A stretch of DNA of 64,000 nt, taken from assembly GCA_027459625.1 (NCBI GenBank), contig DAIDHP010000006.1:62001-126000 (forward strand), written 5' to 3'. The position numbers and the translations under genes were made by a program. Positions 1-64,000 of the stretch are shown in pieces. The notes beneath the pieces are model-generated. The model was not told the DNA's origin, did not search any database, and saw only the letters and a list, made by a program, of their open reading frames with translations. This stretch comes from Chthonomonadales bacterium. Its GTDB lineage: Bacteria > Armatimonadota > Chthonomonadetes > Chthonomonadales > CAJBBX01. Position 1 is the stretch's first letter. Each line of letters starts with the position of its first letter.

Positions 1-404
1 GTGATATCCAGTGTCTCACCGGTGTGCAGGTTGCGGAGAAGCGTGTTGATGGTGAAATCCCTTCGCATAATATCATCATGTAGCGAAGCGAATTTCACAT
101 CGGGCTTGCGACTATCCGACTGATAGCTCTCCGCTCTTGCGGAAACCAACTCCACTTGCACCCGGTGAATAGTGAGCATCGCGGTTCCAAAGCGGGGATA
201 GACTACCGGGGCGTGGTCTGACAGACCTCTGGATGCGAGGAATTGCGCCAAAGCGGCGGCGTCCCCCTCCAAGACCAAATCCACGTCCTCGCTAGGCGGG
301 AGCCCGAGGTATTCGTCTCGAAGAGAGCCACCCACTAGGTATAAGTGTCCGCAATATGGCGTATCCGATGTGACATCGCGTATCAAATCTAGTACTTGGT
401 TCAT
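1..404 (-). CDS. CCA-adding enzyme / poly(A) polymerase family, N-terminal part
   Basis: Truncated by the window start; only the first 134 residues are visible. The N-terminus shows the nucleotidyltransferase head signature VGGSLRDEYLG followed by the catalytic pair in EDVDLVLEGD, and further on RRDFTIN, the conserved motif of class II tRNA nucleotidyltransferases that add or repair the 3' CCA of tRNA (PcnB/Cca superfamily). The ATG lies at 402-404. It is the last visible gene of a minus-strand run headed by the TPR protein and the YfhO-like protein. Whether it is a CCA-adding enzyme, a poly(A) polymerase or a split A- or CC-adding enzyme cannot be told from the head domain alone. Confidence 0.85.
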   Translation of the reverse strand, partial: MNQVLDLIRDVTSDTPYCGHLYLVGGSLRDEYLGLPPSEDVDLVLEGDAAALAQFLASRGLSDHAPVVYPRFGTAMLTIHRVQVELVSARAESYQSDSRKPDVKFASLHDDIMRRDFTINTLLRNLHTGETLDI

Positions 405-445
405 ACAGCTATTATAGCGCCTAAGGACTATTCTCCCCGTAAACC

Positions 446-2746
446 TCATTGTTTGTTTGATTGTTCGATACGGGTATTACGCCCTGCAAACTCGGCGGAA
501 AGGAGGAACGCTATCACTCCCAGACTCGCCATCATGAGGAACATGCCAAGTCTAAGTGTGAAGGGTTCGAAACGAAATTGAATCAAGTGATTGCCTGCGG
601 GAATGGTTATCCTTCGATAGACATTATGAGCGAGGGAGATCGGGGTTTTTTGACCGTCCACCAGGCATAGCCATCCCGGATACATCTCGTCCGCGAGTGT
701 CACTTCGCACGGGGATGAAGTTTTTATTCGAAAAGCGACGCGGGTTGGATCGTCCTGAAGCCATGTCGCCTGCGCTTCGGGCGAGGAGACTTGAATGCGT
801 CCGGGACCTGTGAGCGGATCAATATAGATATTATCCAAATGAATTTCGCCATTCAATCCCAAAGGGGTGTCGCTAAGAGCCCATTTCGCCCCGGTGATCG
901 ACCAGGCTTGGTCGGGAATACGCTTGACGAGTACCATATTCCCCACTTCCGGCGGACTGGAATCCTCGCCGTCGAGTTGGTCCATCAAACGTTTGTATCT
1001 TCCCGGAAAAAGCGAATCATATCCCTGAACATCCCTCAATCCGAACACCGTGGCTCCGTTCGGAGGAAGCACGCCCGTGGGGCCGAGAAAGCTAAGCCCA
1101 TGCGTGTTTAGGGGGAGGATTCGGTCGTGCCCGATATGGGCGGCGAGATAACGCAATGCCGAGGTTTCCGAGTAGATCGTTGAGTTCCTGGCGGATTGGT
1201 TGTAGTTCATGCCGGTTGCGGCAAGATCGGCGATGAGAATAACGACGAACAACAGCGGTGCATATTTCAGCGATAACTGTTTAGCAGTCACCCCAAAAAA
1301 GAGTAAAAGGGAGAGCATGAAGAGGGCGATTTGTCGAGTCAATTGCGGATCCCAAATCAGTTCGCCTCCATGGGTTGTAGCGAAGTTCATGGCTTGATTC
1401 AGGGCGGGCATCCCCATCGCCATGGCGGCGCCGCACAATGCGAGTATCGCCGCCAAAGCCACCCCCCCTTTTTTCATCAGTCCTGCGACATTATCCTGAA
1501 CCTCCTCCAAACCGATTGCCCCTAATCCTGCCATCGCAAACGCCCACATGGCGAGCGATCGGCCAGGAGAGCCGCTTTGCGCAAAGCCAGGCACTAGGAA
1601 GTAGAAGAGCCGATCCAACACCGATCCCATCGCCATTAGCAGAGCGATTACCGCCAGAATCCCTAGGAAAGCTGCCAATCCGTGACGTTTTCGCAGAGCG
1701 GTGAGACCTACGCCGATGAGAATGAGAGAGGTAATTCCAACGTAGAGCGCCCCTTCGGCGTAGTTGAAATACATCCCTCCAAGACTTTGCCCGAAATACG
1801 GTGCGTCGGGGCGGGAGGGGTTGCCGTAAAAATCGGGAAGGAAAAGTGTGACGAGAGAGTTAGGATTAACAGCGTACGCGACATATGCAGCGTATCCTTG
1901 CGAGGTTGGAGGGGTGGCGCGATGGGATTGTCGAGCCAACTCCATGGAGGGGAGCATTTGAGGCGCCGCCAGAAAGAGGCCTAACACCAAGGCGAACAGG
2001 CTCCATCCAAGGATCTGATGGAGATGATTTTTATATTTCATTCCTCCCAGCCATCCCAGATAGAGAATGGCGGTGATGAGGCAATAAAAGGCTATCTGAA
2101 GATGCCCGCCCAGCAAACACATTCCCAGCGATAAGCCGAGAAGAACGGAGTTTTTTACGCTGGGATTCTCAGCCAGGAAATGCAAGGCCAGCAATATTAA
2201 TGGCAGCCAGCAGAATGTGCAGAGAAACGTCGGTAGCTGAAGCCACGACACCTGCCAGGTGCAATAGGAGATAAGAATGGCTCCATAGGTCGCCGAACTC
2301 TTACGCAATCCCCATTTGCGCAGGAGTAGCCACATGAACAACCCCAACAGCCCCAAATGAAGAGCGGCGGACCAAACAAACGCTTCGCGCACCGGCATCA
2401 ATAAAAAGAGAATGTTTCCGGGATAGAAAATGGCGCTTTGGCTGTTGGCGTAAATCGGGTAACCGCAAAACTGAAACGGATTCCAAAGAGGCAACCAGCC
2501 TGAATGCATCATCCGGGAGTAAAAGAGCCTCCATGGATAAAATTGACCTATGGCGTCATAGAAAAGAGGGTTCCAGGGAGGGAGCGTATTGCGAGGATGT
2601 GATTGCGACCACGGAGCAAAGTATCCTAGAACGTAGCCGGGAAGGAAGGACCTACCTGAGAGAAAAGGAAGACGCAGAAAAATCAGCGAAAGGCAGACAA
2701 AAGTAACCCAAACCCAAATTCGAGAGAGTATTGGTTTGATTGCCAC
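446..2746 (-). CDS. YfhO-like multi-pass membrane protein
   Basis: A 766-residue integral membrane protein. Hydrophobic segments run from residue 10 to about 530, followed by a roughly 190-residue soluble, probably extracytoplasmic region and one last membrane helix near the C-terminus. The opening around residues 30-80 (segments such as APWSQSHPRN, WNPLFYDAIGQFYPW and WLPLWNPFQFCGYP) is typical of the YfhO family, linked elsewhere to lipid-carrier glycosylation of teichoic acids and treated as a GT-C-like glycosyltransferase fold. The start is GTG at 2744-2746 with GGGA just upstream; no in-frame ATG fits better. Family assignment is solid, but acceptor and sugar are unknown. It is probably cotranscribed with the TPR gene 44 bases upstream. 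Confidence 0.8.
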   Translation of the reverse strand: MAIKPILSRIWVWVTFVCLSLIFLRLPFLSGRSFLPGYVLGYFAPWSQSHPRNTLPPWNPLFYDAIGQFYPWRLFYSRMMHSGWLPLWNPFQFCGYPIYANSQSAIFYPGNILFLLMPVREAFVWSAALHLGLLGLFMWLLLRKWGLRKSSATYGAILISYCTWQVSWLQLPTFLCTFCWLPLILLALHFLAENPSVKNSVLLGLSLGMCLLGGHLQIAFYCLITAILYLGWLGGMKYKNHLHQILGWSLFALVLGLFLAAPQMLPSMELARQSHRATPPTSQGYAAYVAYAVNPNSLVTLFLPDFYGNPSRPDAPYFGQSLGGMYFNYAEGALYVGITSLILIGVGLTALRKRHGLAAFLGILAVIALLMAMGSVLDRLFYFLVPGFAQSGSPGRSLAMWAFAMAGLGAIGLEEVQDNVAGLMKKGGVALAAILALCGAAMAMGMPALNQAMNFATTHGGELIWDPQLTRQIALFMLSLLLFFGVTAKQLSLKYAPLLFVVILIADLAATGMNYNQSARNSTIYSETSALRYLAAHIGHDRILPLNTHGLSFLGPTGVLPPNGATVFGLRDVQGYDSLFPGRYKRLMDQLDGEDSSPPEVGNMVLVKRIPDQAWSITGAKWALSDTPLGLNGEIHLDNIYIDPLTGPGRIQVSSPEAQATWLQDDPTRVAFRIKTSSPCEVTLADEMYPGWLCLVDGQKTPISLAHNVYRRITIPAGNHLIQFRFEPFTLRLGMFLMMASLGVIAFLLSAEFAGRNTRIEQSNKQ

Positions 2747-2790
2747 ACATTCCCATTCATGACTGAGTGATTGAAGTTATCTATTCGGAA

Positions 2791-3141
2791 TCAGAAGAAG
2801 ATGATATTTTTCTGAGCGGTTTCGTTAGTGGGATCCATCCGCAATACAGCGGTGAATTCCGCTTTCGCTTCGTTGTTCATACCTAACATTGCGTAAGTGA
2901 GCGCCAAGTCGTTTCTAGCCTGAACATTATGTGTGTCCAAGGAAACGGCCCACTGAAGTTCACTCAGCGAATCATCAAATTCTCCGATGAATCCGAGTAC
3001 CAAACCAAGTTGATGATGAGCCTCGCAAGAGTTGGGGTCTGTGGAAACTGCGTCTCGGAGTTCCTTCTCCGCTTCCTCATAATTACCCGCTAATTTAAAG
3101 GCTATCGCTCGGTCCAGATGCTGGTTCATTACCATGCCCAT
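2791..3141 (-). CDS. Small TPR-repeat protein
   Basis: A 116-residue soluble protein made almost wholly of about three tetratricopeptide repeats: ALKLAGNYEEAEKELR-like helices, then CEAHHQLGLVLGFIGEFDDS and QARNDLALTYAMLGMNNEAK. TPRs are protein-interaction scaffolds, so no enzymatic role is implied. The ATG at 3139-3141 is preceded by GGGGAGAG at a good distance. It heads the minus-strand unit leading to the YfhO-like and CCA-adding genes and has a recognisable promoter about 90-120 bases upstream. The partner protein is unknown. Confidence 0.75.
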   Translation of the reverse strand: MGMVMNQHLDRAIAFKLAGNYEEAEKELRDAVSTDPNSCEAHHQLGLVLGFIGEFDDSLSELQWAVSLDTHNVQARNDLALTYAMLGMNNEAKAEFTAVLRMDPTNETAQKNIIFF

Positions 3142-3231
3142 ACAGGATCTCTCCCCTTAATTCTTAAACGATTACAAGGAATAAAGGTATGATTGCCGAA
3201 TAGAATATACTTCTTAGCTGATGATTAACTC

Positions 3232-3260
3232 ATATTATCAGAGAAGAGGAAAAATGTCAA
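3232..3260 (-). promoter_or_regulatory. Sigma-70-type promoter for the TPR-YfhO unit
   Basis: On the minus strand there is a perfect -35 TTGACA (complement of 3255-3260), a 17-base spacer and the -10 hexamer TAATAT (complement of 3232-3237). It points at the TPR gene, leaving a leader of about 85 bases. The match is good but untested. Confidence 0.5.
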
Positions 3261-3282
3261 GTACTTTTAAGCGATTTGTTAT

Positions 3283-3327
3283 TGCTCAGCGAAAATGTCC
3301 GGGTTAGTTGCTCAGCGATTATGTCCG
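3283..3327. repeat. Two direct 19-base repeats, possible transposon-end remnant
   Basis: TGCTCAGCGAAAATGTCCG at 3283-3301 and TGCTCAGCGATTATGTCCG at 3309-3327 differ at only two positions and start 26 bases apart. Closely spaced, near-identical repeats containing TGTCCG resemble the multiple transposase-binding repeats at the ends of IS21- or IS481-like elements. No transposase or opposite end is visible, so at most this is a solo end left after decay or excision. It could also be a regulatory repeat. Confidence 0.4.
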
Positions 3328-3394
3328 TATACTGAAAGGTATGGATGCAAGGACGCATATGGCAAAATTCGATAACTGGTTTTCTCTTTAAGCG

Positions 3395-3417
3395 TATAAT
3401 TGTATATTCCATACAAT
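3395..3417 (+). promoter_or_regulatory. -10 hexamer overlapping a perfect 7-5-7 palindrome (operator)
   Basis: TATAAT at 3395-3400 overlaps ATTGTAT-ATTCC-ATACAAT at 3399-3417, a perfect inverted repeat. An operator overlapping the -10 box would let a repressor block transcription of the downstream MFS transporter. No strong -35 box is visible upstream. The cognate regulator cannot be named; the two LacI-fold regulators in this window are candidates only. Confidence 0.45.
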
Positions 3418-3568
3418 CAGCGGCAACCGAAAGCCGGTTGAAAATGAACCCGTGTAGTCGGGGTACGCTAACTGCGTGTTTCCATGACGATGTGTTACTC
3501 CTCTTTCGATGTTGCCCGCCAATGAGTATTCTTTACGGCACCGTTGCGAGGCGAAAGGCGAAGGAACC

Positions 3569-4858
3569 ATGATCCCTCATCCAATGCGTTTGTCCGCTTA
3601 TCGGCAGTTCCTCTTGAGCGCATTCTGGTTTGCAATCAATCTCCTATGGGGTGGGCTCTTAATGATCATCATCCCCAGCCAGATAAAGCATATCTCGCCA
3701 TTGGCGCCCGCGCAAACCTTGGGCTTCATACTAGGTGTCGGAGCCTTCCCCGCAGTTATCATCCCTCTGGTAGTAGGTCCATTGAGCGATCGGTGTCGAT
3801 ATAAATGGGGGAGACGCAGTCCGTATATGCTTGGCGGAACAATAGTGAATTTGCTCGGGTTATGGTTTATTTGGTTCGCGGGTTACAAGCTTAACATATG
3901 GTTGTACTTCCTCGGATATCTTGTTGTGCAGGTTGGAAACAATATCGCCACCGCAGCCTACAGCGGAATCATTCCCGACATCGTGCCTGAAGCCCAAAAA
4001 GGCGAGGCAAGCGGATGGATGGCGATGATGAGCCAACTCGGAACGATTGCAGGGGCGGGGGTGTCAGGAATACTCATGAGATACGGACACCCGGGGGCTT
4101 GTTTCCTATTCATCGGGTTTTCGATGGCGTTTTTTTTGTGGATCACAGTTGCAGGAACCAAGGAGAAGCCGTTATCCGCACCACCCCTGCGGATTCCATT
4201 TCGGGATACGGTGAGGAACCTATGGATCAACCCGCGTAAACATCCTGATTTCGCTTGGGTATGGATAACACGCGCGTTTGTGGTGATGGGGCTGTGGACT
4301 ATCCAGGAGTATCTCCAATACTACCTCACGGATATGGTGCATGTGAGCGACAAGAACAAGGAGATCGTGGCTGCGGAGTTGTTGATATGCATCCTTCTCT
4401 GCGCCTCCGTCACCGGAATCATAGGTGGGGTCATCTCCGATCGCATCGGGAGAAAAAAGGTTGTATACGCATCGAACATCTTTATCGCCACGCTTGCCAT
4501 ATCCATGCCTTTCGTGCATACGTTATCCTTGGTGTTTGCGCTCGGCAGTCTGTTGGGCATGGGGTATGGCGCCTATTACAGTGTGGATTGGGCTTTGGTG
4601 TGTGACGTGTTGCCTAATCCCGAGGATAACGCAAAGGATATGGCTGTTTGGCATATCGCCTTGGTGCTTCCGCAATCCGTGGCGATGCCGATAGCCGGCT
4701 GGTTGCTTGGTTCCTTCGGCGGGCATAGTGCATTGACCCGCACCGGAGAGCCGATCATGCATTACACTCAGAGTGGCTACGAGGCTCTGTTCGCATTGAC
4801 GGCTTTGTATTTGATACTCGGCGCCTTGTTTTTAAGAAACGTAAAAGGGGTGAGATGA
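3569..4858 (+). CDS. MFS transporter, sugar/cation-symporter-like
   Basis: A 429-residue protein with about 12 membrane helices. The loop between helices 2 and 3 has the MFS motif A in GPLSDRCRYKWGRRSPY, with an insertion typical of the GPH/SLC45-like sugar transporter branch, and a second motif-A-like sequence GGVISDRIGRKK occurs at mid-protein. It probably imports a sugar or glycoside by proton or cation symport across the cytoplasmic membrane. I chose the ATG at 3569 because GAAGGA lies just upstream; the frame is open 60 bases further upstream but without supporting features. It is a single-gene unit with an operator-like palindrome about 150 bases upstream and a terminator about 310 bases downstream. 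The substrate is not predictable. Confidence 0.8.
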   Translation: MIPHPMRLSAYRQFLLSAFWFAINLLWGGLLMIIIPSQIKHISPLAPAQTLGFILGVGAFPAVIIPLVVGPLSDRCRYKWGRRSPYMLGGTIVNLLGLWFIWFAGYKLNIWLYFLGYLVVQVGNNIATAAYSGIIPDIVPEAQKGEASGWMAMMSQLGTIAGAGVSGILMRYGHPGACFLFIGFSMAFFLWITVAGTKEKPLSAPPLRIPFRDTVRNLWINPRKHPDFAWVWITRAFVVMGLWTIQEYLQYYLTDMVHVSDKNKEIVAAELLICILLCASVTGIIGGVISDRIGRKKVVYASNIFIATLAISMPFVHTLSLVFALGSLLGMGYGAYYSVDWALVCDVLPNPEDNAKDMAVWHIALVLPQSVAMPIAGWLLGSFGGHSALTRTGEPIMHYTQSGYEALFALTALYLILGALFLRNVKGVR

Positions 4859-5358
4859 TGCCGTCGCGATATTCTGTAATGCGAAAAGTCAGTGTCTTCT
4901 CTTTTTTCCGGAATGTCGAATTCTCCTTGATAAAAAAACTCGTATCATTCCAGCGGAGGTATAGGGGATAATCACATTTATCTGTCATAATATTAATAGC
5001 GAGGATTAAGTCTATGTTGTCACTCTCCGGGTTGTCTTCGTCCGAACTCGGTTATTCTCCGATTTTCAGGCATCCACCCGTCAGTATCCCGACCTCGGGT
5101 ATTGAACTTTTTGTCGGGTACGAGCTTCTTCTCGCGCCGAAAACATTAGCAAAACTAAATATCTCATGAAAAAGGTCGCTTCAATAGAGGCGCCCTTTTA
5201 TTTTTTGCCTGTGAATCAGATTTTTGGTTTCTATCACCGGCGAAAAGCAGGTTCCGAACCTCAATGACGCCTCAAGTCCCACTCGAGTTCGATTGCGGAT
5301 CGGAAGCGACATCAACTACATAACGCGGTTAACGTGATTATTTTGAAAGGATACCGTG
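4859..5358. other. Long intergenic region with hairpins, upstream of PFOR
   Basis: About 500 bases without a secure gene. A 51-codon reading frame (5014-5169, GAGG about 10 bases upstream) is possible but matches nothing I know. Inside it, GTATCCCGAC (5084-5093) can pair with GTCGGGTAC (5113-5121), and CGAG/CTCG pair just after. A terminator follows at 5170-5206. The arrangement fits a short RNA or a structured 3' untranslated region of the transporter transcript at least as well as a small protein. The last 150 bases before PFOR carry no clear promoter. Confidence 0.4.
5170..5206 (+). terminator. Intrinsic terminator
   Basis: AAAAGG (5170-5175) pairs with CCTTTT (5194-5199) and CGC with GCG inside one mismatch, leaving a 10-base loop. 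A TTTTTT run follows at 5201-5206. It ends the MFS transcript or a short RNA starting after 4.86 kb, and separates both from PFOR. Confidence 0.65.
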
Positions 5359-8300
5359 ATGACACGCAACCTGGTCACGATAGATGGTAACGAGGCGGCG
5401 GCGTATATAGCCTTCAAAACCAATGAAGTGATCTCAATTTATCCCATCACCCCCTCCTCTCCACTGGGAGAGTTAGCCGACGCATGGGCTGCGCAGGGGC
5501 AAAAGAATATTTGGGGGACCGTCCCCTATGTCCAGGAGATGCAATCCGAGGGAGGTGCGGCGGGCGCATGCCATGGCTCACTGCAATCGGGATCTCTCAC
5601 CACCACTTTCACGGCAAGTCAGGGACTTCTCCTGATGATGCCTAACATGTACAAGATCGCCGGCGAACTGACCAGTGCGGTGTTTCACATCACAGCACGA
5701 TCAATCGCGGCGCAAGCGTTATCGATTTTCGGCGATCACGGAGACGCCATGGCTATCCGATCCACCGGTTGGGCGATCCTTTTCTCCAACTCGGTGCAGG
5801 AGGCTCAGGACATGGCTCTGATAGCTCAATCTGCGACGCTTGAATCTCGCGTGCCGTTCCTTCATGCATTTGACGGCTTTCGAACCTCCCATGAGGTGAT
5901 GAAAATCGAGCAGTTATCCGACGAAGACATCAAGGCGATGATCGATGACGAACTCGTTCGAACTCATCGCTCTCGCGGGCTATCCCCGGATCGTCCGTGC
6001 ATTCGCGGAACGGCTCAAAACCCTGACACCTATTTTCAAGGCAGAGAAACAGTCAATCCGTATTACATAGCCACGCCCGGTATCGTGGAGAAGGTGATGG
6101 CGAAATTCGCCTCCGTAGTTGGCAGGGAATATCACCTATTCGATTACGTGGGTGCACCCGACGCCGAAAGAGTTGTTGTGCTGATGGGTTCCGGCTGTGA
6201 AACCGCCGAAGAGACCGTTAACCACCTTGTAAGCCAAGGGGAAAAAGTCGGTGTCATAAAAGTCCGACTTTACCGACCGTTCTCCGTGGATCATATGATG
6301 CAAGCGATTCCCTCCACCGTGAAAGCGATCGCCGTGCTGGACCGCTGCAAAGAGCCAGGTTCGATAGGCGAACCGCTCTATACGGATGTGGTAACCGGTG
6401 TCGCTCAGTGTGTGGCGAGCGGTAAATACGCTTTGAAGAGTTTTCCGAAAATCATCGGCGGAAGATATGGTCTCTCCTCCAAGGAATTCAACCCGGCAAT
6501 GGTCAAGGCGGTGTTTGACGAATTGTCCAAGCCTGAGCCTAAGAACGGTTTCACCGTCGGAATCATTGACGATGTAACGCACACCAGCTTGGACTTCGAT
6601 CCGAATTTCATCACCGAAGGAGAGGATGTGGTGCGCGCGATGTTCTGGGGTCTAGGTTCCGACGGAACGGTTGGGGCGAACAAGAACTCCATCAAGATCA
6701 TCGGCGAAGAGACGAACAACAACGCGCAGGGATACTTCGTGTATGATTCCAAGAAATCCGGCGGCGTCACCATTTCGCATCTTCGCTTCGGGGCAAAGCC
6801 GATACACAGCACCTATCTGATAAGCCATGCGAATTTCGTGGCGGTGCACCAATTCGGGTTCCTGGAGAAATATCCTGTGCTCGAAGCCGCCATGAATGGA
6901 GCCACGGTTCTCATCAACAGCCCTTATCCTTCGGATAAGGTTTGGGATAGGATGCCGCGCAAGGTGCAAGAGGAGATAATCCGTAAAAAACTGAAAATAT
7001 ACGTGATGGATGGCTACAAAGTGGCGAAGGAAACAGGTATGGGGGTGCGCATCAACACCATCATGCAGACCGGGTTCTTTGCATTGAGTGGTGTTTTGCC
7101 ACGAGAGGAAGCGATCACCCAAATCAAGAAAGCCATTAAGAAAACTTACGGCAAACGGGGCGAGGCGGTTGTGAATATGAATTACGCTGCCGTGGACGCA
7201 GCCCTTGCTCATCTGCACGAAGTGAAGGTTCCCAGTCATGTCACCAGTTCGATCGAACTTCCGCCCGTTGTGTCCGAGAATGCTCCGGAATTTGTGCGTA
7301 AAGTAACCGCTGAGATGATTGCGGGCAGAGGGGATTTGATCCCTGTCAGCATGCTTCCGGTGGACGGAACCTATCCCTCCGGAACCACTCAGTGGGAGAA
7401 ACGCAATATCTCTCTCGAAGTGCCGATATGGGATGAAAAGCTCTGCATCCAATGCGGCAAATGCACGCTCGTTTGTCCGCACGGGGTGATACGCGCGAAG
7501 GTTTACGATTCCTCACAATTGAAGGATGCTCCGGAAACCATTAAATCCACCGATGCGAAATGGAAGGAGTTCGCCGGATCAAAATACACGATTCAAGTGT
7601 CGGTGGAGGACTGCACCGGTTGCACGTTATGCGTGGAGGTCTGTCCCGCCAAGGACAAATCAAACGCATCGCGCAAGGCGTTGGAGATGGTTTCTCAGTT
7701 GCCTCTCCGTGAATCGGAGAAGAGGAATTGGGATTTCTTCCTTGGGTTGCCCGAAACCACGCTAAATAACAGCCTTATCCGGTTCAACACCGTTAAGAAT
7801 GTGCAGTTGCTGCAACCCTTGTTTGAATTTTCCGGCGCCTGCGCCGGATGCGGGGAGACCCCCTATGTCAAACTGTTATCCACGCTGTTCGGGGATCGAG
7901 CGTTGATTGCGAACGCCACCGGATGTTCCTCCATCTATGGCGGAAACCTGCCGACCACGCCTTGGACGGTGAACCATCAAGGACGAGGTCCGGCATGGAG
8001 CAACTCGCTCTTCGAGGACAACGCCGAGTTTGGTTTGGGGATGAGGCTTGCGGTTAATCATCAGGCGAGATACGCAGTACAACTGGTTGAGAAACTTCAA
8101 TCCGTCATTGGCGAGGATAGGGCGCAGGAGATTATACATGCGGATCAGGCTGATGAGATGGGCATTGAGAAGCAGCGTGAGTTTGTCGAACAATTGAAGG
8201 AGAAGCTCAGAGGGAACAACGATCCCGATGCCAAAGAGTTATTGAACGTTGCGGACATGCTTGTGAAGAAGAGCGTGTGGATCGTCGGAGGCGACGGATG

Positions 8301-8940
8301 GGCGTATGACATCGGGTATGGCGGTTTGGACCATGTTCTCTCCACGGGGCATAATGTGAACATACTTGTGCTCGATACGGAGGTTTACTCCAACACAGGA
8401 GGGCAAGCGTCCAAATCCACGGCTCGCGGTGCGGTGGCGAAGTTTGCTGCGGGAGGCAAACCCGCATCTAAAAAGGACTTGGGACGCATGGCGATGACAT
8501 ACGGAAATGTGTATGTGGGCCAAGTGGCGTTGGGCGCCAACGACGCTCATACGATACGCGTTTTCCAAGAGGCGGAGGCATGGAACGGCCCGTCCCTTAT
8601 CATTGCATACAGCCATTGCATCGCTCACGGATATGATTTATCCGCTGGTTTAACTCATCAAAAGATGGCGGTGGATAGCGGATACTGGGAGCTGTATCGC
8701 TACAATCCCGCGCTTGAAGCCGAGGGCAAGAATCCTTTCCAATTGGATTGCAAACCCCCAACCATTCCGCTGAAGGATTACATATACACGGAAACCCGAT
8801 ACAAAATGCTCACACAGAGCGACCCCGAAGCCGCGAAACGTCTGCTTCAGGAGGCTCAGAAGGATGTGACCACAAGACGCCGTCTATATGAACAGATGGC
8901 GGCATCCGCGCCGTTGACATCGGTGAAGGAAGGAGAATAG
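5359..8940 (+). CDS. nifJ: Pyruvate:ferredoxin (flavodoxin) oxidoreductase
   Basis: A single-chain homodimer-type PFOR of 1193 residues, the usual length. It oxidises pyruvate with CoA to acetyl-CoA and CO2 and reduces ferredoxin or flavodoxin in the cytoplasm. The N-terminal pyrimidine domain has YPITPSSPLGE. A two-cluster ferredoxin domain follows, with CIQCGKCTLVCP near residue 696 and CTGCTLCVEVCP near 752. Near 828 comes CAGCGETPYVK, which supplies ligands of the proximal cluster, and near 977 the thiamine diphosphate motif GGDGWAYDIGYGG. GTG at 5356 and ATG at 5359 are both possible; the ATG has better spacing to GAAAGG. It ends three bases before the downstream flavoprotein, so the two are cotranslated. 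It implies anaerobic or fermentative capacity. Confidence 0.97.
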   Translation: MTRNLVTIDGNEAAAYIAFKTNEVISIYPITPSSPLGELADAWAAQGQKNIWGTVPYVQEMQSEGGAAGACHGSLQSGSLTTTFTASQGLLLMMPNMYKIAGELTSAVFHITARSIAAQALSIFGDHGDAMAIRSTGWAILFSNSVQEAQDMALIAQSATLESRVPFLHAFDGFRTSHEVMKIEQLSDEDIKAMIDDELVRTHRSRGLSPDRPCIRGTAQNPDTYFQGRETVNPYYIATPGIVEKVMAKFASVVGREYHLFDYVGAPDAERVVVLMGSGCETAEETVNHLVSQGEKVGVIKVRLYRPFSVDHMMQAIPSTVKAIAVLDRCKEPGSIGEPLYTDVVTGVAQCVASGKYALKSFPKIIGGRYGLSSKEFNPAMVKAVFDELSKPEPKNGFTVGIIDDVTHTSLDFDPNFITEGEDVVRAMFWGLGSDGTVGANKNSIKIIGEETNNNAQGYFVYDSKKSGGVTISHLRFGAKPIHSTYLISHANFVAVHQFGFLEKYPVLEAAMNGATVLINSPYPSDKVWDRMPRKVQEEIIRKKLKIYVMDGYKVAKETGMGVRINTIMQTGFFALSGVLPREEAITQIKKAIKKTYGKRGEAVVNMNYAAVDAALAHLHEVKVPSHVTSSIELPPVVSENAPEFVRKVTAEMIAGRGDLIPVSMLPVDGTYPSGTTQWEKRNISLEVPIWDEKLCIQCGKCTLVCPHGVIRAKVYDSSQLKDAPETIKSTDAKWKEFAGSKYTIQVSVEDCTGCTLCVEVCPAKDKSNASRKALEMVSQLPLRESEKRNWDFFLGLPETTLNNSLIRFNTVKNVQLLQPLFEFSGACAGCGETPYVKLLSTLFGDRALIANATGCSSIYGGNLPTTPWTVNHQGRGPAWSNSLFEDNAEFGLGMRLAVNHQARYAVQLVEKLQSVIGEDRAQEIIHADQADEMGIEKQREFVEQLKEKLRGNNDPDAKELLNVADMLVKKSVWIVGGDGWAYDIGYGGLDHVLSTGHNVNILVLDTEVYSNTGGQASKSTARGAVAKFAAGGKPASKKDLGRMAMTYGNVYVGQVALGANDAHTIRVFQEAEAWNGPSLIIAYSHCIAHGYDLSAGLTHQKMAVDSGYWELYRYNPALEAEGKNPFQLDCKPPTIPLKDYIYTETRYKMLTQSDPEAAKRLLQEAQKDVTTRRRLYEQMAASAPLTSVKEGE

Positions 8941-8943
8941 ACA

Positions 8944-9957
8944 ATGGACCTCACCACTACATACATGGGATTGAAGTTGAAGAACCCGTTGGTCGCTTCG
9001 GCATCCCCTCTTTCCAGATCGTTGGATAGCATCAAACATCTCGAAGACGCCGGAATAGCTGCGGTGACGATGTATTCGTTATTCGAGGAGCAGATCGATC
9101 AGGAAAGCAAGCATTTGGATCATTTCCTGAGCTATGGATCTAACAGCTTCGCGGAGGCCCTCAGCTATTTCCCTGAGCCGACGACATTCAATCTCGGTCC
9201 CGAAGAGTATCTGGAGTTAATCCACCATGCCAAGCAATCTGTTGGCATCCCTATCATCGGGAGCCTTAACGGCGTGTCACAAGGCGGTTGGACTCGATAT
9301 GCGAAACTGATTCAGGACGCAGGCGCGGATGCCCTTGAACTGAACGTCTACTACATCCCAACGGATCAGTCCATGCCGGGGTCCAAAGTGGAGGAGATGT
9401 ACGAAAATATTGTCTCCGATGTCAGAAAAAGCGTCAGTATACCGCTTGCGGTTAAAACAGGTCCCTATTTCAGCAATATGGCTTATTCCGCTAAGCAGAT
9501 TGTTGATGCAGGCGCGAACGCCCTAGTTCTTTTCAACAGGTTCTATCAACCAAATATCAATTTGGAGAACTTGGAGGTGGAACCCGATCTGAACCTCAGC
9601 ACATCCTTTGACATCCGTCTGCCTTTGCGATGGATCGCCATACTCTTCGGAAGAATATCCTGCGATTTCGCCCTTACATCAGGGGTGCATACGCACGAGG
9701 ATGTCCTGAAGGCGATGATGGCGGGAGCCAACTGCACGCAAATGGCTGCGGAACTGCTGGAGCATGGATATGACAGAATCGGACAAATCCTGCAGGATAT
9801 GACAAGGTGGATGGAGGAGTTCGAGTACGAATCCGTGCAGCAGATGAGAGGCAGCGTGAGCCAGAAAAACGTAGCGGAACCCGCCGCGTTTGAAAGAGCC
9901 AATTATATGAAGGTGTTGCACTCCTTCCGCTTGGATCCAGCTGGCTGGTCAATATAA
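8944..9957 (+). CDS. Dihydroorotate dehydrogenase-like flavoprotein linked to PFOR
   Basis: A 337-residue TIM-barrel protein of the PyrD superfamily (opening [23 protein letters not shown]-type C-terminal half with [18 protein letters not shown]). The loop that in true dihydroorotate dehydrogenases reads N-x-S-C/S-P-N with the catalytic base is replaced here by [10 protein letters not shown], so orotate formation is unlikely. Such paralogues commonly follow nifJ in cyanobacteria and anaerobes. It starts at ATG 8944 with AAGGAGAA upstream, three bases after the nifJ stop. I infer an accessory redox or maturation role for PFOR; its reaction is not known to me. Confidence 0.85.
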
Positions 9958-9970
9958 ATCTAAGGGTTAT

Positions 9971-9998
9971 AGCCCTCGTCGATGATTCGACGGGGGCT
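9971..9998. terminator. Hairpin between convergent PFOR unit and GH13 operon
   Basis: AGCCCTCGTCGA (9971-9982) pairs with TCGACGGGGGCT (9987-9998) over 12 bases with one wobble and a TGAT loop. It directly follows both converging genes, touching the GH13-type stop codon. No T-run follows on either strand, so it may act as an RNA-stabilising 3' end or a weak bidirectional terminator. Confidence 0.5.
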
Positions 9999-12609
9999 AC
10001 TCCTTAACTAAAACCCTCGTTTGATAAGGGGACATCTTCACAACCCCATGCCTCTCAAGTTCAAACGCCCGCCCGCCCAACATATCCTTCCATTTCCCTT
10101 CCATGTGGACGTGGAAAACGAGTTCACTCCTCGTGGGTTTCGGATTGAAGCTGATCAAAACCAACGCGCGTGTTTTTCCGTAAGTTCTCAAGCAGGAAAA
10201 GACCCCTCCGCTCGCCTTTACCGCTTGATAGTCCGCTTTGCCAATGCTGAGAACAGGCATGCGGTTGCGCAGACCGTATATCTCGGTGAGATAGGCGATG
10301 TTATCCTCTCCCTTACCGCCATACAATGCGGGGTTTTCGTCGCCTTGGTAGAGCATAGGCACGCCTGGGATGAATGCGCAAACCGCCATCAAAGCTCTCA
10401 TTTTGGGAACGCCGTAGATTTTGGCAGGACGCCCCTTTTGGAAAGTCCACGATACGGTGTCGTGGTTGCTTATCCAGCGCATCTTTAACGCCCCTGGTGG
10501 AAGGGTGAGTTGTTGATCGCCAAGGAAGGTTTCCAGGCTTGACGCCCATTCCATAGGCGTTGCGTTATTGGATTGCAAATCACCCATCAGATAATAGAAT
10601 TGTGCGTCGTAATCCAAATCCGCATAGCGATAAAAAATATTCGCACCGGTGTAATTTTCGGGCAATAAAACCGCGTCGCCGTTCACCTTTACAAAACCAT
10701 CTCGAATGGCTTGGTTCATCGCCAACCCGCCGCCCAGTGTTGAAAAGCTTGGGCGGTATGGAAGCCCTGGTTTCCAATTTGGGGGTCCGCCTGCTCCGCA
10801 ATCAACGCGCGCCCCTACGGCGTCAAATGTTTTTGCGTCCCATTCCGCCGCGCGTTCCATGTAATTCCGCCATCCCGGCTGAGCGTAATCGAAGGATAGT
10901 TGCCCCCACTCGTAATGGTTGGTTCCATCCTGATTTTGTTCAATCCATTCGGGATGGTCCTTCGCCAAAGGGGTGAAGTCCGGAGGACCATGAGGCACCA
11001 AATCGAACATTAACCCAATTCCGTCTTTTTTAGCATCCGAGCCTAGTTTTTGCAGTTGCTTCTGAGTGCCAAGAAGCGGATCCACTTTCAGTTGGTCGAA
11101 GGGTGCGTATAGATTCCATCTCTTGCCCGTTCCATGGTACCAAGTGGGTAACAGCCACATCAGACTTATTCCCATTTTTTTCAGAGTGGGGAGATAGGCG
11201 TCCATCGCGGGGAACCCTCCATATCCCGAGAAACCCATTTCCGGCGTTCCGCCTGGGAAACCGCAATACAGGATTTTGCGCGCAAGATTGGGCAAATGGT
11301 TGGAAGGTGCTTTCAGACCGATTAAGGAGTAAACCTTTTGCACTCCTTTCAACACCGCATCCCTCGTTCCATCCAACACCCATATGTATTGAACACCCGG
11401 GGAAACTGAGTCTCCCGGTTTTAATGTGATTTCAATCTGTGGTTTGTGCTGGATGGTGATGCCGTCCGCTATCCTTTGCACGGAAACTGGGGAGAACTCC
11501 GCTTCATCGTAAAACCATGCCCCCGCGCCGATTTTGTTATCTGCGTCCCATATTATCGCCAATGGGTCTTCGCTACGAGGTGAAAGAACCCCTCTTCGGG
11601 GCATGTAAATCATGGAGTTATCCCCGACGGGCAGCGTCCCGGGGAAGATCACCGATTGTCGACTGCCGAGAGCGATGGGCGGAGTCACACAATATAGTCC
11701 GTTTAAGGTGATATCCTTTGATGAAATATTACGGACGGTCAATATCCTAGTGAGATACGGACTGTCGCCCAGCAATGCGTATTGAAGTGTGTATTGCAAA
11801 TCTCCTTGATGGGTGGTCAACGCAAGGATTCTATTCGAACCTTCGCGCATGGAGGAAAAATGATCGAGCTTTCGACCTGGCATTATGGGGTTGCGTAACG
11901 CCGAGGTTAATCCAATGAGTACCGGTCCTTGCGTGATTCCTCCATCGAACGCCCCATTTGTCACCTTCACCAATAGGGTGTTCGTTTGACGTAAAAACGA
12001 TGCGGGGACGGGATAGACTCTCGGGGTTTCCCAGTTGAATGGCGTTTCAGTTCCAATAGCCCCCACCTCCTTGCCATTCACGTAGGTGGTGTCGAAATCA
12101 TCCACGGCGCCGATAATCATAGTGAGATCTTTGCCGTCCCAATCGTTAGGAAGGTTGAATGTGGTGCGATACCAAAACACGCCTACGCGATTATGTAAAC
12201 GATTGTCCCCCACGCCCCTTTCACTTGGTATGGGAGTGGCGATCCAGTCGCCGGTTTGAAAATCGCCTTGCAGATATCCCGCCGCTTCACCGCCGCTTGG
12301 AGGATCGGGGGTGAATTTCCATCCTTGCGTCAGAGTGATGGTATTTCCCGCTTCCATCGCTTTTGATATCTCATCTGTGTTCAATCGCGGCAGCCAAAGA
12401 TGATCCATGATAATATCGGATGAACCTGCGGCGAGAATCTCTCTCCCGCTTTTCCGATCGATGAATCCTTTCCATGCTCCGGTCTCCTTGTCAAATTCGA
12501 GTTTAATGGATTTATTTTGTAGAACGATCATGCTATCCTTCATTCCAAACGCATTGATGTGGCACATCATCGTTAACGAGCATAGTAACATGCAAAGGCA
12601 CTTTTTCAT
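9997..12609 (-). CDS. Secreted GH13-type glycoside hydrolase with N-terminal jelly-roll domain
   Basis: A protein of 870 residues from the chosen ATG. A signal peptide (MKKCLCMLLCSLTMMCHINAFG) is followed by a beta-sandwich half carrying a GH2-like sugar-binding jelly roll near residues 90-230 (VGVFWYRTTFNLP, DDFDTTYVNG). The (beta/alpha)8 barrel begins near 440 and holds the four alpha-amylase clan regions: DLVPHG (I), GARVD with D603 as nucleophile (II), LPEN with E651 as acid/base (III) and SNHD with D717 (IV). It should cleave alpha-glucosidic bonds outside the cytoplasm. The ATG at 12607-12609 follows GGAAGGGG; a longer frame reaches 12642 but would bury the signal peptide. It is the last gene of the sugar-uptake operon. 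Subfamily and substrate are not identifiable by eye. Confidence 0.8.
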   Translation of the reverse strand: MKKCLCMLLCSLTMMCHINAFGMKDSMIVLQNKSIKLEFDKETGAWKGFIDRKSGREILAAGSSDIIMDHLWLPRLNTDEISKAMEAGNTITLTQGWKFTPDPPSGGEAAGYLQGDFQTGDWIATPIPSERGVGDNRLHNRVGVFWYRTTFNLPNDWDGKDLTMIIGAVDDFDTTYVNGKEVGAIGTETPFNWETPRVYPVPASFLRQTNTLLVKVTNGAFDGGITQGPVLIGLTSALRNPIMPGRKLDHFSSMREGSNRILALTTHQGDLQYTLQYALLGDSPYLTRILTVRNISSKDITLNGLYCVTPPIALGSRQSVIFPGTLPVGDNSMIYMPRRGVLSPRSEDPLAIIWDADNKIGAGAWFYDEAEFSPVSVQRIADGITIQHKPQIEITLKPGDSVSPGVQYIWVLDGTRDAVLKGVQKVYSLIGLKAPSNHLPNLARKILYCGFPGGTPEMGFSGYGGFPAMDAYLPTLKKMGISLMWLLPTWYHGTGKRWNLYAPFDQLKVDPLLGTQKQLQKLGSDAKKDGIGLMFDLVPHGPPDFTPLAKDHPEWIEQNQDGTNHYEWGQLSFDYAQPGWRNYMERAAEWDAKTFDAVGARVDCGAGGPPNWKPGLPYRPSFSTLGGGLAMNQAIRDGFVKVNGDAVLLPENYTGANIFYRYADLDYDAQFYYLMGDLQSNNATPMEWASSLETFLGDQQLTLPPGALKMRWISNHDTVSWTFQKGRPAKIYGVPKMRALMAVCAFIPGVPMLYQGDENPALYGGKGEDNIAYLTEIYGLRNRMPVLSIGKADYQAVKASGGVFSCLRTYGKTRALVLISFNPKPTRSELVFHVHMEGKWKDMLGGRAFELERHGVVKMSPYQTRVLVKE

Positions 12610-12654
12610 TGCAACCCCTTCCCGCATCATCCTCAAGCGCAAAGCTCGAAAGGA

Positions 12655-14670
12655 TTATATTCGAATTTCCACCATCGCATGACAATCCAATTTCGGAAGG
12701 GTGAATCGGACCCACCCGCCGTCGCTTTGAAAATCAATGGGTGCATTCTCTGGCGCACTCGCCACCCCCCGAACCTCCTCCCGAAGTTTCAATGTGCACG
12801 CCACGTTATAAAGCGGATACAAATCCTCGATGATATCCACCGACTGCAATCTTCCTCCCCAGCTTCCTTGGTCGGCTCCCCGTCGTACGGGTACACCGAA
12901 AAGGAGATGGAGCACATACCGATTTTCGCTCTCCTGCTTCATCAGTGAGATTCTAGCGGTTGTGGGAAGATCGACAATCACGGACGGTGATATAAGACTA
13001 TTCATCGCGTCCTTCACCATGTCACGGTAGAGCGGTTGCCCGTAGAGCCGATATCGCGTGAAAATATTGTGGGCGAAATACGCAATGTCTCCGTTACTGA
13101 TGATGGCGGGGTAGGGGCTTGGACTTTCATCCGGAGTATGCTGATGGGAGCAGAAATGATCCCAATCCCTGTTAAAATACGGATTGGACTTGGCCGCCAA
13201 TATTTTGATGGCGGCGTCGGTGGGGGTCACATCCCATGAACCATCATGGATCACAATGGGCGAACGGACCGGAGGGTTTGGGCAAAGATCCGTTGGCGTC
13301 AGATAATCCGGATCCCACTCACTTCGCCCTTCCACTTTCAATCCGAAGTCGATCGCAAAATCATTGCATTCCGGAGTCATTCCGCTGCAACCGGAGAGAA
13401 GCAGTTTGCCGCCCGCTTTTAGATATCGGCGCACCTTGTGAAGAAACTCGCCGTAAAGTGTAATCTCATCCGGAAGGATGAGCAAGCGATAGCGTTCAAG
13501 CTCATGATCCAGGTCAATTACGTCAAAGGGGACGTGCAGTTCCAAAAGCATTCGAGAGGCTCCCTCTTCGGAAGCATTGGTCCGCCCCGGCCCCCCGGGC
13601 TTGTCCGCGATCAGAGCTTCGGTGGAGAGCAAAGCCACGTCATTCACGGGAATAGCCCCCTTGCACCATGGCTCCTTTGCTTCGACTTCCGCGTACGCAG
13701 CTCCGATCATATCGTATGTATCCATATTCATAGCACCGTTCGGGTGGAGTTGATCCCCCACGCTGCATTTGCTCCCGAATGCTAACATCGCAGAGCATTC
13801 GTAACGCAGAGCGTTCTTTCGCTTGAATCCGCCAAACTCCCCCCAGGTGGTATGGAACTTTCCGGTCATTCCGAGCACATCCATCCCCGTGGTGGCGGCG
13901 TATTTAGCGGAAATGGGGAAGTGATCGTATCCCCAGCCTCCCGTGGGAAGGCTTTCCAACTCCAGATGCGTGTTCCATTTTAATACGTTCTTCGCGCCTT
14001 TGGAGATATGCCCGGAGTTATGGAAAACCCTTCGATTGGGCATGTTTTTCTTCGCGGATTTCGTGGTCCGTTCGTAATACCTTTGTAGAACCATGTATCC
14101 ATATTCGAGAACCTCGTCCTTGTTTTTGGGGTCCATCCCTTCCATTCTCATTCCCTCCAAGCACTGCCTGCAGTAACAGGCGCGAGGGGCGATGATATCC
14201 AGGAAAATACCGTCAGGAGCGTTAAAAAGATCAATCACCTCCTCGATTTGGGCGCAAAGGTAATGAAGATACGCGGTGTTGAAACAGAGGAGCTTAAATC
14301 CTGGTTGCAGAGGAGGGAATGTTTCGCCATTCGGGCCCTTGACACCCCAATCCGGATGTCTGGAGAGGATGTACTCATCGAAACCCGCTGAGATGTAAAT
14401 CGGGGTTTTAACCCCAATCTCACGACATGCGGAGATTTGAGCTCGCAACAGATCAAAGTTCAGTCCAGGATGACGTATTCCCACCGTGGTGTCGTGATAA
14501 GACAAGCCATGATGACATTTCGAAAAAAGGGTGATGGAGTTCACATGTCCAAGGAGCAATGCGGATTGAAACTGTTTGGGATTGAACTTATCACCGACGT
14601 TTGGTATCTTCTCGCTCGTGTGAAAATCCAAATGAACTTGCCGGTACCGAAGCGGCTCGAATTCTGGCAT
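12655..14670 (-). CDS. GHL6-type putative glycosyl hydrolase with GH42-like trimerisation fold
   Basis: A cytoplasmic-looking protein of 671 residues. An N-terminal TIM barrel (SITLFSKCHHGLSYHDT, GIFLDIIAPRACYCRQC, THLELESLPTGGWGYDHFP) is followed near residue 380 by a flavodoxin-like domain resembling the beta-galactosidase trimerisation domain (LILPDEITLYGEFLHKVRRY). This matches 'hypothetical glycosyl hydrolase 6' proteins that sit with GH42/GH29 enzymes in sugar operons. The ATG at 14668-14670 is chosen because GGAGGAG lies six bases upstream; the frame also opens at 14718 without such a site. There is no signal peptide, so it would act on sugars after import. Catalytic residues are not confidently assignable. 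Confidence 0.7.
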   Translation of the reverse strand: MPEFEPLRYRQVHLDFHTSEKIPNVGDKFNPKQFQSALLLGHVNSITLFSKCHHGLSYHDTTVGIRHPGLNFDLLRAQISACREIGVKTPIYISAGFDEYILSRHPDWGVKGPNGETFPPLQPGFKLLCFNTAYLHYLCAQIEEVIDLFNAPDGIFLDIIAPRACYCRQCLEGMRMEGMDPKNKDEVLEYGYMVLQRYYERTTKSAKKNMPNRRVFHNSGHISKGAKNVLKWNTHLELESLPTGGWGYDHFPISAKYAATTGMDVLGMTGKFHTTWGEFGGFKRKNALRYECSAMLAFGSKCSVGDQLHPNGAMNMDTYDMIGAAYAEVEAKEPWCKGAIPVNDVALLSTEALIADKPGGPGRTNASEEGASRMLLELHVPFDVIDLDHELERYRLLILPDEITLYGEFLHKVRRYLKAGGKLLLSGCSGMTPECNDFAIDFGLKVEGRSEWDPDYLTPTDLCPNPPVRSPIVIHDGSWDVTPTDAAIKILAAKSNPYFNRDWDHFCSHQHTPDESPSPYPAIISNGDIAYFAHNIFTRYRLYGQPLYRDMVKDAMNSLISPSVIVDLPTTARISLMKQESENRYVLHLLFGVPVRRGADQGSWGGRLQSVDIIEDLYPLYNVACTLKLREEVRGVASAPENAPIDFQSDGGWVRFTLPKLDCHAMVEIRI

Positions 14671-14781
14671 TACAGGCTCCTCCGATGGAAGTATTGACGT
14701 TTTCATCATGTCATGCAATTGAGGAAGGAATCAAGCTTAAGGGGGGATTAGGGAGAGAAAAGGCTACGCATTAAGACAAAA

Positions 14782-14807
14782 TATGGACGCCGTCTGGGGT
14801 GTCCATA
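14782..14807 (-). terminator. Terminator after the beta-helix gene
   Basis: TATGGAC (14782-14788) and GTCCATA (14801-14807) form a stem extended by three inner pairs. On the minus strand it is followed at once by TTTTGTCTTAA. It probably attenuates transcription between the transport/beta-helix part and the two hydrolase genes. Confidence 0.55.
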
Positions 14808-14849
14808 CGGAATTCACTTCGCGTAAAAAAACGAGCGCAATGGTTACGC

Positions 14850-17114
14850 TTATTTGGCGGGAAGAACGGTGATCTCCGTACGATATTCATTGTCATCAAG
14901 CCACCGGATGCCTGCGTCCACCATGCCGATCCGCCAGATCATCTTGCCTGGATGCTCCACCTTAATGTATCCGGTGACTGTTGCGGTCTGACCAGGCTGA
15001 AGCGGCTGGGGCAGTCCCCAATAATAGGGCCAACTTCCACCCGTGCGCTCGGAATCAACCCTCAAATAGACCGATCCCTGCTTTTCCTGATAACCGAGTC
15101 CCCAGAAATTCTGGTCTTCGTCGTAGGTGAAATTGTCGGTCGGCTTGCGGGCGGGCAGGGCGAACGGAGCGAAGTTCTTCACGGTGAACACCACCTTAAG
15201 CAATTCGCCGACATGGAGCGTGGTAGGCGAGAAACTCGCGGAGATGATGTGCGGCACTTGATCGACGGGCACCTTCACTGTAAGAGGCATGGGCAGAGAG
15301 GCGAATTTCCCATTGACCACCACTAAATTGAGGGATACGCTGGAGAGCTTATGGCTGGGTCCGTACAGAACGATCTCCTTGGGAGTGGCTTTAACTATGT
15401 CCGCAGGCTCATTGTTAAGCAACACTTTGGATTTGCCTTCGGAGTTCGTAAGGTATTCGCCCTTGATGACTACTTGTTCACCCGGAGCCACAGGGTTGGG
15501 CGAAATGGAGGTGATGCAGGGCGCGTTTTTCGGATAATGGTAGGGTACGGCGAATGCGTTGGACATCTCGCCGTTCATCCACACCTTCACAACCGGTTTG
15601 GGACGATAGGTTAAGTTCCATAGATCGCAGGGCAATCGGAAAACGACCTTGGAGCCTTGACTTGCCACGATCTGCATGGGAATCGAATCCACCATGATCA
15701 GCGGTGGGGCGGAGTTTTGCGCACCCGTGAACCCTGTCGCGGTGACATCCCAGCCCATTCCGGACGGAGCGGGGACGATGTTCTTGACTTTAATGTTCAG
15801 CCTCTTCTTATTCATCGGCAGGGTCTTGTTGTCGCTTTGAGTCAGCATGCTCGCCATATCGGTCTGTATGAAGTTCACATCCCGCATGGTTGTGAGCATA
15901 TCGTTGTTGCCTACCACGTTAGCGGTGGTGTGGTTCAGGTAGATGGGACGATCGCTGTTATAGAAGAGATTGTTCTGTATGAGATAGGGGCCCGATTTGA
16001 TTTCGGGTCTGCTGGTCAGGCGAAGGAGAATCTGAATCTCCGATGGATTGGTGGTGTTTCCGAACAGGTTGCGCTTGAAAATATCGTTTTGCCCGCCTTC
16101 GATCTCCATTCCTCGGGTGCTATTATTCAAGGCGATGCAATCCAGCACTCTGTTCCAACGGCTTAGCCCGAGCCAGAAGCCGTAATTGCTGTAGGAGCAG
16201 TTATCCCTGATGAATACATTACGGTCGCAAAGATCCGCCTCGATCGCATTGTTAGGGCTATAGGAGCAGTCGCATCCGATGATCTGGTTGTCGTTACTCG
16301 CGTTTTTAGGCGGTACGGGCACGTTGGGAGTGATCGGGCCCTCGTTCGCGCGGATGTATACACCGTCACCACCGTAGCGCAGGTCGCAATCCTTTACAAG
16401 GTTGTGCATGGATGCATGTTCGATGAGAACCGCAGCGGAATCGTATGTCTGCCATCCCGATATGGATTGCCAGAGTAATCCCTCGCCGGTGGTGCACCAA
16501 ATGGCGCGGTTGTGTTCGAATCGGTTGTGGGAGGATAGCCAGAAGTGAACTCCCCAGTTATTGAGATAGGAGAAATCGCAGTATTCGATGTCGTTGTTAT
16601 TGGAACGCACCAAATCGATCCCGTCCCACTGGTGGTTCGCAGTTACATGCCTCACGACGCAGGAATCGGAGTCTCGCAGGAGGATTCCGCCTCCGTTATT
16701 ATCCTGAGGCTGAGCCCCGCTCTCGTCAATCACGGTGCCGACGGGCAGATCCGCATTGCGGCTGAAATCGCCATTTGTAATCCTCACTCCATGGCTTTTT
16801 TCCACTAGAACTCCCCATTTGCATTGAGTGACGTTTGCGTTTTCAATAAGCACATTTGAGGAGTTGATGACATGAATCCCCACGCCTTTGCCGTTTCCCA
16901 CGATGTCGCTTCCGGCGAGATTAATCGTGATATTGCTTCCGGATACCACGATGATTCCCTTCCCCGGGTCGGTCAAGCGATAATTCGCTTTTTGGAATGT
17001 CACGGAGTGTCGAATAGTCATTCCCGCTTTAATATGGACGGCGGAATGTGCGGCGGGAAGGCATGCTGCGAGGATTGCCATGCCGATAAGACAGGCATTT
17101 AACGTGGATTTCAT
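14850..17114 (-). CDS. Secreted right-handed parallel beta-helix protein (NosD-like) with IPT/TIG domain
   Basis: A 754-residue protein with signal peptide MKSTLNACLIGMAILAACLPAAHSA cut into two here for reading (cleavage after AAHSA). Residues 50-400 contain many PbH1-type repeats rich in N, D and V (for example NNNDIEYCDFSYLNNWGVHF), the beta-helix fold of polysaccharide lyases, pectinesterase-like proteins and NosD. Near residue 535-620 an IPT/TIG immunoglobulin-like domain begins at ITSISPNPVAPGEQV, followed by a CARDB-like beta-sandwich (SPTTLHVGELLKVVF). It presumably binds or cleaves a polysaccharide outside the cell. It lies 39 bases after the permease gene and is probably cotranscribed. 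No catalytic residues are claimed. Confidence 0.75.
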   Translation of the reverse strand: MKSTLNACLIGMAILAACLPAAHSAVHIKAGMTIRHSVTFQKANYRLTDPGKGIIVVSGSNITINLAGSDIVGNGKGVGIHVINSSNVLIENANVTQCKWGVLVEKSHGVRITNGDFSRNADLPVGTVIDESGAQPQDNNGGGILLRDSDSCVVRHVTANHQWDGIDLVRSNNNDIEYCDFSYLNNWGVHFWLSSHNRFEHNRAIWCTTGEGLLWQSISGWQTYDSAAVLIEHASMHNLVKDCDLRYGGDGVYIRANEGPITPNVPVPPKNASNDNQIIGCDCSYSPNNAIEADLCDRNVFIRDNCSYSNYGFWLGLSRWNRVLDCIALNNSTRGMEIEGGQNDIFKRNLFGNTTNPSEIQILLRLTSRPEIKSGPYLIQNNLFYNSDRPIYLNHTTANVVGNNDMLTTMRDVNFIQTDMASMLTQSDNKTLPMNKKRLNIKVKNIVPAPSGMGWDVTATGFTGAQNSAPPLIMVDSIPMQIVASQGSKVVFRLPCDLWNLTYRPKPVVKVWMNGEMSNAFAVPYHYPKNAPCITSISPNPVAPGEQVVIKGEYLTNSEGKSKVLLNNEPADIVKATPKEIVLYGPSHKLSSVSLNLVVVNGKFASLPMPLTVKVPVDQVPHIISASFSPTTLHVGELLKVVFTVKNFAPFALPARKPTDNFTYDEDQNFWGLGYQEKQGSVYLRVDSERTGGSWPYYWGLPQPLQPGQTATVTGYIKVEHPGKMIWRIGMVDAGIRWLDDNEYRTEITVLPAK

Positions 17115-17153
17115 TTTTAGATGGTTTCCCCCTATGATAGTTGTCCGGTTGAA

Positions 17154-18005
17154 TTATCCCTTCAATCCGGTTAATGCTATACCCTGTATCAGATAGCGTT
17201 GCGCTAACAGAAAGATAATGATCACAGGCAACAGGACCAATACGGAAGCCGCCATTTGCAGCGGCCAGTTTGTATTGCCAAAGGAATCCTTGAAGAGGGA
17301 GAGCCCCACTTCAAGGGTGCGCATGTTAGTGGTGGTGGTCGCCAGCAATGGCCAGAAAAAGTCGGTCCATGTGGAGATAAACGCGAATATACCCAATGTG
17401 GCAAGAGCCGGGCGCGCCAAAGGCATGGAGACCCTCCAATAGATGGCTAAGTCGTTGCAACCGTCTATGCGTGCGGCGTCATCCAAATCCTTGGGCAAGG
17501 TCATGAAGAACTGCCGCATGAGAAATATCCCGAACGCACTGGATATCCCCGGAACGATCAGAGCCCAGTAGGTATTCAGCCATCCGAAGGATCTTACCAG
17601 AAGAAAGAGCGGAATGACGGTCACTTGACCCGGGATCATCATGGATGCGAGGAAGAGCACGAATAGCCAATCCCTTCCGGGGAAGGATAGTCGTGCAAAT
17701 CCGTACCCCGCGAGAGAGCACAATAGGAGTTGGCAGATCACCACAAAGAAAGTAACCAGCAGCGAGTTTAAAAAAAAACGAACGAACGGCACCGAATCCA
17801 TTGTGAGCACGGTACGGTAATTATCCCAATGCCATACCTTTGGCATGAGATGGGAAGGAGTGGGAGGGCTTCCGTGGGAGGGATGCAACGATGCGATGAG
17901 CATCCACAGAAACGGCGCGAACGTGAACAGTGCAATGACGAGGACCATCAATAGCTTAAAAATGGATATGATCCAATAAAACCTATTCGGCTTATGTTGT
18001 TTCAT
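17154..18005 (-). CDS. Carbohydrate ABC transporter permease, MalG family
   Basis: A 283-residue inner-membrane permease with six predicted helices. The EAA loop that docks the ATPase reads AARIDGCNDLAIYWRV followed by MPLARP near residue 195, as in CUT1 family MalG/UgpE proteins. It pairs with the MalF-type gene just upstream, overlapping it by four bases (ATGA), which indicates translational coupling. The matching ATP-binding subunit is not in this window, as is common for CUT1 systems that share a multipurpose MsmK-type ATPase. Confidence 0.92.
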   Translation of the reverse strand: MKQHKPNRFYWIISIFKLLMVLVIALFTFAPFLWMLIASLHPSHGSPPTPSHLMPKVWHWDNYRTVLTMDSVPFVRFFLNSLLVTFFVVICQLLLCSLAGYGFARLSFPGRDWLFVLFLASMMIPGQVTVIPLFLLVRSFGWLNTYWALIVPGISSAFGIFLMRQFFMTLPKDLDDAARIDGCNDLAIYWRVSMPLARPALATLGIFAFISTWTDFFWPLLATTTTNMRTLEVGLSLFKDSFGNTNWPLQMAASVLVLLPVIIIFLLAQRYLIQGIALTGLKG

Positions 18006-18892
18006 TGCAGGCTATACTCCTCCAATCCTTTGCTAACCATCTTAAATTGGATAACCGTAATGACGAGAATCACAAGGAATAAAACATAACTTTGGGCGCT
18101 GGCCATGCCCATATGGAACTGCCTCCACGCTTCGGTGTAAATGTGATATCCCACCACATCCGTCTTCCACATCGGACCCCCCTTGGTCATCATGTAGATC
18201 GGCGTGAATATCTGCAGCGCGCCGATGCTGGAAGTGACAAGAATGAAAAACGTCGTGGGCAGCAGCAATGGTAGGGTGATATGACGAAAAGTTGCCCAAT
18301 ATCCCGCTCCGTCTATCTCGGCAGCCTCATACAGGGCGTTTGGGATGCCGGTTAAACCCGCAAGATAGAGGATCATTCTGGGGCCCAGCCCGGTCCATAT
18401 GCTCATGAAGATGAGAGCGGGCATCGCCCAGAACGGATCCTCCAACCAGTCGGTGTGAGCCCATTGATGCATCCCCATGGAACGCAGCATCCAATCAATC
18501 ATCCCATGATCCGGCAGATAGATGAACGTCCATACCATGGAGATGGCGACAGTGGATGAAACCGCTGGCAGATAGTAAATTGCGCGAAGAGCCTGCATAC
18601 CTCGGGTGTTTTGTTGGACGAGCAAAGCCACTCCCAAAGCCACGATCATCCCCAAAGGCACGCTGAACGCAACGTAATAGAGGGAGTTGCCCATGGCGTT
18701 CCAGAAGAGCGGGTCGTGAAAAAGCACGACATAGTTCGCGAGACCCACCCAAGGTTTGTCCGGCTTTAATACATCCCAGCGATGCAAGGATAGGAAGAGG
18801 GCGAAGACTATCGGAAACAACACGAAAATCGAGAGATGTACAAAGGATGGAAAGATGAACCACAAGCCACTTTTTGAATGTTTCCTTTTCAT
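18002..18892 (-). CDS. Carbohydrate ABC transporter permease, MalF family
   Basis: A 296-residue permease with six helices. The N-terminus (GLWFIFPSFVHLSIFVLFPI) and the EAA loop YEAAEIDGAGYWATFRHITL followed by PLLLP near residue 195-220 are typical of CUT1 sugar permeases such as MalF/UgpA. It forms a heterodimeric channel with the downstream MalG-type protein, taking sugar from the lipoprotein encoded 25 bases upstream. The substrate is probably an oligosaccharide released by the operon's hydrolases, which is an inference from context. Confidence 0.92.
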   Translation of the reverse strand: MKRKHSKSGLWFIFPSFVHLSIFVLFPIVFALFLSLHRWDVLKPDKPWVGLANYVVLFHDPLFWNAMGNSLYYVAFSVPLGMIVALGVALLVQQNTRGMQALRAIYYLPAVSSTVAISMVWTFIYLPDHGMIDWMLRSMGMHQWAHTDWLEDPFWAMPALIFMSIWTGLGPRMILYLAGLTGIPNALYEAAEIDGAGYWATFRHITLPLLLPTTFFILVTSSIGALQIFTPIYMMTKGGPMWKTDVVGYHIYTEAWRQFHMGMASAQSYVLFLVILVITVIQFKMVSKGLEEYSLQ

Positions 18893-18917
18893 TTATCTTC
18901 CTCATGCTTGTGCGTTT

Positions 18918-20213
18918 TCATTCATTGCTCTCCAACTCCGCATTGGCGCGAGCCGTGGCGGTTTTCAACGCCCGTTCGGTGGGGACATGCCCAATCAGAA
19001 CCTCATCCATCATTTCGGTGCCGATGTCCTCAATCACATCATAATTCTCCACCCTGGTTCCCCAAGGTGCAATGCCGTATTTGATGTTATCTAGAAACTC
19101 CGGCTCAAGGGGATTCGAGTTGCGATAGGATTCCGCCACGCTTTTTATAGCGGATATCCCGATTCCAAGTTTGGCTTTCATCTTTTGAACGTAATCCCCG
19201 CACATGAACTTCACGTATTCCCATGCCGCGTGAGGATGTTTGCATCCTTTGGTGATGGCGTATCCGCTCTCGTATATAACGGTCACCTGGCGTTTGTTTT
19301 GAGGCAAGCCGACCACCCCCACATTATTCATGGAGATCGTCTCGCTTGCCCGCAGTGGTACGAGGTCCCAGTGACCACTGATTGTCATCGCAACAAGCCC
19401 CGATGCGAAAGGATCCTCGCCTTGTGCCTGGGATGCCGACAAATTCGGAGCCAAGTGGTTTTTCTCCAAATCCGCGAAAAACCGCACCGCCTGTATGGTT
19501 GCGGGACTGTCCATGTATCCCGAAGCGGTTTGTCCGTTTGGGGAGAGCACATCCCCGCCGTTTTGCCATATCCAAACGATCCACCCGGGCATCCAATTTT
19601 CCGCAAGAAAACCGTAGCGGGTTGGCTGATACGCGCCTTTTGGCCAAACTGTCAGTTTTTGGGCGTCATGTAGAAAATCGTTCCAGGTCCAACCGTCACG
19701 GGGATAATGCAACCCTGCCTCGCGGAAAAACTTTTTGTTGTAGTACATCATCATCGGCGTGAAGTCACTCGGTAAAGCATAGAGTCGCTTACCTCTCCGT
19801 GCGATATCCAAAACGTTTGGATAGTATCTTAAGAGATTGAAATGCTCTTTTTGAATGAATGGGGTCAAGTCAACCAGAGTATTGTTATCGATGAAGGATG
19901 CAGCGGAAGCGTCATCCAACTGCATAACATCCGGCGGAATTCCCGCTACAAACTCCGTGAGGACTTTTGAGACATAGGCGCTGCTGCCGGGTATGTGTTC
20001 CGGAACGATACGTATGTTAGGATGGCGGCGGTTCCATTCCGCCATGATTTCATCCTGGATACGATTGTATCGCGGATCGGCGGAGGCTCCCCCCCAATCG
20101 GAAACATGCAGGTATATGATTTTCGAATCAAAGGCGTTGCGTTGATGTGCGCAACCACCAACGGACAGAACTACAATAACGGAGAATATCCATATCAGAT
20201 GTGAACGCATCAA
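18918..20213 (-). CDS. Extracellular solute-binding lipoprotein of a CUT1 sugar ABC transporter
   Basis: A 431-residue family 1 solute-binding protein. The leader MMRSHLIWIFSVIVVLS ends in lipobox VGGC, so it should be lipid-anchored. Family features include EWNRRHPNIRIVPEH, AGIPPDVMQLDDASAASFI, YALPSDFTPMMMYYNKKFF and WEYVKFM. It captures the imported sugar and hands it to the two permeases encoded immediately downstream. It is the first gene of the operon reaching the GH13-type enzyme. Either of the two first methionines may be used. No confident promoter was found in the 370 bases upstream. Confidence 0.92.
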   Translation of the reverse strand: MMRSHLIWIFSVIVVLSVGGCAHQRNAFDSKIIYLHVSDWGGASADPRYNRIQDEIMAEWNRRHPNIRIVPEHIPGSSAYVSKVLTEFVAGIPPDVMQLDDASAASFIDNNTLVDLTPFIQKEHFNLLRYYPNVLDIARRGKRLYALPSDFTPMMMYYNKKFFREAGLHYPRDGWTWNDFLHDAQKLTVWPKGAYQPTRYGFLAENWMPGWIVWIWQNGGDVLSPNGQTASGYMDSPATIQAVRFFADLEKNHLAPNLSASQAQGEDPFASGLVAMTISGHWDLVPLRASETISMNNVGVVGLPQNKRQVTVIYESGYAITKGCKHPHAAWEYVKFMCGDYVQKMKAKLGIGISAIKSVAESYRNSNPLEPEFLDNIKYGIAPWGTRVENYDVIEDIGTEMMDEVLIGHVPTERALKTATARANAELESNE

Positions 20214-20589
20214 TGCCGTTTCCCAAAGTATTTAGTGGAAATCACAACGGTCGTAGGTTTTGGGTCTATGGTAACAATAAGAAGTTGTCGAGAGACAGCC
20301 TTGCGCTCCACGCTTTGCGGTTAGTGCTGTAGATAGAATTTTATATTATCTCTCAACGCAAAACAATATTCACAGTGCTTTAGTGGCATGGCGGTTGAGA
20401 CTACAGCCGCCATGCCGTGAAGGGCAACAAATGGGTCTTTATCAGGGAATATTATTATTTCGCGGCAATTGCAAAATTCGGAATATGGGCTTCCCTATCA
20501 GTCCAACTAACGATTGAGGAAACCCCGAAAATCGAATTTTGAAACCACCTTTTCTATTTATTTTCACCCTTTTTCAAATGAAACAACAT
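20214..20589. other. Intergenic region upstream of the sugar operon
   Basis: No gene seen. It carries a strong hairpin (20385-20416, listed separately) and a 9-base inverted repeat CAAAATTCG (20472-20480) / CGAATTTTG (20533-20541) enclosing a small GGG/CCC hairpin. Promoter and operator of the solute-binding gene must lie here, but no match to the -35/-10 consensus is convincing. Confidence 0.4.
20385..20416. terminator. Perfect 10-base-pair hairpin
   Basis: GGCATGGCGG (20385-20394) pairs perfectly with CCGCCATGCC (20407-20416) around a 12-base loop. It lies about 175 bases after the small membrane protein gene and before the sugar operon, both on the minus strand. There is no T-run, so a processed 3' end or a Rho-type boundary is as likely as an intrinsic terminator. 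Confidence 0.4.
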
Positions 20590-20790
20590 TCAGCGCGTGA
20601 CAGGCATAGAGGGCACTCGATGCTGTGCCGCAGCGGGGCCCCATCCAGGCGGGAGCTTGGGAACCTTAGTCTTCCCTCCGTAATAACTACCGGTGCCGTT
20701 CCCGTAATGTACGCCAATCACAATCGCGATAATCACTATAATTACTACCGCCGCGATAACCACCGCCGGGTGAATATTTTTGAATTTCAC
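20590..20790 (-). CDS. Small single-span membrane protein following a pseudopilin
   Basis: 66 residues: MKFKN, then a valine/isoleucine-rich membrane helix (about residues 9-27), then a short Gly/Tyr/Pro-rich tail (YYGGKTKVPKLPPGWGP). It starts 21 bases after the pseudopilin stop with AAGGAGG upstream, so cotranslation is likely. Its position parallels that of the lipoprotein behind the second pseudopilin. No family is recognised; a role as an accessory of pseudopilin export or display is only a guess. Confidence 0.6.
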   Translation of the reverse strand: MKFKNIHPAVVIAAVVIIVIIAIVIGVHYGNGTGSYYGGKTKVPKLPPGWGPAAAQHRVPSMPVTR

Positions 20791-20811
20791 CGCGATCCTC
20801 CTTAATTCATT

Positions 20812-21567
20812 TTATTGATCTTCCAAAGGCTTGCAATACATCCCGCCCCAGCCAGGCTCCTGTATCTTGCCGTTGGAATTGATGATCACCCCACCGCCAC
20901 GCACATTAGACATCTGTACGGATTTTGCATGCCCGTCCGCGGCAACGACTGAAATTGAGGCGCTGATACCTTGATCGCCCCAATCATCCTGCTGCCCGGG
21001 TTGCTGGGTGACGAAATGGTTCTGTCCGTTCCATTCCAAAATATCCGGGCATGTCCAACCAGGTCCGAAATCATCAAACCAAGTGACACCGCCAGGGGTT
21101 TCGGCAACCATCATTGTCTGTGCAGGTACTTTCAACCCAGCCAGCATTCCATTTAAATCCCAGATCATATGACCGCTAATGGCGTATGTGGAGTGCATGT
21201 ATCTTCCGGCAACCCCCCACCCATCAGGTTCCGGGAAAGGACCGGTGTAACTGGGGCATCTAAGAATCTGATAGGATTTCATATAAGGCTGTATCCAGTC
21301 GTACCAGCAATTGAAATCCGCAGGGTTGGTATCCGGTCCTCCCCCTCCTGCATTGTTATCGGGGCTGTTCATGATCGCTTCATCATAGTCCTGCGAATAC
21401 ATCAGCAATCCCAGACCGATCTCTTTGACATTAGAAATACACGATATCTGTTGCGCCTTGCCTCTTGCCTGGGCGAATACCGGGAATAGAATAGCCGCTA
21501 ATATTGCAATAATAGCAATAACTACTAGCAATTCTATTAATGTAAAACCGCTTCTTGTTCTTCTCAT
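20812..21567 (-). CDS. DUF1559-type pseudopilin (prepilin N-terminal motif, H-X9-DG-like ending)
   Basis: About 251 residues. The N-terminus [20 protein letters not shown] is a classical type IV prepilin cleavage/methylation signal (cut after G, methylated F, E5 present), followed by [20 protein letters not shown]. The C-terminal part has the ADGHAKSV sequence of the processing-associated H-X9-DG domain. Such proteins are abundant in Planctomycetes, Verrucomicrobia and Armatimonadota. It would be processed by a prepilin peptidase and anchored or assembled at the envelope. I prefer the ATG at 21567 (nine bases after GGGAGG) over the TTG at 21573. An inverted repeat TTACAAA/TTTGTAA lies upstream at 21603-21624. 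Function beyond the fold is unknown. Confidence 0.85.
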
Positions 21568-21673
21568 TTTCAAGAACCTCCCTTTGTTGAGAATTAGAAA
21601 AGTTACAAAATATCCACTTTGTAAAAGTTATGAATTATAAGCATATGACTCCTTTCAGGTATTTCATGTGAAA

Positions 21674-22879
21674 TCAATCCTTGCATTCTTGTATCATAAC
21701 GCCATACTCTTCACTCAAATCAGAATGAAACGGTATTGTTGACTGGCGAATGATCAGGCTTGTTGGGATCACGACTCGATTCATCTCTCCATCCTGCAAG
21801 GATGCATTTTCCGAACCCTCCAAAATATTCAGTAACATCCCCGCTGCGGTTCTGCCCAATTCCTGCCATGACACCCTCAAGGTGGTGAGTGGCGGATCAA
21901 GCATCGTTACGAACGTTTCGTCATCATAGCCTGTAAGTGAAAAATGATCAGGGACTCTGATTCCCTTTTCCTGTGAAATCTGCAGTAGCTTCGCCGCCAG
22001 AATATCAGACCCCGCAGCGATAGCGGTAGGTCGTTTGTCCGGTGGCATGTTAAGCCATAGGTTCAAGGCGTCGCACACCGTCGGACCTTTGCGTCGTACG
22101 CAAACGACCAGTTCGGGATCCACTTCAATGCCGTTTTCGCTCAGGGTGTCCAGGTAGGCGTTTCTTCGAATACCATAATGATATGGGTGCAAGGAATATA
22201 TAAACGCGATTCTCCGATGTCCCAATTCAATTAAGTGGTTTACCGCCAACTTCATGCCGCCGTAGTTATCATGCACCACTCGCGGGATCTGCAAAGATGG
22301 CTCATAATCCGCCACCACGACCGCATATCCTTGCTCCGTAAGCCATTCCAGACCTCGTTCGGGCATATTTCCGAACACGATGGCTCCGTCAATCTTCCCC
22401 AATCGACACCACTCCGCCAACGACTCCACTGAGAACTTCTTGGAGGCATCTCCGCTGCCAAGCGTGGTCATCAGCATTCCCCAGAGCTTTGTGCTTAGCG
22501 TGTGAGCGGATGCCTGCAGCATCTCCAATTCCGCCATCGTGTAGGTGGGTCTCGAACCCCACACCTGCCAGCAATTGATCAAGGCGATCACCTTGTGCTT
22601 GCTGGTTGGCTTGGGTTTGCTTCCATCCCCATTCGTTGCAATCACCGTTCCCCGTGCCACCGAGCGTTGAACCAATCCTCTTCGAGCCAACTCCTTTAAC
22701 GCCCTTTCGGCGGTTTGATAGGATATATGGTAATGAGAGGCGATTTTCCTCGCCGACCATAAAACGCTTCCGTCTTGAAGTTGTTTGCGGCGTATCGCCT
22801 CCTCAACCTGCTCCACAATCTGTTCGTATAAGGGGCTTTTGGATAAGGGATCCAAATGAAGAGATATCAAATCACTCAC
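21674..22879 (-). CDS. GntR/LacI hybrid transcriptional regulator
   Basis: 401 residues. A GntR-type winged helix (residues about 12-80: PLYEQIVEQVEEAIRRKQL, SYQTAERALKELARRGLV) is joined to a LacI/GalR periplasmic-binding-type sensor domain (about 95-385: KIDGAIVFGN, HLIELGHRRIAFI, TAIAAGSDILAAKLLQ, LTGYDDETFVTMLDPPLTTL). This is the AraR architecture, a sugar-responsive repressor. The start is GTG at 22877-22879; a TTG three codons on has better spacing to AAGGTGA. Its own promoter carries two palindromes, which suggests autoregulation. Likely targets are neighbouring sugar genes, but none shows the same palindromes. Confidence 0.85.
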   Translation of the reverse strand: MSDLISLHLDPLSKSPLYEQIVEQVEEAIRRKQLQDGSVLWSARKIASHYHISYQTAERALKELARRGLVQRSVARGTVIATNGDGSKPKPTSKHKVIALINCWQVWGSRPTYTMAELEMLQASAHTLSTKLWGMLMTTLGSGDASKKFSVESLAEWCRLGKIDGAIVFGNMPERGLEWLTEQGYAVVVADYEPSLQIPRVVHDNYGGMKLAVNHLIELGHRRIAFIYSLHPYHYGIRRNAYLDTLSENGIEVDPELVVCVRRKGPTVCDALNLWLNMPPDKRPTAIAAGSDILAAKLLQISQEKGIRVPDHFSLTGYDDETFVTMLDPPLTTLRVSWQELGRTAAGMLLNILEGSENASLQDGEMNRVVIPTSLIIRQSTIPFHSDLSEEYGVMIQECKD

Positions 22880-22917
22880 CTTATGGGGATCGTCATGGAA
22901 TCCTGCGCTATGACTGC

Positions 22918-22955
22918 TATGATATAATCATAACATGACATCGTTTATATGTCAA
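22918..22955 (-). promoter_or_regulatory. Regulator promoter with two nested palindromic operators
   Basis: On the minus strand there is -35 TTGACA (complement of 22950-22955), exactly 17 bases, then -10 TATGAT (complement of 22927-22932). A perfect 6-3-6 palindrome, TATGAT-ATA-ATCATA, covers 22918-22932 and overlaps the -10 box. A second perfect one, TGACAT-N7-ATGTCA, covers 22936-22954 and overlaps the -35 box and spacer. This is strong sequence support for a regulated, probably autoregulated promoter. Confidence 0.7.
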
Positions 22956-23125
22956 GCGCATTCTAAAATATTTTTAGCAAGGAGTCATCAAATCCTTCGG
23001 CGCATATTTATCGATCAGTGGAGAGGATGAAGTTGGGAGATCATGCGTGTCGATCCAAAGTGCGGGGAATGCAAAGGGGTGAAGAGGATTCGATTTAAAT
23101 AGTGTGATTGTCACCGGATAATAGT
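22956..23125. other. Unassigned stretch behind the regulator promoter
   Basis: I see neither a gene nor a clear motif here. It borders decayed genes, so it may be eroded coding sequence. Confidence 0.3.
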
Positions 23126-23159
23126 TTCGGCGCCGCGCATAATCTTGCGCAGCACCGAA
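23126..23159 (-). terminator. 14-base-pair hairpin after the GH27 remnant
   Basis: Arms at 23126-23139 and 23146-23159 pair over 14 positions with a 6-base loop. The two imperfect positions are C-A in plus-strand RNA but G-U in minus-strand RNA, so the structure is meant for the minus strand. It lies about 40 bases after the remnant gene's stop. No T-run follows. Confidence 0.5.
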
Positions 23160-23200
23160 GGAGCTTAAATGACGGACTATTACTCGTTTTTAGGCGGGAT

Positions 23201-23538
23201 CTACGCCTTGATATTCTTCGGTGTTCCTACCTTGATGAGCACCGTTCCGTGAGGAGGCACTACGGGGGAGAAACCGTCGGCGAAATAGACCAGGTTCTTT
23301 TTCAGCCACAGGTTGCGCACCAACTGTTTGCCCTTCAAGCCGAGATCGGACCAAAGCACCGATCCCTTGTGCGTCTCCTCGCCCGTATTGAAGAGCGCGA
23401 CGGCCATGAGAGAGGCCTTGCCCACATTTGGATCGTGTTATGCTGCCAATATCGATGCCCTGCCTTGCCCATGGGGTACTGATCCACATCCAGCACGCCA
23501 TCATTGCAGAGTAAGCTTAAACAGTCTTTGTTCCTGCA
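23201..23538 (-). pseudogene. Remnant of a GH27 alpha-galactosidase, C-terminal part, frameshifted
   Basis: Read on the minus strand, the sequence gives LLCNDGVLDVDQYPMGKAG and IQMWARPL, matching the end of the GH27 barrel (family pattern: N-D-x-V-L-x-V-D-Q-D-P-L-G-K-Q-G, W-A-R-P-L). The frame then changes, and MAVALFNTGEE continues the C-terminal beta-sandwich in another frame to the stop at 23201. The bases between W-A-R-P-L and A-V-A-L-F-N are shorter than in the family, so a small frame-breaking deletion is likely. The catalytic N-terminal two thirds are absent; at 23539 the sequence switches directly to the LD-carboxypeptidase remnant. Confidence 0.7.
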
Positions 23539-23988
23539 TCACTCCGTATCGGTTGCCGCCATTGGGCTGCAAAATGTGGGCCATCCTGCGTAATGGGCGT
23601 AGGCGGTATGAAGAGCGGTTATGTCGATATGACCCACGAACATCTTGGGGTTTGAAGCGAAAGCTTGCATATCCAGATAGGGCAATATCCGCACGGAGTC
23701 TTCGCCGCCCCTCGCTCAAAAGATTCCTTTGATTTTCGGATTCAGAAAAGCGTTCATTAGGGCGGAGGCTCTGTCCCGGTCTGTTCCCGCCATATGACCG
23801 TAAGCATCCAGAACATGAGCCCCCATTTTCACGTTCGACCCTCTTGCTCGCAGTGCCTCCGCGTCGGCATCCAACGCATCGCGGTTCACTCTTCCCGCCG
23901 GGGCGATCAGCGGAATGGAGTCCCCTGGAGCCAAGACCATGGGTAGGGAACCACCCACCTTATTACTCACATCCGTGTCCGTCCGCAT
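23539..23988 (-). pseudogene. Remnant of an LD-carboxypeptidase (S66 family), internal stop and truncated
   Basis: The start (MRTDTDVSNKV) leads to IPLIAPAGRVNRDALDADAE and YGHMAGTDRDRASALMNAFL, the N-terminal signature of S66 peptidases that trim murein tetrapeptides or act like MccF. At 23716-23718 an in-frame TGA sits where the family has Cys or Ala before ARGG. The same frame goes on with ARGGEDSVRILPYLD and KMFVGHIDITALHT, then ends at 23539 after about 150 codons, where the family needs about 300. The second half with the catalytic Glu/His is missing. Nonsense mutation plus truncation make this a pseudogene. Confidence 0.75.
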
Positions 23989-23991
23989 CTA

Positions 23992-24486
23992 TTAACGTGT
24001 CCCCATCGGGCGATACGGGGCGCCGTTTTGCATGGGGGTAATTCCAGGTTGCGGGTTCTGAGGAGCGGTGCCGGGCAGATCCACGCTTTTCTGCAGATTG
24101 AGGTCCGCGGAGTATTTATACAAGGTGTTACCGTGCAATACGTACACTGAACCGTCACGCGCGGTGGTGATCGCGGCGGGAATGTTAATAACAGGGTTCA
24201 TCATCGGCATCATACCGGGTCCCATGTTCATGCCGCCCCCCATCATTGGATTGGGCATGTTTTGAGGCCCGCCCATCTGGCCTGGCATCGGAGGAGGCGC
24301 GAAGGGGATTGTCCCCTGCGCGTTTGGATTGACCGTTTGGTTGTCCATGGGATGAGAGAGCGTAGTTGAGGACACACCCATTTCTGGTGTCACGGATGAA
24401 GTGTGAGCGGTTTTCGCGGCGATTGCGGCGCCGATGGCCAGAACCACCGCCAATGAGGAGATGATAATCACAACAGGCTTTCGCAT
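23992..24486 (-). CDS. Membrane-anchored Met/Gly/Pro-rich protein, unknown
   Basis: 164 residues from the ATG at 24486 (AAAGGAT upstream). An N-terminal helix, RKPVVIIISSLAVVLAIGAA, anchors or exports it. The middle is low-complexity (PFAPPPMPGQMGG, MMGGGMNMGPGMMPMM), and a short conserved-looking segment AAITTARDGSVYVLHGNTLY resembles one blade of a beta-propeller. It ends only four bases before the LD-carboxypeptidase remnant begins. I do not recognise a named family. The Met-rich tract could bind copper or be simple repeat drift; neither is shown. Confidence 0.55.
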   Translation of the reverse strand: MRKPVVIIISSLAVVLAIGAAIAAKTAHTSSVTPEMGVSSTTLSHPMDNQTVNPNAQGTIPFAPPPMPGQMGGPQNMPNPMMGGGMNMGPGMMPMMNPVINIPAAITTARDGSVYVLHGNTLYKYSADLNLQKSVDLPGTAPQNPQPGITPMQNGAPYRPMGTR

Positions 24487-24593
24487 GATATTTATCCTTT
24501 CATTCATGATCGCCCCCGAAGTTCAAACACATAGAGGCTTATGCAATGATTATACAAGGGATTCTACGCACTTTGTCTTTCTTTATCCGCATT

Positions 24594-24683
24594 TTTCGTT
24601 TCTCGTAAATTGCGTTGTGCTGAATGATCGATGTCTGGCGTGAGGCAACGATCCCATAACGCAACAAGCACCAAGAAACGAAA
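24594..24683. repeat. Imperfect 90-base palindrome with three nested arm pairs
   Basis: From outside inwards, TTTCGTTTCT (24594-24603) pairs with AGAAACGAAA (24674-24683), TTGCGTT (24610-24616) with AACGCAA (24658-24664), and GATCG (24626-24630) with CGATC (24649-24653). All arms are perfect and correctly nested. It lies upstream of the 164-residue protein gene and may be a small non-autonomous element or a structured leader. Confidence 0.55.
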
Positions 24684-24694
24684 CATGTTTGAGC

Positions 24695-24911
24695 GGTCGC
24701 CCGCAACGTACCGTCGACGTACCATCCATCGTGTACGCGTGCCAAGTTGTAACGACCAACCCCTTCGCACCATCACATTATGCGCAATGTACCGGATGTT
24801 GAATCAATCGATATCTTGCGGCGGGTCGCCCTGCCGGAAATTCAACTGGCATATAGAATCGCAACATGCTGAGTTATTGCTACCTTGGGCGGGCGACCAC
24901 AAGGGTCGCCC
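24695..24911. repeat. GGTCGCCC repeats and hairpin
   Basis: GGTCGCCC occurs at 24695-24702, 24824-24831 and 24904-24911. The last pairs with GGGCGACC at 24891-24898 across ACAAG to form an 8-base-pair hairpin. The unit GGGCGACC-ACAAG-GGTCGCCC resembles dispersed intergenic hairpin repeats of other bacterial genomes; that comparison is from memory. Confidence 0.5.
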
Positions 24912-25173
24912 CTTCGTATGGATTCCAAAATTGTTCAATAGCATATGCGCGTGGATGCAATGTGAATGTATGTGACGCTGAGTTGATTTTCGTAACGTGT
25001 TTCATCTCATTACCAACGTTTCTCCGTATTTGACTGCGCTTTTTTTCTATTCCAAATAGCCATTGTTATCATACGTTCCATTGCCTCTCCATTGGACACG
25101 CCCCGAAATAATATGGTAATAATTGCCGATTGGTTTCGTTTCGCTTTGCGAATCAATGGAAAGGTTATCTTGG

Positions 25174-26553
25174 ATGCAATCCTGGGCGCAACTCTTCTTG
25201 TTTCTCGCAATGACCCCGCTTGTTGTTTCAACGCCGCAGGGAAAACCTCAACCCGCCAAATCCGACAAGCCCGTTCCGGTTAAATCCTCTCCACCAAAAC
25301 ATGAGCCCCGTAAACCGCCGAATAAGATGACATGGTGGAAGGATGCCCGCTTCGGCATGTTTATAGACTTCGGGCCGGGCAGCATTACCGGAAAGGAAAT
25401 AAGTTGGTCGCGGAAAGGGTCGAAGCCATTGGACACCACCGGCGATCCGGCGGGCTACGTAGAGGATCCTGCGTATGACAACCTATACAAGCAGTTCAAT
25501 CCGACGAAGTTCAACGCCAAGGATTGGGTGAGGATTGCAAAGAATGCGGGTATGAAATATATTGTTGTGGTATGCAAGCATCACGACGGCTTCTCGATGT
25601 GGGACAGCAAGGTGTCCGACTATACCATCGCCCAAACCCCCTATAAGCGCGATATGATCAAGCAACTCGCCGACGCCTGCCATGCGGCGGGGATCCGTTT
25701 CGGCGTATGCTATTCCCCTCGGGATTGGCATAACCCGGACTATGGAGCGGGGAACGATATCAAGTATGAGCAATATATGACGGACCAGATTACGGAACTG
25801 CTTACGCACTACGGCAAAGTGGATATCATGTGGTGGGATTACTTTGGCAAGGGGGATTCGCTTTCCTATTGGCATGCGGACAAGTTCCTCGCTCTGATTC
25901 ACAAACTCCAGCCGGGTATCATCACCAATAATCGATGCTGCGCTTTCGACCAACCCGACAAATATCCTCAGCTTGCGGGTGATTTCGATACAGTGGAAAA
26001 AGACGTCGGAAAATACCAGCCTGACCGTCCGTGGGAATCATGCATTCCCCTTTCGGACGACCAGTTTTCTTGGGATCCGGACGGTAAGGTGATGAGTTTC
26101 GACGATGTAATCCACTCATTGGTGGAATGCGCCGCTGGGAATGGCAATCTGATGCTGGGAGTTGGACCGATGCCGGACGGGCGGATCGACCCGAGCGAGG
26201 TTGATGTATTGAATCAAGTGGGCAATTGGTTACGCAAATATGGAAAGGCGATATACGGAACGCGCGGCGGTCCCTTTCCGAGCGGAGACTGGGGCGGTGC
26301 GATGTATGTGGACAATATCATTTATCTGCATCTCTTTCACTTTGTGCGTAAGATCATTTTGCCCCCGCTGAACGGCAAGGTGCTTATAAACCATTGCATT
26401 TCAAACGCCGCATATATGGCAACCACTTTGCAGGACGGGCGCATGGAGTTTGAAATCCCCGAGGAATCCGACCTTGACACGGATACAATTATCGAATTGA
26501 CAATGGATAAGCCCGTGACTTGCGTTACGGGACAGGCGGAGGTTCAGGAATGA
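25174..26553 (+). CDS. GH29 alpha-L-fucosidase
   Basis: 459 residues from the chosen ATG. It hydrolyses alpha-L-fucosyl linkages by retention. The barrel starts MTWWKDARFGMFIDFGPGS; AGMKYIVVVCKHHDGFSMWDS is the family's second signature, given here as contiguous 20-residue piece GMKYIVVVCKHHDGFSMWDS. VDIMWWDYFG contains the nucleophile, D222 in this numbering, and LMLGVGPMPDGRI is the family's L-N-x-G-P-x-x-D-G equivalent. A hydrophobic N-terminus (LFLFLAMTPLVVS) suggests export, although positive charge before it is scarce; a start at 25156 would add ER. AAAGG precedes ATG 25174. It overlaps the downstream esterase by four bases (ATGA). Confidence 0.9.
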   Translation: MQSWAQLFLFLAMTPLVVSTPQGKPQPAKSDKPVPVKSSPPKHEPRKPPNKMTWWKDARFGMFIDFGPGSITGKEISWSRKGSKPLDTTGDPAGYVEDPAYDNLYKQFNPTKFNAKDWVRIAKNAGMKYIVVVCKHHDGFSMWDSKVSDYTIAQTPYKRDMIKQLADACHAAGIRFGVCYSPRDWHNPDYGAGNDIKYEQYMTDQITELLTHYGKVDIMWWDYFGKGDSLSYWHADKFLALIHKLQPGIITNNRCCAFDQPDKYPQLAGDFDTVEKDVGKYQPDRPWESCIPLSDDQFSWDPDGKVMSFDDVIHSLVECAAGNGNLMLGVGPMPDGRIDPSEVDVLNQVGNWLRKYGKAIYGTRGGPFPSGDWGGAMYVDNIIYLHLFHFVRKIILPPLNGKVLINHCISNAAYMATTLQDGRMEFEIPEESDLDTDTIIELTMDKPVTCVTGQAEVQE

Positions 26554-27818
26554 GCGTGAAATCTATCATCAAACGAAACATCTTGGGAATATGTGTCATC
26601 GCCCTTTTCGCTGTGCTTGCATCGTATCACAACGCCAGCGCGCAAACATCGCCTGCGGGAGGTACGATACTGCATGTAACATCCCCCGCGATTCGCTTCT
26701 CGCCCGGAAACTGGAGCGGGGACAAGGGACGAGGCGGGGATATTTATCGGCAGACATGGAATAGCGGGGCTTACTTCACATGTGTGTGGTCAACAACGGC
26801 TCCAACCTCCTCCATTTCCATTCTGTTCGATAACACCGGTCTGGCGCCCGCCGGAAATCTCTCCTACTCTCTGGACGGTTCGTTCACGGATGATACGCCG
26901 ATCCCGACCACGGTTCCGCAAGACGAATTGACCATACCCGTTAACGGTGCGGGGAATCATACGCTCATCGTTTACGTACGCAATACCGAGCAGAGGGATC
27001 GCTGGGTGAATGGCGGTTATGGAACGAATATCGTGCGGGTTTCAGGCATCCAGCTTGGTCCGAACTCCGTTCCCGGCATAGCTCCGGCGATAAAAAATTG
27101 GATATTGATCATAGGTGACTCCATCACCGAGGGGATCATGGCGAATAACGGCAGGGATTCGAACATCGCCGACTACTCCCATCTGGTGGGCGAGGGGCTG
27201 AAAGCCTCAATGGGGTGGGATTATGGTATCAGTGCATGCGGGTATTCCGGCTGGCTTCGTCCGGGCGACGCCACCGGCGATGTGCCGGGATATTACATCA
27301 TCTCCCACAGCATTAACGGAGAGGGCGGCGATTATAATCCACTTTCAAGGTGGAATAAAATTGATGGCTCCACGAGTCTGCTCGATTCTCAAGGACACAT
27401 TAGCGCATACGGCTCGAAAAATACGGCACCTGCGGCGATATTGATCAACTACATTACAAACGAAAACGGAGCGGGAGCGAATAAAAGCGATACGCAAGCC
27501 TCGATCACCCAAGCGTTAGCTGCATTGCGAAAGGCTGCGCCTAAGGCGTGGATATTCGTATTAACCCCTCTTGGACTGCACAATCCCCAGATATACCCGA
27601 CTGGAAACATCTACACGAATGTACTAAGAAAAGGATATGAGGGGTACAAATCCGCGCATCCGCAAGATAGAAAGTGCATCCTGATCGATTTTGGAGCTTC
27701 GGTATCCAATGCGCTTGCGTCTCAGTTATACGGTGCGAACGTTCACCCGAACGTTTACGGGCAGGCGTACATGGCGGCGTTGATTTCCCCGGTGATCAAG
27801 GGGTATCTGGATAAATAG
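26550..27818 (+). CDS. Secreted SGNH/GDSL esterase, CE2-like architecture
   Basis: 422 residues. A signal peptide (IIKRNILGICVIALFAVLAS) is followed by a beta-sandwich near residues 50-170 and an SGNH hydrolase domain. Block I is WILIIGDSITEG with Ser191 as nucleophile, and the last block NVHPNVYGQ holds His399. A jelly roll before an SGNH domain is the plan of CE2 acetyl-xylan/glucomannan esterases. It probably removes acyl groups from polysaccharides outside the cell. ATG 26550 overlaps the fucosidase stop (ATGA) behind GGAGG, so the two enzymes are translationally coupled and may act on one acetylated, fucosylated glycan. Its end overlaps convergent scpB by 23 bases. Confidence 0.85.
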   Translation: MSVKSIIKRNILGICVIALFAVLASYHNASAQTSPAGGTILHVTSPAIRFSPGNWSGDKGRGGDIYRQTWNSGAYFTCVWSTTAPTSSISILFDNTGLAPAGNLSYSLDGSFTDDTPIPTTVPQDELTIPVNGAGNHTLIVYVRNTEQRDRWVNGGYGTNIVRVSGIQLGPNSVPGIAPAIKNWILIIGDSITEGIMANNGRDSNIADYSHLVGEGLKASMGWDYGISACGYSGWLRPGDATGDVPGYYIISHSINGEGGDYNPLSRWNKIDGSTSLLDSQGHISAYGSKNTAPAAILINYITNENGAGANKSDTQASITQALAALRKAAPKAWIFVLTPLGLHNPQIYPTGNIYTNVLRKGYEGYKSAHPQDRKCILIDFGASVSNALASQLYGANVHPNVYGQAYMAALISPVIKGYLDK

Positions 27819-28398
27819 CATCCTGGCTGGTTTCCGCGGAAGCTTCCGCCAAAACGGCGTTGGCCAAGAGCCCGCCTGCGGTGTCGCTCTCCTCCGGTTC
27901 GAAATTCTCAAGAACGGGAAGCTCCTCAAGGCTCGATATGGCGAAATAGTGCAGGAATTCCTGCGTGGTGGCGTATAGGATCGGTCTGCCGATGGTTTGT
28001 TTTCGTCCGACTTCCGCCACAAGTCTTTTCTCCTGAAGGGATTTGACCACTCCGCTTGCGGAAACCCCTCGCACCGCTTCAATCTCCGGGATGGTGATGG
28101 GCTGCCGGTACGCGATGATCGCGAGGGTCTCCAAAGCCGCGTGAGAAAGTTTGCCGCCGTTTCGCGTGACAAGGCGTCCGATTGTTTCGGAGTATTCCAT
28201 GCGCGTGGCGAGTTGCCATCCCCCTGCGATACTTACCACCTGCAAACCGCTTCCACTCTCGCCAAGCCGCAACTGGAGTTCGCGCAAAGCCTCCTCGGCG
28301 GTGTATTCATCGCATAGCAATGCGCGAGCCATATCCTGCAGGTTAAGCGGTTCCCCCGCCACAAAGAGAAGACATTCAACGGCGGACGATAGGTTCAT
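27796..28398 (-). CDS. scpB: Segregation and condensation protein B
   Basis: 200 residues with two winged-helix domains (SSAVECLLFVAGEPLNLQDM; LSHAALETLAIIAYRQPITI; VKSLQEKRLVAEVGRKQTIG), the standard ScpB pattern. ScpB dimers bind the kleisin ScpA and SMC to form the bacterial condensin that organises and separates replicated chromosomes. It overlaps scpA by four bases (ATGA). The C-terminal tail past residue 165 is acidic and family-variable. It ends the purine/condensin operon and runs 23 bases into the convergent esterase gene. Confidence 0.95.
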   Translation of the reverse strand: MNLSSAVECLLFVAGEPLNLQDMARALLCDEYTAEEALRELQLRLGESGSGLQVVSIAGGWQLATRMEYSETIGRLVTRNGGKLSHAALETLAIIAYRQPITIPEIEAVRGVSASGVVKSLQEKRLVAEVGRKQTIGRPILYATTQEFLHYFAISSLEELPVLENFEPEESDTAGGLLANAVLAEASAETSQDAIYPDTP

Positions 28399-29147
28399 GC
28401 AGCGTCCTCTCGAATATGCAGGATAATATCATTCCCGGTGGTCTCCTGTTCCGCTCTCAACGCCCCTTGTCGCACCAATTCAAGCAGGGCGAGAAAAAGG
28501 AGAACGATATCATACAGATAGGCTGGGTGTTCAATCATCGATTCGAACGGCAATCCTTCGGGGCATGATCGCACCTTTCTCAGCAATTCCGCCATTTTCA
28601 TCCTCAGACTTACTCTTCTTCGAGGGGTTACCGCAGTGACCTTCTCCTCTTGCACGCCTGCGGAAAGCAAAGCCCTTTTCAATGCTTCCTGGAGTTCGTT
28701 CAAGCTGATATCCCCCGCTTCTATCGGCAGGAAGTAATCCTCCGGGTTCTCCAAAGCCCCTCGGAAATAGAGAAGTTTGCGATACTCCTCCCATCCCTCC
28801 AGCGTGTCCACTGTAGCTTGAAACTTTCGATATTCCAAGAGACGCTTAACCAACTCTTGGCGGGGATCCTCCTCCTCCTCCTCGGGATTTTGAGAGGGAG
28901 CCTGTGGAAGCAACATTCGCGACTTGATCTCCATCAAAGTTGCAGCCATCACAAGATACTCTCCTGCGATAGCCAGATCCAGCGATTCCATCAAGGATAG
29001 AAAATCCAGATACTGTTGCGTGATATCGGCGATGGGGATATCATAGATATCCACCTTGTTCTCGCGGATGAGATGTAGCAGCAAATCCAAAGGGCCGTCG
29101 AAAACAGGAAGATGAAACTTAAGCGGATTGGTGTTGATGCTGAGCAT
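28395..29147 (-). CDS. scpA: Segregation and condensation protein A (kleisin)
   Basis: 250 residues. The N-terminus FHLPVFDGPLDLLLHLIREN and KVDIYDIPIADITQQYLDFL are diagnostic of ScpA, which bridges the SMC head domains. An acidic linker (NPEEEEEDPRQE) and a C-terminal winged helix follow. It lies 48 bases after the HAD phosphatase and overlaps scpB. Cytoplasmic, nucleoid-associated. Confidence 0.96.
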   Translation of the reverse strand: MLSINTNPLKFHLPVFDGPLDLLLHLIRENKVDIYDIPIADITQQYLDFLSLMESLDLAIAGEYLVMAATLMEIKSRMLLPQAPSQNPEEEEEDPRQELVKRLLEYRKFQATVDTLEGWEEYRKLLYFRGALENPEDYFLPIEAGDISLNELQEALKRALLSAGVQEEKVTAVTPRRRVSLRMKMAELLRKVRSCPEGLPFESMIEHPAYLYDIVLLFLALLELVRQGALRAEQETTGNDIILHIREDAA

Positions 29148-29195
29148 CCTATGCTATCTTTCTCTCGGTGCGGTATGATTTATGGGATATCCGCA

Positions 29196-29912
29196 TTATG
29201 GAATGTCTAGTAAACGTCTCAGATCGATTTGATTATCGCATATTATATCGGGTTCTTCCGCCAATAAATCCTGTTTGCTTGCCGCGCCCCAGGTAACCGC
29301 GCAGCACCGAACCCCGGCATCTCTGCCCGCTCGCATGTCATAAATGGAATCCCCTATGAATATGGCGTCTTCAGGCTTCACTCCCATTCTTCTCAAAGCC
29401 AAAAGAATTCCTTCGGGGTCGGGTTTGGGGTTGCGAACATCGTCCGCACTGATCACGCAATCCAAATAATCGGCGATCCCCAAGCGAGGAAGTGTGTTGG
29501 CGATTTCACTGAGGTTCTTGGAAGTTACCAATCCCGTCTTGATCCCCGCCTGAAAACCTCGAATGAGAGTGTCGGTGACGATTGTTAAAACTTTTTCCTG
29601 ATCTTTTCTCTCCTCCCAGAATCGGATGAACTCTCTTTCCATCTCCTCTTGCGTGGTTCCAATGGTGGGGAAATCGCCGAAGATTTGCAGTTGCTTGACC
29701 AATGGAATACCGACCAACGCCCGTATCTCATCGTAGGGCAGTGTTTTTCCGACAAACTGACGGTATACATGATCCAGACCGCTGATCACCAAATCGGTAG
29801 TATCTATGAGCGTACCATCTATGTCCCATAAAAGAGCGGTGACGCTGCGGGTTGTCGGTTTATGCCCCTCCGCTTTTTCCATCGTCACCGTTCCAGTTCT
29901 GTTATCAATCAT
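29196..29912 (-). CDS. HAD-superfamily phosphatase, phosphoglycolate phosphatase-like
   Basis: 238 residues from ATG 29912. Motif I is LLWDIDGTLIDTT (nucleophile and acid Asp), motif II GLVTSKN, and motifs III/IV NPKPDPEGI and IFIGDSIYDM, with a helical cap of the Gph/PpaX type. It likely dephosphorylates a small metabolite such as 2-phosphoglycolate or a nucleotide in the cytoplasm; the true substrate cannot be read from sequence. AGGAGGG lies 17 bases before this ATG, rather far, and the frame is open to 29948 inside purM, so the start is uncertain. It is part of the purine/condensin operon. Confidence 0.8.
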   Translation of the reverse strand: MIDNRTGTVTMEKAEGHKPTTRSVTALLWDIDGTLIDTTDLVISGLDHVYRQFVGKTLPYDEIRALVGIPLVKQLQIFGDFPTIGTTQEEMEREFIRFWEERKDQEKVLTIVTDTLIRGFQAGIKTGLVTSKNLSEIANTLPRLGIADYLDCVISADDVRNPKPDPEGILLALRRMGVKPEDAIFIGDSIYDMRAGRDAGVRCCAVTWGAASKQDLLAEEPDIICDNQIDLRRLLDIP

Positions 29913-29934
29913 AATAAAAGTCGAATTGTCCCTC

Positions 29935-30975
29935 CTATATAATATCAACCTCGTGCACGCCGCGATGCACTTCGCCGATGAGCCCCGCCACCTCTCCCGC
30001 AGTGGTCAATCTCGCGATCGCCTCCATGGCTGCGGCTTGTTCCATGATCAATATATAGCCGATTCCCATGTTGAAAGTGCGGTACATTTCCGGTTCAGGC
30101 ACGTTGCCGAGTTTTTGTATCATCTCAAAGATCGCAGGTGGCGTCCACAACCTTCTGTCAAGGGTCACGCTGCAGTCCACTGGAAGGATGCGGGGAATAT
30201 TCTCATAGAATCCCCCTCCCGTGATATGCGCCATCCCCTTCACAGGCAACTCCTCCAATAGAGGAAGCACCGCTTTCGCATAGCAGCGATGAGGCTGCAA
30301 AAGCGTATCCCCGATCGTTTTCCCGTTCAGTTCATCGGGCGTGGAATGTACGCTCAATCCGGCCTCTTCAAACAGCACTTTGCGAGCGAGTGAGAAACCG
30401 TTGGTGTGCAATCCGCTTGAACCCAATCCAACCACCGCGTCCCCGGCTTGGATGCTAGTTCCATCCACAATTTTATTTCTGTCCACCACTCCCACGATGC
30501 ACCCCGCCAGATCGTAATCGTCCTCTGAATACATCCCCGGCATCTCCGCAGTCTCGCCGCCAAGCAGAGCGCAACCCGCAGCCTTGCACCCATTGGCGAG
30601 CCCTTTCACCACATCCACCACGATGGATGCATTCAGCTTTCCCGTAGCGAAATAATCCATGAAAAAGAGAGGGCGAGCTCCTTGCACCAGAATGTCGTTC
30701 ACGCAATGGTTCACCAGGTCCGTTCCGACCGTGTCGTGTTTTCCAGCCATGATCGCCACCTTGAGTTTGGTGCCCACGCCGTCAATGCTGGATACTAATA
30801 CGGGATCATCGTAGCTTTTCCAATCCAAGGCGAATATGCCCCCGAAACTGCCGATGTCTGTTAAAACCTCGGGCGTGTAGGTCTGGCGCACATGATCGCG
30901 CATCTGCAGAACCGCCTCGTTCATTGTGTCGATATCGACCCCTGAATCACGATACGTTATTGGCTGGTCCGCCAT
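29935..30975 (-). CDS. purM: Phosphoribosylformylglycinamidine cyclo-ligase (AIR synthetase)
   Basis: 346 residues, the normal length. It converts FGAM plus ATP to AIR, the fifth step of purine synthesis. Family motifs are DGVGTKLKVAIMAGKHDTVG, LLGGETAEMPGMY and the glycine loop ITGGGFYENIPRIL. The ATG at 30973-30975 follows AAAGGAG at eight bases; an upstream frame to 31020 has no such site. purF and purL lie upstream in the same operon, with an unknown secreted-type gene in between. Confidence 0.96.
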   Translation of the reverse strand: MADQPITYRDSGVDIDTMNEAVLQMRDHVRQTYTPEVLTDIGSFGGIFALDWKSYDDPVLVSSIDGVGTKLKVAIMAGKHDTVGTDLVNHCVNDILVQGARPLFFMDYFATGKLNASIVVDVVKGLANGCKAAGCALLGGETAEMPGMYSEDDYDLAGCIVGVVDRNKIVDGTSIQAGDAVVGLGSSGLHTNGFSLARKVLFEEAGLSVHSTPDELNGKTIGDTLLQPHRCYAKAVLPLLEELPVKGMAHITGGGFYENIPRILPVDCSVTLDRRLWTPPAIFEMIQKLGNVPEPEMYRTFNMGIGYILIMEQAAAMEAIARLTTAGEVAGLIGEVHRGVHEVDII

Positions 30976-31059
30976 TGGGTTGGCTCCTTTTGTCCATTGG
31001 ATTGATTGAGTTGAATGCAACTTGCGTAGGGATTGATAATGATAACCTGTCTCGACTAG

Positions 31060-31776
31060 TTAATATCTTTTTATGGTGATGCCATCTGCAAGGGAGCCGG
31101 ATATGCGTCCAACAATTCTATCCCCGTTCGTGATCGTCCCCGCTACGGCACCATCCTGTTGAAAGCTTATTCTGCCTACGTTTCTGCGATTGTCCGAAAT
31201 GGACGCCGATCCGGACAATTGCAAAGGTCCCCCGAAAACAGGAACCAGGCTGTTGGAGAACTCGAAATTCGTCTCGATATTTACGGCGTACCCGGAGTCG
31301 AATTTTATCGTCACGGAATCCGGAGCGTGAATTAGAACTCGAGCGCCGATTAACTTGCCCGCATGAATCCTTCTCCCCCCGCTTACCTTGGCGATTTTCG
31401 GCAGGGTCAACTCATATTTCAAGCATGCTTCCGGCTCCAAACCGGTGGTGACGATTGTCGCATCGTATCCGGTTTTAGGCTCGTAAGCGTGTCTTTCATA
31501 CCCCACCGGATCCATCAGGGGGGCGCCAATGATCCCTTCGGTTGATTTGTACGCCATGTCTATCAACCAAGCGCAACACGCCGCCAATGCAGCATCCGGC
31601 GATTCCTTCGCCATCTCATCGGTGTTCATAATCCACTTGGGATGAACTAACAGATCAGCGAACCGTTCCGAGATATTAATCTTTCGGCTTTCCGCATACT
31701 TTGTGGCTACGCTGAAAATGCCCACCCCGCCTGCTGCGACGGCCAAACCCAGAAGGGCGTTAAACGTCTTTTTCAT
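31060..31776 (-). CDS. Unknown membrane-anchored or exported protein inside the purine operon
   Basis: 238 residues (ATG 31776, or 31779 three bases earlier; AAGGAGA upstream). MKKTFNALLGLAVAAGGVGIFS looks like a signal peptide or anchor, split here as MKKTFNALLGLAVAAGG then VGIFS. The rest is a beta-rich domain (GARVLIHAPDSVTIKF, GRISFQQDGAVAGTI, GRISGSLADGITIKRY) with hints of bactofilin- or FlgA-like repeats, though I cannot place it. It sits between purF and purM with 106- and 84-base gaps and shares their orientation. A role in purine metabolism is unlikely given export. Confidence 0.6.
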   Translation of the reverse strand: MKKTFNALLGLAVAAGGVGIFSVATKYAESRKINISERFADLLVHPKWIMNTDEMAKESPDAALAACCAWLIDMAYKSTEGIIGAPLMDPVGYERHAYEPKTGYDATIVTTGLEPEACLKYELTLPKIAKVSGGRRIHAGKLIGARVLIHAPDSVTIKFDSGYAVNIETNFEFSNSLVPVFGGPLQLSGSASISDNRRNVGRISFQQDGAVAGTITNGDRIVGRISGSLADGITIKRY

Positions 31777-31882
31777 CATCTTCTCCTTGCAACGATTTTC
31801 CATATCTCCTCAATGGTGACTGGCTCATCCAAACATCATCACAAGAAAAGACGTATAACAGCGAAAATCGTTTCGGATTCGC

Positions 31883-33397
31883 TCAAAGCGTTTCCAATAT
31901 GGGCTCGGGAACCTCCAGGATATCCTCGGTTTCCATTTCATTTCTTGCATTTGCAGCCATCGGCTCCAGGGCGAGCTTGGTCACTTTCACGTCACGAGGC
32001 ACGCGCAAAGGATATTTTCCATCGAAGCAGGCGCGGCAGAACTTATCCTTGTTCAACCCAATGGCGCGCACCACTCCCTCAAGAGAAAGAAAACCCAGGG
32101 ATGTGGCTCCAATTAACCGGCGTATCTCCTCCACGGAATGCGAAGCCGCCACAAGTTCATTTTGATTTGCCATGTCAATGCCGTAATAACATGGATGGCA
32201 CACAGGCGGTGCGCTGATACGCACATGGACCTCCAAGGCCCCCGCTTCGAAAAGCATGCGGACCAATTTGCCCGTCGTGGTGCCTCGCACGATGGAATCA
32301 TCCACCATCACAATTCGCTTGCCCGCCAATGTCTCCTTGAGAGGGGTGTATTTCATCCTCGCCCCCAAATCTCTCATTCTCTGGTCCGGTTGGATGAATG
32401 TGCGCTGAATGTAGCGGTTCTTCACCACCCCCTCCCCGTAGGGAATGCGCGACGCTTCGGAGAAACCGAGCGCGGCGGGTGTGGCGGAATCCGGAATCGG
32501 GATCACTAAATGCGCGTTAGGACAAGGATGCTCCTTGGCGAGTTCATGCCCCATGCGCCTGCGGGCGTCATGTAACGTCTTGCCGTAAATCTGGCTGTCC
32601 GGTCGTGCGAAATAGATGAATTCAAAGAGGCAGGTGGCGTATCTTGCCAGTGGAACGGCTTGAGTTTCTCTCATCCCTTGGGAATCCACCACAACCATCT
32701 CACCAGGCTCCACCTCTCTCTCGAAGTGAGCGCCCACCACATTCAGAGCGCAAGTTTCGGACGCTAACACGTAATGGTTGTTGTTTATCCTTCCGATGCA
32801 AAGAGGGCGAATACCGTGGGGGTCGCGCACCCCGATAAGCTTGTCCTTGGTCATGATTACCAAGGAGTACGCTCCATGTAATCGCTCCATGCATTTTACA
32901 ACCGCCTGCTCGATGGAGCTTTTATGATAATGGGCGATCATGCGAGCGATCACTTCGCTGTCGTTAGTGGTTTCAAAGATGACTCCCTCTTTTTGGAGTT
33001 CATCGCGCAAAGATGCGGTGTTTACCAGATTGCCGTTATGAGCTACGGCGATATCGCCGATTGATGAGGTGCAGAACAAGGGTTGAGCGTTGCGTATGAT
33101 GCTGGAGCCGGTGGTGGAATAACGAGTGTGTCCAATGGCTATCCCCCCTCGCAGATATTGGAGGATATCTTCATCAAAAACTTGTGTGACAAGCCCCATC
33201 TCCTTATGTAAAAGAATACGATCGCCATCGGACACGGCGATCCCGGCGCTTTCCTGACCTCGATGCTGCAGAGCGAAAAGTCCGAAATAGGCAATTCGCG
33301 CCACTTCCTCACCCGGAGCGTAAATTCCGAAAATACCGCATTCCTCTTTCGGGCTTTCGCTCCAAGCGTATCCAGAAGGTTGAGGCATATTGATCAT
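31883..33397 (-). CDS. purF: Amidophosphoribosyltransferase
   Basis: 504 residues. It makes phosphoribosylamine from PRPP and glutamine, the committed purine step. A short propeptide precedes EECGIFGIYAP, whose Cys20 becomes the N-terminal nucleophile of the glutaminase after cleavage, as in the Bacillus-type enzyme. The phosphoribosyltransferase domain has the PRPP loop RIVMVDDSIVRGTTTGKLVR, and KFCRACFDGKYP supplies Cys ligands typical of the Fe-S-containing PurF group. That cluster type is oxygen-sensitive, consistent with PFOR elsewhere in the window. It lies 86 bases after purL. Confidence 0.97.
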   Translation of the reverse strand: MINMPQPSGYAWSESPKEECGIFGIYAPGEEVARIAYFGLFALQHRGQESAGIAVSDGDRILLHKEMGLVTQVFDEDILQYLRGGIAIGHTRYSTTGSSIIRNAQPLFCTSSIGDIAVAHNGNLVNTASLRDELQKEGVIFETTNDSEVIARMIAHYHKSSIEQAVVKCMERLHGAYSLVIMTKDKLIGVRDPHGIRPLCIGRINNNHYVLASETCALNVVGAHFEREVEPGEMVVVDSQGMRETQAVPLARYATCLFEFIYFARPDSQIYGKTLHDARRRMGHELAKEHPCPNAHLVIPIPDSATPAALGFSEASRIPYGEGVVKNRYIQRTFIQPDQRMRDLGARMKYTPLKETLAGKRIVMVDDSIVRGTTTGKLVRMLFEAGALEVHVRISAPPVCHPCYYGIDMANQNELVAASHSVEEIRRLIGATSLGFLSLEGVVRAIGLNKDKFCRACFDGKYPLRVPRDVKVTKLALEPMAANARNEMETEDILEVPEPILETL

Positions 33398-33483
33398 TCT
33401 TTCCTTAGTGCCTTAGACAAGCGTATCGGGCGCCGAAGCGTCCCCGCCTTCAAGACCCATGTACATTTCAACAATCCAACGGA

Positions 33484-35733
33484 TTAGTTTTCCCGCGTCA
33501 TGATATTTGCGATGGCGTTACGCCAAATCGCTTGTAACTGAGAAACAGGGCTATTGATGAGGTCCTTTCCATCCAGCGTTATTCTCAAATGATCTCCGCC
33601 CACGCTTCCCACCCACAGGGCTTGCACTCCGTATTTATCCGCGATGGATTCTATTCGCTTGAGGTGTCTCTCGTTCCGTAATGAGACAAGGATACGTGAC
33701 TGCTCTTCGCCGAAGAGTATGGCTGATGCCTGCAATCCTCCAAGTTTATCGGATCGAATCAACGCCACCGCGCCTAAATTCTTGTAAAAGCAACTCTCAG
33801 CCAGACAAACCGACAACCCGCCATCGGAGCAATCATGTGCGGACACTATGAGCCGATCGGCAATCGCCTCCAACAGGCAGGAGTGAAGCCTCTTTTCCGC
33901 TTCCAAGTCTATCATCGGCGGCTTTCCGGCTTCGATACCATGGATTCGGGAGAGATACTCGCTGCCTCCCAAACCTCCGCAAGAGTCATTTCCAGCCCTA
34001 AGCAACACAAGTACTTCGCCCTCCTCCTCGAATCCCGCCCCGCAACACCTGTTCACATCATCCAAAATCCCCAGCATGCCGATAACCGGAGTGGGGTGGA
34101 TCGGTCCATCCGGGGTTTCGTTGTAAAAAGACACATTGCCGGACACCACTGGAGTTCCGAAAATCTCCGTCGCGTTGGCGATACCCTCCACCGCTCGTTT
34201 AAACTGCCAGAAATTCGAAGGCTTCTCCGGATTGGCGAAATTCAGACAGTCCGTCACCGCAACAGGCCGCGCTCCGACGCACACCACATTTCGAGCCGCT
34301 TCCGCCACCGCAATCTGTCCACCGACAAAGGGATCAAGGTAACAGTACCTGCCGTTGCCATCCGTCTTCAAGGCGATGCCCATCTGCGTTTCGCGTATTC
34401 TTAATACGGCGGCGTCTCCGTCTCCAGGTCCAAGCGCGGTTTGAGTCTGCACCATTGAATCATATTGATGGGTAACCCACTCCTTGGAAGCTATGGTTGG
34501 CGAGGCGAGGAGCATCTCCAATGCGGCGTTATAGTCGGCAGGCTCCGGAACGGATAAGGGATCAAACGCCTGCACGGTCCGGATATATTCAGGCTCGGCG
34601 GTTTCCAGTTGATAGGTGGGACAATCATCGGTAAGGGATTTCGCGGGTATTTCCGCAGCCAGTTTGTCGCCGTTCCACACATGCACAATGCCGTCATCGG
34701 TTACTTCACCAACGACCACGGCGTTCAGTTCCCATTTTCGGAAAATCGAGGCAACCCTTTCCTCGGTTCCTTTGCGGCAAATCGCGAGCATTCTTTCCTG
34801 CGATTCGGAAAGCATCACCTCGTAGGGTGTCATGCCCGTTTCGCGCTGGGGAACTTTGGATACATCAATGCGCATTCCCGTTCCGCCCTTTGTCGCGGTT
34901 TCACATGTGGAGCATGTCAAACCCGCCGCCCCCATATCCTGAATTCCCACGACATCACCCGTTGCCAATGCCTCAAGCGTGGCTTCGATAAGCAGTTTCT
35001 CCATGAATGGATCGCCCATCTGGACGTTGGGGCGTCGGTTTTCCGAATCCGGTCCCAGCTCCACAGAGGCGAACGTGGCGCCGTGAATGCCATCCTTGCC
35101 CGTGCTGGAGCCCACATATAATACGGGATTCCCGAGCCCATGCGCGGCGGCGCTTGCGATTCCATCCAAATCCACCACGCCAACCGCCATTGCGTTCACC
35201 AACGGGTTTCCAGCATAGGATTTGTGGAACATAACCTCGCCCGCGACGGTTGGCACGCCGACGCAGTTCCCGTAGTGCTGGATGCCGTCAACCACATGCT
35301 CGAATAGAAAGCGGTTGCGTGCACACTCATCGCCGCCTTCGATTTCACCGAACCGCAGGCTGTTGAGATTGGCGATGGGGCGGGCGCCCATCGTGAAGAT
35401 ATCTCTCAGGATCCCGCCTACGCCTGTCGCGGCACCTTGGAAAGGCTCCACGGCGGAGGGGTGATTGTGCGATTCCATCTTGAAAACTATTCCCAAACGG
35501 TCATTCAACGGGATGACTCCGGCGTTTTCCAACGCACCCTTCTCCTGCGCCTCGCGATAATTTTTGAAAAGAGCCAAAATTGGACGGGAATACTTGTAAC
35601 CGCAATGCTCGGACCACATCACGGCGTACATTCCCAATTCGGTTTCGGTGGGTTCGCGTCCCAATATCCCTACGATTTGCTGATACTCGGTGTCGCTCAA
35701 TCCCATCTCACGATATATGTCAGGATTAATCAC
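33484..35733 (-). CDS. purL: Phosphoribosylformylglycinamidine synthase, small PurL type
   Basis: About 749 residues from GTG 35733, matching the roughly 740 of the Bacillus-type PurL that works with separate PurS and PurQ (neither in this window). It carries MWSEHCGYKYSRP, the ATP/metal motif MESHNHPSAVEPFQGAATG (first half-domain), and DMGAAGLTCST. The open frame extends to TTG 35847, but the extra 38 residues have no counterpart in the family and no ribosome site, while AGGGG precedes GTG 35733. First gene of the purine-condensin operon; a promoter lies at 35897-35926, giving a leader of about 150 bases. Confidence 0.95.
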   Translation of the reverse strand: MINPDIYREMGLSDTEYQQIVGILGREPTETELGMYAVMWSEHCGYKYSRPILALFKNYREAQEKGALENAGVIPLNDRLGIVFKMESHNHPSAVEPFQGAATGVGGILRDIFTMGARPIANLNSLRFGEIEGGDECARNRFLFEHVVDGIQHYGNCVGVPTVAGEVMFHKSYAGNPLVNAMAVGVVDLDGIASAAAHGLGNPVLYVGSSTGKDGIHGATFASVELGPDSENRRPNVQMGDPFMEKLLIEATLEALATGDVVGIQDMGAAGLTCSTCETATKGGTGMRIDVSKVPQRETGMTPYEVMLSESQERMLAICRKGTEERVASIFRKWELNAVVVGEVTDDGIVHVWNGDKLAAEIPAKSLTDDCPTYQLETAEPEYIRTVQAFDPLSVPEPADYNAALEMLLASPTIASKEWVTHQYDSMVQTQTALGPGDGDAAVLRIRETQMGIALKTDGNGRYCYLDPFVGGQIAVAEAARNVVCVGARPVAVTDCLNFANPEKPSNFWQFKRAVEGIANATEIFGTPVVSGNVSFYNETPDGPIHPTPVIGMLGILDDVNRCCGAGFEEEGEVLVLLRAGNDSCGGLGGSEYLSRIHGIEAGKPPMIDLEAEKRLHSCLLEAIADRLIVSAHDCSDGGLSVCLAESCFYKNLGAVALIRSDKLGGLQASAILFGEEQSRILVSLRNERHLKRIESIADKYGVQALWVGSVGGDHLRITLDGKDLINSPVSQLQAIWRNAIANIMTREN

Positions 35734-35896
35734 TGGGGTCCCCTGGAAATCTCGGTTTGATCGCCCTTTGGGCGTTGGATGAATAGGTGAATCGTAAAAA
35801 AACTCATATTTGCTCGGGTAATTGCAACCGTCATCATCTATGCGCAATCCAAATCAGGAAATAGGAGATTCGGATGCTTTTCGATGCTCCTTAGTT

Positions 35897-35926
35897 AGTA
35901 TATCGTAAACCTTGCCGAATGGTCAA
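35897..35926 (-). promoter_or_regulatory. Promoter of the purL operon
   Basis: Minus strand: TTGACC (complement of 35921-35926), an 18-base spacer, then TATACT (complement of 35897-35902). Both hexamers are five of six to consensus or near it. It is the only good promoter upstream of purL. Confidence 0.6.
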
Positions 35927-36025
35927 CCGCAAGCCCGCTACGAACCAATCATGTTCCTTTCTTTTCGTCCAATGAAAAGGCGCCCCATGAATCGAGTGTG
36001 ATAAGAAAAAATAAAAAAAAGAGGT

Positions 36026-36075
36026 TTGACAGCGTATTTCAAACGTGATATAATAAACGTGTGCGGTGATACGTG
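36026..36075 (+). promoter_or_regulatory. Consensus promoter with triple ACGTG repeats, LacI-family gene
   Basis: TTGACA (36026-36031), 17 bases and TATAAT (36049-36054) form a perfect sigma-70 consensus. ACGTG occurs at 36043-36047, 36057-36061 and 36071-36075, each 14 bases apart, straddling the -10 and start region. The repeats are candidate binding sites for autoregulation by the encoded LacI-type protein. Confidence 0.65.
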
Positions 36076-36113
36076 TACATCCTATTTACGCATTTAAGTG
36101 GTATTCTGAAATC

Positions 36114-37124
36114 ATGAAAACCAGAGTGACAATCAAGGACATTGCTCGCCAGTTAAATTTATCCCACGCCACGGTCTCGCGAGCGCTAAATCGGTCGGAT
36201 GATCCTTTCATCTCCGCCGCAACGCGTGAACGCGTTCGTAAAACCGCGGAGGAGATGAATTATCAGCCTAATCAAGCCGCGCGTGCATTGGTGACGGGAA
36301 AAACCGGCATTATCACCATGTGGCTTTGGTCTGAAGGGAGGCAAGGAAGCTATCACGCCAGAGTCTCTCAATTCATGCAGGCGCAATTGGAGCCTGAGCC
36401 GTATCAGCTCATTATCGATTTGATGAGTTACAAAAGCCTTGGCTTCGGCAAGGAAAAGCTGATGTCCCCCTGGGCAGTGGATGGGATTATTGCTCATGAA
36501 GCGGATCCGGTCCTCCGTAAATTAAACGGCTACAGCGCCACATTTCCCATTCCCATCGTGAGCATGGGGGCGTATCAGTTAATGTACACACACGACTTGG
36601 TGGGGGTGGATATTCGGCCGGGATCGGATGCGGCGATGGATCATCTAATTTTAGGCGGAAGAAAACGGATTGCCTACCTTACAGACGATCTTCCTCATCG
36701 CGTCACGGACGCCCGATATGTAGCGTACACCGTCAAAATGGAACAAGCGGGTTTCCCGACGGAATTCATTCCTTTGGAGAACCCTCTGAGAGCTGTTGTG
36801 CGCACCAAAATGCGTGAATATTTGGAAAGTCACCAACCACCGGAAGCCATATTCTGCCATAACGATGATATGGCTATCGCCGCCTACCGCGCCTTGTGCG
36901 ACTTGAGCATTCGATGCCCGGACGATGTGGCGTTGGTGGGTTGCGACGGCATAGAGGATACGGAGTACTTGGAAACGCCCATCACCACTATCGTGCAGCC
37001 GATGGAGAGGATGTGCGAGCTTGCCTGGGAGTACCTCAGCCGTCGAATGAAAGACCCTTCCACCCCAATCCAACAGACTTGGCTGCCTGCGAAGTTGGAA
37101 ATTAGGAAATCATCCATGAGTTAA
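36114..37124 (+). CDS. LacI-family transcriptional regulator
   Basis: 336 residues from ATG 36114. The helix-turn-helix is VTIKDIARQLNLSHATVSRA, then the hinge helix NQAARALVTGKTGIITMW, and a sugar-binding-protein-like sensor domain with DAAMDHLILGGRKRIAYLTD and PDDVALVGCDGIEDTEYLE. It should bind operator DNA and release it on binding a sugar or metabolite. The frame is open from 36066, but that region lies at the expected transcription start, so the later ATG is preferred despite a weak ribosome site. Neighbours are a pseudopilin, a lipoprotein and a sialidase-like protein downstream; the target is unknown. Confidence 0.92.
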   Translation: MKTRVTIKDIARQLNLSHATVSRALNRSDDPFISAATRERVRKTAEEMNYQPNQAARALVTGKTGIITMWLWSEGRQGSYHARVSQFMQAQLEPEPYQLIIDLMSYKSLGFGKEKLMSPWAVDGIIAHEADPVLRKLNGYSATFPIPIVSMGAYQLMYTHDLVGVDIRPGSDAAMDHLILGGRKRIAYLTDDLPHRVTDARYVAYTVKMEQAGFPTEFIPLENPLRAVVRTKMREYLESHQPPEAIFCHNDDMAIAAYRALCDLSIRCPDDVALVGCDGIEDTEYLETPITTIVQPMERMCELAWEYLSRRMKDPSTPIQQTWLPAKLEIRKSSMS

Positions 37125-37252
37125 GGTCATTGCGAAATTTGATGTCAAGTTTTATCAGCGAATAATTGCATAGCGATATTAGCCTCGTATTCCGAATTTA
37201 ACAATTGCCGATTTTTTTGTTTATGGTTGGAAGGATTTTCCATTAATATCAT

Positions 37253-37266
37253 TTGATTGAGATCAA
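37253..37266. promoter_or_regulatory. FNR/CRP-family consensus box
   Basis: TTGAT-TGAG-ATCAA is an exact match to the FNR consensus TTGAT-N4-ATCAA. It lies 97 bases upstream of the pseudopilin start, a workable activator distance. No FNR/CRP protein is encoded in the window, so this rests on the match alone. Confidence 0.4.
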
Positions 37267-37362
37267 TAACTATGTTTTTGCGGAAATTTGTGATTAATTG
37301 CCATTTTTCATGACAGACCCACACTTTCGTATTGCGTCGATTTATTTGGAAGGAGCATAAGG

Positions 37363-38160
37363 ATGAAAAAAACAGCGTTTACGCTTATTGAACTGCTCGT
37401 AGTTATTGCTATTATAGCTATACTTGCGGCAATCCTGTTTCCTGTCTTCGCCCAAGCCAGGGAAAAGGCGCGACAAGCGGTATGCGAATCCAATTTGAAA
37501 CAGATCGGACTTGGCTTGATGATGTACACCCAGGACTATGACGAAACCTATCCTCATGAAAACTATATGTCCAGTTGGCCCTGGTACACTTGGTCCAGCG
37601 CATGGTGCATACAGCCGTATCTGAAAAGCAAAGGGATATACACCTGCCCCTCGGATAGTTTTCAAACCACGAACATGACACCGCAACAATTCGGATTGAG
37701 GCCCACCCAAACCCCGTCGCCGATCAGCTACATGCCAAATGCGATCGGTCCCAAATGGGGTGGCATGTTCGGCGTGAGCAACGCTCAAGGACTATTTTCC
37801 TACCAAGGATACGCGGGAGGTGCTGGAGTGAATGTGACGGACGCCAGCATTCAGGATCCTTCGAATCTTTTCGCGATTGTGGAAGGAATGCCGCAAATAT
37901 ACGGTCATTATTGGGGATGCGGACAATGGCTCAACAGCGAGTGCGACTGGTGCTATCAATGGTGGAACGGCCCCACCAATGCCATCACCATGGATTGGGA
38001 GGTGTATGTGTACGCCTTCGCCTCCTCCGGTGACCCATCCTATCCTGCGTGGCAGAAACATTCGGGAGGCAGCAATGTGCTGTTCGCTGACGGGCATGTT
38101 AAAGCCGTACGATCCGGGGAGTTTATTAAGCCCGCCCATTGGATTATTAACATCAACTGA
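37363..38160 (+). CDS. DUF1559-type pseudopilin with H-X9-DG motif
   Basis: 265 residues. [20 protein letters not shown] is the prepilin cleavage/methylation segment, followed by [20 protein letters not shown] and [19 protein letters not shown]. The C-terminus has [17 protein letters not shown], where His precedes DG by nine residues, the defining H-X9-DG motif. It is rich in Trp and Tyr in the middle. It should be processed by prepilin peptidase and displayed at the envelope. GGAAGGAG precedes the ATG. A lipoprotein gene follows after 24 bases, mirroring the arrangement at 20.6-21.6 kb. Confidence 0.9.
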
Positions 38161-38184
38161 CATGAACTGCAAAAGGAGCGACAA

Positions 38185-38484
38185 ATGAGGAAAATAGCGC
38201 TTTTATGCGCCTCTTTCGTACTTGCCACCATGGCGATCGGATTCGTGTCCGGATGCCAGCAACAGAATAACGGGTTGGATAAGTCCGAGCAGCGGATGGC
38301 AGATCGACTTACGGAGATCGCGCGGAAATCAGGCGGGGACTGGAACAAGGTGTCCCAGGCGGACAAGGATTATGTTGTCAATCAGATTTGTCATGGCAGC
38401 GTGCAGTCCGCTGAGATTCTGGTGGCGATGAAAGCGCATAAACCACAACCTGTCACTCCGGGCGCTCGTCCCGGCCAACAATAA
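38185..38484 (+). CDS. Small lipoprotein following a pseudopilin
   Basis: 99 residues. The leader MRKIALLCASFVLATMAIG ends in lipobox FVSGC, so the mature protein is about 75 residues and lipid-anchored. It is charged and helical (KSEQRMADRLTEIARKSGGD) with a Pro-rich end. AAAAGGAG precedes the ATG. I know similar small partners behind H-X9-DG proteins but no assigned function. It is closed off by a strong terminator 50 bases downstream. Confidence 0.7.
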   Translation: MRKIALLCASFVLATMAIGFVSGCQQQNNGLDKSEQRMADRLTEIARKSGGDWNKVSQADKDYVVNQICHGSVQSAEILVAMKAHKPQPVTPGARPGQQ

Positions 38485-38533
38485 TGGCATGTTATGCGGA
38501 TTTGTGATATAGTGATGAGTTGATAAATATTAT

Positions 38534-38560
38534 GAGGGGGATCACCCCCCTCTTTTTTTT
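38534..38560 (+). terminator. Strong intrinsic terminator
   Basis: GAGGGGG (38534-38540), loop ATCA, and a complementary C-rich arm ending CCCCCTC by 38552, followed by eight T. It closes the pseudopilin-lipoprotein unit. Confidence 0.9.
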
Positions 38561-38605
38561 GTTCGCTTTCATTTCACCTTACATCATTTGAAAGGCTATA
38601 AATCG

Positions 38606-39715
38606 ATGTCCGATGTCATACCCATCGCATCCGTCCCCGGCGTAGTCATTGACCATCTTCCCGCTTCATCCGAATGCTACATAGGATCCCCTTCGCTCGC
38701 CGTAATGCCGGACGGAACATATGTGGCGTCTCACGATATTTTCGGCCCTGGGAGCGGATTTAATCAAACCGAAATCTTCATCTCATACGATCAAGGGCGA
38801 ACATGGATTCCACGATCGGAGATCGAAGGACAATTCTGGTCATCCCTGTTTTTACACAATGGATATCTCTATCTTATGGGGACCTCCGAAGAGTATGGGA
38901 ATGCGATCATCAGGAGATCGGAGGACGGCGGAGGAACATGGACCACTCCAACATCCGAATTCAATGGTCTTTTAATGACTAACGCCAAATATCATTGCGC
39001 ACCGGTGCCCATTGTTACACACAATGGGCGGATTTGGAGGGCGATGGAGGACGCCATGGGGCAAGGGGCGTGGCCGACGCACTTTCGCAGTTTCATGATG
39101 TCCGCTCCAGCCGATGCGGACCCGCTTCGAGCGGATAGTTGGACATGCACCAATTGCATTGAGAGGAATCCCAATTGGCTTGAAGGGTCGTTTCAGGGCT
39201 GGTTGGAGGGAAATGCAATGGTGTCGCCAACGGGGGAAATCGTGAATATTCTGCGAGTTGATTACCCCGGGGACAATGAAAAAGCTGCATTGGTGCGTAT
39301 TTCCCCGGATGGATTAAACTCCGAGTTTGACCCTCAAAATGATTTTATCCCGTTTCCGGGGGGGAGCAAAAAATTCACCATTCGATACGATACGCTCTCA
39401 AATGGGTATTGGGCGCTCGTGAACCCCGTCATCGGAGCGCATCCCGAACTGTCTCCGGGAAATGTGCGCAACATTCTCGCGCTCTCATTTTCGTCCGACC
39501 TACGCCATTGGGAGATGAGGTCCATTTTGCTTAGCTATCCGGAAATGCAATATCACGCTTTTCAATACGTGGATTGGCTCATTCACGGAGAGGACATCAT
39601 CGCTGTCTCACGCACGGCTTATGATGACGGTTTAGGCGGCGCTCACACCCAGCACGACGCGAACTTCATGACGTTTCACAGGTTCGAGGGTTTTCGACAG
39701 TGGAACGGTGTGTGA
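38606..39715 (+). CDS. Sialidase-fold (BNR/Asp-box) protein
   Basis: 369 residues with no signal peptide. It is a six-bladed propeller candidate with the Asp-box SYDQGRTW near residue 59 and a degenerate copy SEDGGGTW near residue 107. Similar proteins are annotated as exo-alpha-sialidase or neuraminidase-like, but the arginine triad of true sialidases is not evident to me, so the reaction is open. ATG 38606 follows GAAAGG; TTG 38588 is the other candidate. It is transcribed alone after the terminator at 38560. Confidence 0.65.
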   Translation: MSDVIPIASVPGVVIDHLPASSECYIGSPSLAVMPDGTYVASHDIFGPGSGFNQTEIFISYDQGRTWIPRSEIEGQFWSSLFLHNGYLYLMGTSEEYGNAIIRRSEDGGGTWTTPTSEFNGLLMTNAKYHCAPVPIVTHNGRIWRAMEDAMGQGAWPTHFRSFMMSAPADADPLRADSWTCTNCIERNPNWLEGSFQGWLEGNAMVSPTGEIVNILRVDYPGDNEKAALVRISPDGLNSEFDPQNDFIPFPGGSKKFTIRYDTLSNGYWALVNPVIGAHPELSPGNVRNILALSFSSDLRHWEMRSILLSYPEMQYHAFQYVDWLIHGEDIIAVSRTAYDDGLGGAHTQHDANFMTFHRFEGFRQWNGV

Positions 39716-39841
39716 GAGGAATCGCCGTTTTAGGAGGCCTTTATATGAGTAATAGGACTTGTGTAATGCCATGATCTCCCATTCATCCCATTGGTGTTAT
39801 CCATTAAAACCCCACTAATCATTTTTATCCAGTGCCCTCAT

Positions 39842-41266
39842 TCACGCCAAATTCATTGCGAAAATGCGCAAGTCGCTCATCTCCTCCATCGCATACCGCA
39901 CACCCTCTCTGCCTAATCCCGAGCTTTTAACCCCTCCGTATGGCATGCCGTCCATCCGATAGGTTGGAGCGTCGTTAAGGATCACCCCTCCCGTCTCCAG
40001 TCCCTCGAATGCTTGGAACGCCTTGCGAATGTCGTTAGTAAACACGCCCGCTTGCAATCCGTAGGACGAGTCGTTCACCTTTGCCAACGCTTCATCCCAA
40101 GTCTTATATGGAGAGACGATGACCACCGGTCCGAATACCTCCTCGCAGGAGACCTTCATGGATGGCGGAACATTGGCGAGCACGGTCGGCTCCACCAATC
40201 GTCCTGTTCGAACTCCGCCGGTTAATGTTTCGGCGCCGTTTTCGACAGCCTCGTTGATCCATCTTTCCACACGCTCGGCCTCCCTGTCGCTGATCATAGG
40301 ACCCACTTGAGTCGCTTCATCCAGGGGGTTCCCCATGCGCAAGTCTTGTACCAAGGGGACAAATACGGAGAGGAACCTATCGTAAACCTTCTCCGCCACG
40401 AAAATACGTTGGACGGAGATGCATGTTTGCCCTGCGTAGACAAACCCTCCCGCGACGCAACGCTGAATGGCGAAATCCAAGTCCGCATCCGAATCGATCA
40501 CCACCGCCGCGTTGCCTCCAAGTTCCAAAGTCACCTTCTTGTTTCCGGCAAGCGAGCGAAGACGCCAACCCACCTGAGCGCTTCCAGTGAAGGAGAGCAT
40601 CCGAGGGCGGGGGTCGGTGACGAGTCGTTCCGCAATTTCGTTTCGCGGGGCGACAATGTTCAACGCCCCCTTGGGAATGCCAGTATCCTCCGCCAACTCA
40701 GCGAAGAGGAGAGCGGCGCCCGGGGCGAGAGGGGAGGGTTTCCAGATAACGGAACAGCCCACGGCGAGAGCGGGCGCCACCTTGTGCATGCCTAGGTTCA
40801 GCGGGAAGTTGTAGGGGGTTATCCCAACGATAGGACCTACTGGGAATCTCCGGATGATTCCCAGCCTGGAAACGGACAAGGAGTTCAGGTCCAGAGGTGT
40901 CACCACTCCGCCGATGCGCTTCGCCTCCTCCTCTGCGAGAGTAAGGACGTTGATAGCGCGATCCACTTCCACGCGAGCGTCCCGAATCGGCTTGCCCGCC
41001 TCAAGGGAGATGGTTTGAGCGAAATCCTCATGCCGTTGCCGCACACCATCGCATAGACGCATAAGAATTTCCGCTCTCTGATAACTGGGCATGGCTCGCA
41101 TTTTCGGGAACGCCTCGCAAGCGGTGGATATCGCATTCTCCAAATCCGCCTCACTGGCGTAAGGAGCTATGGCGACCGTTTCGCCGTCATATGGGTTTTG
41201 CACCGTTAACTCCTCATCACCATCAATCCATTCCCCCCCGATCCACATCCGATATCTTCTTGACAT
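39842..41266 (-). CDS. NAD(P)-dependent aldehyde dehydrogenase
   Basis: 474 residues, the normal length. Substrate-cofactor landmarks are WKPSPLAPGAALLFAE, LSFTGSAQVGW, the general base in LELGGNAA and the nucleophile in AGQTCISVQR; C-terminal EVFGPVVIVSPYK and GVKSSGLGREG complete the fold. It oxidises an aldehyde to an acid in the cytoplasm; the sequence is closest in feel to lactaldehyde or non-phosphorylating glyceraldehyde-3-phosphate dehydrogenases, which I cannot separate here. ATG 41264-41266 has GGAGG seven bases upstream. It stands alone between convergent and codirectional units. Confidence 0.92.
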   Translation of the reverse strand: MSRRYRMWIGGEWIDGDEELTVQNPYDGETVAIAPYASEADLENAISTACEAFPKMRAMPSYQRAEILMRLCDGVRQRHEDFAQTISLEAGKPIRDARVEVDRAINVLTLAEEEAKRIGGVVTPLDLNSLSVSRLGIIRRFPVGPIVGITPYNFPLNLGMHKVAPALAVGCSVIWKPSPLAPGAALLFAELAEDTGIPKGALNIVAPRNEIAERLVTDPRPRMLSFTGSAQVGWRLRSLAGNKKVTLELGGNAAVVIDSDADLDFAIQRCVAGGFVYAGQTCISVQRIFVAEKVYDRFLSVFVPLVQDLRMGNPLDEATQVGPMISDREAERVERWINEAVENGAETLTGGVRTGRLVEPTVLANVPPSMKVSCEEVFGPVVIVSPYKTWDEALAKVNDSSYGLQAGVFTNDIRKAFQAFEGLETGGVILNDAPTYRMDGMPYGGVKSSGLGREGVRYAMEEMSDLRIFAMNLA

Positions 41267-41459
41267 GCCATTACCTCCGCGAATACGCTGCATACGCACC
41301 ATTCAAAGGTATTATACTGCAGGCATGATGTCAGCCATGATGAATTAGCTCCATAGGATTCCTCGGATCGATTTTCATGAGGTCGTTTTCGTTCAAAAGT
41401 GTAACAGGGAAGAGGTTATAAGCACATGGGGGAGAAAGTCGAAGTCGGGGTGTGTTCCA

Positions 41460-44400
41460 TCAATTCCATGGCAGGTGGTTTCTAAAAGATACCGTTCCAT
41501 TCAAATAGGAGAGGATTTTCTTCGCCGCGTTGACATACGATTCCGGGGTGGCGGGAATGATCGTCACACTATGGTTGTTGTTTCCGACAAGCAGATGGTT
41601 GCCATGCGGGGAGTAATCCAACCAGTTAATAACGCCCGCTTGATTTTGAATAAGCATGATGGGATTAGCCATTCGATGTTTTTTCCAGGAGGCAAGCACA
41701 TCGCTCACGTTCCAAATTCGGATCGTCCCATCCATTCCACCGATCGCAATTTTATCCCCCTTGCGATTGAAAACCGCGCAAAGGGCTTCGCCCAACCCGC
41801 CTTGTATCTTTCCAATGAGGGTGCCGGTGTGCGAATCCCAAAAATAAACGTGATGATCGCTATCCGCAGCAATGGCGATTTTTCCATTTGGCGAAAAACA
41901 CGCCATATAGGGATGGTTTGATATTTGCGTGAAATAACCCGCCACTCTTCCCGAGGGAAGCAAACGAAATAGAATTCGACCGGTTTTGGCATCCCAGATG
42001 ATGGAACTTCCATCCCTGCTGGAGGAGATAATGCGCTTTGCATTCGGCGAGAACAGAGCGGTGTAAATGTTGGCTAAATGCCCGGTCATTTTAATGATGC
42101 GCGCGCCGGTGCGAACATCCCACAGGCTAATCGAGCCATCATATCCGGCGGTGAGCATGATCTTGCCGTCGGGCGAATACTGAACCGATTCAGCAGCGCC
42201 ATCGTTCGTATGAAACTGCCTAAAAACATCGGGACTGCCCGAGTAATAGGTGACTCGCCAAATTCTTATCAAGCCATCCACGCAAGCCGCTGCAATCTCC
42301 TTTCCATCAGGAGAAAGGTCGCAATATGTGATCGCGGATGGAGAAACCACACTCATTAGGGGATAATTTTTCTTTCGGTTGATGATGTTGAGATCACCAC
42401 CATGGGAGGAAAAATAAAATTCATCGCCTTTCTTGTTAAATGAGACATCGCTAATAACGGCTCCGGTGCTAAATTGAATCTGATTTGTGAAGAGCCACAC
42501 TTTGGCGGTATGGTCCTGACTTGCCGTGACTAACTCCCGGGAATGGGGGGAAAAGCTCGTCGCCATCACCGGTCCTGAGTGAGCGTCAATCGTGTATATT
42601 GGCGATTGATTTCCATCGGTGGCCCACACAAATGCAAGATTGTCCTTGCCCCCCGATGCCAGATAAGTGTGCATTGTCGATCCCTCCACATCCCAAACCC
42701 AGTCCCTTTGTCCGAGATAGTTTTTATATATCCGGTTCTCACGCCATTCCCACGCTCTCACCATGCCTGACTTATCGGAAAAAAGAATTAGACTGTTGTA
42801 CCATGCGAAGTTGACGCAAAGAATTGGCGCGGGGCTGTTGGGCGCAGCATATTGAGTGCCATTCGTAAAACTTTTCAGCAACATGCCGGTTTTAAGGTTC
42901 CACACTTTGATGATGCCATCATTTCCTCCCGTGACAACCTCCTGGTCATCATGTGAAATCGCCACCGACCAAAGGAATGTCATATCCATTTCGGAAGGAT
43001 TCTTGCAGAGAAGCCAGGAAGTGTGATTATGCAAATCATAGACCCGCGCTGTAAACATCAAATTATGCATTGCGACGGTTACCACGTACCGGCTATCATC
43101 CGATATGGCGGCAGTCATGACGGGAATATGTGAATCGGGTGGCGCGGTCCATACAGGCGTTCTACGATCTGACACGCCCCCTCTTGCATTCCATAATTGC
43201 ACGCCGGATTCATCGCTTGCGGTTAAAATGTACTGGCCGTCTCTGCTAAAAACGGCAGAGTTGATGTTTTGGACTGCATTCGGATTCCTTTGAACGAGAA
43301 GAGTTTGTAACAGTTTGCCGTTCTTCGCATCCCAAATATAGGCGTATTTACCCTTTCCGGCTGTTAGGATGCGATGAGCATTATGCGAAAAGGAGGCGCA
43401 GAAAATGGGAACGGGATGTTTCAATGTCAGACGAAGGAAAATTCCTCGGTTGACTGCATTCGCCAAACCCTCCACAGCCGTTAACGAAGGGCGTTGATGC
43501 TGTCTTAACGCAGGCTCCACCGCTCTCAATCCGTATTCCAACGCCTCCACTCCCGTGGAGACGTTAGTTGCGAACGCTGAGGCTATGCGCCCGGACATTG
43601 AATCGATGTAAAGAGCGTCCTTTCGACTCCGTTCTCTTTCCAGCTTCACCTCGTTTTTTTGCAATTGGAATTGCGTTTTAAGACGATGCGTGGAGTTATA
43701 AACGAAACTCAATTGCCTTTCCGCAGTGGTTTTTTTGCGTCGGGCGTCGGACAGGAAAGTCATCTCTCCTCTGATGGCGGATTTCAGTTTATTAATACCC
43801 GTTTGGAGAATAACGGTGCTGTGAGTGAGTAGTCTGTTTTGAAGCATGACGCGCTTGGCATCCATCTCCGTTTGTTTGGCGTATATCGTTTGATGAAATG
43901 CAAACCAAACAAGAATAAGCATTAACAACCAAAAAATGGTGGCTCTTAAAAATCCTACGGTTTCCGCTTTCCTTTGACGCCGCACCTCCTCTCCGGGCAT
44001 ATTGGCGTATATCCATTTTTTGGAGAACACTCGCTTGTATATTCTATTCCGGGAACGGAGTATTCCGTCCTCCTCCTTTACCACGCCTGCCAAACGCAAT
44101 ATGCTCGCCATGATATCCGTGGGCTCAAAACGAATCGGCGTTTTCCCCTTGAGGATTTTCGCATAGAGGAGCAAGATATTCACTTGATCGACTCCCTCCT
44201 CCTGGAGAAGGAAACGATTTCTTGCGAAAGCGAGGTTATCATCCATGCGCTCCGCTTGGGGGGTGAGAAAGGTTGCGGAACAAATCCGATCCACATCGTG
44301 CGGAGTGCGGGATTCCGAATCCTCCACGACGGCGCGGCATAATCGTTGCGTAAGATACGGATGCCCTCCGGTCCAATAAAGGATGCGTTTGATCAGCGTC

Positions 44401-45110
44401 TGTCCACTGCGCCCCGTCGCCTCCAATCCCTTCATTAAAGGTGTCACCTCCTCCTCGGAAAAGTCCGAAAGGTCGATGCGGTGCCCGATATTGAATGGAG
44501 TGGTGTAGGGATTTCGGATGAGATTTGATGGAATGGCGACACCAAGAAGGCAAAAGGTCAACCGCTCCATTTTCATTTGTTCGCTCCGTCGGTTGGCGCA
44601 TTCGCGTATCGCTGCGAAAAATTCATCCGCGGAGAAGGGGAGGCTTCTTACGGTGTCAATCTCATCCACGAAAATGACCAAAGGGGAGGGATCGTTAGCG
44701 AGGATGATATCGCGTAGCGCCGACATCCAACGTTGCACCGGGCTTAAATTGGTGTTAGAGACCCAAAAATCCTCGATTCGAGCATCCAAGTTGAACATCT
44801 CCGCAATGGAGTAAAGCAACCCAAAGTACCACTGCTCAATGGATACGTTTTGCCCTAAGGAGGAGAGGTCCAGCACTGTCACTCGCACTCCGTCGTTTCG
44901 AAGTCGGGACGCCACTCGCACCATGAGGGATGATTTGCCCACCTGTCGAGAATCAAGCACATAGCAGAACTGACCGGAGGAGAGAGAATGATATAAATCC
45001 TCGTCCGCTTTTCTCGCCACGTACGATGGGGCTTCCGGCGGAAGCGAACCACCAGTGATAAAATATGAAGACGATTGTAATGAAAAATTATCGTTGGTCT
45101 TCATGCTCAC
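41460..45110 (-). CDS. Membrane-anchored AAA_35-like ATPase with about 14 WD40 repeats
   Basis: 1216 residues. Residues about 17-340 form an AAA_35-like NTPase: opening ITGGSLPPEAPSYVARKADE, Walker A DSRQVGKSS (53-61), Walker B LVIFVDEID (144-152), and the family's YWTGGHPYLTQRL near 245. One membrane helix lies at about 387-409, with positive charges (RRQRK) before it, so the ATPase should be cytoplasmic and the rest outside. A coiled coil (about 412-500) and about 14 WD40 repeats (575-1195; for example AAACVDGLIRIWRV, TAGYDGSISLWDV) follow, enough for two seven-bladed propellers. GTG 45110 is used; AAGG overlaps the upstream stop. The regulator gene with a homologous ATPase ends 12 bases upstream. 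The ligand is unknown. Confidence 0.85.
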   Translation of the reverse strand: MSMKTNDNFSLQSSSYFITGGSLPPEAPSYVARKADEDLYHSLSSGQFCYVLDSRQVGKSSLMVRVASRLRNDGVRVTVLDLSSLGQNVSIEQWYFGLLYSIAEMFNLDARIEDFWVSNTNLSPVQRWMSALRDIILANDPSPLVIFVDEIDTVRSLPFSADEFFAAIRECANRRSEQMKMERLTFCLLGVAIPSNLIRNPYTTPFNIGHRIDLSDFSEEEVTPLMKGLEATGRSGQTLIKRILYWTGGHPYLTQRLCRAVVEDSESRTPHDVDRICSATFLTPQAERMDDNLAFARNRFLLQEEGVDQVNILLLYAKILKGKTPIRFEPTDIMASILRLAGVVKEEDGILRSRNRIYKRVFSKKWIYANMPGEEVRRQRKAETVGFLRATIFWLLMLILVWFAFHQTIYAKQTEMDAKRVMLQNRLLTHSTVILQTGINKLKSAIRGEMTFLSDARRKKTTAERQLSFVYNSTHRLKTQFQLQKNEVKLERERSRKDALYIDSMSGRIASAFATNVSTGVEALEYGLRAVEPALRQHQRPSLTAVEGLANAVNRGIFLRLTLKHPVPIFCASFSHNAHRILTAGKGKYAYIWDAKNGKLLQTLLVQRNPNAVQNINSAVFSRDGQYILTASDESGVQLWNARGGVSDRRTPVWTAPPDSHIPVMTAAISDDSRYVVTVAMHNLMFTARVYDLHNHTSWLLCKNPSEMDMTFLWSVAISHDDQEVVTGGNDGIIKVWNLKTGMLLKSFTNGTQYAAPNSPAPILCVNFAWYNSLILFSDKSGMVRAWEWRENRIYKNYLGQRDWVWDVEGSTMHTYLASGGKDNLAFVWATDGNQSPIYTIDAHSGPVMATSFSPHSRELVTASQDHTAKVWLFTNQIQFSTGAVISDVSFNKKGDEFYFSSHGGDLNIINRKKNYPLMSVVSPSAITYCDLSPDGKEIAAACVDGLIRIWRVTYYSGSPDVFRQFHTNDGAAESVQYSPDGKIMLTAGYDGSISLWDVRTGARIIKMTGHLANIYTALFSPNAKRIISSSRDGSSIIWDAKTGRILFRLLPSGRVAGYFTQISNHPYMACFSPNGKIAIAADSDHHVYFWDSHTGTLIGKIQGGLGEALCAVFNRKGDKIAIGGMDGTIRIWNVSDVLASWKKHRMANPIMLIQNQAGVINWLDYSPHGNHLLVGNNNHSVTIIPATPESYVNAAKKILSYLNGTVSFRNHLPWN

Positions 45111-45122
45111 GCGATGATTGCC

Positions 45123-46904
45123 TTATATTTTCTTTTTCAGATATACCGCATACAGTTCGCAACGTGGCTGTGCATTAAGGGGGGATTCTCCGCTTAAAAC
45201 ACCTGCGCTTCGCAGCCTGAAGAATGCCTCCTCCGGACAACTCTTTCCGGTGAGCGTCGCCTGCATCGCACTGAGGAGTTCGGAATCCTCTCGAATAAGA
45301 GAGGTCATATGCCGTAGGTGATCACCAAAGGGACCGTTGTCCTCCTCGGATTGGCGAATGAAGGAGTGGAAGTCCTCCTTTTTAAGAGTTAACTCATAAA
45401 GACCGCGTCTTACAAGATATGGGTGTCCGCCCGTCCACTTATAAAACTTTTCCATTTTTCGATCGTCATCGAGGATTGAATCGTGCAGTTCATTGAGTTT
45501 GGAGATATCCGCGTAAGTGAAATCCTCCAATGTGATCCTTGTGCCCACGTTGAAAGGCGACTTGTTGAGATCACGGATATATAGATGGGCCTCAGTAGCC
45601 AATGCGAGGGCTATGGAGAGTCGCCGCCAAGGTTTTTGCGGTTCCAAACTGCGTTTCTCGTGCCAGGCGCGTAACATGGAGAAAATCTCCCCGTTGAAAG
45701 GATATTTGAATAACCTGTCGACGCCATCCATTCCCCATACCAACGGAGTCTTGAGGCTTGGTATGGTCACCTTGATAACAAATTGCTCAAGATTGAAAAT
45801 TGGACTATGCAAGGGGTTCCACCTTAGGATGTCCGGTGTTTGAATGTTCAGTTGCGCCGCCATCATCTCCATCAGTGAGCGGCAAAGGCTTTCCATGGAA
45901 TTGAAACTTGACTTGTCCAATATCTCGAAATTGGTGACAAGCGTTTCGGCTCCGCACTCCCGGGCGGTCTGCATCGCGCGAGCCAGAAGGGAGGATTTAC
46001 CGCTTTGGCGTGATCCTTTGATCACGAGTAAGCTATCCATTTCAATAATGGCGTTTTTCGTGATTGTATCCACATATCGTTTGATATAATAATGGGAGTT
46101 GAGGGGTTCCGCCCCCCCTACCGATTCGTTCTGAGAATCGGGAGAACCATCCCCATTTGAATATACATTTTGATTTTCCACTATTTCGATATACTTTCTT
46201 ACCATTGATTTGGAAGGCTCGAGCCCGATTGGTTTTAGGTAATCGGTGTATCGATTGAAAAGGTTGATCGCTCTGATGCGCTCCCCGTCTGCGATCATCA
46301 TCCCCATCAAATCGTTCCATCCGTTTTCCTCTGACGGATTGTTCTTCACGTATAGCGTTTGGAATCTAATGGAATTCGCATAATCCCTTCGCTCCATCGC
46401 AATTTTAGAGAGTGTATGCAAGGCGTTCAAATAGTCCATCCTGTATTTCTCTCGATAATCCATAATCCAAGGATCGTTCCATTCCTCCAATAGCGGAGCG
46501 GTGTAAATTTTAACCGCTTTTTGCAAGGAGGAGATTGTGTTATCCTCAATCAATTTGGAGAAAGCGAATATGTCCGCCTCAATCCCCTCTGTGTTAAATC
46601 CTATGGATCCCCTGTCCCTGGTGATGCGTTTGGACTCCTCCCCTAGATATCCTCTAAGGTTGGATATGCATTGCCTTAGTGAATCTGATTTCGTATCCTC
46701 CGACCAAAGGGAGTCGAGCAGATACGTGTTGGACACCTGCTTCCCTTTTTTCATTACAAGGAAGACAAGAAGCCTGTCCACTCCACGCGTCTCCATTTTT
46801 TTCAACTGCGCTCCATCCACGGTGAGTTCAAAGGAGCCGAATAGTTTGATTTTGATCATCATAATCGATTGATGAAGCCCTATACCGAGCATTCCATGTT
46901 CCAT
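45123..46904 (-). CDS. SARP/BTAD-type transcription factor fused to an AAA_35-like ATPase domain
   Basis: 593 residues. MIKIKLFGSFELTVDG (from residue 16) begins an OmpR-type winged helix as in SARP/BTAD activators, with LRQCISNLRGYLG as recognition region. A TPR-like BTAD domain follows (about 108-245). Residues about 265-590 are homologous to the ATPase of the next gene: Walker A IKGSRQSGKSS and FYKWTGGHPYLVRRGL. The Walker B segment reads PLVWGMDGVD, so the catalytic Glu is Gly. Family comparison favours starts at residues 15-16 (46862 or 46859), though no ribosome site marks them. Architecture recalls AfsR (SARP plus NTPase), but with a different NTPase family. Tandem repeats for self-regulation lie at 46950-46971. 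Confidence 0.8.
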   Translation of the reverse strand: MEHGMLGIGLHQSIMMIKIKLFGSFELTVDGAQLKKMETRGVDRLLVFLVMKKGKQVSNTYLLDSLWSEDTKSDSLRQCISNLRGYLGEESKRITRDRGSIGFNTEGIEADIFAFSKLIEDNTISSLQKAVKIYTAPLLEEWNDPWIMDYREKYRMDYLNALHTLSKIAMERRDYANSIRFQTLYVKNNPSEENGWNDLMGMMIADGERIRAINLFNRYTDYLKPIGLEPSKSMVRKYIEIVENQNVYSNGDGSPDSQNESVGGAEPLNSHYYIKRYVDTITKNAIIEMDSLLVIKGSRQSGKSSLLARAMQTARECGAETLVTNFEILDKSSFNSMESLCRSLMEMMAAQLNIQTPDILRWNPLHSPIFNLEQFVIKVTIPSLKTPLVWGMDGVDRLFKYPFNGEIFSMLRAWHEKRSLEPQKPWRRLSIALALATEAHLYIRDLNKSPFNVGTRITLEDFTYADISKLNELHDSILDDDRKMEKFYKWTGGHPYLVRRGLYELTLKKEDFHSFIRQSEEDNGPFGDHLRHMTSLIREDSELLSAMQATLTGKSCPEEAFFRLRSAGVLSGESPLNAQPRCELYAVYLKKKI

Positions 46905-46949
46905 AGTATTTTACTCGGGCGAAAGTGCGAATTGACCCAAGATCGGTTA

Positions 46950-46971
46950 TTGTCACAATTCTGTCACACTT
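46950..46971 (-). promoter_or_regulatory. Tandem 11-base repeats, candidate SARP operator
   Basis: TTGTCACAATT (46950-46960) and CTGTCACACTT (46961-46971) match at 9 of 11 positions. On the minus strand the core reads TGTGACA twice with starts 11 bases apart, the heptamer spacing reported for SARP binding sites. They lie 46 bases upstream of the first possible start codon. A canonical -10 box downstream is not evident. Confidence 0.55.
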
Positions 46972-47027
46972 TACCCTAAGAATTTGCGGGAAACCATATC
47001 CATCCAAGTAAACACCGCGCACCTACT

Positions 47028-47069
47028 CAAATAAGAAAGCCAAGGGATTTCCCATGGCTTTCTTATTTG
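47028..47069. terminator. Long bidirectional terminator
   Basis: CAAATAAGAAAGCCA (47028-47042) pairs perfectly with TGGCTTTCTTATTTG (47055-47069), and inside it GGG pairs with CCC around ATTT. T-rich or A-rich flanks exist on both sides. It terminates the MFS gene on the minus strand and insulates the SARP-type gene from it. Confidence 0.75.
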
Positions 47070-47092
47070 ATCTTGTTTTCGAATTCCGTGGA

Positions 47093-48343
47093 TTAATGCA
47101 CTAAGGTTGCCTCGCCAACACTCTCTTTTTCAAGTCTGCGGTTGATTTTCAAACTCATCAGGAAGGCGATTCCCATCAATACCGCTGATGCGTAATAGGG
47201 CACCCCCTCGCCCATTTTTTGGAGCATCCAAGTGCCCAGCAATGGCGCAAACACTCTCGCCAAGCTTCCCATGGATTGCTGCACCCCCATAATCGATCCC
47301 CGTTCCTCAGGACCCGCCGCCTTGGAAACCAGGCTGGAAAGAGAGGGGGTGAGGAAACCGTTGCCCATGGAAAGCATTGCGGCAAGGATGGTTAAAATGG
47401 TTAAGGAGTGGTTCGCACCAATAAAGAAGAGAGAAACGGTAAGTATCAACGAGCCGATCCATACTAACCTCACCTCTCCAACTCTTTGAGCTAATCCCCC
47501 CATCACCGCTCCTTGCGAGAGAACCGCCACCACTCCCACAACGCCAAATATCGGACCCACCATTGCGGCGGCGTGTTTTTCCAAAACACTCTCAGCAATC
47601 CTCCCTGCTTGCCCGGGCTCCACGAAGCGAAGCAAAATGAACCAGGTAAACGTTGCCTCCATCATCGAAAAGGCGAAGGAGGATGTGGTGAAGACTGTTA
47701 GTAACTCTCCCAATGTGGCGTGCTTGAACGCCTTTTTCATGCCGGATATATTAAATAACACAATCTTGCGAGCATGCTGCGTGTCACGATCTTGAATGTG
47801 AGATTCCGGAAGAGCGAAAAAGGACCATATGAAGTTAATCAAAGCCAAACCGGAGACGAAAAACGCAGGCGCCCCGAGTCCATGCTTTCCGAGAACTCCG
47901 CCTATCCAAGGTCCAGTGGAAAAACCTATCCCGAACGCCATTCCGATCAGAGCCATGCCTCGGGAGCGTTTTTCGGGCGGCATCACATCGGCGATGTACG
48001 CTTGGGCGGTGGGGAGGCTCGCGGCGGTTAATATGCCCGCCATGATTCGCGCAAAGAAGAGCATCCACATTTGCGCCGCCAAACCGTATATCAGAAAGGA
48101 AACGCTTGAACCGATAAGACCTAGGAGAATGAACGGTCGTCTGCCATGAAGGTCTGATAGCCTGCCCCAAATCGGGGAGAAGGTGAACACCATCAGGGAG
48201 TATACAGCCGTTAGCCAGCCGGCCATGATCGGACCTCCCCCGAATTGCTTCACATATAGAGGAAGCAATGGGAGGATGATACCGAAACCCAACAGGTCAA
48301 TCATGACTGTAATGAATAGTATGATGAGGGATGACTTTTTCAT
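47093..48343 (-). CDS. MFS transporter, TetA/drug-exporter-like
   Basis: 416 residues with 12 predicted helices. N-terminal LIILFITVMIDLLGFGIILP with the conserved D in helix 1, the loop GRLSDLHGRRPFILLG (motif A), and helix-5 motif C-like GIGFSTGPWIGGVLG point to the DHA1 proton-antiport exporters (TetA type). It probably exports a hydrophobic or antibiotic-like compound; the substrate is unknown. It is followed by a strong terminator. The convergence of regulator and exporter here is only positional. Confidence 0.85.
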   Translation of the reverse strand: MKKSSLIILFITVMIDLLGFGIILPLLPLYVKQFGGGPIMAGWLTAVYSLMVFTFSPIWGRLSDLHGRRPFILLGLIGSSVSFLIYGLAAQMWMLFFARIMAGILTAASLPTAQAYIADVMPPEKRSRGMALIGMAFGIGFSTGPWIGGVLGKHGLGAPAFFVSGLALINFIWSFFALPESHIQDRDTQHARKIVLFNISGMKKAFKHATLGELLTVFTTSSFAFSMMEATFTWFILLRFVEPGQAGRIAESVLEKHAAAMVGPIFGVVGVVAVLSQGAVMGGLAQRVGEVRLVWIGSLILTVSLFFIGANHSLTILTILAAMLSMGNGFLTPSLSSLVSKAAGPEERGSIMGVQQSMGSLARVFAPLLGTWMLQKMGEGVPYYASAVLMGIAFLMSLKINRRLEKESVGEATLVH

Positions 48344-48442
48344 TGATTGTTTATACGTGCAAAATAATAGAAATGTAACCTTTTTACGAGTTGCATGGAA
48401 AACAGCCGCTTTGTTTCATCCGCTTTTCACAGAAGGATAACT

Positions 48443-49258
48443 CTAAATTCCTTTTGACCTTGCGTATGGCGCATGCAACTTCCGATATTCAATATATCGC
48501 TCAATCGCCTGATCCAGTGCAATCGCCACTATCTTCCTACCCGCATTGGTGGAAATTAACTTATCATCGTGACGCGATGTCAAATCGCACATCTCCACCA
48601 ATACGGTGGGTATACGGGCGAAAATCGATCCGGTAAGTACGCCTCCCTGATGTGATCCCACAAAGGTGGAATCATCCGTTCGCACCGGATTGGCATGCAA
48701 AAATCCCTGCAATTTCGCTTTTAACACACTATCCAATAGATGAGCCGCCTTTTCGCTCTCGCGGCAAACGAGGGGAGGCGGTCCCGACACCCCGTATTTT
48801 CTCCCGGAATGGCTGGGATAATAGAGAGTGAAACCGTTTCCGCCTGCGGCGTCGCAGTGCAATCGGATGAATAAGAGTGCATGAGCCTTATTGGCGATCT
48901 CCGCTCTGCGACGATTGGTGACAAACTCCATCTCACTGGATTTGGTCATGACGCATTTCACTCCTTGCTTTGTCAAAAGGCTTCTCAATTTGAGCGCCAC
49001 AAGCCAATTAATGTGACGCTCCACAAGCCCATTATCGGAAGCCCCGGCGGATGTTTCGGAGGGGTGCCCAGGATCAATGCAAACGACGGGTTTTTCATTA
49101 GGCGAAAGTGGATAAGCGACGCGATTTAAGAGGATGCATCCCCCAATTAAAACGATGGGCAGCAAGGTTATGCTTTTGATTTTCGGTTTTTTTATTTGCA
49201 TTGGTTTGAGATGTTCTCCCGTCAATTTCATTGAACTATCGGCTTTCGTATGACTCAT
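48443..49258 (-). CDS. N-acetylmuramoyl-L-alanine amidase (Amidase_3)
   Basis: 271 residues. An N-terminal membrane helix (KSITLLPIVLIGGCILLNRV) exports or anchors it. The catalytic domain shows zinc ligands in VVCIDPGHPSETS, LFIRLHCDAAG and the Glu in VLVEMCDLTS, the AmiC/CwlD pattern that cuts the amide between muramic acid and stem peptide. There are alternative starts at residues 10 and 20. It lacks any obvious cell-wall-binding domain. It probably works in peptidoglycan turnover or cell separation. Confidence 0.88.
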   Translation of the reverse strand: MSHTKADSSMKLTGEHLKPMQIKKPKIKSITLLPIVLIGGCILLNRVAYPLSPNEKPVVCIDPGHPSETSAGASDNGLVERHINWLVALKLRSLLTKQGVKCVMTKSSEMEFVTNRRRAEIANKAHALLFIRLHCDAAGGNGFTLYYPSHSGRKYGVSGPPPLVCRESEKAAHLLDSVLKAKLQGFLHANPVRTDDSTFVGSHQGGVLTGSIFARIPTVLVEMCDLTSRHDDKLISTNAGRKIVAIALDQAIERYIEYRKLHAPYARSKGI

Positions 49259-49392
49259 CTCGGCGTCTCGTTTTAATGAAACGTCAACTGATTAGCATTA
49301 TCGGCGTCTTGATCGTGATTACAAATATTCCGAACGATGGGATGCAACAGCTAAATTTCGGTATTCATTAAAAAATCCTGCATGGATAGATA

Positions 49393-50550
49393 TTATTTGG
49401 AAACCGAGGTGTTGCTTCCGATGGCATCCCGGATAGCTTCCAGCGCAGGCAATGCGTTTCCATGCTGATCAAATAGCGTTAGGTTGTCTTGTGACGAACC
49501 GAAGCGTTTCGATGGCAACCATGTTGGCTCCCATGGGACGAAGCCCAAGCCCATTCGGTTCGGAAGGCTTTTCAATGTGTTGATTAACTCAGTGTAAAAC
49601 TCCGCTTGCCCGTAAGGGGTGAAGGGGGGCATGCCGTTCAAAGGCTTGCCGTGCCAAATGTCCGGGGTGCTATCAAAGGTTTCATCCGTCCATGGATAAT
49701 CCGTCTCAACAATTAGGACGGGAATATGGTATTTGTCCACGATTTGATCGAGATTTTTTTTAAGAACAACCAAGTTTCCGTGCCAGCATGGGTAATAGGA
49801 GACTCCGATGATGTCGGGCAAGGCGCCTCCATACTTGATAAAGTTGGTCATGTGCCAGATCACGGAACTAGCGCCTGCGATATGATGCAAAAAGAGAATT
49901 GGATATCCTGGGGGCAAAGCCGCCGTGCATCCATCCTCCGCCGCCTGGACAAGTTGTGCAAAACGGCGCCACCCATCGGGGGAATCGGTTCTGCCATCCG
50001 GCCAGAGCATGCCCGTGTTCACTTCGTTCCCGCATTGTATAATCTCCGGGGACACACCGTTTTTCCGAAAAGCGGTGATAACAGCCTTGGAATAGTCATA
50101 CAATGCGGTTTTTAGACCTTCGAAATCTAAATTTTGCCAAGCCTCCGGTATTTGCTGATGATCAGGATCCGCCCAGGTATCGGAATAATGAAAGTCCAAT
50201 AGGATGTTAAATCCCTCCGACTTCGCCCTTTTGGCGAGAGCGATATCGTAGTTCAAGTCGCAACACATCGGTCCTTGACCGGATGGATGGTTGAAAATAC
50301 GCAGTCGGATAGTATTAAAACCGAAATGTCTGAGTATTTTAAAAGCGTCCTCTTGTTTTCCGTTAATCTTGAAAACTCCTCCAGCCTGTTCCACTTTGGT
50401 TTGCATGGTGACATCCGCGCCGACGATAAATGGGATTGGGTGCGATTCCTTTGAATTTACCGCCCATGCCTCAAGGAAGGTTGTAAAAATGAAAAGAGAG
50501 ATGAATGCGATTTGAGCGAGATGCCTATACCATGGAAAAAGTTTGTTCAT
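49393..50550 (-). CDS. GH53 endo-beta-1,4-galactanase, secreted
   Basis: 385 residues from ATG 50550; the frame is open to 50634. MNKLFPWYRHLAQIAFISLF begins a signal peptide ending near FLEAWA. The GH53 barrel starts PFIVGADVTMQTKVEQAGG, and the N-terminal part has FGFNTIRLRIFNHPS. Acid/base Glu is in IQCGNEVNTGMLWPDG and nucleophile Glu in VLIVETDYPW; the C-terminus has WEPTWLP. It cleaves beta-1,4-galactan side chains of pectin outside the cell. It stands alone on the minus strand without clear promoter motifs. It extends the picture of plant-polysaccharide degradation. Confidence 0.92.
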   Translation of the reverse strand: MNKLFPWYRHLAQIAFISLFIFTTFLEAWAVNSKESHPIPFIVGADVTMQTKVEQAGGVFKINGKQEDAFKILRHFGFNTIRLRIFNHPSGQGPMCCDLNYDIALAKRAKSEGFNILLDFHYSDTWADPDHQQIPEAWQNLDFEGLKTALYDYSKAVITAFRKNGVSPEIIQCGNEVNTGMLWPDGRTDSPDGWRRFAQLVQAAEDGCTAALPPGYPILFLHHIAGASSVIWHMTNFIKYGGALPDIIGVSYYPCWHGNLVVLKKNLDQIVDKYHIPVLIVETDYPWTDETFDSTPDIWHGKPLNGMPPFTPYGQAEFYTELINTLKSLPNRMGLGFVPWEPTWLPSKRFGSSQDNLTLFDQHGNALPALEAIRDAIGSNTSVSK

Positions 50551-50851
50551 GCGAAAGCGCCATGTTGGGAAAGCGATGTTAAGTTGTTCGGGATAGGGTT
50601 GGATTGCCAAACGGCCCGATTTCACATTAATCATACATCAAAAAACGGGGTGATACACTAAAGCGGATAAAAAGACGGGAGTAAGACCAATACAAATTGA
50701 TATTCCCTCGCATGTCATTCTATGTCGAATATCATGCAATTGAAAAATGGTGTCACGCCAAGTGTGAAAGACGAAAGAAAAAACGCTTTTTCAAAAGATG
50801 ACGGTTATCTCAAAAAAACATGATATCCTGTATCACCATGGATCGGTTTTG

Positions 50852-51739
50852 TTACTCATCATAGAATTGGTATTGCGCGAGGCTTTTTAAACGTTCCATC
50901 GCTTGGGCTTCTATTTGTCGCACCCTCTCTCTTGAAAGGCTGAGATTTTCCCCGATCTCTTGTAGCACGAGAGGGTTGTCATGATCAAACCCGAGCCTTT
51001 GGCGGATGATATCCCTCTCCCTGGCGTTCAACGAGTTGAGCATGTTATTTAATAGCCGCTTCATTTCCCGGTATAAAACCACCTCTTCCGGATCGTATGC
51101 TTCATGATCTTCAAGGACGGAGCCCAACGTGGAATTCTCTTCGTTTCCAACCAGGATATCCAGGGACAACGGTTCGGTGGACAGATTTATATAGGATTGC
51201 AACCTTTCCGGTTTCATTTGCATGCGACATGCAAGCGTTTCGATATCCGGCTCCTCGCCTGTCTGACGGATATGCGAGACTCGTTCTTTCTCAACTTTTC
51301 TTAATGTATCCGCCACATGCGAGGGGATTCGAATGGAGTGCGCCTTGTTATCTATGGCGCGGCTGATCGCCTGGCGTATCCAATGCGTGGCGTATGTGCT
51401 GAAACGATACCCCTTGGTAGGGTCGAAACGGTCGCATGCAGCGATTAATCCGATGGAACCTTCCTGCACCAGATCCTCGAACGGTATCAAGAAAGAGTGG
51501 TAACTTCGCGCGACATTCACCACCAAGCGCATATTGGCCTCCACCAGTCGGTTTCTGGCGTCGCGGTCTCCGTTCTGACATCGATAAGCCAGGGATCGCT
51601 CTTCGTCGTGCGTAAGAAGTCGGTGCCGTGTGAGATAACCGATGTAATTCGCCCATTCCACCGGGATAGAGTGTGAAGGCGCATTTTCGTTATTCCTTGC
51701 TTTGGACGGCGTAACGGAGGATTTGCTGCGATTGACCAT
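50852..51739 (-). CDS. RNA polymerase sigma factor, group 2/3 sigma-70
   Basis: 295 residues from ATG 51739 (GGGGAAC upstream; a TTG/ATG start near 51799-51781 is possible). No region 1.1. Region 1.2 is WANYIGYLTRHRLLTHDEE, region 2 has RNRLVEANMRLVVNVARSY and the DNA-melting segment KGYRFSTYATHWIRQAISRA, region 3 is short, and region 4 ends LSLSRERVRQIEAQAMERLK. Size and motif sharpness fit an RpoS/SigB-group-2 factor that recognises -10/-35 promoters like those listed here. It is a single-gene unit. Confidence 0.92.
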   Translation of the reverse strand: MVNRSKSSVTPSKARNNENAPSHSIPVEWANYIGYLTRHRLLTHDEERSLAYRCQNGDRDARNRLVEANMRLVVNVARSYHSFLIPFEDLVQEGSIGLIAACDRFDPTKGYRFSTYATHWIRQAISRAIDNKAHSIRIPSHVADTLRKVEKERVSHIRQTGEEPDIETLACRMQMKPERLQSYINLSTEPLSLDILVGNEENSTLGSVLEDHEAYDPEEVVLYREMKRLLNNMLNSLNARERDIIRQRLGFDHDNPLVLQEIGENLSLSRERVRQIEAQAMERLKSLAQYQFYDE

Positions 51740-52246
51740 CTTGTTCCCCAATAGATTAATGAATTCAGGTGAATAAACCATTAATCCCTTAGACACCAAT
51801 CCCGCGAAGTTGTTTCAGATTTATTCCGATGAACCATGCATGTCCGAGAGGCAATCACGGCGGGAACTTGTGAGAGGGTTGATCTCTGAAGTATAATCTT
51901 TAGGATGAAGGTTTTTAAATATGCAGTTCCTTGACAATCAATCGCTCGTAAATGACAATTCATCTCTTGCATTTATGGTATTTTGCAATTGCCTTGGATC
52001 ATAATGGTTGTAACTGCAGTTGGCAAAATAATCGTATGAAGAGAAGAGGAAGTGACTCATTTCGCCGAATAGGTTTCTGATTGAGTTTTTCGCACGGGCA
52101 TGGGTATGAGGGGTTCGCATGGTGATTTTTTGAGGAGAGGGAATTGCAAATACTCCTCGTGCGTGAAGAGTGTGGATTTTAACCCGCTTTGATAGGCGAG
52201 ATAACCCTTGAAGCGAAGGATTTATACTTCAGGAATGGAACACTAG
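51740..52246. other. Divergent intergenic region sigma gene / SecD-P1-like gene
   Basis: It has several palindromes: GCAATTGC (51985-51992), AACTGCAGTT (52012-52021) and the inverted pair TATTTTGC (51979-51986) / GCAAAATA (52023-52030). TGACAAT is repeated at 51932 and 51953. I see no gene here. Confidence 0.4.
51931..51959 (+). promoter_or_regulatory. Possible promoter toward the SecD-P1-like gene
   Basis: TTGACA (51931-51936), 17 bases, then GACAAT (51954-51959). The -35 is perfect and the -10 four of six. The leader would be about 280 bases and contain the palindromes listed for this region. Confidence 0.35.
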
Positions 52247-52975
52247 ATGTCTCAAGACAATCAAACCGATGAGACCCCCTACCCCAAGCGGTCGATATAC
52301 GGTACATTATTTCGAGAACGTGGCACAAAAAGAGCTTTTCTGTTCGTTGTTGCCGTGTTGGTTCTCTGGTATGGATATAATTACATTCATATTTACGAGA
52401 TAGACCAAGTTAAATGGCCTGCCTTGAAACCCGACCCCTCCGGTATTACGGTTCTTGGGTTGTTGGATAGAAACCGTCCGGGATGGAGGAGGAAGTACAT
52501 GGCAATCGAATCCAATGAAGCGTGGCAGATACGCAGACCGGATGACGCCCCTCCGCCCGACGACACCACTCCCCAGGAGAAACAGGAAAGAGGATCCGTG
52601 CCTGCTGAGGCGAGCCGAGTGGTATCGGGTGACGCCGTGCCTGTTTCAGAATTGATGAGGACACTTCCCGTTGTGCTCACCAGCGCTCAGTTCAAATCCG
52701 CTTGGGTGACGGAGCATGAGGAGCCGTTGTTCGATCGAAAATACTACGCCCTTCATATCGTTTTCTCTGATCAGGGGAGATCGAGATACTGGCAGTTTTC
52801 CTCCAAGCACAACAAGGAGAGATTGGTTTTTGTGCTTGGAGGTCGCATCCTTACCTGTCCGCAGATGGTGCCAATGGACACCTCCGAGCTTACCATAAGC
52901 CCGATTCCGCTTAAATCGGATGCGGATGAACTGAGCAATTTCATTAATTGCCATAAAATCACGAATTGTCCATAA
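52247..52975 (+). CDS. Single-span protein with a SecD P1-head-like domain
   Basis: 242 residues. A membrane helix at about 29-47 (RAFLFVVAVLVLWYGYNYIH) follows a 28-residue cytoplasmic tail; a Pro/acid-rich linker comes near 100-120. Residues about 145-235 resemble the periplasmic head of SecD (YYALHIVFSDQGRSRYWQFS, ERLVFVLGGRILTCPQM, ELTISPI). SecD's membrane channel part is missing, so it cannot be a translocase subunit by itself. It lies 27 bases before a DUF2089 gene. Function unknown; an envelope partner of Sec or of another exporter is conceivable. Confidence 0.6.
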   Translation: MSQDNQTDETPYPKRSIYGTLFRERGTKRAFLFVVAVLVLWYGYNYIHIYEIDQVKWPALKPDPSGITVLGLLDRNRPGWRRKYMAIESNEAWQIRRPDDAPPPDDTTPQEKQERGSVPAEASRVVSGDAVPVSELMRTLPVVLTSAQFKSAWVTEHEEPLFDRKYYALHIVFSDQGRSRYWQFSSKHNKERLVFVLGGRILTCPQMVPMDTSELTISPIPLKSDADELSNFINCHKITNCP

Positions 52976-53002
52976 AAAAACTAACCAGAGTGAAAAATAA
53001 AA

Positions 53003-53317
53003 ATGCATAAATACATTAAAAACTGTCCCGTATGTTCTGGAGAAATGTACATCAGCGAACTCACTTGCGAGGAATGTCACACTGTGATCCATAGCAAGTT
53101 TGAAACCTGCCGTTTCTGCAGGCTGAACCCTGAGCAGATGCAATTCATCGAGCTCTTCTTGAAAAATCGCGGTAATATAAGTAGTGTCGCTGCGGAATTA
53201 AAACTGGCGCATCCCACAGTTTCCCGACGACTTGAAGCCATTCTACACTTGCTAGGTCTGAGGCAGTTGGATGAAGAGGATTCAGAGTCCTCCGCAGTGT
53301 GCGGGATGCATTTGTAA
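53003..53317 (+). CDS. DUF2089 family zinc-ribbon/HTH regulator
   Basis: 104 residues. An N-terminal zinc ribbon (NCPVCSGEM, LTCEECHTVIHSKFETCRFC) is followed by a helix-turn-helix (FLKNRGNISSVAAELKLAHP then TVSRRLE), the DUF2089 arrangement. Such genes often precede a short SHOCT/DUF4097-type gene, as here. A DNA-binding regulator is likely, by family; the target is probably its own operon. It is unusual in having a sigma-like RGN motif but an otherwise divergent recognition helix. Confidence 0.8.
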   Translation: MHKYIKNCPVCSGEMYISELTCEECHTVIHSKFETCRFCRLNPEQMQFIELFLKNRGNISSVAAELKLAHPTVSRRLEAILHLLGLRQLDEEDSESSAVCGMHL

Positions 53318-53413
53318 ACCTCGCATCGCTATCCGGGTGCGATTGATTCTTCATTGTCATCCAAGCCTGAACCGATCCGAATGCGGCGGGTGTCGCTTCA
53401 CGGAGATAACGCC

Positions 53414-53884
53414 ATGAATGAGTATATCAGTCAGATATTGAAGTTAGTTGAGCAAGGGAAGATTAGCGCGGCGGAGGCTCAGTCGTTAATTGATTCCATC
53501 AGCCATGCTGAATCAAAGACAGACGAGCGGCGGGCACCTGAGCAACCGGCTCCTGAACCCAAGGAGGAGGAGCCGAAATCCCAGGCGACCTCTGAGGAAC
53601 AGGCGGCAAAGGATGAGGTGAAATTTCCATTCGATTGGAACAAACCGATTACGATTGAACTTCCTCCCATAGCTGAGAAACTCGGCAAAGAGATTAAGGA
53701 CTTGGATGCTTCAGCAATTCTGAACAAGGCCAAACAGGAAGTGCAGCATTTTTGGGAGAAGATATGGGACAAGGATGTAGTCACAACGAACACCGAGCAA
53801 ACTCCTCCTCATGAGAATGCTTCTCAAGCGGATTCGAAAACTGAGGAATCCGGCTCGGAGCGGAGCGAAGGTTCCGATAAATAG
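53414..53884 (+). CDS. SHOCT-like N-terminus, acidic cytoplasmic protein
   Basis: 156 residues from ATG 53414 (GGAG eight bases upstream). The first 30 residues (ISQILKLVEQGKISAAEAQS, then LIDSI) form the short helix-turn found at the start of YvlB/DUF4097 and SHOCT proteins. The remainder is acidic, Pro/Glu-rich and disordered-looking, with a mid region FPFDWNKPITIELPP and a helix (KLGKEIKDLDASAILNKAKQ). It pairs with the DUF2089 gene 96 bases upstream. No membrane segment. Role unknown; multimerisation is suggested by the motif only. Confidence 0.6.
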   Translation: MNEYISQILKLVEQGKISAAEAQSLIDSISHAESKTDERRAPEQPAPEPKEEEPKSQATSEEQAAKDEVKFPFDWNKPITIELPPIAEKLGKEIKDLDASAILNKAKQEVQHFWEKIWDKDVVTTNTEQTPPHENASQADSKTEESGSERSEGSDK

Positions 53885-53936
53885 GAGATTTAACATCCTC
53901 CCTCACTTTTTTTCGTTCGAATGACAAAGAGGAACA

Positions 53937-54752
53937 ATGTCCGATTTGGAGGTGCATTCCATAGGAAGCGGCAGCTGCGGAAACGCCATGTTGCTTAAGA
54001 CACAATCATCCTCCCTGTTGATTGACGCAGGTGTCGGTATTAGGAGGTTAACGGAGGCGTTAAAAAACCGAAGTGTAAACGGGGAAAGCCTGCAGGGAAT
54101 ATTGCTAACCCACGAACATTCGGATCATATACATTCCGTGCCCTCTCTAATGAGAAAATGGAACATCCCCGTGATTGCAAATTGCGGTACGCTTCATGCA
54201 GTATCAGAAAAGTGGGATCTGCAGCGCACGGTGGAGATGCCGACAGGCTCCGAACGGAGGATAGGTGATTTCCTTGTTCGCTCCTTCTCGTTGTCACACG
54301 ACGCTGCGGATCCCGTTGGATACCTCATCCATGTCCATGATCAATGCATCGCATATGCGACCGATACCGGATTCGTTTCGGAGGAGTTAAGGGATGCCTG
54401 CAATGAGGCGAAATTATGCATATTGGAATCCAACCATGATACGGATTGGCTTTGGCGGGGACCATATCCATATGAGATGAAGAAGCGGATTTCCAGTGAT
54501 AAAGGGCATCTCTCCAATGCACAGACAGCGGATTTAATAATAAGATTGTTGGAGGAGAACGGCCCGGCTTGTTTCTGGCTAGCACATCTGTCAGCGGTGA
54601 ATAACTCACCGTCGCTTGCCAGAAAACAGGTATTGAACGCGATAAGCATAGCCACTAAAGTCTCATTTCATCTTGATGTCGCGTTACGCGACCGACCAAG
54701 TTTGCTCTGGTCTCCCAATCAGACCTCCTTTCAACTCCGCATGAATATTTGA
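53937..54752 (+). CDS. Metallo-beta-lactamase-fold hydrolase, WalJ/YycJ-like
   Basis: 271 residues. The zinc site is LLTHEHSDHIHSVPSL; N-terminal VHSIGSGSCGNAMLLKTQSS and the Asp in YATDTGFVSEELRD fit the WalJ (YycJ) branch, a cytoplasmic phosphodiesterase/nuclease linked to the WalKR cell-wall system in Firmicutes. The final His is in CFWLAHLSAVNNSP. No WalKR genes are nearby, so a nuclease or housekeeping role is as likely. It follows the SHOCT-like gene by 52 bases. Confidence 0.85.
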   Translation: MSDLEVHSIGSGSCGNAMLLKTQSSSLLIDAGVGIRRLTEALKNRSVNGESLQGILLTHEHSDHIHSVPSLMRKWNIPVIANCGTLHAVSEKWDLQRTVEMPTGSERRIGDFLVRSFSLSHDAADPVGYLIHVHDQCIAYATDTGFVSEELRDACNEAKLCILESNHDTDWLWRGPYPYEMKKRISSDKGHLSNAQTADLIIRLLEENGPACFWLAHLSAVNNSPSLARKQVLNAISIATKVSFHLDVALRDRPSLLWSPNQTSFQLRMNI

Positions 54753-54787
54753 GCCTCGCAACAGAGTGCAAGGCATTGGATATTCAT

Positions 54788-54817
54788 AAACCGGCTATAA
54801 TACCAGCTTGTTTTTTT
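54788..54817 (+). terminator. Probable terminator after the WalJ-like gene
   Basis: AAC/GTT and GCT/AGC pairs close an imperfect stem between 54788 and 54813, followed by a seven-T run (54811-54817). The stem is weak, so the call is moderate. Confidence 0.45.
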
Positions 54818-55039
54818 GTTGCACTTTGATATACTCTGATTGATGGATTCGCAACGAATGGTCCTGTGTTATCTTTATCGTCACTTCATTTCATAAAACT
54901 GATGCGCCAACATGGTCCTTGAAAATATTGGTAATGAGTTTCGTTTCTCGGTTTTTATGGAAAATAGTTGTTCATCATATGCAATCTTAAGCTGTTTGTC
55001 ACTTTGTGGTAAGGGTATAGGAATGAATGCTGATTAGAA

Positions 55040-56377
55040 ATGAAAACTTTGAGAGAGATTCAGCGGCGGTCTCCGATTTGGGTGAATCCCAAACACACGG
55101 TGGAATCGGCTGTAATCCTGATGAAAGGTCATAAAATCGGTTCGCTGGCGGTCATGGAAGGCGATAACCTGATGGGAATGATCTATTACGACCAATTGCT
55201 TGGAACAGACCCGAATTTGGTTGTGGAAGAGCTTGTGCGCAAAGATATTCCATCTTTGGATGTGAATATGTCGATCAAAGAGGCGGCTCAGGTTATGACC
55301 ATTCATAAGCTTGGAAGACTGCCCGTATTGGAACAGGATCGTTTGGTGGGTGTGGTAAGTCAAGGCGATCTGTTACCTGAGATTGGACGATCCATTGATC
55401 CATTGACCGAATTGCCTTGGTCCGACAGCATGCGCGAATGGGCGATCGAAAACCTGAAACGCGGTATTGAAATTACGGTGCTCTTCATTGATTTGGATAA
55501 TTTCGGTCAATTCAACAAGCAGTACGGGCATATCGTAGGGGACCAAGTATTGAAATCCGTGGCGGAAATCATATCCAGTCTCGTTGACGACCAAAGCGAT
55601 TTCCTATGTCGTTACGGCGGGGACGAGTTCTGCATTACAACAATACGTCCGGCGGATGATGCGAGTGATTTGGCGCTGCGTATTCACAATCGCATCAAGG
55701 ATATGAATATCGATACACTTGACACGGAGAGGGTCTCCTGCACAATCGGACAGTTTGGCGGGAAACGCATCAAGGAGCGAGAGCATGTGCACTACGCCGC
55801 CACATTGAATAGCCTGATTAACTTGGCTAGCAAAGATTGCACGGAACAAAAAAAGCCGTCTGTAACCGATGTCATTGAGGATAAAGCCGTCGTAAAGACG
55901 CTTCCCGTTCGCCTCGTTCCTCGCCTTCGCTTGGCCAATGTCGATCTTGTTTGGAAGGGGTACAAGGCTCAGGTTCATGTTGAACTTGAACTGGCTCATG
56001 AGTCCGATGCCGGCGTGGTATCCCCGACTCATTATTATCACAAGGAGGGGATCAACCGCTTCTCCGCCACCGCTTCCTCCGAAACAGATGAGGATGGGGC
56101 GTTGCGATTGGTTGCGGAAACAACCGCCTCCGCGCTGAGAAGCTTCTTGCCGGATGGTTACGACGTCGTGATTGGCGATGTCATTTACACGCAATCAACC
56201 GGAGAGGGGAGCCTGATAACGGTGGTGGGGAAGTTTGTGATGGGGCAAACCCATGTGACGATTGCAGGATCGGCTGTGGTGACCGAATCTCGTCATCGCG
56301 CTTCGGCTTCCGCCGTGTTGGCAGCCGTAAACCGTTCCATTGGAGTCTTAATTCAAGGGATCCCTTCATCGAGCTGA
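55040..56377 (+). CDS. CBS-pair plus GGDEF protein with an extra C-terminal domain
   Basis: 445 residues. Two CBS repeats (about 8-55 and 70-115: KIGSLAVMEGDNLMGMIYYD; KLGRLPVLEQDRLVGVVSQG) bind adenine nucleotides in other proteins. A GGDEF domain follows (about 125-275) with substrate motif LFIDLDNFGQFNKQYGH and active site RYGGDEF, so it can be a diguanylate cyclase; no RxxD inhibition site precedes it. The last 160 residues (KGYKAQVHVELELAHESD, GSLITVVGKFVMGQTHVTIA) form an unplaced alpha/beta domain with two similar halves of sheet-rich sequence. It is soluble. It may link energy state to c-di-GMP. Confidence 0.8.
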   Translation: MKTLREIQRRSPIWVNPKHTVESAVILMKGHKIGSLAVMEGDNLMGMIYYDQLLGTDPNLVVEELVRKDIPSLDVNMSIKEAAQVMTIHKLGRLPVLEQDRLVGVVSQGDLLPEIGRSIDPLTELPWSDSMREWAIENLKRGIEITVLFIDLDNFGQFNKQYGHIVGDQVLKSVAEIISSLVDDQSDFLCRYGGDEFCITTIRPADDASDLALRIHNRIKDMNIDTLDTERVSCTIGQFGGKRIKEREHVHYAATLNSLINLASKDCTEQKKPSVTDVIEDKAVVKTLPVRLVPRLRLANVDLVWKGYKAQVHVELELAHESDAGVVSPTHYYHKEGINRFSATASSETDEDGALRLVAETTASALRSFLPDGYDVVIGDVIYTQSTGEGSLITVVGKFVMGQTHVTIAGSAVVTESRHRASASAVLAAVNRSIGVLIQGIPSSS

Positions 56378-56380
56378 AGT

Positions 56381-56415
56381 GAGCGTTCGGGCGATGCGGC
56401 GTCGCCTGAACGCTC
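56381..56415. terminator. Bidirectional hairpin between convergent genes
   Basis: GAGCGTTCGGGCG (56381-56393) pairs with CGCCTGAACGCTC (56403-56415) over 13 positions with one wobble. It sits between the CBS-GGDEF and RidA stops, four and six bases away. It has no T-run. Confidence 0.6.
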
Positions 56416-56420
56416 CATCG

Positions 56421-56801
56421 CTAGGGAATCACTGCGATCGCTTCAATTTCCACATCGGCCTCCAATGGCAGTCGCGCCACCTGAACGCAACTTCGTGCGG
56501 GCTTGATTTCACCCCAATATTCTCCGTATACCTTGTTTAATCGTCCGAAATCCTCCATGTCTGTTAGAAAGACGGTCGTCTTCACCACCTGTTCCAAGCC
56601 GATATTCGCCAGTTTCAGAACCGATTCAATATTGCGAATGCATTGTCTCACCCGTGCATCAAAGTCACCTTCGACAATTTGCCTGGTGTCGGGGTCCAAG
56701 GGAACCTGCCCGGAAACAAAGCAGAGATTCCCGAATTGTATTCCCGGACTATACGGAGCCCCGCTTACCGGAGAACCCGATTGTAATGCCTTTTTGTTCA
56801 T
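56421..56801 (-). CDS. RidA family enamine/imine deaminase
   Basis: 126 residues, the exact family length. SGAPYSPGIQFGNLCFVSGQ, NIESVLKLANIGLEQVVKTT, the arginine in PARSCVQVARLPLEADVEIE are RidA signatures; the Arg anchors the substrate carboxylate. It hydrolyses reactive 2-aminoacrylate-type enamines in the cytoplasm and protects PLP enzymes. Transcribed alone toward the terminator at 56381. Confidence 0.93.
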   Translation of the reverse strand: MNKKALQSGSPVSGAPYSPGIQFGNLCFVSGQVPLDPDTRQIVEGDFDARVRQCIRNIESVLKLANIGLEQVVKTTVFLTDMEDFGRLNKVYGEYWGEIKPARSCVQVARLPLEADVEIEAIAVIP

Positions 56802-56992
56802 AATTCACCTCATTCTAAAGTCTAATATACGGAAGGCACGCCTCGCGCGGATAATGCGTACAGTGGAATAGGATTCCATGAAAATATCCAGAAATGTTTC
56901 ACCTCTTTCAATTCGCTTGGTTTTCGATACCCATCATGTAGCAAGTGGCTTATATCCGCAATGTTTGAAAAAGGATCGAGGATGTATAATTA

Positions 56993-57658
56993 TTACTTCC
57001 CGCTGAAGCGCGCCTGTAAGTAATCGTACCACCCATCCATTCCCTGTCCGGTACGCGCGGAAATTTTTATAATTTCCGCGCGGGGAGTGATCGCATGGAT
57101 GTTGCATATTGCTACCTCGTCCTGAAAACCCACCGCATCCGCAATATCCATTTTATTCACAAGCACTACGTCGCATGTCTTGAAAAGAGTCGGATATTTA
57201 AGCGGCTTGTCCTCTCCTTCCGTAACGGAAAGAATCCCCACTCGTAACTTTTCCCCGAGATCAAATGAGGATGGACATACGAGGTTTCCCACGTTTTCGA
57301 TGAAAAGAATGTCAAGTCCACTCAGATTGAACTGTTTGAGCGCGCGCTGAATCATGTTCGCCTCCAAATGACATATGTCATTCGTATTGATCTGATAAAC
57401 GGGTGCCTCCTTTCCCGCCAACCTGCGAGCGTCATTGTCCGTCTGCAAATCGCCCACGATAACGCCTATGCGAAGTTTTCCCCTCAGATCGTCAAGTGTT
57501 CTCTCAAGTATGGCGGTTTTCCCGGAACCAGGAGAGGAGAGAACGTTGACCGTCAACACCTTTTCACGTTCAAATTGGTTGCGATTGTCGGCGGCGATGC
57601 TGTCATTTCGCCCTAAAACGGGTTCGTTGACATCTATGATAACTTTTTTATTCGTCAT
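56993..57658 (-). CDS. hypB: Hydrogenase nickel incorporation GTPase HypB
   Basis: 221 residues. A SIMIBI-class GTPase with P-loop NVLSSPGSGKTAIL (about 38-51), GDLQTDNDARRL, the metal-binding TNDICHLEANMI at the dimer interface, IENVGNLVCPSSFDLGE and VLVNKMDIAD. With HypA it inserts Ni2+ into NiFe hydrogenase large subunits. The His-rich or CxxCGC nickel-storage N-terminus of some HypB proteins is absent. It overlaps hypA by 11 bases. Confidence 0.96.
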   Translation of the reverse strand: MTNKKVIIDVNEPVLGRNDSIAADNRNQFEREKVLTVNVLSSPGSGKTAILERTLDDLRGKLRIGVIVGDLQTDNDARRLAGKEAPVYQINTNDICHLEANMIQRALKQFNLSGLDILFIENVGNLVCPSSFDLGEKLRVGILSVTEGEDKPLKYPTLFKTCDVVLVNKMDIADAVGFQDEVAICNIHAITPRAEIIKISARTGQGMDGWYDYLQARFSGK

Positions 57659-58004
57659 TATCCCTAGACACCTCCATGGAAAGCAGATATAGCTCTTTCC
57701 CTTGCGTTATTTTCCAAACCGGGTCTCCGCATTTAGGACAGATGTAGATGATTCCATCCGGCGAGAACTCCAAATTGCATCTCTCACACATACATTTCAC
57801 TTTCACAGCCTCGGAGATAAATTCGGCGCCCTCTGCCATAGTGCCAGGTGAAAGAGCTTCGAAGGCGAACTCCAACGCTTCGGTCACCACCCCTGACGCT
57901 TCTCCTATGCACATTCGTATGGAATCGATTCGATCCGCATTCGCTTCGCGAGCTTTCTCTTCCGCTATTTGGAGGATGCTTTCCATGATTCCAACTTCGT
58001 GCAT
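57648..58004 (-). CDS. hypA: Hydrogenase nickel metallochaperone HypA
   Basis: 118 residues. MHEVGIMESILQIAEEKARE starts with the Met-His-Glu nickel site (His2), and the zinc site is formed by KCMCERCNLEF and YICPKCGDPV (two CxxC pairs). It delivers Ni2+ to hydrogenase together with HypB. It lies two bases after the protease gene and overlaps hypB, so the three are one transcript. Cytoplasmic. Confidence 0.96.
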   Translation of the reverse strand: MHEVGIMESILQIAEEKAREANADRIDSIRMCIGEASGVVTEALEFAFEALSPGTMAEGAEFISEAVKVKCMCERCNLEFSPDGIIYICPKCGDPVWKITQGKELYLLSMEVSRDNDE

Positions 58005-58006
58005 AA

Positions 58007-58477
58007 TTAACCGTCACGTTCCGAGCGCAAGGGTAACGTTGAGTGTTTCATTATAAAGTCCACCGCCTGCAGAACTGATATTTCCGTCTCCGGAGAGAGT
58101 TTCTCCCCGAAATCGAAGTTTCGCGCGGGAATGGCGATGAAAGTCGCTTCGGGCGAAGAGTCATAGAGAGCCTTGCAAAGAGAGAGAATGGATTCGGGAT
58201 CGCAGGCGTGCAACGAAGCCAAATCCGTTTTTCTGAGGCTTAAATGCGTAACCCGTATCTCTTTCAGCGTAGTATCGACGGAGGCGTCAACGAAAAATAC
58301 TCTGCGATATCGGCGAATCAACTCCGCGTGCTCCGGTAGGAGCTGGTGCGCAGAGACTGCATCGATATTATAGTTTTCGAGAGATAGTATTTTCTCCGCC
58401 ACCACATACCCCGCCGCGTCATCCCCGCGAAGCGGGTTGCCATACCCCAAAACCAACGTGTCCGATAAAACATCCAT
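58007..58477 (-). CDS. Hydrogenase maturation protease
   Basis: 156 residues. VLGYGNPLRGDDAAGYVVAE carries the family motif G-x-G-N-x-L-x-x-D-D-x-x-G with the metal-binding Asp, and VFFVDASVD the second acidic site. HyaD/HoxW-type enzymes clip the C-terminus of the NiFe large subunit after nickel insertion. It heads a hyp unit followed by hypA and hypB. No hydrogenase structural gene is present in the window, so the partner is elsewhere. Confidence 0.9.
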   Translation of the reverse strand: MDVLSDTLVLGYGNPLRGDDAAGYVVAEKILSLENYNIDAVSAHQLLPEHAELIRRYRRVFFVDASVDTTLKEIRVTHLSLRKTDLASLHACDPESILSLCKALYDSSPEATFIAIPARNFDFGEKLSPETEISVLQAVDFIMKHSTLPLRSERDG

Positions 58478-58531
58478 GCTTTAATATTACCCAATACTTG
58501 AAGGGAGCGTCGGGAATAGCGGATAGGTGGG

Positions 58532-59464
58532 TTATCCGGCGCTGGCACGCTTATTAAGAAAATAAACAAGATATTTGACGGTGGATAGCACGGCTCCGCT
58601 GGAGTTCATCGCTTTGATCTCTATTAGATGCTCGCCGTTTTTAAATAACTTGGTGTTCCAACGGCAGGAAAAGGGGTACGTGTTCGATATCTTCGATTGA
58701 CCGCCATCCAACGAAAAAATGCACGCAAAGGGCTTGTCGCCTTGCGCGGGATGAGCTTGAACTGTAAGCCAACCTGAACAGGGTTTGCCTCCACGATTGA
58801 TTAATCGCCTTAACGACAATGCGGAGTAGTAATCCCCTGCATGTCGTATATTCATTGCCATAGAGGGTTGTCGGCTTGCGTCATATTTCACAAGAATGAT
58901 ATAGACTTTGTTGGGTTCCGGAACGAAATCCTTGTTAGGCTTGATCAGATATTTCCCACTCCCTATCATCCATTCCGATCCAATGGAGGGCGAAAGAGTG
59001 GAAAAAAGCGGTCCGCCTATGGGAAGATTTACCAATAACGCCGCATTGTCCTTTCGAGCCTTTACGCCGTCAGGAAGAATGCGGATCATCTTACCGAATC
59101 CTGTTGCGAGAGCGATGCCATACTTGGACGCTCGCTCAACCTCCGGTCGATCCAATACCGAACCCTGTTTCACTTCACTTGCCGCCCTGTCCACACGACC
59201 AATGAGTGTCCAACTAGCTCCCTTGTCATCGCTGATCTCCACCGCGCCGTATAACGTATTTTGAATGCGTATGCGGCATAGCTCGTCCGGGATGATCGTA
59301 GAGGAACCGTTGAGATTTGTCGGAGATTGGGTTGATTGCCGTCTAGCCTCCGCCGGGTTCCCAAGGAACTGCAGGCAAAGGAGTGAGCAGATTACGATCC
59401 ACTCGAGGGTTTTCCAGCGCGTCCTCGGTTGACCGGAATTCCGATATAAGATCCGGGAAGTCAT
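58532..59464 (-). CDS. Secreted protein with C-terminal Ig-like domain, unknown
   Basis: 310 residues from ATG 59464, where the signal-like helix EWIVICSLLCLQFLGNPAEA follows some 20 residues later. The middle is beta-rich (RIRIQNTLYGAVEISDDKG, GKMIRILPDGVKARKD) and the end (FACIFSLDGGQSKISNTYPF, HLIEIKAMNSSGAVLST) resembles bacterial Ig-like or SpoIID-neighbour beta-sandwiches. No ATG/GTG/TTG exists between 59464 and the helix, so a 122-base overlap with the upstream GHL10 gene seems real. No ribosome site is visible there, which suggests coupling. Function unknown. Confidence 0.6.
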   Translation of the reverse strand: MTSRILYRNSGQPRTRWKTLEWIVICSLLCLQFLGNPAEARRQSTQSPTNLNGSSTIIPDELCRIRIQNTLYGAVEISDDKGASWTLIGRVDRAASEVKQGSVLDRPEVERASKYGIALATGFGKMIRILPDGVKARKDNAALLVNLPIGGPLFSTLSPSIGSEWMIGSGKYLIKPNKDFVPEPNKVYIILVKYDASRQPSMAMNIRHAGDYYSALSLRRLINRGGKPCSGWLTVQAHPAQGDKPFACIFSLDGGQSKISNTYPFSCRWNTKLFKNGEHLIEIKAMNSSGAVLSTVKYLVYFLNKRASAG

Positions 59465-61064
59465 CCGGAGGGATTGTTGGTTGTGCAAATGCCTGATGAA
59501 GCAGGTTCCAGTAATTGTAGTCGTAGATGTAAGAGAGATCAAAGATCATCACCCCTTGTGAATTCCGTTCCGCCGTTTTGATGGCTTGCTCGAATCCGGC
59601 AGGGTTGTCATAATAATTCAACACATACAATCCTGCGTACACGGGGACGCTATTCGCCACGACGGTGGTTGAGAGCTGCGCTGCGGATTCTACGGTGGCA
59701 CCTTCGGATTTGTGCTGAATCATCGCATCGGCGCGTGTCGGAACGGTATAATAACATCCCGTCGATATCCAGTTTAAAAACTCCGCGTAACCGGTCTCGT
59801 TGTAATTCGACGTAGCCCATGACATTGTGACGGGGAATTTCTCACTTCCCCAGTTGACACCCACTCCGTAATACTCTCCGAACCATGAGCCCACATATAC
59901 GGCGTATTTGATTCCCGGATGCACTGCGCTGATCTGTTGAGTGGCGTCTCGCAGGAACTGGCGTATGACGGACGCTCGAAACTCTAACCACTGCTTGAAG
60001 TATTTTCCGTGCTCGACTGGCTTTCCCGGGATGGGATTGAACTGAATAACATCCTGCGGCCAATGGTTAACCGGTTTGCCAAGCCATTTTTCAAAAGCGG
60101 TGTGCGATAAATCGCTGAAATCGTTGTAGATGTCGGCGTAGCGCATACGGTCCATCATAATCCCATCCACATCATAATTTTGCGCCACTTCCTTCATCAA
60201 GGATATCTCATACTGCCTGACTTGAGGGTTGAGAGGATTGACAAAGACCGCCACCTTTTCATCGGCGGCGTCCGCAATCGGAACCAGCTTGCCTTGAGCG
60301 TCGAATTGGACCGAATCTCCCGCGCGTAGATTGTTGGTCGCCCAATTCAGAGCGTTCCCCTTCAATACCAGCAACTCACCGTTCTCCGGAGGAGCTAGGG
60401 GCTCATCCCCTAATAACGCGGGGTCGATAATGCCCGCCACACGGTTATTGTCATCCACTTCCACCGCGATTTTAGAGCCCAAAGGTCCAGAGGTGGTTTG
60501 AAGAAAATCCCCTCGATGCACGATGTTTTGCGCCGAGGAATCGGGTTCGTTTTCACCGCGAATTGGAAGCTTGGAACCATTCGGGGCCACCAAGGAGCGA
60601 TCCACGACATACGCGATCGATTGCCAGTCCGGATGCTGGTAGCCGGGGCCAATACCGTAGTACTTGTGCCCTTCGCCCAGAACATTGAAGGAGGCGTAAA
60701 CATAGAGACCAGCCTTATGTCCTTCCGTGACGAATGCTTTGAGTACATCGAAATCGGGGTAGGTTTTACCTTGCCATTGAAGCAAATGAGGGGCGATATG
60801 ACTATCGTAGAGAACCTCGCCGCATACAGGTTTCACGTCAACCACGAGAGTGGTGATGCCCGCTTGCTTGCATCGCTGCACGATATCTTGCACCCCAGCC
60901 TCCGAGGTGGTGCGAGCGATGTTCGCTGTTCCATCAATCCACATCACTCTGTTTTCCAGACCGAGATCCGTGGTGAGATTGCGTGCGAAATTGGGTGGAA
61001 CTTGACTAAACGACAAACCACATATTAATAAGAGCATGCATATGCTCGTGCATTTCAAGACCAT
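59343..61064 (-). CDS. Secreted GHL10-type glycosyl hydrolase (PF02638-like)
   Basis: 573 residues with signal peptide TSICMLLLICGLSFS. The family start NRVMWIDGTANIARTTSEAG and KQAGITTLVVDVKPVCGEVL, PDFDVLKAFVTEGHKAGLYV and MMDRMRYADIYNDFSDLS follow the YngK/GHL10 pattern, a TIM barrel whose substrate has not been settled (proposed glycan or peptidoglycan). An unusual insertion of about 110 residues (about 165-275) rich in Pro/Asn separates two barrel strands. It is the likely lead gene of a pair with the overlapping Ig-like protein. No ribosome site is clear before ATG 61064. Confidence 0.8.
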   Translation of the reverse strand: MVLKCTSICMLLLICGLSFSQVPPNFARNLTTDLGLENRVMWIDGTANIARTTSEAGVQDIVQRCKQAGITTLVVDVKPVCGEVLYDSHIAPHLLQWQGKTYPDFDVLKAFVTEGHKAGLYVYASFNVLGEGHKYYGIGPGYQHPDWQSIAYVVDRSLVAPNGSKLPIRGENEPDSSAQNIVHRGDFLQTTSGPLGSKIAVEVDDNNRVAGIIDPALLGDEPLAPPENGELLVLKGNALNWATNNLRAGDSVQFDAQGKLVPIADAADEKVAVFVNPLNPQVRQYEISLMKEVAQNYDVDGIMMDRMRYADIYNDFSDLSHTAFEKWLGKPVNHWPQDVIQFNPIPGKPVEHGKYFKQWLEFRASVIRQFLRDATQQISAVHPGIKYAVYVGSWFGEYYGVGVNWGSEKFPVTMSWATSNYNETGYAEFLNWISTGCYYTVPTRADAMIQHKSEGATVESAAQLSTTVVANSVPVYAGLYVLNYYDNPAGFEQAIKTAERNSQGVMIFDLSYIYDYNYWNLLHQAFAQPTIPPDDFPDLISEFRSTEDALENPRVDRNLLTPLPAVPWEPGGG

Positions 61065-61152
61065 ATATTAAGACAATCGCCATCGTGAAACCGAGGATCG
61101 CGATCTCCACACTAGATATTATATCTTATCCTGGGTCGTAAGCATACGTATG

Positions 61153-61401
61153 TCATTTATTTTCGGTAATCACCTCCCATATCACATCGCGTATGCCCAT
61201 TCTTTGACGCAATGTTTTTTTTATCGTTTCCGCTTCCTGAGAGAGGTCGACTTCCGGGTGGGTTTGAAGTTTACTCATTACGCCACGCATGTATGCCACA
61301 CCGTGAGTGCAGTAGATATCCATTCTGGAGCTATCCACGTATCTTCGTGAAATTTCACGCTGAATCATACGAGTTAAATAAGCGTCTTCACCCGTAGCCA
61401 T
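61153..61401 (-). CDS. Small BON-domain-like protein
   Basis: 82 residues without a signal peptide. The pattern RMIQREISRRYVDSSRMDIY, THGVAYMRGVMSK and IKKTLRQRMGIRDVIWEV corresponds to a BON domain (alpha-beta-beta-alpha-beta), where G in VAYMRG is typical. BON domains bind lipids or partner proteins. GAAAGGAGC precedes the ATG, and a promoter is present upstream. Cytoplasmic location is unusual, as many BON proteins are exported. Confidence 0.65.
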   Translation of the reverse strand: MATGEDAYLTRMIQREISRRYVDSSRMDIYCTHGVAYMRGVMSKLQTHPEVDLSQEAETIKKTLRQRMGIRDVIWEVITENK

Positions 61402-61704
61402 TGCAAGCTCCTTTCATGACGAATTCATCAAAGTATGCCTATATATTCCACTATTATAAGGTATTTCTCATCATCATCACAATACTATTTTACAAACGAA
61501 AACAGTCTTTAAATCACTAGACGTTTTTAATACGGCAACCGTGACAAATCGTTTCCAAGTATTGCCATATCCGTCATATTTATTACCTGGTGATGGGTGC
61601 GGTGTCAGTCGTTACGAGGAACCGCCATCCTCATTATAGACCGTGAATAGGTTTGATTTGATCCATCAACCTTGTATCATTGTTCTGTTCTTCGGTATGG
61701 CGAA
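61402..61704. other. Intergenic region between PII-like and BON-like genes
   Basis: AT-rich, with the BON promoter at 61453-61482. I see no gene or terminator in the rest. Confidence 0.4.
61453..61482 (-). promoter_or_regulatory. Promoter of the BON-like gene
   Basis: Minus strand: TTGTGA (complement of 61477-61482), 18 bases, perfect TATAAT (complement of 61453-61458). The leader is about 45 bases. Confidence 0.5.
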
Positions 61705-61995
61705 TCAACAATACTCCTCCGCAGGCACCGCAAAGATTTTAACCGCCAAACGCCCGTTTCTCTGCTCCTCCAATTTGTTGACGGCGTCCAACACTTTGGG
61801 TGTCATCTCTTGGGGTACGCCGACTATCAAAAGTGTGTTCAAGCCCGGCCATATTGGCGACCCTTCTCGCTTGCCGTTTTTACCGTAGCCCGTCGAGTTA
61901 GCGAATCGGGAATACCCGGGTACGCCAATTTCGATCAGCATCGCTATCAGCTTATCCTCCACACCTGATTCGCATAAAATAAAAAGCAGTTGCAT
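61705..61995 (-). CDS. PII-like small signalling protein
   Basis: 96 residues from ATG 61995, chosen because AGGAGA lies five bases upstream; the frame stays open to 62100 without support. MQLLFILCESGVEDKLIAML, GVPGYSRFANSTGYGK, LNTLLIVGVPQE and KIFAVPAEEYC follow the ferredoxin-like PII fold, with a shortened T-loop region (GKNGKREGSPIWPG). It looks like the transporter-associated PII-like group rather than GlnB, which has a longer T-loop with Tyr51. No ammonium or efflux transporter is adjacent. A TATAAT lies 46 bases upstream of the ATG on the minus strand. Confidence 0.65.
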   Translation of the reverse strand: MQLLFILCESGVEDKLIAMLIEIGVPGYSRFANSTGYGKNGKREGSPIWPGLNTLLIVGVPQEMTPKVLDAVNKLEEQRNGRLAVKIFAVPAEEYC

Positions 61996-62324
61996 CTCTT
62001 TCTCCTGTCGTCCGAAACGATCTTTACACTGATCCAATTCATTATATTGCATAACTGTTTCGAATGCATGTTCAAGGCGATTGGCATTCACTTGGTTCAT
62101 TCTCGTTTATGAGGAAAGTAAGTCGGCTGCAACTCATTCTTTTTCGCTCCTTGATAGTAAGGTATTCTAATCATGCGAGGAAATTGTCACAAACGCGTTC
62201 CATGTGTTTCACCATGCGCGGAGGGATCGATTACAGTTTCATAATTTGGGTTTGGCAATCACCTCTGCATTGGACATTGAATATATGATGTGGCTAATAT
62301 GCATCGCTCGTGGAGGAGAACTAA
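61996..62324. other. Divergent intergenic region PII-like / M16 protease
   Basis: A minus-strand TATAAT (complement of 62041-62046) probably serves the PII-like gene, but its -35 is poor. No clear promoter was found for the protease. No gene seen. Confidence 0.4.
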
Positions 62325-64000
62325 ATGGCTTTAACGGACAATGTGTGCAAGGAGACTCTTCCAAACGGCTTGACCCTGTTGGTCAAGGAGAACCATGCTT
62401 CACCCGTCGTGTCTCTTGTGGCGCATGTGAGGGCTGGATATTTTTACGAGCCGGATCATTGGGGCGGTATTTCTCATGTGATCGAGCATATGTTTTTCAA
62501 AGGGACGACTACGCGCCCCGGTAAGGAGTTGGTGGCGCAGGCTGTGAGGGAGATCGGAGGATACATTAACGCCGGTACCTATTATGAGGAGACTATTTAC
62601 TATATAACCCTTCCGTCCGTGAACCTGGAGAAGGGGATTGAGATACAGTCTGATATGTTCCTTCATTCTCTATTCGATGCTGGCGAGCTTGAAAGGGAGT
62701 TGGAGGTGATAATACAGGAGAGCAAGCAAAAGCACGACAATCCACACGCCATGCTCTTCGAGTCGCTGTACGCTCGCGCATTCGACTCTCACCGAATTCG
62801 CCGCTGGCGCATCGGGGAGGAGGAGACGCTTCGCTCTTTCCGCCGCGACGATCTGCTCCAATTCATCCAAAACATGTACCGACCGGAAAATATCATTCTC
62901 TCCGTTGTCGGCGATGTGGAGTCTGCGAATTTTGCTAGTTTGATTGATCGATACTGGGGGGAAATGCCTCGAGGGGTTCTCCGCAAGGATGCCTCTCCCA
63001 TGGAGCCCGAAAGGCGCGGATTTCGATATCAACGGTTGGAGGCGGACATACGCCAAAAACTCTTCGTCATCGGCTATCATGCACCGCATATGCTTCACGA
63101 GGACACGCCCGCTCTTGTGATGGCGGGGAATATTCTGTCGGATGGCAGAAGTTCTCGATTATATCGTAAATTACGCGAGGAAAAACGACTGGTGAGTTCG
63201 ATAGGGGCTGGATACGAGGGATTTTCCGAACTGGGGATTTTCACTTTGAACGGGGACAGTTTGGGATCCGATCCTTTGGAGGCGGAGCGCGCAGTATTCG
63301 AGGAGTTGCTGCGTTTGATCGACTCTGACATTCAGGATGAGGAACTGGTGCGAGTGAAGACTCGATTGCAATCAAGCAACCTCTTTGAATTGGAGGAGAC
63401 TCTCGGTATGGCGAGCAAACTCGCCAATGCGGAGGCTTACGGGGATTATCATTTGGTGGATGCGCATTTTGAAAAATTACAGGCGATGACAAAAGATCAA
63501 ACACGGGAAGCCGTATGGAAATACCTGAACCCTGAAAACGCCACACTGCTTGAATATCTTCCGCGCAACGGCGATCTTCCCGCGAGATTGGACTCTCTGG
63601 AGGAGGTGGCGCCGCAGGTATGGCAATTCGGAACGACCATTGAGGAATCGGATAATGGCGAACCCGTCGAACAGGCGCATCCCTCCCGATTAGGAAGTAT
63701 GAGCTTTATGGAATCCAAGGGATCCTTCATGATCCTCCCTAGGCGAGATCTGCCGCTTGTCGCCATTCAGATTCTTTTTCGAGGGGGGAAACGCGAAGAG
63801 GACGCCGGCAATTCCGGCATCACCCAAATGATGTTAAATTGTTCCCGAAAGAGTGCCGCGGGGCTTGGCGCGGGCGAAATATCTGAGATTATCGAGGGGT
63901 TAGGCGCCAGCTTTGGGGTGACACCAGGCATGGATCATTTCGGGTATTACATGAAACTTCCCATGGATTGCGCTTTGGAGGGGTTGGAAATTCTCGCTAA
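62325..64000 (+). CDS. M16 zinc metalloprotease (insulinase/processing-peptidase family), truncated by window end
   Basis: 558 residues visible, no stop before the window ends. The inverted zinc motif is HVIEH (His51, Glu54, His55) in GGISHVIEHMFFKGT, with the third ligand Glu132 after 76 residues in IIQESK, as the family requires. ENHASPVVSLVAHVRAGYFY, GGYINAGTYYEETIYYITLP and MYRPENIILSVVGDVE are further signatures. A second, inactive-type M16 half begins near 480 (VAIQILFRGGKREEDAGNSG). It would degrade peptides in an M16 chamber; there is no signal peptide. GGAGGAG lies six bases before ATG 62325. Confidence 0.93.
   Translation, partial: MALTDNVCKETLPNGLTLLVKENHASPVVSLVAHVRAGYFYEPDHWGGISHVIEHMFFKGTTTRPGKELVAQAVREIGGYINAGTYYEETIYYITLPSVNLEKGIEIQSDMFLHSLFDAGELERELEVIIQESKQKHDNPHAMLFESLYARAFDSHRIRRWRIGEEETLRSFRRDDLLQFIQNMYRPENIILSVVGDVESANFASLIDRYWGEMPRGVLRKDASPMEPERRGFRYQRLEADIRQKLFVIGYHAPHMLHEDTPALVMAGNILSDGRSSRLYRKLREEKRLVSSIGAGYEGFSELGIFTLNGDSLGSDPLEAERAVFEELLRLIDSDIQDEELVRVKTRLQSSNLFELEETLGMASKLANAEAYGDYHLVDAHFEKLQAMTKDQTREAVWKYLNPENATLLEYLPRNGDLPARLDSLEEVAPQVWQFGTTIEESDNGEPVEQAHPSRLGSMSFMESKGSFMILPRRDLPLVAIQILFRGGKREEDAGNSGITQMMLNCSRKSAAGLGAGEISEIIEGLGASFGVTPGMDHFGYYMKLPMDCALEGLEILA

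Follow-up and report, generated by a model that had tools for sequence, protein, structure and literature searches.

A SARP-type regulator and a membrane WD40 protein with paralogous AAA_35 ATPases: one variant of a modular sensor/output gene pair found in several phyla

Whether two adjacent genes encoding ATPases of one family, one ATPase joined to a DNA-binding half and the other to a membrane helix and WD40 repeats, work together as a signalling unit is the question raised by a locus in the 64,000-nucleotide stretch of a Chthonomonadales bacterium contig analysed here (the window). An earlier note made from the letters had placed the unit at 41460-46971; both ORFs exist, but the end at 46971 takes in DNA upstream of the first gene. 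In the ORF list the two genes, hereafter R and S, lie on the minus strand with the 12-base gap that had been noted, share one reading frame, and encode the following products.

45123..46904, minus strand: R, output protein of 593 aa with a SARP DNA-binding half and an AAA_35 ATPase (ORF, Pfam, AfsR/EmbR match)
41460..45110, minus strand: S, membrane sensor protein of 1216 aa with a GTG start and the order AAA_35, transmembrane helix, coil, WD40 (ORF, Pfam)

R may start at 46904 or at an internal ATG near 46862 (MMIKIKLFGSF), the latter perhaps being the more likely. R and S are the sole AAA_35 genes of their own genome, and both are under purifying selection: compared with the copy found in the same genus, their dN/dS values are 0.14 and 0.17. 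The neighbourhood of the pair is metabolic, stable and syntenic, and is wholly conserved within the same genus.

Pfam matches resolved R into Trans_reg_C (1.6e-6), BTAD (6.6e-8) and AAA_35 (5.9e-67), the last (PF14516) scoring 226 bits in R and 98.6 bits in S against a cut-off of 27. The OmpR-type winged helix is followed by BTAD, the order of the SARP/AfsR family, and this N-terminal half matches the solved AfsR SARP (2e-17) and EmbR (5e-16), as expected from the OmpR/BTAD-type half that the earlier note had assigned to one of the proteins.

46590..46856, minus strand: OmpR-type winged-helix DNA-binding domain of R (PF00486, AfsR profile match)
46182..46538, minus strand: BTAD domain of R (PF03704, 6.6e-8)
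45135..46115, minus strand: R-type AAA_35 ATPase domain, Walker A intact (PF14516, 5.9e-67)

In Pfam searches, R ended with AAA_35 and lacked the sensor repeats that, in large SARPs of the AfsR type, form one polypeptide with SARP and NTPase. S matched AAA_35 (4.1e-28, residues 21-363) and WD40/beta-propeller families. The AAA_35-like ATPase that had been read in both proteins was thus recovered by Pfam in both, each keeping Walker A (RQ.GKSS) and WTGGHPYL.

44025..45056, minus strand: S-type AAA_35 ATPase domain, Walker A and B (VDEID) intact (PF14516 4.1e-28, fold search)
43956..43997, minus strand: juxtamembrane motif PGEEVRRQRKAE, S-family form PxAExRRQRxAYRRG (conservation across the S family)
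43896..43952, minus strand: single transmembrane helix of S, residues 387-405 (hydropathy; same position in nearly all S)
43431..43895, minus strand: helical/coiled region from membrane to propellers (sequence reading; position between flanking features)
41559..43418, minus strand: 13 WD40 repeats detected, probably 14, in two propellers (Pfam, repeat HMM)

The about 14 WD40 repeats claimed earlier agree with the repeat HMM, which detected 13 at residues 565-1184 and a gap fitting one more (13-14 in all). Hydropathy likewise located the single membrane helix that had been proposed, at residues 387-405. Among S proteins very different in sequence, nearly all have the transmembrane segment at a near-constant distance after the AAA domain, with a mean hydropathy of about 2 and preceded by the conserved basic motif. 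Because the single helix follows the ATPase and provides one crossing, the WD40 part would probably lie outside the cytoplasm, and the outward orientation suggested in the earlier note was upheld at that same strength by the topology check. WD40 proteins are mostly cytoplasmic, and the positive-inside bias in S is modest (5.3 vs 3.7 K/R), as it might be if the hydrophobic segment were not a membrane helix and the propellers stayed inside; we judge this quite unlikely, given that nearly every S has a segment of hydropathy about 2 at this position and that a conserved basic motif precedes it.

To what class of ATPase do the shared domains belong? Walker A and B together with the GxP motif of a winged-helix region are a hallmark of STAND ATPases, a further trait of the class being oligomerisation induced by a signal. 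TGGHPYL has the form of this GxP motif, which was found in 40/40 S and 45/48 R. A model of the AAA_35 ATPase, of moderate confidence (pLDDT 62.5, pTM 0.52), gave the archaeal STAND-like ATPases 2qen and 2fna as best Foldseek matches, followed by ORC/Cdc6; further matches were Avs3, Avs4 and RPP1, an NLR of plants. On the strength of the matches to archaeal STAND proteins, Avs3/4 and the plant NLR, AAA_35 appears to be of STAND type. In contrast to the paired R and S, 2qen and 2fna were solved as single proteins that have no sensor/output pairing. The two domains are also not fully equivalent, which qualifies the earlier description of a shared ATPase: both are AAA_35, but Walker B of the window R reads MDGVD, with Gly in place of the catalytic Glu. 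Across 60 pairs the Walker A Lys was present in all R and all S, whereas the Walker B catalytic Glu was kept in 60/60 S but only 40/60 R (Fisher 3e-7). Since every S retains this residue and a third of R lack it, hydrolysis may be the indispensable task of S, with R binding nucleotide and following its partner.

A survey of 201 genomes drawn from the phylum of the window, which its gene content suggests to be Armatimonadota, found AAA_35 in 37, and the loci from these genomes contained 82 R-type and 82 S-type ORFs. Adjacent R/S pairs numbered 61, in 29 genomes, and occurred as R>S (38), S>R (14) and convergent (9) arrangements; adjacency persists though gene order changes, which points to a pair kept by selection rather than merely inherited as an operon. 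Of the R and S genes outside pairs, many lie at contig ends and some inside contigs, and in genome G172 the only R and the only S share a chromosome but are distant from each other. No natural R-S fusion was present among the surveyed ORFs.

In a mirror-tree comparison, the ATPase distances of R and S partners were correlated with r = 0.83, compared with 0.64 ± 0.07 (sd; maximum 0.77) for 2000 within-genome re-pairings, and deep comparisons only, with close relatives removed, gave 0.81 vs 0.63. The partners therefore track each other past species history, and co-evolve beyond the relatedness of their genomes. That R and S are chance neighbours inherited together would fit the whole neighbourhood being conserved in the same genus, but the pairing recurs in three gene orders, amid dozens of unrelated neighbourhoods and in several phyla, and this explanation, rejected by the pair survey, the mirror-tree and the R/S clade split described below, is left with practically no probability. 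A conserved target operon beside the pair was likewise considered and rejected, as no neighbour gene family recurs widely among the pair loci. MoxR-vWA ternary conflict systems have MoxR and vWA core genes; no MoxR, vWA or VMAP component was noticed at the loci.

Beyond the phylum, the same R/S neighbours were found on plasmids of Nostoc, Tolypothrix, Leptolyngbya, Planktothrix, Calothrix, Acaryochloris, Chlorohelix and an abditibacterium, where one R-type gene (ATPase usually C-terminal) adjoins one S-type gene (ATPase usually N-terminal). A tree built from 80 ATPase domains placed all 40 R and all 40 S in separate clades, each spanning the phylum of the window, Cyanobacteria, Chloroflexota, Abditibacteriota and a viral contig. 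Because each clade holds all of these phyla, the duplication that gave R and S is placed by the tree before the spread of the module. The claim that R and S form a functional unit is thus borne out by the 61 adjacent pairs, the mirror-tree excess and the two mirrored clades, and the pairing is conserved in relatives in three gene orders and in several phyla.

The output halves of R proved to be exchangeable. In the 60 analysed pairs, SARP (40), TIR (10) and nucleotidyl cyclase (5) were the main types, the rest being others, and CHAT, trypsin with TIR, TIR with HTH, kinase with LuxR-type HTH, alpha/beta hydrolase and HTH outputs were found elsewhere. The sensor end of S is usually WD40, and also TPR, CHASE2, PAS/GAF or WD40 with amidase. 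Gene order tends to follow the output type, with R first and S first in a ratio of 32:4 in SARP pairs and 1:8 in TIR pairs. The SARP/WD40 pairing described earlier is therefore real but was drawn too narrowly, being one variant of a two-ATPase chassis with swappable outputs and sensors: among the forms of this ancient, modular sensor/output pair, the one in the window has transcription as its output.

A candidate operator lies upstream of R, within a stretch conserved in the same-genus genome.

46951..46968, minus strand: TGTGACAGAATTGTGACA, 7-bp direct repeat with 11-bp period upstream of R, a candidate SARP box (motif comparison across pairs)

Counted as TGTGAC-N5-TGTGAC with up to two mismatches, a motif picked after the window site had been seen, the repeat occurred upstream of 8/39 SARP-type pairs, compared with 6/506 control neighbour genes and 0/20 non-SARP pairs; the effective number is slightly below eight because two of the eight share one genus. 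Only period 11 stands out in the enrichment at SARP-type pairs. In its own genome, the other strong copies were confined to G000:C5:66531-66559 and G000:C41:17908, the latter fully conserved in G001. Both are GTCAC-type repeats on the opposite strand, followed 11 bases further on by a -10 hexamer, and their downstream genes are, in one case, an Ig-like lipoprotein gene and, in the other, a small conserved gene ahead of ParA-like and glycogen-synthase-like genes. The window box has the opposite orientation to these two promoter-like sites.

Proteins other than R could bind the box. The geometry of a Pho box is TGTCAC-N5-TGTCAC followed at this spacing by a -10 hexamer, and this is what the other strand of the repeat reads, with the hexamer in place at the two other loci. 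The genome encodes five OmpR-type regulators, in addition to a second BTAD protein, and a PhoB-like response regulator owning the repeat, with R as one gene of a phosphate-type regulon, is a possibility that we rate only a little short of even. The restriction of the enrichment to SARP-type pairs speaks against it, as do a relative in which the box precedes another SARP gene and adjoins a further one, and the inspected sites, where no pho or pst gene was recognised. The assignment of the candidate box to R is thus a lead only, because the orientation differs and another BTAD or PhoB-like regulator could bind. Past the box, in the direction leading away from R, the conserved island continues (46968-47066) as far as a hairpin close to where an MFS gene ends, and possibly gives a short plus-strand transcript; a search for a small RNA on the plus strand beside the box returned only sub-threshold Rfam matches.

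The reading that we favour, with moderate confidence, is that sensor ATPase S and output ATPase R work together, with a signal passing from the S propellers to a switch of R and on to SARP binding at 11-bp repeats. The two ATPases would be paralogues of one STAND-type AAA_35 family, and S would be anchored in the membrane, its ATPase facing the cytoplasm and its WD40 propellers the exterior. At rest, the ATPase domains of R and S would be engaged and the SARP half of R restrained. A ligand on the propellers would alter the nucleotide state of S, whose hydrolytic machinery, unlike that of its partner, is always retained, and this change would switch ATP-bound R, whose SARP half could then pair up on direct repeats spaced by 11 bp and recruit RNA polymerase.

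AfsR of Streptomyces (SARP-NOD-TPR) offers a precedent, as it too joins a SARP half to a STAND-type NTPase. Its SARP is inhibited by the NTPase part until ATP is bound, and the SARP dimer sits on two 11-bp direct repeats over the -35 region (PMC10936776), comparable to the 11-bp period of the candidate box. AfsR is, however, one polypeptide with its own TPR sensor, whereas R has its sensor on another ATPase, membrane-anchored and encoded by the adjacent gene, and its own NTPase, unlike that of AfsR, is AAA_35. Two-component systems similarly encode a membrane sensor together with a DNA-binding partner, but they rely on a histidine kinase and a receiver, and Pfam found neither domain in R or S.

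The physical contact between the two ATPases, as well as the direction of control, is what we infer here, and R and S might instead serve one pathway without touching, S signalling otherwise (for example through its propellers or a third protein) and R doing no more than regulate transcription of the pair. Such an arrangement would suit the candidate box upstream of R and the R and S genes that are unlinked. A fused R-S model, in which the R stop was read through, was of low quality (pLDDT 48.5, pTM 0.35) because its alignment was limited to the window and related-locus sequences, and it gives no proof of contact. Nevertheless, homologous ATPases are kept in both proteins in two mirrored clades across phyla, and outputs that do not bind DNA (TIR, CHAT, cyclase) pair with the same S type, so that transcriptional control cannot be the common link. 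We consider the no-contact arrangement unlikely.

As to purpose, the whole module may be a phage-defence or conflict system, its SARP variant triggering a defence or stress response once S detects an invader or damage to the envelope, which is compatible with the mechanism proposed above. TIR, CHAT and trypsin outputs, plasmid neighbours that include restriction, toxin-antitoxin, NACHT and CHAT genes, and the fold matches to Avs3/Avs4 and RPP1 favour this purpose. So does a TIR/TPR pair (TIR-AAA_35 and AAA_35-TM-TPR) lying between tail-type genes of viral contig IMGVR_UViG_3300031236_000894 (L147 7515-11095), possibly the module as phage cargo. On the other hand, the window pair resides in a stable, syntenic metabolic neighbourhood, the viral contig was the only one with the module among 2.9 million (the same one in repeated scans), and no annotated phage carried it. 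A PADLOC 2023 search gave no strong system match, the weak ones being confined to WD40 or P-loop regions. Defence as the purpose is, in our view, possible but less likely than not.

Plant NLR pairs follow a paired sensor/executor logic. Avs3/Avs4 and plant paired NLRs resemble R/S in combining sensor repeats, a STAND-type ATPase and an exchangeable effector, but R/S splits sensor and effector over two ATPases, anchors the sensor in the membrane and, in the window, has transcription as its output. NTP-dependent conflict systems (PMC7159879) and STAND antigen sensors (PMC10907252) likewise place swappable TIR, caspase-like and trypsin effectors on an NTPase and are described as common in multicellular bacteria; AAA_35 is not named in the searched text of either. 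In the open-access literature, no paper naming PF14516 was found, and AAA_35 with WD40 retrieved unrelated papers only and nothing on the R/S pair. The module is thus apparently undescribed, provisionally so because the literature covered was open-access only. Because it recurs across several phyla with exchangeable outputs, the two-part design has the look of a modular signalling system, so far undescribed, that resembles the paired immune receptors of plants. The wider proposal is that bacteria of different phyla share a family of STAND ATPases that work as sensor/executor pairs, much as paired NLRs do in plants: a sensor ATPase anchored in the membrane would control a partner ATPase, and the output half of this partner would have been exchanged repeatedly among TIR, protease, cyclase, kinase and transcription factor. 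This proposal seems to us evenly balanced. If true, STAND signalling would not be confined to single proteins, sensing and output being split over two co-evolving ATPases, and bacteria would possess a plug-in system that turns an outside signal into an immune-like enzyme activity or transcription. STAND ATPase crosstalk would then be directly testable in a small two-protein system, and the family would be a place to seek new defence systems and the signals of many bacterial WD40 membrane proteins.

Several further arrangements were observed among the loci. S-type genes with no R neighbour occur in L139 (3940-7056) and L112 (4568-10317), the latter having two S-type genes in tandem, and R proteins in L123 (7714-9885) and L125 (3351-5546) have an unclassified N-terminal half of about 370 aa. 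On Gloeothece and Fischerella plasmids (L214 1354-7098, L215 1381-7158, L218 1393-7098), the S-type ATPase is C-terminal in proteins of about 1900 aa, one of them annotated as a serine/threonine kinase, which represents an alternative wiring of the S partner.
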